Assembly (NCBI GenBank): GCA_025937035.1
Contig: JAICSG010000057.1
Span: 1 to 12,014 of the forward strand
Reading direction: 5' to 3'
From: Thermoanaerobaculia bacterium
GTDB taxonomy: Bacteria; Acidobacteriota; Thermoanaerobaculia; Multivoradales; UBA5704
DNA: 12,014 bases
Below the pieces are notes generated by a model. That model ran no database searches. It was given only the letters and a program-made list of their open reading frames with translations, and was not told the DNA's origin. Positions 1 through 12,014 of the stretch are shown piece after piece. The translations under genes were made by a program, and so were the position numbers. Each line of letters opens with the position of its first letter. The first letter of the stretch is position 1.

Positions 1-2
1 GG

Positions 3-83
3 TTCGAGAGGCGGGAGCGGACCTATCTCGTCTCCTGGCGGATGCCGGTGAGCGAGCGGGGGGATCCGCGGAAGCCGGATTGA
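3..83 (+). CDS. C-terminal end of an upstream gene (partial)
   Basis: From base 3 an open frame runs to a TGA at 81-83, giving 26 residues that end in the basic, charged stretch PVSERGDPRKPD. The beginning lies outside the window. Codons mostly end in G or C, as in the neighbouring genes, and the frame stops 23 bases before the ATG of the next gene, which is a normal same-strand spacing. The product cannot be identified from so little sequence. It could still be a chance open frame, since stop codons are rare in DNA this rich in G+C. Confidence 0.35.
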   Translation, partial: FERRERTYLVSWRMPVSERGDPRKPD

Positions 84-106
84 GGAGTGTTACCCTGTAT
101 CCAGCG

Positions 107-1894
107 ATGAAGAGCCGCACCCTTCACGCCGCCGCGCTCGCGGTCACCCTCTGGGCCGCCGCCGTCCCCGCCGGAGCCCTGCCTTCGCCGAAGAGCTCCT
201 GGATCGAGGTCCACACGGCGAGCTTCACCCTGTTCAGCGAGGCCGGGGAACGGAAGACGCGGGAGATCGGCGAGGATCTCGAACGGCTGCGCGACGCCCT
301 CTCCCAACTCTCCCCGGGGCTGACTCTGAGCTCGCCCACCCCCACCTACATCTTCGTCTTCAAGGACGCCCCGTCGTTCCAGGCCTATCAGCGGACCTAC
401 AACGGCAAGCCGGTCGACTCCGGCGGGTACTTCCTCGGCCGTCAGCTCGCCAACTACGTGGCGATCAACGGCGACCAGCACGGCGACGAGAGGGCCATCA
501 TCTATCACGAGTACCTGCACTACCTGATGCACACCAACTTCGCGGCCCTCCCTCTCTGGCTGAACGAGGGGCTGGCGGAGTACTACAGCACGTTCCAGGT
601 CGCCAGAGACGAGGCCCGCATCGGCCTGCCCATCCCCGAGCACATCCTTTGGCTGCGGCAGCACGCGCTCATCCCGTTCGCCACCCTGTTCGCGGTGACC
701 GACAAGTCCCCCGAGTACAACGAGGCCGACCGGCGCGGCGGGTTCTACGCCGAGTCCTGGGCCCTCGTCCACTACATGATCTCGGGTAACCCCGAGCGCC
801 GGCGGCAGGCGTCGGAGTACCTCCGGCTGGTCCAGGCCGGCACCCCGCCGGACCAGATCTTCGCCAAGGCGTTCGGCACCGATCCCGCCGTGCTGCAGCA
901 GGAGCTCCAGCAGTACGTCCGCAAGAAGCTGTTCGATTACACCCGCCTGCCCATCCGGCGGGAGACGAGCGTCGCCGCGGACGTGAGACCGCTGGCCCGC
1001 GCCGACGTGCTCTACCGTCTGGGGGACCTGCTGGCCAACCTGGGCGACGACCACGCGGCGGACGCCGCGGAGCATTTTCGCGCGGCCCTGGCGCTCCAGC
1101 CGGACCACGGCCAAGCGCTCGCCGGCCTCGGTTTCCTGGCCGAGCAGGCCGGGCGGAAGGACGAGGCGCGCTCGTTCTACGAGAAGGCCGCGAAGCTCGC
1201 GCCGGACGACGTCCGGGTGCAGTATCTCTACGCGAACAACCTGATCGACGATCCCGGTCCCGACTCGCTCCGGAAGGCGCGCGCCGCGTTGACCCGGGCC
1301 GTGGCGCTGCGGCCCGACTTCGGAGAGGCCTGGGCGCGGCTCGGCTACACCTATCAGGCCGAGGAGAGCCTGCCGCCGGAGGCCATCCAGGCCCTGGAGA
1401 CGGCCCACCGTCTTCTCCCCGCCCGGATGGACGTGGCCCACAACCTCTCCCTGGCCTACGCGCGCACCGGCCAGACGGCCAAGGCGGAGGATCTCATCGA
1501 GCATGTGCTCGTCCCCCAGGCGACGCCCGAAGAGATCGCGAGCGCCCGCGAGGGGCTGCTCGACGAGGAGCACCGCCGCGCCGAGGAGCTCGTCAACGCC
1601 CAGAAGCTCGCGGAGGCCCTGCCCGTTCTCGAATCGATCAAGGCGAAGACCAGCCGGCCGCAGCGGCGGGCCGAGATCGAGCAGCAGATCGAGGAGATCC
1701 GGCACGCCCTCAATTTCAACGCCTTCGTCGACCACTACAACCAGGCGGTCGAGCTGGCGAACCGGGGAAAGGTCCAGGAGGCGGTCGCCATCCTGGAGCC
1801 GCTGCTCCAGACCACCCAGGACCCCATGCAGATCGAACGGGCCCGGTCGCTGCTGGAGCGGCTCAAGCCGGGGCGGAAGAAGAAGGGGCACTGA
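107..1894 (+). CDS. Secreted HExxH metallopeptidase-like protein (DUF1570/gluzincin type) with C-terminal TPR repeats
   Basis: This is a 595-residue protein. Residues 1-24 form a signal peptide: a basic start (MKSR), an Ala/Leu/Val-rich core, and a likely cut after PAGA. Residues 30-280 look like the DUF1570/peptidase-MA type of zinc peptidase, with the metal motif HEYLH at 134-138 and a downstream WLNEGLAEYY stretch at 151-160. In gluzincins that stretch supplies the third zinc ligand, probably E154. From about 300 to 575 the chain is helical TPR repeats, for example 301-335, 337-370 and 441-470, which usually bind partner proteins. It probably acts in the periplasm or at the envelope; its substrate is unknown. 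The start chosen is ATG 107, because the in-frame TTG at 80 would put nine extra residues before the signal peptide and would overlap the preceding stop. No strong ribosome site precedes it. It appears to end a transcription unit, since a regulatory dyad starts at its stop codon. Confidence 0.88.
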   Translation: MKSRTLHAAALAVTLWAAAVPAGALPSPKSSWIEVHTASFTLFSEAGERKTREIGEDLERLRDALSQLSPGLTLSSPTPTYIFVFKDAPSFQAYQRTYNGKPVDSGGYFLGRQLANYVAINGDQHGDERAIIYHEYLHYLMHTNFAALPLWLNEGLAEYYSTFQVARDEARIGLPIPEHILWLRQHALIPFATLFAVTDKSPEYNEADRRGGFYAESWALVHYMISGNPERRRQASEYLRLVQAGTPPDQIFAKAFGTDPAVLQQELQQYVRKKLFDYTRLPIRRETSVAADVRPLARADVLYRLGDLLANLGDDHAADAAEHFRAALALQPDHGQALAGLGFLAEQAGRKDEARSFYEKAAKLAPDDVRVQYLYANNLIDDPGPDSLRKARAALTRAVALRPDFGEAWARLGYTYQAEESLPPEAIQALETAHRLLPARMDVAHNLSLAYARTGQTAKAEDLIEHVLVPQATPEEIASAREGLLDEEHRRAEELVNAQKLAEALPVLESIKAKTSRPQRRAEIEQQIEEIRHALNFNAFVDHYNQAVELANRGKVQEAVAILEPLLQTTQDPMQIERARSLLERLKPGRKKKGH

Positions 1895-1937
1895 CACCCG
1901 CCTGACGGAGCTGACACCAGCGTCACCCGTCTGTCAG
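1891..1937. promoter_or_regulatory. Composite dyad of TGAC half-sites, candidate upstream activating sequence
   Basis: Two 17-base arms are arranged symmetrically about base 1914. The left arm is CTGACA-N6-TGACG (1891-1907) and the right arm is CGTCA-N6-TGTCAG (1921-1937), with 13 bases between them. A further dyad, TGAC-N6-GTCA, sits inside at 1912-1925. CTGACA/CTGTCA copies begin at 1891, 1911 and 1931, exactly 20 bp apart, so they lie on one face of the helix. The centre is about 118 bp upstream of the predicted start of the sigma-54 transcript at 2032, a typical position for an enhancer bound by a sigma-54 activator. No T-run follows, so it is a poor terminator. Binding by the neighbouring regulator is inference. 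Confidence 0.5.
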
Positions 1938-2005
1938 CCTCCCCCGATTTCCATGTCTCTCTCGTAAATTGATGATTCTAAAAGGTATTCCAAATCTCCT
2001 GCCCC

Positions 2006-2021
2006 TGGCACAACCCCTGCT
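2006..2021 (+). promoter_or_regulatory. Sigma-54 (RpoN) -24/-12 promoter
   Basis: The element reads TGGCAC-AACCC-CTGCT and matches 10 of the 11 defined positions of TGGCAC-N5-TTGCW. The invariant GG (2007-2008) and GC (2019-2020) are separated by exactly 10 bases. The predicted start is near 2032. An AT-rich stretch (about 1964-1996) lies between it and the dyad at 1891-1937, where DNA bending would be expected. The nearest downstream element is an intrinsic terminator, so its main product should be a short RNA. Confidence 0.72.
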
Positions 2022-2031
2022 ATATGGAAAA

Positions 2032-2091
2032 GACATTGACGTGCCCTCCAAGCAACTCCTCGGTGGTATCCCCCACGAGGAGCTTTTTTTT
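2032..2091 (+). ncRNA. Predicted ~60-nt sigma-54-dependent small RNA
   Basis: A transcript starting 12 bases past the -12 GC and ending in the T-run of the terminator would be about 60 nt long. Its first 24 nt are predicted to be single-stranded and contain CCCUCC (2044-2049), complementary to Shine-Dalgarno sequences. The rest is the terminator hairpin. No reading frame with a ribosome site fits between promoter and terminator. The small RNA is inferred from promoter plus terminator; I recognise no known RNA family. The alternative is a leader with an attenuator for the regulator gene at 2135, although that gene has a promoter-like sequence of its own after the terminator. Confidence 0.5.
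2056..2091 (+). terminator. Rho-independent terminator
   Basis: The stem CTCCTCG-(G)-TGG pairs with CCA-CGAGGAG. That gives 10 base pairs with one bulged G and a six-base loop, followed by a C and eight T residues (2084-2091). This is a textbook intrinsic terminator on the plus strand, 43 bases before the regulator start. A competing hairpin, GGAGC-T8-GCTCC (2079-2096), uses the 3' arm and would exclude the terminator fold. Confidence 0.85.
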
Positions 2092-2096
2092 GCTCC

Positions 2097-2127
2097 TTGC
2101 GCCGATCGGCGGCCCGTGGAGTACACT
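2097..2127 (+). promoter_or_regulatory. Sigma-70-like promoter for the regulator gene, possibly giving a leaderless mRNA
   Basis: TTGCGC (2097-2102) and TACACT (2122-2127) are 19 bases apart. The expected start, 7-8 bases past the -10 element, falls on or next to the ATG at 2135, so the message could be leaderless. That fits the absence of a well-placed Shine-Dalgarno sequence: the nearest GGAG, at 2118-2121, is 13 bases from the ATG. The spacing is longer than ideal, so this is tentative. Confidence 0.35.
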
Positions 2128-2134
2128 GGGTTGA

Positions 2135-3754
<1,620 letters not shown>

Positions 3755-3766
3755 GCTCCGCCCCCC

Positions 3767-4942
3767 TCAGCACCCCGCCATGACCGCTCCTCGCAATACT
3801 TCCATGTGGTCCTGGCTGGTCTGCTCCCAGCGGAAGCCGGCGGCGTGCCGGCGGGTGGCGGACCGGTCGGGGTAGCGCTCGAAGAGGCGGCGCGCCGCCT
3901 CGACCAGCGCCGGCGCCGTCCGCTCCCTCATCAGCACCCCCGCCTCCGGAGCGTTGACCGCCTCGGGCGTGCCCCACACCGCCGTCGCGATCACGGGAGC
4001 CCCGCAGGCCATCGCCTCCAGCAGCACGTTGGCGATCCCCTCGCGGCTGGAGGCCAGGACGAGCGCGTCGGCGGCGCTGTAATAGTCCTTGAGGTCCTCC
4101 TGCTCGACGTGGCCGAGGAAACGGACCCGGTCCTCGACCCGGAGGGAGACCGCAAGCTCGCGGAGATGCCCTTCGTACCAGCCGTCCCCCGCGATCATCA
4201 GGGTCGCCTCGGGCAGATCGCGCAGGGCCTCGATCGCCAGGTGATGCCCCTTCCTCGGTATCGCGTGCCCCACGGAGAGGAGCACCACGCCGCTCAACCC
4301 CAACCGCGCGCGGACGGCGTCGCGGTCGACGGGATGGAAGAGCTCCAGGTCGACGCCGTGAAGGACCACCCGCACCTTCTCTTCCGGCGCTCCCCACTCC
4401 CCGAGGCGGCGCTTGAGCGCCTCGCAGACGGAGGTGACCCCGGCGGCGTGGTCCACCGCCCAGAGCAGGAGCCGCCGCGGTATCAGGTACCGCGGGTAGA
4501 CGATCACGTCGTCCCCCAGGACCGACATCACGACCGGCTTGCCGAAGCACTGCCCCAGGGCGACCGCGGCGACTCCGTCCGGATAGACGTAGTGCGCGTC
4601 GATCAGGTCGAAATCGAAGCCCCGCTCGCGGATCCCTTCGAGCGCCTGCTTGACCGCCGTCGCCATCAGCAGCGGCGCCGAGCTCAAGCCCACCTTGGGC
4701 ACTCGGGGATAGCGCGGATGATAGACCGGAATCCCGTACCGCTCCTCGTAATAGGGGACCCGGGCGAGCTCGGCGTAGTGGCCGAACGCCGGATGCCCCC
4801 AGGGGAACCAGGGGACCGGCGCGACCACGTGCGACTCGACCTCGCCGGTCTCGAGGAGGTGCCGCAACCGCTGCTCGATGAAGATCCCGTTGCGGGGCTG
4901 GACACAGTTCGGATAGAGCGACGAAAAAGTGACCGTTTTCAT
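3767..4942 (-). CDS. GT4-family glycosyltransferase
   Basis: This is a 391-residue GT-B glycosyltransferase. The N-terminal acceptor half starts MKTVTFSSLYPN, with the glycine-poor first loop ending NGIFIEQRLRHL that is common in TuaC-like enzymes. The C-terminal donor half has VLLSVGHAIPRKGH (220-233), the AGDG turn (251-254) and the retaining GT4 signature E301-x7-E309 in REGIANVLLEAMACGAPVIAT. There is no signal peptide or membrane segment, so it should act at the inner face of the membrane and transfer a sugar from a nucleotide donor during polysaccharide or glycolipid assembly. A strong ribosome site, AAGGAGGAG (4948-4956), sits five bases before ATG 4942 and fixes the start. It is the last gene of the minus-strand sugar block. 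A 119-bp AT-rich gap separates it from the previous gene, so it may also have its own promoter. Donor and acceptor cannot be told from sequence. Confidence 0.9.
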   Translation of the reverse strand: MKTVTFSSLYPNCVQPRNGIFIEQRLRHLLETGEVESHVVAPVPWFPWGHPAFGHYAELARVPYYEERYGIPVYHPRYPRVPKVGLSSAPLLMATAVKQALEGIRERGFDFDLIDAHYVYPDGVAAVALGQCFGKPVVMSVLGDDVIVYPRYLIPRRLLLWAVDHAAGVTSVCEALKRRLGEWGAPEEKVRVVLHGVDLELFHPVDRDAVRARLGLSGVVLLSVGHAIPRKGHHLAIEALRDLPEATLMIAGDGWYEGHLRELAVSLRVEDRVRFLGHVEQEDLKDYYSAADALVLASSREGIANVLLEAMACGAPVIATAVWGTPEAVNAPEAGVLMRERTAPALVEAARRLFERYPDRSATRRHAAGFRWEQTSQDHMEVLRGAVMAGC

Positions 4943-4974
4943 GGCGACTCCTCCTTGGCGGACGGTTCACCACG

Positions 4975-5003
4975 ATTTTAATTTAAATTTTACTTGAAAT
5001 TAA
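4975..5003 (-). promoter_or_regulatory. AT-rich island upstream of the GT4 gene, candidate promoter
   Basis: Within the 119-bp gap between the two glycosyltransferase genes, about 30 bases are almost pure A+T in a 70% G+C setting. They include the perfect palindrome AATTTAAATT (4980-4989), and TAAAAT on the minus strand could serve as a -10. I could not find a convincing -35 at the right spacing, and no terminator closes the upstream gene. An internal promoter or a binding site for a nucleoid protein is plausible; which is undecided. Confidence 0.3.
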
Positions 5004-5061
5004 CAGTCGCGGGATCGATCGACAGAGGAGAGAGACAGAGCGATATACAAGAAAAGGTTTA

Positions 5062-6345
5062 TTACAATCGGATCTCCGCCTCTCGGCGCCCGGCCATACG
5101 GCCCTCGGCGGTGCGCCGGCAGATCTCCTCGAAGGCCCGGGCCGCGTGGAGGAACGAGCACCTTTCCTCCACATAACGCCTGGCCTCGCGCGCGATCCGC
5201 TCCCGCAGAGCGGCCTCGCGCAGCAGGCGGACGAGGGCGGCGGCCAGCTCTGGAGCCGTGTCGGCGCGCAGATAGTGCCGGTCCGGCTGCAGGGAGAGGC
5301 CCTCGACGCCGATCGCGGTCGATACGACCGGACACCCCATCGCCATGGCCTCGAAGGCTTTGAGGCGCGTCCCGCCGCCCACGCGCAGCGGGATGACGTA
5401 CGCCGAGCACCCCCGGACATGAGGCCGGATGTCCGCTACGAATCCCGTGAGCTCCCAGGCCGCCCCGCGGGCTCGGACCTTCTCGGCCAGGAAGCCGGGG
5501 GGATTCCGGCCGATCACCTTCATGCGGGCGCGCGGGACCTCGCGGACCACCAGGTCCCAGACCTCCTCCAGGAAGAAGTCGAGGCCGTCGATGTTGGCCA
5601 TCCAGTCCATGGAGCCGGTGAAGGCGACACACTCCGAGCTCCCAGGGGGGACGTAGTCGAAAAAGTCGAGGTCCACCCCGGTGGGAATCACCTCGGCGCG
5701 GGCGATCCCGGAGGCCTCACGGAAGTGGGCCGCGTCCCTCTCCGAGACCGCCACCACCGTGTCGAAACGCCGCAGGACGCCGCTCTCGAAGCGCTCCATC
5801 TTGCGCAGTTGATTCCGCCAGACGGCCCGCTTGACGCGGCTGGCGGCCACCTCCTCGTGCCGCCGGAAGATCTCGCTCTCGACGTTGTGGGTGAACAGCA
5901 CGGAGGGTACCCCGAGGGGAACCGGCGCCAGCACCGCGGTGTGGGGGAAGTCGAGCACCACCAGGTCCGGCCGGCGCGCGAGCTCGGCCGCGACCACCCG
6001 CCGGCCCGGGCGGGAACGATCGGTCGCCACGGAGACCGGAAGCCGGGAGAGGAGATGGCGCAGGCGGGTCACGGGGAACAGAGGGCCGCGCCGCGGCGCG
6101 GGCCAGGCGGCGAACCGGTCGCAGACCGCCGCGAGATCGGCGGCGAAGCGGCCGCGCCCCTCCGGCGGGACGGGTGAGGCCAGCGCGATCTCGTAGGCGC
6201 CGCCCTTCATCCCCCGCAGGATCTGGACGGTGCGGATCTTCCCCCCGTTGTCGGTCGGAAAGAGGAAGCGGGGCGAAATGAACAGCAGGAGCGGGCGCCG
6301 GGAATCCGGCGCCGGAGCCGCCGGCGGATGGGACGGGAGCGCCAT
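5062..6345 (-). CDS. GT4-like glycosyltransferase (similar to PEP-CTERM/XrtA-associated sugar transferases)
   Basis: This is a 427-residue GT-B glycosyltransferase. After a Pro-rich, disordered start, residues 18-45 (LLLFISPRFLFPTDNGGKIR at 19-38) form the first Rossmann strand and the glycine loop typical of exopolysaccharide sugar transferases, including the TIGR03087-like group. FTHNVESEIFRRHE (151-164) and IPTGVDLDFF (220-229) are typical of that group too. The donor half carries AFTGSMDW (241-248) and GGGTRLKAFEAMAMGCPVVS (323-342). The second Glu of the EX7E motif is there, but the first position is replaced, as is usual in this subgroup. It should transfer a sugar to a lipid-linked acceptor on the cytoplasmic face. 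ATG 6345 is preceded by a purine-rich stretch, and only three bases separate it from the previous gene's stop, so the two are probably translationally coupled. No exosortase or PEP-CTERM protein is in view, so that link is only by resemblance. Confidence 0.88.
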   Translation of the reverse strand: MALPSHPPAAPAPDSRRPLLLFISPRFLFPTDNGGKIRTVQILRGMKGGAYEIALASPVPPEGRGRFAADLAAVCDRFAAWPAPRRGPLFPVTRLRHLLSRLPVSVATDRSRPGRRVVAAELARRPDLVVLDFPHTAVLAPVPLGVPSVLFTHNVESEIFRRHEEVAASRVKRAVWRNQLRKMERFESGVLRRFDTVVAVSERDAAHFREASGIARAEVIPTGVDLDFFDYVPPGSSECVAFTGSMDWMANIDGLDFFLEEVWDLVVREVPRARMKVIGRNPPGFLAEKVRARGAAWELTGFVADIRPHVRGCSAYVIPLRVGGGTRLKAFEAMAMGCPVVSTAIGVEGLSLQPDRHYLRADTAPELAAALVRLLREAALRERIAREARRYVEERCSFLHAARAFEEICRRTAEGRMAGRREAEIRL

Positions 6346-6348
6346 GCC

Positions 6349-7989
6349 TCATCTCCCCCGGGCGAGCAGCTCCCAGCAGCGGATCCCGGCGACCTCGCCG
6401 CGGTCGACCACAGCATAGTGGTCCTGGAAAAAGGCCTTCAGGCGGGGCTGGGTCAGCCCCTTCTGCCGCAGGATCGGCCACGGGGCGTGCCAGGTGCGGT
6501 CATCCAGGATGCCGAAGAGATAGACGCGCCCGCCCACCGCGAGATGGCTGTCGGCCGCGCCGGCCAGCCGCGCGAAAAGTCGGTCCGGATCGGGGTCCTG
6601 CTCGTAGAGCCGGTCCGGATGCAGGCGGGGGACCCCCGGCAGATCCAGGAAGATCAGGGTGGGGCCTCCGGAGTAGTCGAACCAATGCACGGCGAGGTCC
6701 CGTGGGGTGAGCCGGCGCCGCAGCTCCGCCTCGTAGCGGTGCAAGGGGTAGCGCTTCTTGGGGAGCGCCCAGCCGGAGAGGACCGTGCCCGCGACCAGGG
6801 CGAGGAGGAGGGCCTGGAGGGCCAGGCGCCAAGCCGCCGGCGGCGCCGTCGCCATCAGCACGGTCACCGGAATCGTGATCTGGAAGTAGAAGTCCGCCTC
6901 GTTCAGGTTCCAGGGGACCGCGAAGGCGAAGGCCCCGAGGACGAACGCCAGGGGGGCGGCCACCGCTCCACGCCCCCGGACAAGACGGAGCAGCGCCTCC
7001 AGGTAGATCCAGGCGAAGAGCGCCAGGGCGGCGAGGAAGACCGCGCCCTCGGCGAGGAAAAGCCCGCGATAGGCCGGCAGGAAGGAGGAGTCGCCGTTCA
7101 TCCAGGTGCGCAGCATGGCTCCGAAGTCGCTGATGAAGACGAAGTTCTGGACCCCTCCGAAGACCCCCCGGGCGAGGCTCTCGGCGATCCCTGTGGAGGG
7201 ACCCCGGCCGGACGACTTGGCGAGCAGGAATCCCAGCAGGCCCCGGATCCCATGGGGGCCGGGGGTGGCGAGCGCATAGCCGGCGCCGAGGATGGCGAGC
7301 GCCGTGCCGCCGCAGAGGACGCCGAAGACCGTCGCCAGGCCGAGAGCCCGCCGCGGGCCCCGGCCCGCGCGGAGCGAGACCCCCAGGACCGCCAGCGCCA
7401 GGAACGGCGCCACCAGCACGCTGTTGATCAGGAACCCCGCGGCGATCCCGAGCTCCACGGCCGCGGCGGCCAGCCGTCCCGTCCTCCCGGAGCCGCCGGC
7501 CCGCTCGCCCTCCTCCCAGAGCGTCGCATGGAAAAGAGAGAGGGTCAGGAAAGGGAGGGCGGCCAGCTTGATGTGACCCGAGGTCGCCAGGTTCAGGAGG
7601 TTGTAACCGAAAGCCGCCAGGGCGGTGAGGAGGACGCGCCGCGCCGCGCCGGCTCCCAGCCGGACCAGGAGGAGGTAGAGGATGCCGAGCGACAGGGCGG
7701 CGCAGAAGGTATTGAAGCGTTCCTGGCTCAGGATCGCCGGTCCCCCCAGGGAAAGGTAGCGGTGCCAGAGGACCACGGCGGGCTGCATCAGCAGGTGGGA
7801 GGCGTCCCACTCGAAAACGCCGGCGGCGATGTGGGGGGTGAAGCGGAGGGCGTCGTCGATCGGGAGCTCGGAATAGAGAGAGGTGTAGAGGAGGGCGGCG
7901 AGGGCGCAGACGGCGAGCGCCTGCCAGCCGCTCCGCCAGCCGGGCCACGGCCGCACGCGGCCGGGAGCCTCGCCGAGCGCCTCTACCAA
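6349..7989 (-). CDS. Multi-pass membrane protein, probable GT-C-type glycosyltransferase
   Basis: This is a 546-residue integral membrane protein with roughly ten hydrophobic segments, among them 22-39, 95-110, 178-200, 217-238 and 325-345. The last of these, near 395-410, is followed by a soluble C-terminal domain of about 130 residues. The first membrane segment leads into SELPIDDALRF (40-50). An acidic pair in the first outer loop is the hallmark of GT-C enzymes such as the PMT and DUF2723 families, which use polyprenyl-phosphate sugars on the outer face of the membrane. A role in adding a side sugar to an exported glycan, or as a polymerase-like partner, is inference. The proposed start is TTG 7989, which overlaps the previous gene by 7 bp and has GGGGGA four bases upstream. 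No ATG lies before the first membrane segment. The tail (LLARGR) stops three bases before the next gene. Confidence 0.75.
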   Translation of the reverse strand: MVEALGEAPGRVRPWPGWRSGWQALAVCALAALLYTSLYSELPIDDALRFTPHIAAGVFEWDASHLLMQPAVVLWHRYLSLGGPAILSQERFNTFCAALSLGILYLLLVRLGAGAARRVLLTALAAFGYNLLNLATSGHIKLAALPFLTLSLFHATLWEEGERAGGSGRTGRLAAAAVELGIAAGFLINSVLVAPFLALAVLGVSLRAGRGPRRALGLATVFGVLCGGTALAILGAGYALATPGPHGIRGLLGFLLAKSSGRGPSTGIAESLARGVFGGVQNFVFISDFGAMLRTWMNGDSSFLPAYRGLFLAEGAVFLAALALFAWIYLEALLRLVRGRGAVAAPLAFVLGAFAFAVPWNLNEADFYFQITIPVTVLMATAPPAAWRLALQALLLALVAGTVLSGWALPKKRYPLHRYEAELRRRLTPRDLAVHWFDYSGGPTLIFLDLPGVPRLHPDRLYEQDPDPDRLFARLAGAADSHLAVGGRVYLFGILDDRTWHAPWPILRQKGLTQPRLKAFFQDHYAVVDRGEVAGIRCWELLARGR

Positions 7990-9305
7990 CAGATCCCCCG
8001 GTAGTCGAGGCCCTGGAGAGCTCCAGGCTCCTGGCCCCCCTGGAGATCGATCACCGGCACCTCCGGATGCAGCGAGGCGATGGTCTCCATCTCGCTCCTC
8101 CCCACCTTGGCGAGGACGATCGCGTCCGCCCCCACGAGCGTCGAGACCACGTCGGGCTGCAGCAGGCGGTCGAGGTGGGGGATCTCACGCTCGATGAAAT
8201 CCCGGTTGGCGCCGATCAGCCGGGCGGTGTTGATGTCGGGATCGAAGATCCTCAGCTCGTAGCCCTTGCCGAGGAGCCTCTCGCTCAGCGTCACCAGCGG
8301 CGACTCCCGCAGGTCGTCCGTGCCCGCCTTGAACGTCAGGCCGAAGAGGGCGATGTGCCCGCGCCCGTTCTCGGCGATCAGATCGAACGCGCGGTCGACA
8401 TGCCGGCCGTTGCTCGGCAGGAGCTGCGAGAGGAGCGGCGTCTCCACGTTCAGGCTTCTCGCGCCGTGGAGGAAGGCGCGCAGGTCCTTCGGCAGGCACG
8501 AGCCGCCGAAAGCGTAGCCGGGCCGCAGGTAGGCCGCGGAGATGTTGAGCACCCGGTCCTTGCAGAAGATCTCCATCGCCTCCCGCGCGTCCACCCCCAT
8601 CTCCTTGAGCACCGCGCCCGCCTCGTTGGCGAAACAGATCTTCAGGGCGTGGTACAGGTTCGCAAGATATTTGACCGCCTCCGCGGTGCGCAGGCTCGTG
8701 CGGACGATCTCGGCCTCGATCCCGGCGTACATCGTCTCGAGCAGGCGGAAGCCGCACGGGGTCCGCGCGCCGGCCACGATCAATGGTGGACGATGGAAGT
8801 CGGCGACCGCGCTCCCCTCGCGCAGAAACTCCGGGTTGTAGCAGACGTCGAGCCCCTCCCCGAGCCGCCGGCCCGACGTCTCTTCCAGCAGGGGAATGAA
8901 GCGTTCGTCGGTGGTTCCCGGCAACACGGTGCTCCGGTAGATGACGGCGTGGGGCCCGGGTTTGCGCCGCAGCGCCTCGCCGATCTCACGGGTGACGGTT
9001 TCCACCGCTTCCAGCGAGAGAGAGGCGTCCCGCGCGCTCGGCGTCCCCACCGAGACGAGAGAGACATCCGTCTCGCGGACCGCCCGCTCCGGATCGACCG
9101 TGGCCCGGAAGCGGCCCGCGCCGACCGCTTCCCGGATCAGCTCGTCGAGACCGGCCTCGACGATCGGCGAATGTCCCCCTTCGAGCAGGGCGACCTTGCA
9201 AGGATTTTTGTCGACGCCGAAGATCTCGTGCCCCCGCTTTGCCAGGCAGGCGCCCGAGACGGTGCCCACGTAACCCAGACCGAAAAGAGAGATCCTCAGG
9301 CCCAT
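7983..9305 (-). CDS. algD: GDP-mannose 6-dehydrogenase-like nucleotide-sugar dehydrogenase
   Basis: This 440-residue cytoplasmic enzyme oxidises the C6 alcohol of a nucleotide sugar to a uronic acid with two NAD+. The NAD-binding motif GLGYVG is at 9-14, followed by the acidic strand end GVDKN (30-34). STVLPGT (125-131) and NPEFLREGSAV (157-167) are family blocks. The catalytic cysteine is C270 in FGGSCLPKD, and FKAGTDDLRESP (325-336) lies in the C-terminal domain. The length and the C-terminal GICW match Pseudomonas AlgD, the GDP-mannose dehydrogenase of alginate synthesis, better than typical UDP-glucose dehydrogenases. Substrate choice still needs testing, so read the symbol as a family call. 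It leads the minus-strand sugar operon and supplies its uronic acid donor. ATG 9305 is chosen because the Rossmann strand begins directly after it and GGGAG lies eight bases upstream; an upstream in-frame ATG at 9332 would add nine residues. Confidence 0.9.
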   Translation of the reverse strand: MGLRISLFGLGYVGTVSGACLAKRGHEIFGVDKNPCKVALLEGGHSPIVEAGLDELIREAVGAGRFRATVDPERAVRETDVSLVSVGTPSARDASLSLEAVETVTREIGEALRRKPGPHAVIYRSTVLPGTTDERFIPLLEETSGRRLGEGLDVCYNPEFLREGSAVADFHRPPLIVAGARTPCGFRLLETMYAGIEAEIVRTSLRTAEAVKYLANLYHALKICFANEAGAVLKEMGVDAREAMEIFCKDRVLNISAAYLRPGYAFGGSCLPKDLRAFLHGARSLNVETPLLSQLLPSNGRHVDRAFDLIAENGRGHIALFGLTFKAGTDDLRESPLVTLSERLLGKGYELRIFDPDINTARLIGANRDFIEREIPHLDRLLQPDVVSTLVGADAIVLAKVGRSEMETIASLHPEVPVIDLQGGQEPGALQGLDYRGICW

Positions 9306-9353
9306 GGTCGAGACTCCCGCGCGATAGAACAACGTACCGACACGCGGAAATCA

Positions 9354-9369
9354 TGCACGAATCGTGCCT
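9354..9369 (-). promoter_or_regulatory. Sigma-54-type -24/-12 element upstream of the dehydrogenase operon
   Basis: On the minus strand the element reads AGGCAC-GATTC-GTGCA. It matches 9 of 11 positions of TGGCAC-N5-TTGCW and has the exact GG-N10-GC spacing. The predicted start is near 9343, giving a leader of about 38 nt before ATG 9305. An AT-rich stretch (9369-9396) lies directly upstream. The -24 T and one -12 T are replaced, so it is weaker than the element at 2006, and it coincides with an inverted repeat that could equally be an operator. Confidence 0.5.
9355..9367. repeat. Perfect 13-bp inverted repeat GCACGA-A-TCGTGC
   Basis: Six-base arms flank a single central base. It covers most of the -24/-12 element and lies 50 bp upstream of the dehydrogenase start, a suitable place for a repressor site. 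Part of the symmetry follows from the sigma-54 motif itself, since GCAC and GTGC are both in it. Confidence 0.5.
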
Positions 9370-9398
9370 TTCTTTTAGAGAAATTTTAATAAATCTCC

Positions 9399-9416
9399 GG
9401 CCGCGGGTGCGCGGCC
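9399..9416. repeat. GC-rich inverted repeat GGCCGCG-GGTG-CGCGGCC in the divergent intergenic region
   Basis: A perfect 7-bp stem with a four-base loop lies in the 239-bp region between the divergent dehydrogenase and sigma-factor genes. A third copy of CGCGGCC follows at 9420-9426. No T-run follows on either strand, so it is not an intrinsic terminator. It could be an operator or simply a G+C-rich accident. Confidence 0.35.
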
Positions 9417-9544
9417 CTTCGCGGCCGTGGCGGGAGGCGGCCTTCCCCGTCCGCGCCGTGAAGGATTTACATCACCGGAATCCCCCGCGCCAACAGTCCG
9501 AGGATTCGTGTATCCTCAGCCGGCAGCGAAAGCCGATCCCGGAG

Positions 9545-10276
9545 ATGCTCTCACCCCGCTGGCTCCACGTCGCCCTTCTCCTGGCTCCGTTCGTCCTCGC
9601 GGTCCGGATGGAGCGCGACGCCGTGCCGGGGGAAGCTCCCGAGGAGGACATCGCCGGCCTCGTCCGGCGGATCCAGGGGGGCGATGCGGCCGCCGAGAGC
9701 GAGCTCGTGACCCGCTTCAGCCGCGGCCTTCTGTTGATGCTCCGCCGCCTCGTCCGGGATCCGGCCCTGGCGGACGACCTCCACCAGGAGACCTTCGCCC
9801 TCGTCCTCGGCAAGATCCGCCGGGGGGAGGTGCGGGAGCCCGAGAGACTCGCCGGCTTCATCCGCAGCGCGGCGCGCAACCTCTTCATCGCCGACCGCCG
9901 CAAGGAGGCGCGCTACAGCTCCCTCGACGGCGGCGGGGAGGAGGGCGAGGGGGCACGCCCGGAGCCCGCAGACCGGGGGCCGGCGCCGCTCGACCGCTTC
10001 CTGGCCGACGAGGAGGCCCGGCAGGTGCGGAAGCTCCTCGACGAGCTCCGCTTCGACCGCGACCGCCAGCTCCTCCTCCGCTTCTACGTCTCCGACGACA
10101 GCAGGGAGGAGATCTGCGCGGCTCTGGAGATCGAGCCGGAGCGCTTCCATCAGGTCCTGTTCCGGGCCCGCGAGCGGCTGCGGGAGCTCTGGGACCGGGC
10201 GGAGAAGCGGCAGCGGTTCTTCGCCGGCGCGCAAAGAATTGTCGGCAGAATCGGCGGGGAGCCCGCACGGGATTGA
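9545..10276 (+). CDS. ECF-like sigma-70 family RNA polymerase sigma factor
   Basis: This is a 243-residue sigma factor. Region 2 spans about 36-120, with LVRRIQGGDAAAESELVTRF (39-58), the polymerase- and -10-contacting ADDLHQETFALVLGK (76-90) and FIRSAARNLFIADRRK (105-120). A charged, Gly/Glu-rich linker (125-150) leads to region 4 (about 158-215), which ends VLFRARERLRELWDRAE. The gene overlaps the anti-sigma gene by one base (TGATG), so the two are co-expressed and probably form a sensing pair. The start is uncertain. ATG 9545 adds a hydrophobic stretch (7-20) that is unusual for a sigma factor, yet its codons are strongly G/C-ending like real coding sequence. ATG 9608 (residue 22) begins just before the conserved domain. 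Neither has a well-spaced ribosome site. A TATCCT at 9511-9516 could be a -10 element. Confidence 0.85.
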   Translation: MLSPRWLHVALLLAPFVLAVRMERDAVPGEAPEEDIAGLVRRIQGGDAAAESELVTRFSRGLLLMLRRLVRDPALADDLHQETFALVLGKIRRGEVREPERLAGFIRSAARNLFIADRRKEARYSSLDGGGEEGEGARPEPADRGPAPLDRFLADEEARQVRKLLDELRFDRDRQLLLRFYVSDDSREEICAALEIEPERFHQVLFRARERLRELWDRAEKRQRFFAGAQRIVGRIGGEPARD

Positions 10277-11031
10277 TGATGGATCATTCGACGATCGATG
10301 CCGGCAGCGTCGCCGAGCGCTATGTGACGGGCCGCCTCGCGCCCGAGGAGGCCGCCGCCTTCGAGGAGCACTATCTCGACTGCCCGTCCTGCTGCGCCCG
10401 GGTGGAGGCCGCCGACCGCCTCCAGCGCGGGCTGCGGCGGCTGGCCGAGGAGGCGGCGGTCCGGCCGGCCGGCTCTCTCCGCTGGAGCCGCTCGCCGCGG
10501 CTGGCCCTGGCCGCGGCGGCCCTGCTCGCCGTCGCCCTGGTGCCGGCCTGGATGGAGCGCCGGGAGATCGAGAGCCTGCGCTCCGGCCTCTCCTCCGTGG
10601 ACCGCCTGAACGGAGATCTCCAGCAGGCCCGGCGCGACCTCGCCGCCGAGACGGCGAGGCGCGAGGCCCTCGGCCGGGAGATGGCCGCCGACCGCCAGCC
10701 CCAGACGAGCCTCCCCGTGGTGCCGTTGACGCCGGTCCGTGGCGGCGAGGGCCCGGTGCGGACCCTGAAGCTTCCCGCCAAGCCGGGCTGGGTCGGCCTG
10801 TGGGTGGAGCCCGGCGACGCGGACTTCCCCGCCTACCGGGCGACGCTGCGGAAGAACGAAGGCGCCGTTGTCTTCCAAGCCTCCCCGCTCGCGCTCAACG
10901 ACCTCGGCGCCCTGCTCCTCACCGTCCACTCGGCCTCGCTCTCCCCCGGCTCCTACCGGCTCGACCTCGACGGCCTCCCCGCGAGCGGCGCGCCAGTGCC
11001 GGCCGGCCGGTTCGCGTTGCGGGTCGAGTAA
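10276..11031 (+). CDS. Membrane-anchored zinc-finger anti-sigma factor
   Basis: This is a 251-residue single-pass membrane protein. The cytoplasmic N terminus carries an anti-sigma zinc finger of H-x3-C-x2-C type (H32, C36, C39, within EEHYLDCPSCCARV), which in this family clamps the partner sigma factor. A membrane segment lies at 76-92 (LALAAAALLAVALVPAW) and is followed by a coiled coil (95-137) rich in Leu, Arg and Glu. The outer domain (145-251) is beta-rich and contains GWVGLWVEP (171-179) and SLSPGSYRLDLDGL (221-234). Comparable outer domains occur beside sigma factors in Acidobacteriota, and the domain is the likely signal sensor. The ATG overlaps the sigma factor's stop by one base; a second ATG follows immediately at 10279. 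It ends four bases from the convergent phosphodiesterase gene, with no obvious T-rich terminator. Confidence 0.82.
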   Translation: MMDHSTIDAGSVAERYVTGRLAPEEAAAFEEHYLDCPSCCARVEAADRLQRGLRRLAEEAAVRPAGSLRWSRSPRLALAAAALLAVALVPAWMERREIESLRSGLSSVDRLNGDLQQARRDLAAETARREALGREMAADRQPQTSLPVVPLTPVRGGEGPVRTLKLPAKPGWVGLWVEPGDADFPAYRATLRKNEGAVVFQASPLALNDLGALLLTVHSASLSPGSYRLDLDGLPASGAPVPAGRFALRVE

Positions 11032-11035
11032 AGCC

Positions 11036-11989
11036 TCAGGAGCCGCACCGTCCCGGCACCGGCGCCGGGACGATGAGGGCATTGCCCACCTTGGCCCAGG
11101 AGTGGCCTCTCACCTTGTCCGTGGCCAGGATGTTGATCGCCGCCCGCAGCGCCGCGTCCCAATCGCTTTGGGAATTGAGCGTATAGGCGCGGGTGGCGAA
11201 CCCGCCGGCCGCCTGCGCCTTGAGGGCCAGCTCGCACCCGCCCCGCGAGCCGAACGCGATGTTGATGAACACCCGGTTGCCTTTCGTGTACGCAGGCCCG
11301 TTGATATCGTTGCCCGCCGCCCGCTGGTCGATGTCCACGAAGGCCAGGCGCTGCCTGGTGTCCTGGGACAGATACCTCCGCCGCCGGGCCACGTCGGAGC
11401 TCGGGTCGGAGTCCTCGCCGGTGAAGACCAGGATGAATTTGCCTTTCAGCTTGTCGATCGTGGGCCAGCCTTTGCGGGCGCCTTCGAGGAGCGTATCGGC
11501 GTTTCCCTGCAACATGTCCGGGGTGTAGAGATTCCCGGCGCCTAGCGTCTCGGTGAAGGTCTGCTCGATCTTCCGGGTATAGGTGGCGTCGTCGCCGGCC
11601 GCGTCCTTGAGGTCGAGGCTGACGGTGATCACGTCGTGGCTCGGGTCGGCCAGATGGTAGTTGTGCAAGATCAACAGAGCGTCCCGGAGGGTCGCCTTCT
11701 TCCAGTCATAGGCGCCGCCGTGCTGGAGCGTGCTCGCCCAGTCGTCGTCCGTCTCTAGAAATTCGTCGGACAAGACAAGGTCGAATTCCAGGTTGCGGAC
11801 GCCGGCCTGATAGGGATTGACGCGATCGAACTTGAGGGCCTCGGTCAGCGTCTCGTCGCGCTGCTCGGTGTTATGGGAGCCCTTCTGCTGCGATTTGTTG
11901 TAGGCGGGCGAGGGGGTCTGTGCGGGGAGTGCCGCCGCTAGAGCGAGGAAGGCCGACAGGGACATCGCTAGCTTGGAAAAGGTTTTCAT
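11036..11989 (-). CDS. Secreted phosphatidylinositol-phospholipase C-like (Ca2+-dependent) phosphodiesterase
   Basis: This is a 317-residue protein with a signal peptide at 1-23 (MKTFSKLA, an Ala/Leu core, ALPA then Q), so it is exported. Residues 35-300 look like a PLC-type TIM barrel. GSHN (37-40) gives the first catalytic histidine and a metal-binding Asn. NLEFDL (66-71) gives acidic metal ligands. QHGG (89-92) gives the second histidine. VSLDLKD (123-129) and NILATDKV (286-293) match later strands. Known members cleave phosphoinositides or related glycerophosphodiesters, but the substrate here is unknown. The start ATG 11989 is firm, with AGGAGA (11995-12000) five bases before it. Two Cys (C252, C315) could form a disulphide. 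It converges on the sigma/anti-sigma pair with only four bases between, and its promoter lies outside the window. Confidence 0.72.
   Translation of the reverse strand: MKTFSKLAMSLSAFLALAAALPAQTPSPAYNKSQQKGSHNTEQRDETLTEALKFDRVNPYQAGVRNLEFDLVLSDEFLETDDDWASTLQHGGAYDWKKATLRDALLILHNYHLADPSHDVITVSLDLKDAAGDDATYTRKIEQTFTETLGAGNLYTPDMLQGNADTLLEGARKGWPTIDKLKGKFILVFTGEDSDPSSDVARRRRYLSQDTRQRLAFVDIDQRAAGNDINGPAYTKGNRVFINIAFGSRGGCELALKAQAAGGFATRAYTLNSQSDWDAALRAAINILATDKVRGHSWAKVGNALIVPAPVPGRCGS
11049..11072. repeat. Perfect 9-bp stem hairpin CGTCCCGGC-N6-GCCGGGACG
   Basis: This lies within the last codons of the phosphodiesterase gene, just inside the convergent junction at 11031/11036. The stem is very stable, but no T-run follows on either strand, so it is not a classical terminator. 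It may still slow or end readthrough from both sides. It encodes a Pro/Gly-rich tail, which partly explains the composition. Confidence 0.45.
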
Positions 11990-12014
11990 CGGGATCTCCT
12001 TATGCGAGCTTCAA

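Follow-up and report, generated by a model that had tools for sequence, protein, structure and literature searches.

A probable sigma-54-dependent small-RNA gene directly upstream of a sigma-54 activator gene in an acidobacterial genome

Positions 1891-2091 of the window, as we call the whole 12,014-nt stretch of DNA analysed here (contig C706 of host genome G000, whose assembly has 1254 contigs totalling 5.69 Mb and a completeness of 93.75%), are best read as a stand-alone, sigma-54-dependent small-RNA gene, a reading to which we assign a probability of roughly 78%. The sequence elements of such a gene are present, their order is beyond chance, and they are selectively conserved in one sister genome (G001). 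Because promoter and terminator never recurred together in shuffled sequence, and because the RNA and the enhancer half-sites were kept while the spacer and the fourfold codon sites changed, the locus very probably represents a small-RNA gene under selection with its own sigma-54 promoter. The initial annotation had proposed that the unit makes an RNA of about 60 nt from such a promoter; this proposal is well supported by the layout, the chance tests and the selective conservation in G001, and we infer from the sequence that the RNA is transcribed. The locus would offer a concrete, testable circuit, consisting of a sigma-54 RNA and its likely activator, in a phylum of soil bacteria that has received little study.

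The candidate gene lies in a 240-bp gap (1895-2134) between two genes on the plus strand. The upstream gene (80-1894) was assigned to Pfam TPR families and encodes a protein that has TPR repeats and a region weakly resembling a metallopeptidase; its stop codon ends at 1894, and by synteny it also precedes the regulator gene in G001 and in G002, a genome of the same genus. The downstream gene, with its ATG at 2135, encodes a 539-residue sigma-54 activator (2135-3754; PF00158, PF02954), the likely controller of the RNA. Reading of the sequence confirmed that a dyad, a promoter and a terminator follow one another within this one gap, as first described: the 5′ to 3′ order is TGAC/GTCA half-sites, a -24/-12 promoter, and a stem-loop followed by T8. 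When the gap was shuffled 2000 times with its dinucleotides preserved, a comparable promoter arose 24 times and a comparable terminator twice, and the two never arose together in order (0/2000).

The -24/-12 sigma-54-type promoter TGGCACAACCCCTGCT occupies positions 2006-2021 of the plus strand; this site, TGGCACaaccccTGCT, carries GG-N10-GC, and the predicted start is 2032 if the C of GC is taken as -12. The promoter had been credited with 10 matches out of 11. Its presence was borne out, but scoring against the consensus TGGCACG-N4-TTGC (11 positions) gave 9/11; the orthologous promoter of G001 matches the consensus at 10/11 positions. Promoters of the 9/11 grade occur four times in the 12-kb window, counting both strands, and are thus not rare alone. 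The host genome encodes RpoN (PF04552, E = 2.5e-65), and the pattern TGGCAYN5YTGCW was found in it at 40 sites, compared with 18 for the reversed control; judged by these counts, G000 carries a real sigma-54 signal. All 40 of these sites were fetched, together with 7 of 46 from G001. A T6 run after 40-70 nt was seen at only one of the 40 G000 sites, that of the window, and most of the others were found by reading to lie upstream of an open reading frame. One of the G000 sites (L099, G000:C301:6722-6737, minus strand; TGGCATCGACCCTGCT) precedes a type IV pilin-like gene, has a single CTGACA at -114, and resembles the window promoter in its -12 region.

The predicted small RNA (2032-2091, plus strand, about 60 nt) folds with -16.0 kcal/mol (z = -2.13; 5 of 200 shuffles were equally good). 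Its CU-rich 5′ arm (2034-2051) is mostly unpaired according to sequence reading and pairing probabilities, and folds weakly by itself (-0.8 kcal/mol). The strong terminator reported at 2056-2091 was seen as a bulged stem-loop (2056-2082) with a C-rich loop, a C, and T8 at 2084-2091; the hairpin alone reaches -15.2 kcal/mol in G000 and -18.5 kcal/mol in G001. A simple terminator scan did not report the hairpin at 2056-2082, which we attribute to the bulge in the stem. That no known RNA family fits was upheld by an Rfam covariance search, in which the sole match, at chance level, was mir-1182 (21.4 bits, compared with a gathering score of 90), located within the TPR gene but on the opposite strand; no family of Rfam, whether Qrr, GlmY, CrcZ or another, exceeded its gathering score.

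Comparison with the sister genome showed which parts of the gap are conserved. The G001 locus lies on contig C273, which ends within the regulator gene; its gap also measures 240 bp and aligns without internal gaps. Identity between the two genomes is 30/38 in the enhancer stretch (1891-1928) and 30/73 in the spacer between enhancer and promoter (1929-2001; 43/73 bases changed), and rises to 28/30 in the promoter stretch (2002-2031) and 58/60 in the RNA (2032-2091), including 27/27 in the hairpin. Conservation extends beyond the terminator (39/43 in 2092-2134). At fourfold codon sites of both flanking genes, 449/538 positions are identical and 89/538 differ (16.5%), a yardstick that is imperfect because of codon bias and that compares two genomes only. 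Against this rate, the RNA shows too few changes (P = 0.0016), as do promoter and RNA taken together (P = 0.0004), and no excess conservation was detected for the promoter alone (P = 0.11), the whole enhancer (P = 0.83) or the sequence beyond the terminator (P = 0.14). Within the enhancer stretch, the four half-sites kept 16/16 bases in G001, compared with 14/22 for the other columns of 1891-1928 (P = 0.012); a fifth half-site, at 1933, is out of register there.

These patterns bear on two other accounts of the gap. The hairpin might be only the terminator of the upstream TPR gene, with an accidental -24/-12 match: it follows that gene at a distance of 160 nt, on the same strand, and the window has four promoters of this quality. 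The retention of promoter and RNA while 43/73 spacer bases changed, and the G002 gene pair, which stands 16 nt apart with no such terminator, make this account improbable. A small protein instead of an RNA is more improbable still, being encoded either on the plus strand, from an ATG at 2025 to a TGA that overlaps the regulator start, or on the minus strand, from a start at 2036 behind GGAGGG. By reading, neither frame is interrupted in G000 or G001, but most changes in the plus-strand frame alter the amino acid, the minus-strand peptide shows conservation only in its overlap with the promoter, and the plus-strand ATG lies upstream of the predicted transcription start.

The identification of the next gene as an AAA+ sigma-54 activator was sustained by Pfam, which found the sigma-54 AAA+ domain (PF00158, E = 7.6e-59) and a Fis-type helix-turn-helix (PF02954). 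Residues 1-161 had no Pfam match; an FHA-like N-terminal domain was an impression only, Pfam finding nothing there, and a search against solved structures gave matches only in the AAA+ and C-terminal parts. Among 120 homologues listed of 2818, at least 10 regulator orthologues (P0001-P0010) show 88-93% identity over 98-100% of the length, and a further group (P0011-P0031) stands at roughly 76%. The sigma-54-contact loop reads GAYTNS, not GAFTGA. In the 120 listed homologues, the loop was GSFTGS in 42, GAFTGS in 22, GSFTGA in 18, GSYTNS in 12, GSFTSS in 10, GSYTSS in 7, GAFTGA in 4 and another sequence in 5, with the aromatic residue kept in all 120 and the threonine in 119.

The regulator probably has its own leaderless promoter, separate from that of the RNA, as judged from a probable -10 box, TACACT, at 2122-2127 of the plus strand. 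A TANA(A/C)T hexamer begins 12-16 nt upstream of the ATG in 10 of the 13 regulator genes checked, a set that left out L039; the hexamer is missing from G003:C17, G000:C619 and G000:C51. Such boxes suggest leaderless mRNAs in the regulator family. A box with TANA(A/C)T, ending a few bases before the ATG, was noted for the window gene (2135-3754) and for L003, L005-L009, L012, L032, L037 and L040. That the regulator probably has a promoter of its own is an argument for treating the RNA as a unit in itself. It also weighs on a third account, in which the sigma-54 promoter drives the regulator and the hairpin is a leader attenuator whose read-through would give autoregulation. The order of promoter, terminator and gene, and the conservation of the entire stretch up to the ATG, agree with an attenuator. 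However, the RNA without the 3′ arm of the hairpin reaches only -6 kcal/mol, in folds that differ between G000 and G001, leaving no strong alternative structure, and the probable -10 box is shared by relatives that have no such leader; we regard attenuation as unlikely.

Returning to the small-RNA gene, its putative enhancer (1891-1937) overlaps the stop codon of the TPR gene. The dyad described there was verified, with arms at 1891-1907 and 1921-1937 that are 76% complementary, and it can be read as half-sites, TGAC at 1892, 1903 and 1912 and GTCA at 1922 and 1933. Its centre near -118, as originally given, agrees with a start at 2032. The exact array TGAC-N7-TGAC-N5-TGAC-N6-GTCA occurs once in G000 and once in G001, in both cases at this locus. 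With two mismatches allowed, one extra place was found in each of G000 and G002, in addition to the reverse reading of the window site, and the reversed control gave one place, in G002. Among the 47 promoters compared, that of the window had the most TGAC/GTCA half-sites within 250 bp (five; the next had four).

An array private to its locus suits a local regulator, and it favours, without proving, control of the RNA by the adjacent activator. Control by the neighbouring regulator, as the initial annotation had proposed, is plausible in view of the private array and of published precedents, but the contact loop departs from GAFTGA; we lean slightly towards the adjacent regulator as the enhancer-binding protein of the RNA. 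Alternatively, the RNA may be real and sigma-54-dependent but under a different enhancer-binding protein, the neighbour serving other genes. Activator homologues are numerous in G000 (18 matches at E <= 0.001), the regulator is present without the RNA in G002, and two activators can serve a single RNA, as described for Qrr1 (PMC10162802). Set against a different controller are the restriction of the half-site array to this locus in G000 and G001 and the highest half-site count among the 47 promoters, as a local regulator predicts, and we consider such a controller possible but doubtful.

Outside G000 and G001 the element was not recovered. In G002, the regulator is 68% identical and is separated by 16 nt from the end of the same TPR gene that precedes it; the small-RNA insert is missing between the two genes. 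No insert was found upstream of the regulator relatives examined in G003. The expected conservation upstream of orthologous regulators thus held in G001 but was not seen ahead of the nearest regulator relatives that G002 and G003 encode. When 148 genomes of the class were searched with a BLAST-type method, 86 had at least one match at E <= 1, with a full-element match only in G000 and G001; the other matches listed covered short pieces, none of them with E below 0.0035. A covariance model (R1), built from the two sequences, identified the G000 and G001 copies and no homologue in G002 or G003, the search of these four genomes also returning two hairpin-only fragments (E = 0.6 and 1.6). In a sample of 396 genomes of the phylum, searched with stricter filters, R1 revealed no homologue: at E <= 0.05 it matched G000 and, at 22.6 bits or less, five other genomes, and these five matches were treated as chance, since all fall within open frames (151-424 aa) and only one of the five has a T5 run. 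On these searches, the RNA is lineage-restricted; either the lineage of G000 and G001 would have gained it or other lineages would have lost it.

In the mechanism that we propose, an enhancer-binding protein would bind the TGAC/GTCA array near -118, and looping and ATP hydrolysis would open the RpoN-polymerase at the -24/-12 promoter. An RNA of about 60 nt would begin at about 2032 and stop at the hairpin and T8. The likeliest enhancer-binding protein would be the product of the next-door gene, which would be expressed from a leaderless promoter of its own lying beyond the terminator. The RNA would then act in trans, its CU-rich 5′ arm and C-rich loop pairing with ribosome-binding sites, so that translation falls. 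The 5′ arm reads CAUUGACGUGCCCUCCAA, the complement of UUGGAGGGCACGUCAAUG, which consists of a Shine-Dalgarno sequence, a spacer and AUG. This complementarity to an idealised ribosome-binding site and start codon, together with the C-rich loop, suggests pairing with translation starts, a mechanism to which we give an even chance.

Possible targets were sought with a 17-base pattern, the reverse complement of part of the 5′ arm, allowing up to three mismatches. Counting the locus itself, G000 gave nine matches and G001 gave 14 (reversed control, 1 and 4). Of the remaining 21, we inspected the 15 that end in ATG or GTG. One gene was matched in both genomes, at a site deep within the frame; L179 in G000 and L187 in G001 lie near plausible gene starts, and neither has a counterpart in the other genome's list. 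As this pattern search gave no target at a gene start common to G000 and G001, the pairing with translation starts is one that we infer.

The gene qrr1 adjoins luxO, and CrcZ is a longer, Hfq-titrating RNA. Sigma-54 RNAs encoded beside genes for enhancer-binding proteins are a known kind, of which the predicted window RNA is a member new to the sources searched. Pxr of Myxococcus xanthus is described as a small RNA with a sigma-54 promoter beside the response-regulator gene nla19 (PMC5568312), and it resembles the window RNA, as predicted, in being a sigma-54 RNA in an intergenic region next to a gene of the sigma-54 activator type. Pxr, however, is found on the downstream side of nla19, has a length of about 108 nt and has a predicted triple stem-loop (PMC5568312), whereas the window RNA lies upstream of its neighbour, is about 60 nt long and has one strong hairpin. 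The GlmY/QseEGF/GlrR system has, as predicted for the window, a sigma-54-type promoter, enhancer sites and an RNA placed before regulator genes (PMC8745638); its QseF sites are TGTC-N10-GACA (PMC8745638), compared with the TGAC/GTCA array of the window, and the window regulator, unlike the glmY-qseEGF layout, seems to have its own promoter. Qrr1/LuxO is similar to the predicted window unit in that a small RNA is transcribed by the sigma-54-polymerase with two upstream enhancer sites (PMC10162802); the Qrr1 UAS is given there as TTGCAWWWTGCAA, and the window RNA has no Rfam match to Qrr. CrcZ/CbrB, again like the predicted unit, combines a sigma-54 small RNA with an NtrC-family activator and several sub-sites in the crcZ promoter (PMC6296734). 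For Acidobacteria, one review lists four distinct annotated small RNAs in its table (PMC9029176), and our literature searches found nothing on Acidobacteria sRNA and RpoN, or on Acidobacteriota small RNA and transcription start sites.

A search for the promoter-plus-T-run pattern, followed by a covariance search, also yielded a second RNA, kept across several genera of the class. In 147 genomes of the class the pattern was found at 13 distinct places in 11 genomes (reversed control, 4), and three of the 13, all in f17, a family other than that of the window, represent one RNA behind a sigma-54-type promoter. A covariance model built from these three loci (R2) gave matches at E <= 0.01 in 23/147 genomes: nine f17 genomes with E below 1e-8, G140 (f17) with 2.4e-4, G098 (f13) with 1.2e-5, and twelve weaker ones; G134 contained a second match (E = 1.6e-8). 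The f17 RNA is about 60 nt long and consists of GCGCACACTCCAGCCTCTCCTCC followed by a GCCGCCC/GGGCGGC terminator. In the ten aligned copies (G134, G135 and G140-G147; L201-L209 and L211, near 1501-1591, L207 at its own match), the promoter TGGCAC-N6-TGC is strictly kept (10/10) and the DNA before it varies. The tail of an RNase G/E gene, confirmed by Pfam in G135, directly precedes the RNA in five of the ten (G134, G135, G141, G142 and G143); RNase G/E was not found nearby at the other five loci. Rfam gave, over the RNA at the three f17 loci, only a sub-threshold Leu_leader match (22.8 bits, compared with 50), and the f17 RNA may be a new RNA family.

At the G098 locus (L210:1501-1613, plus strand; G098:C96), a -24/-12 site TGGCACGATCCTTGCT is followed by a CU-rich stretch and a hairpin with a T run, and a gene for a sigma-54 activator (L210:1639-3111, minus strand) lies convergent to them; on these predicted features the locus is a second activator-RNA neighbourhood in the class. 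The f17 and G098 RNAs resemble the window RNA in their -24/-12 promoter, CU-rich arm and terminator hairpin. R2 had no match in G000 at E <= 0.01, and homology between the window and f17 RNAs was not significant (142/2000 shuffles were as good). We tentatively suggest, as a conjecture that could well fail, that this acidobacterial class recurrently uses sigma-54-switched, CU-rich RNAs that block ribosome-binding sites, which would have arisen or diverged at least three times (window, f17 and G098). If true, such RNAs would occur in three settings: before an activator gene (window), after an RNase G/E gene (f17) and beside another activator gene (G098). A single further case, apparently outside the main genes, was noted in G030 (L155:5532-5614, minus strand; G030:C7), where a -24/-12 site is followed by a strong hairpin and a T run.
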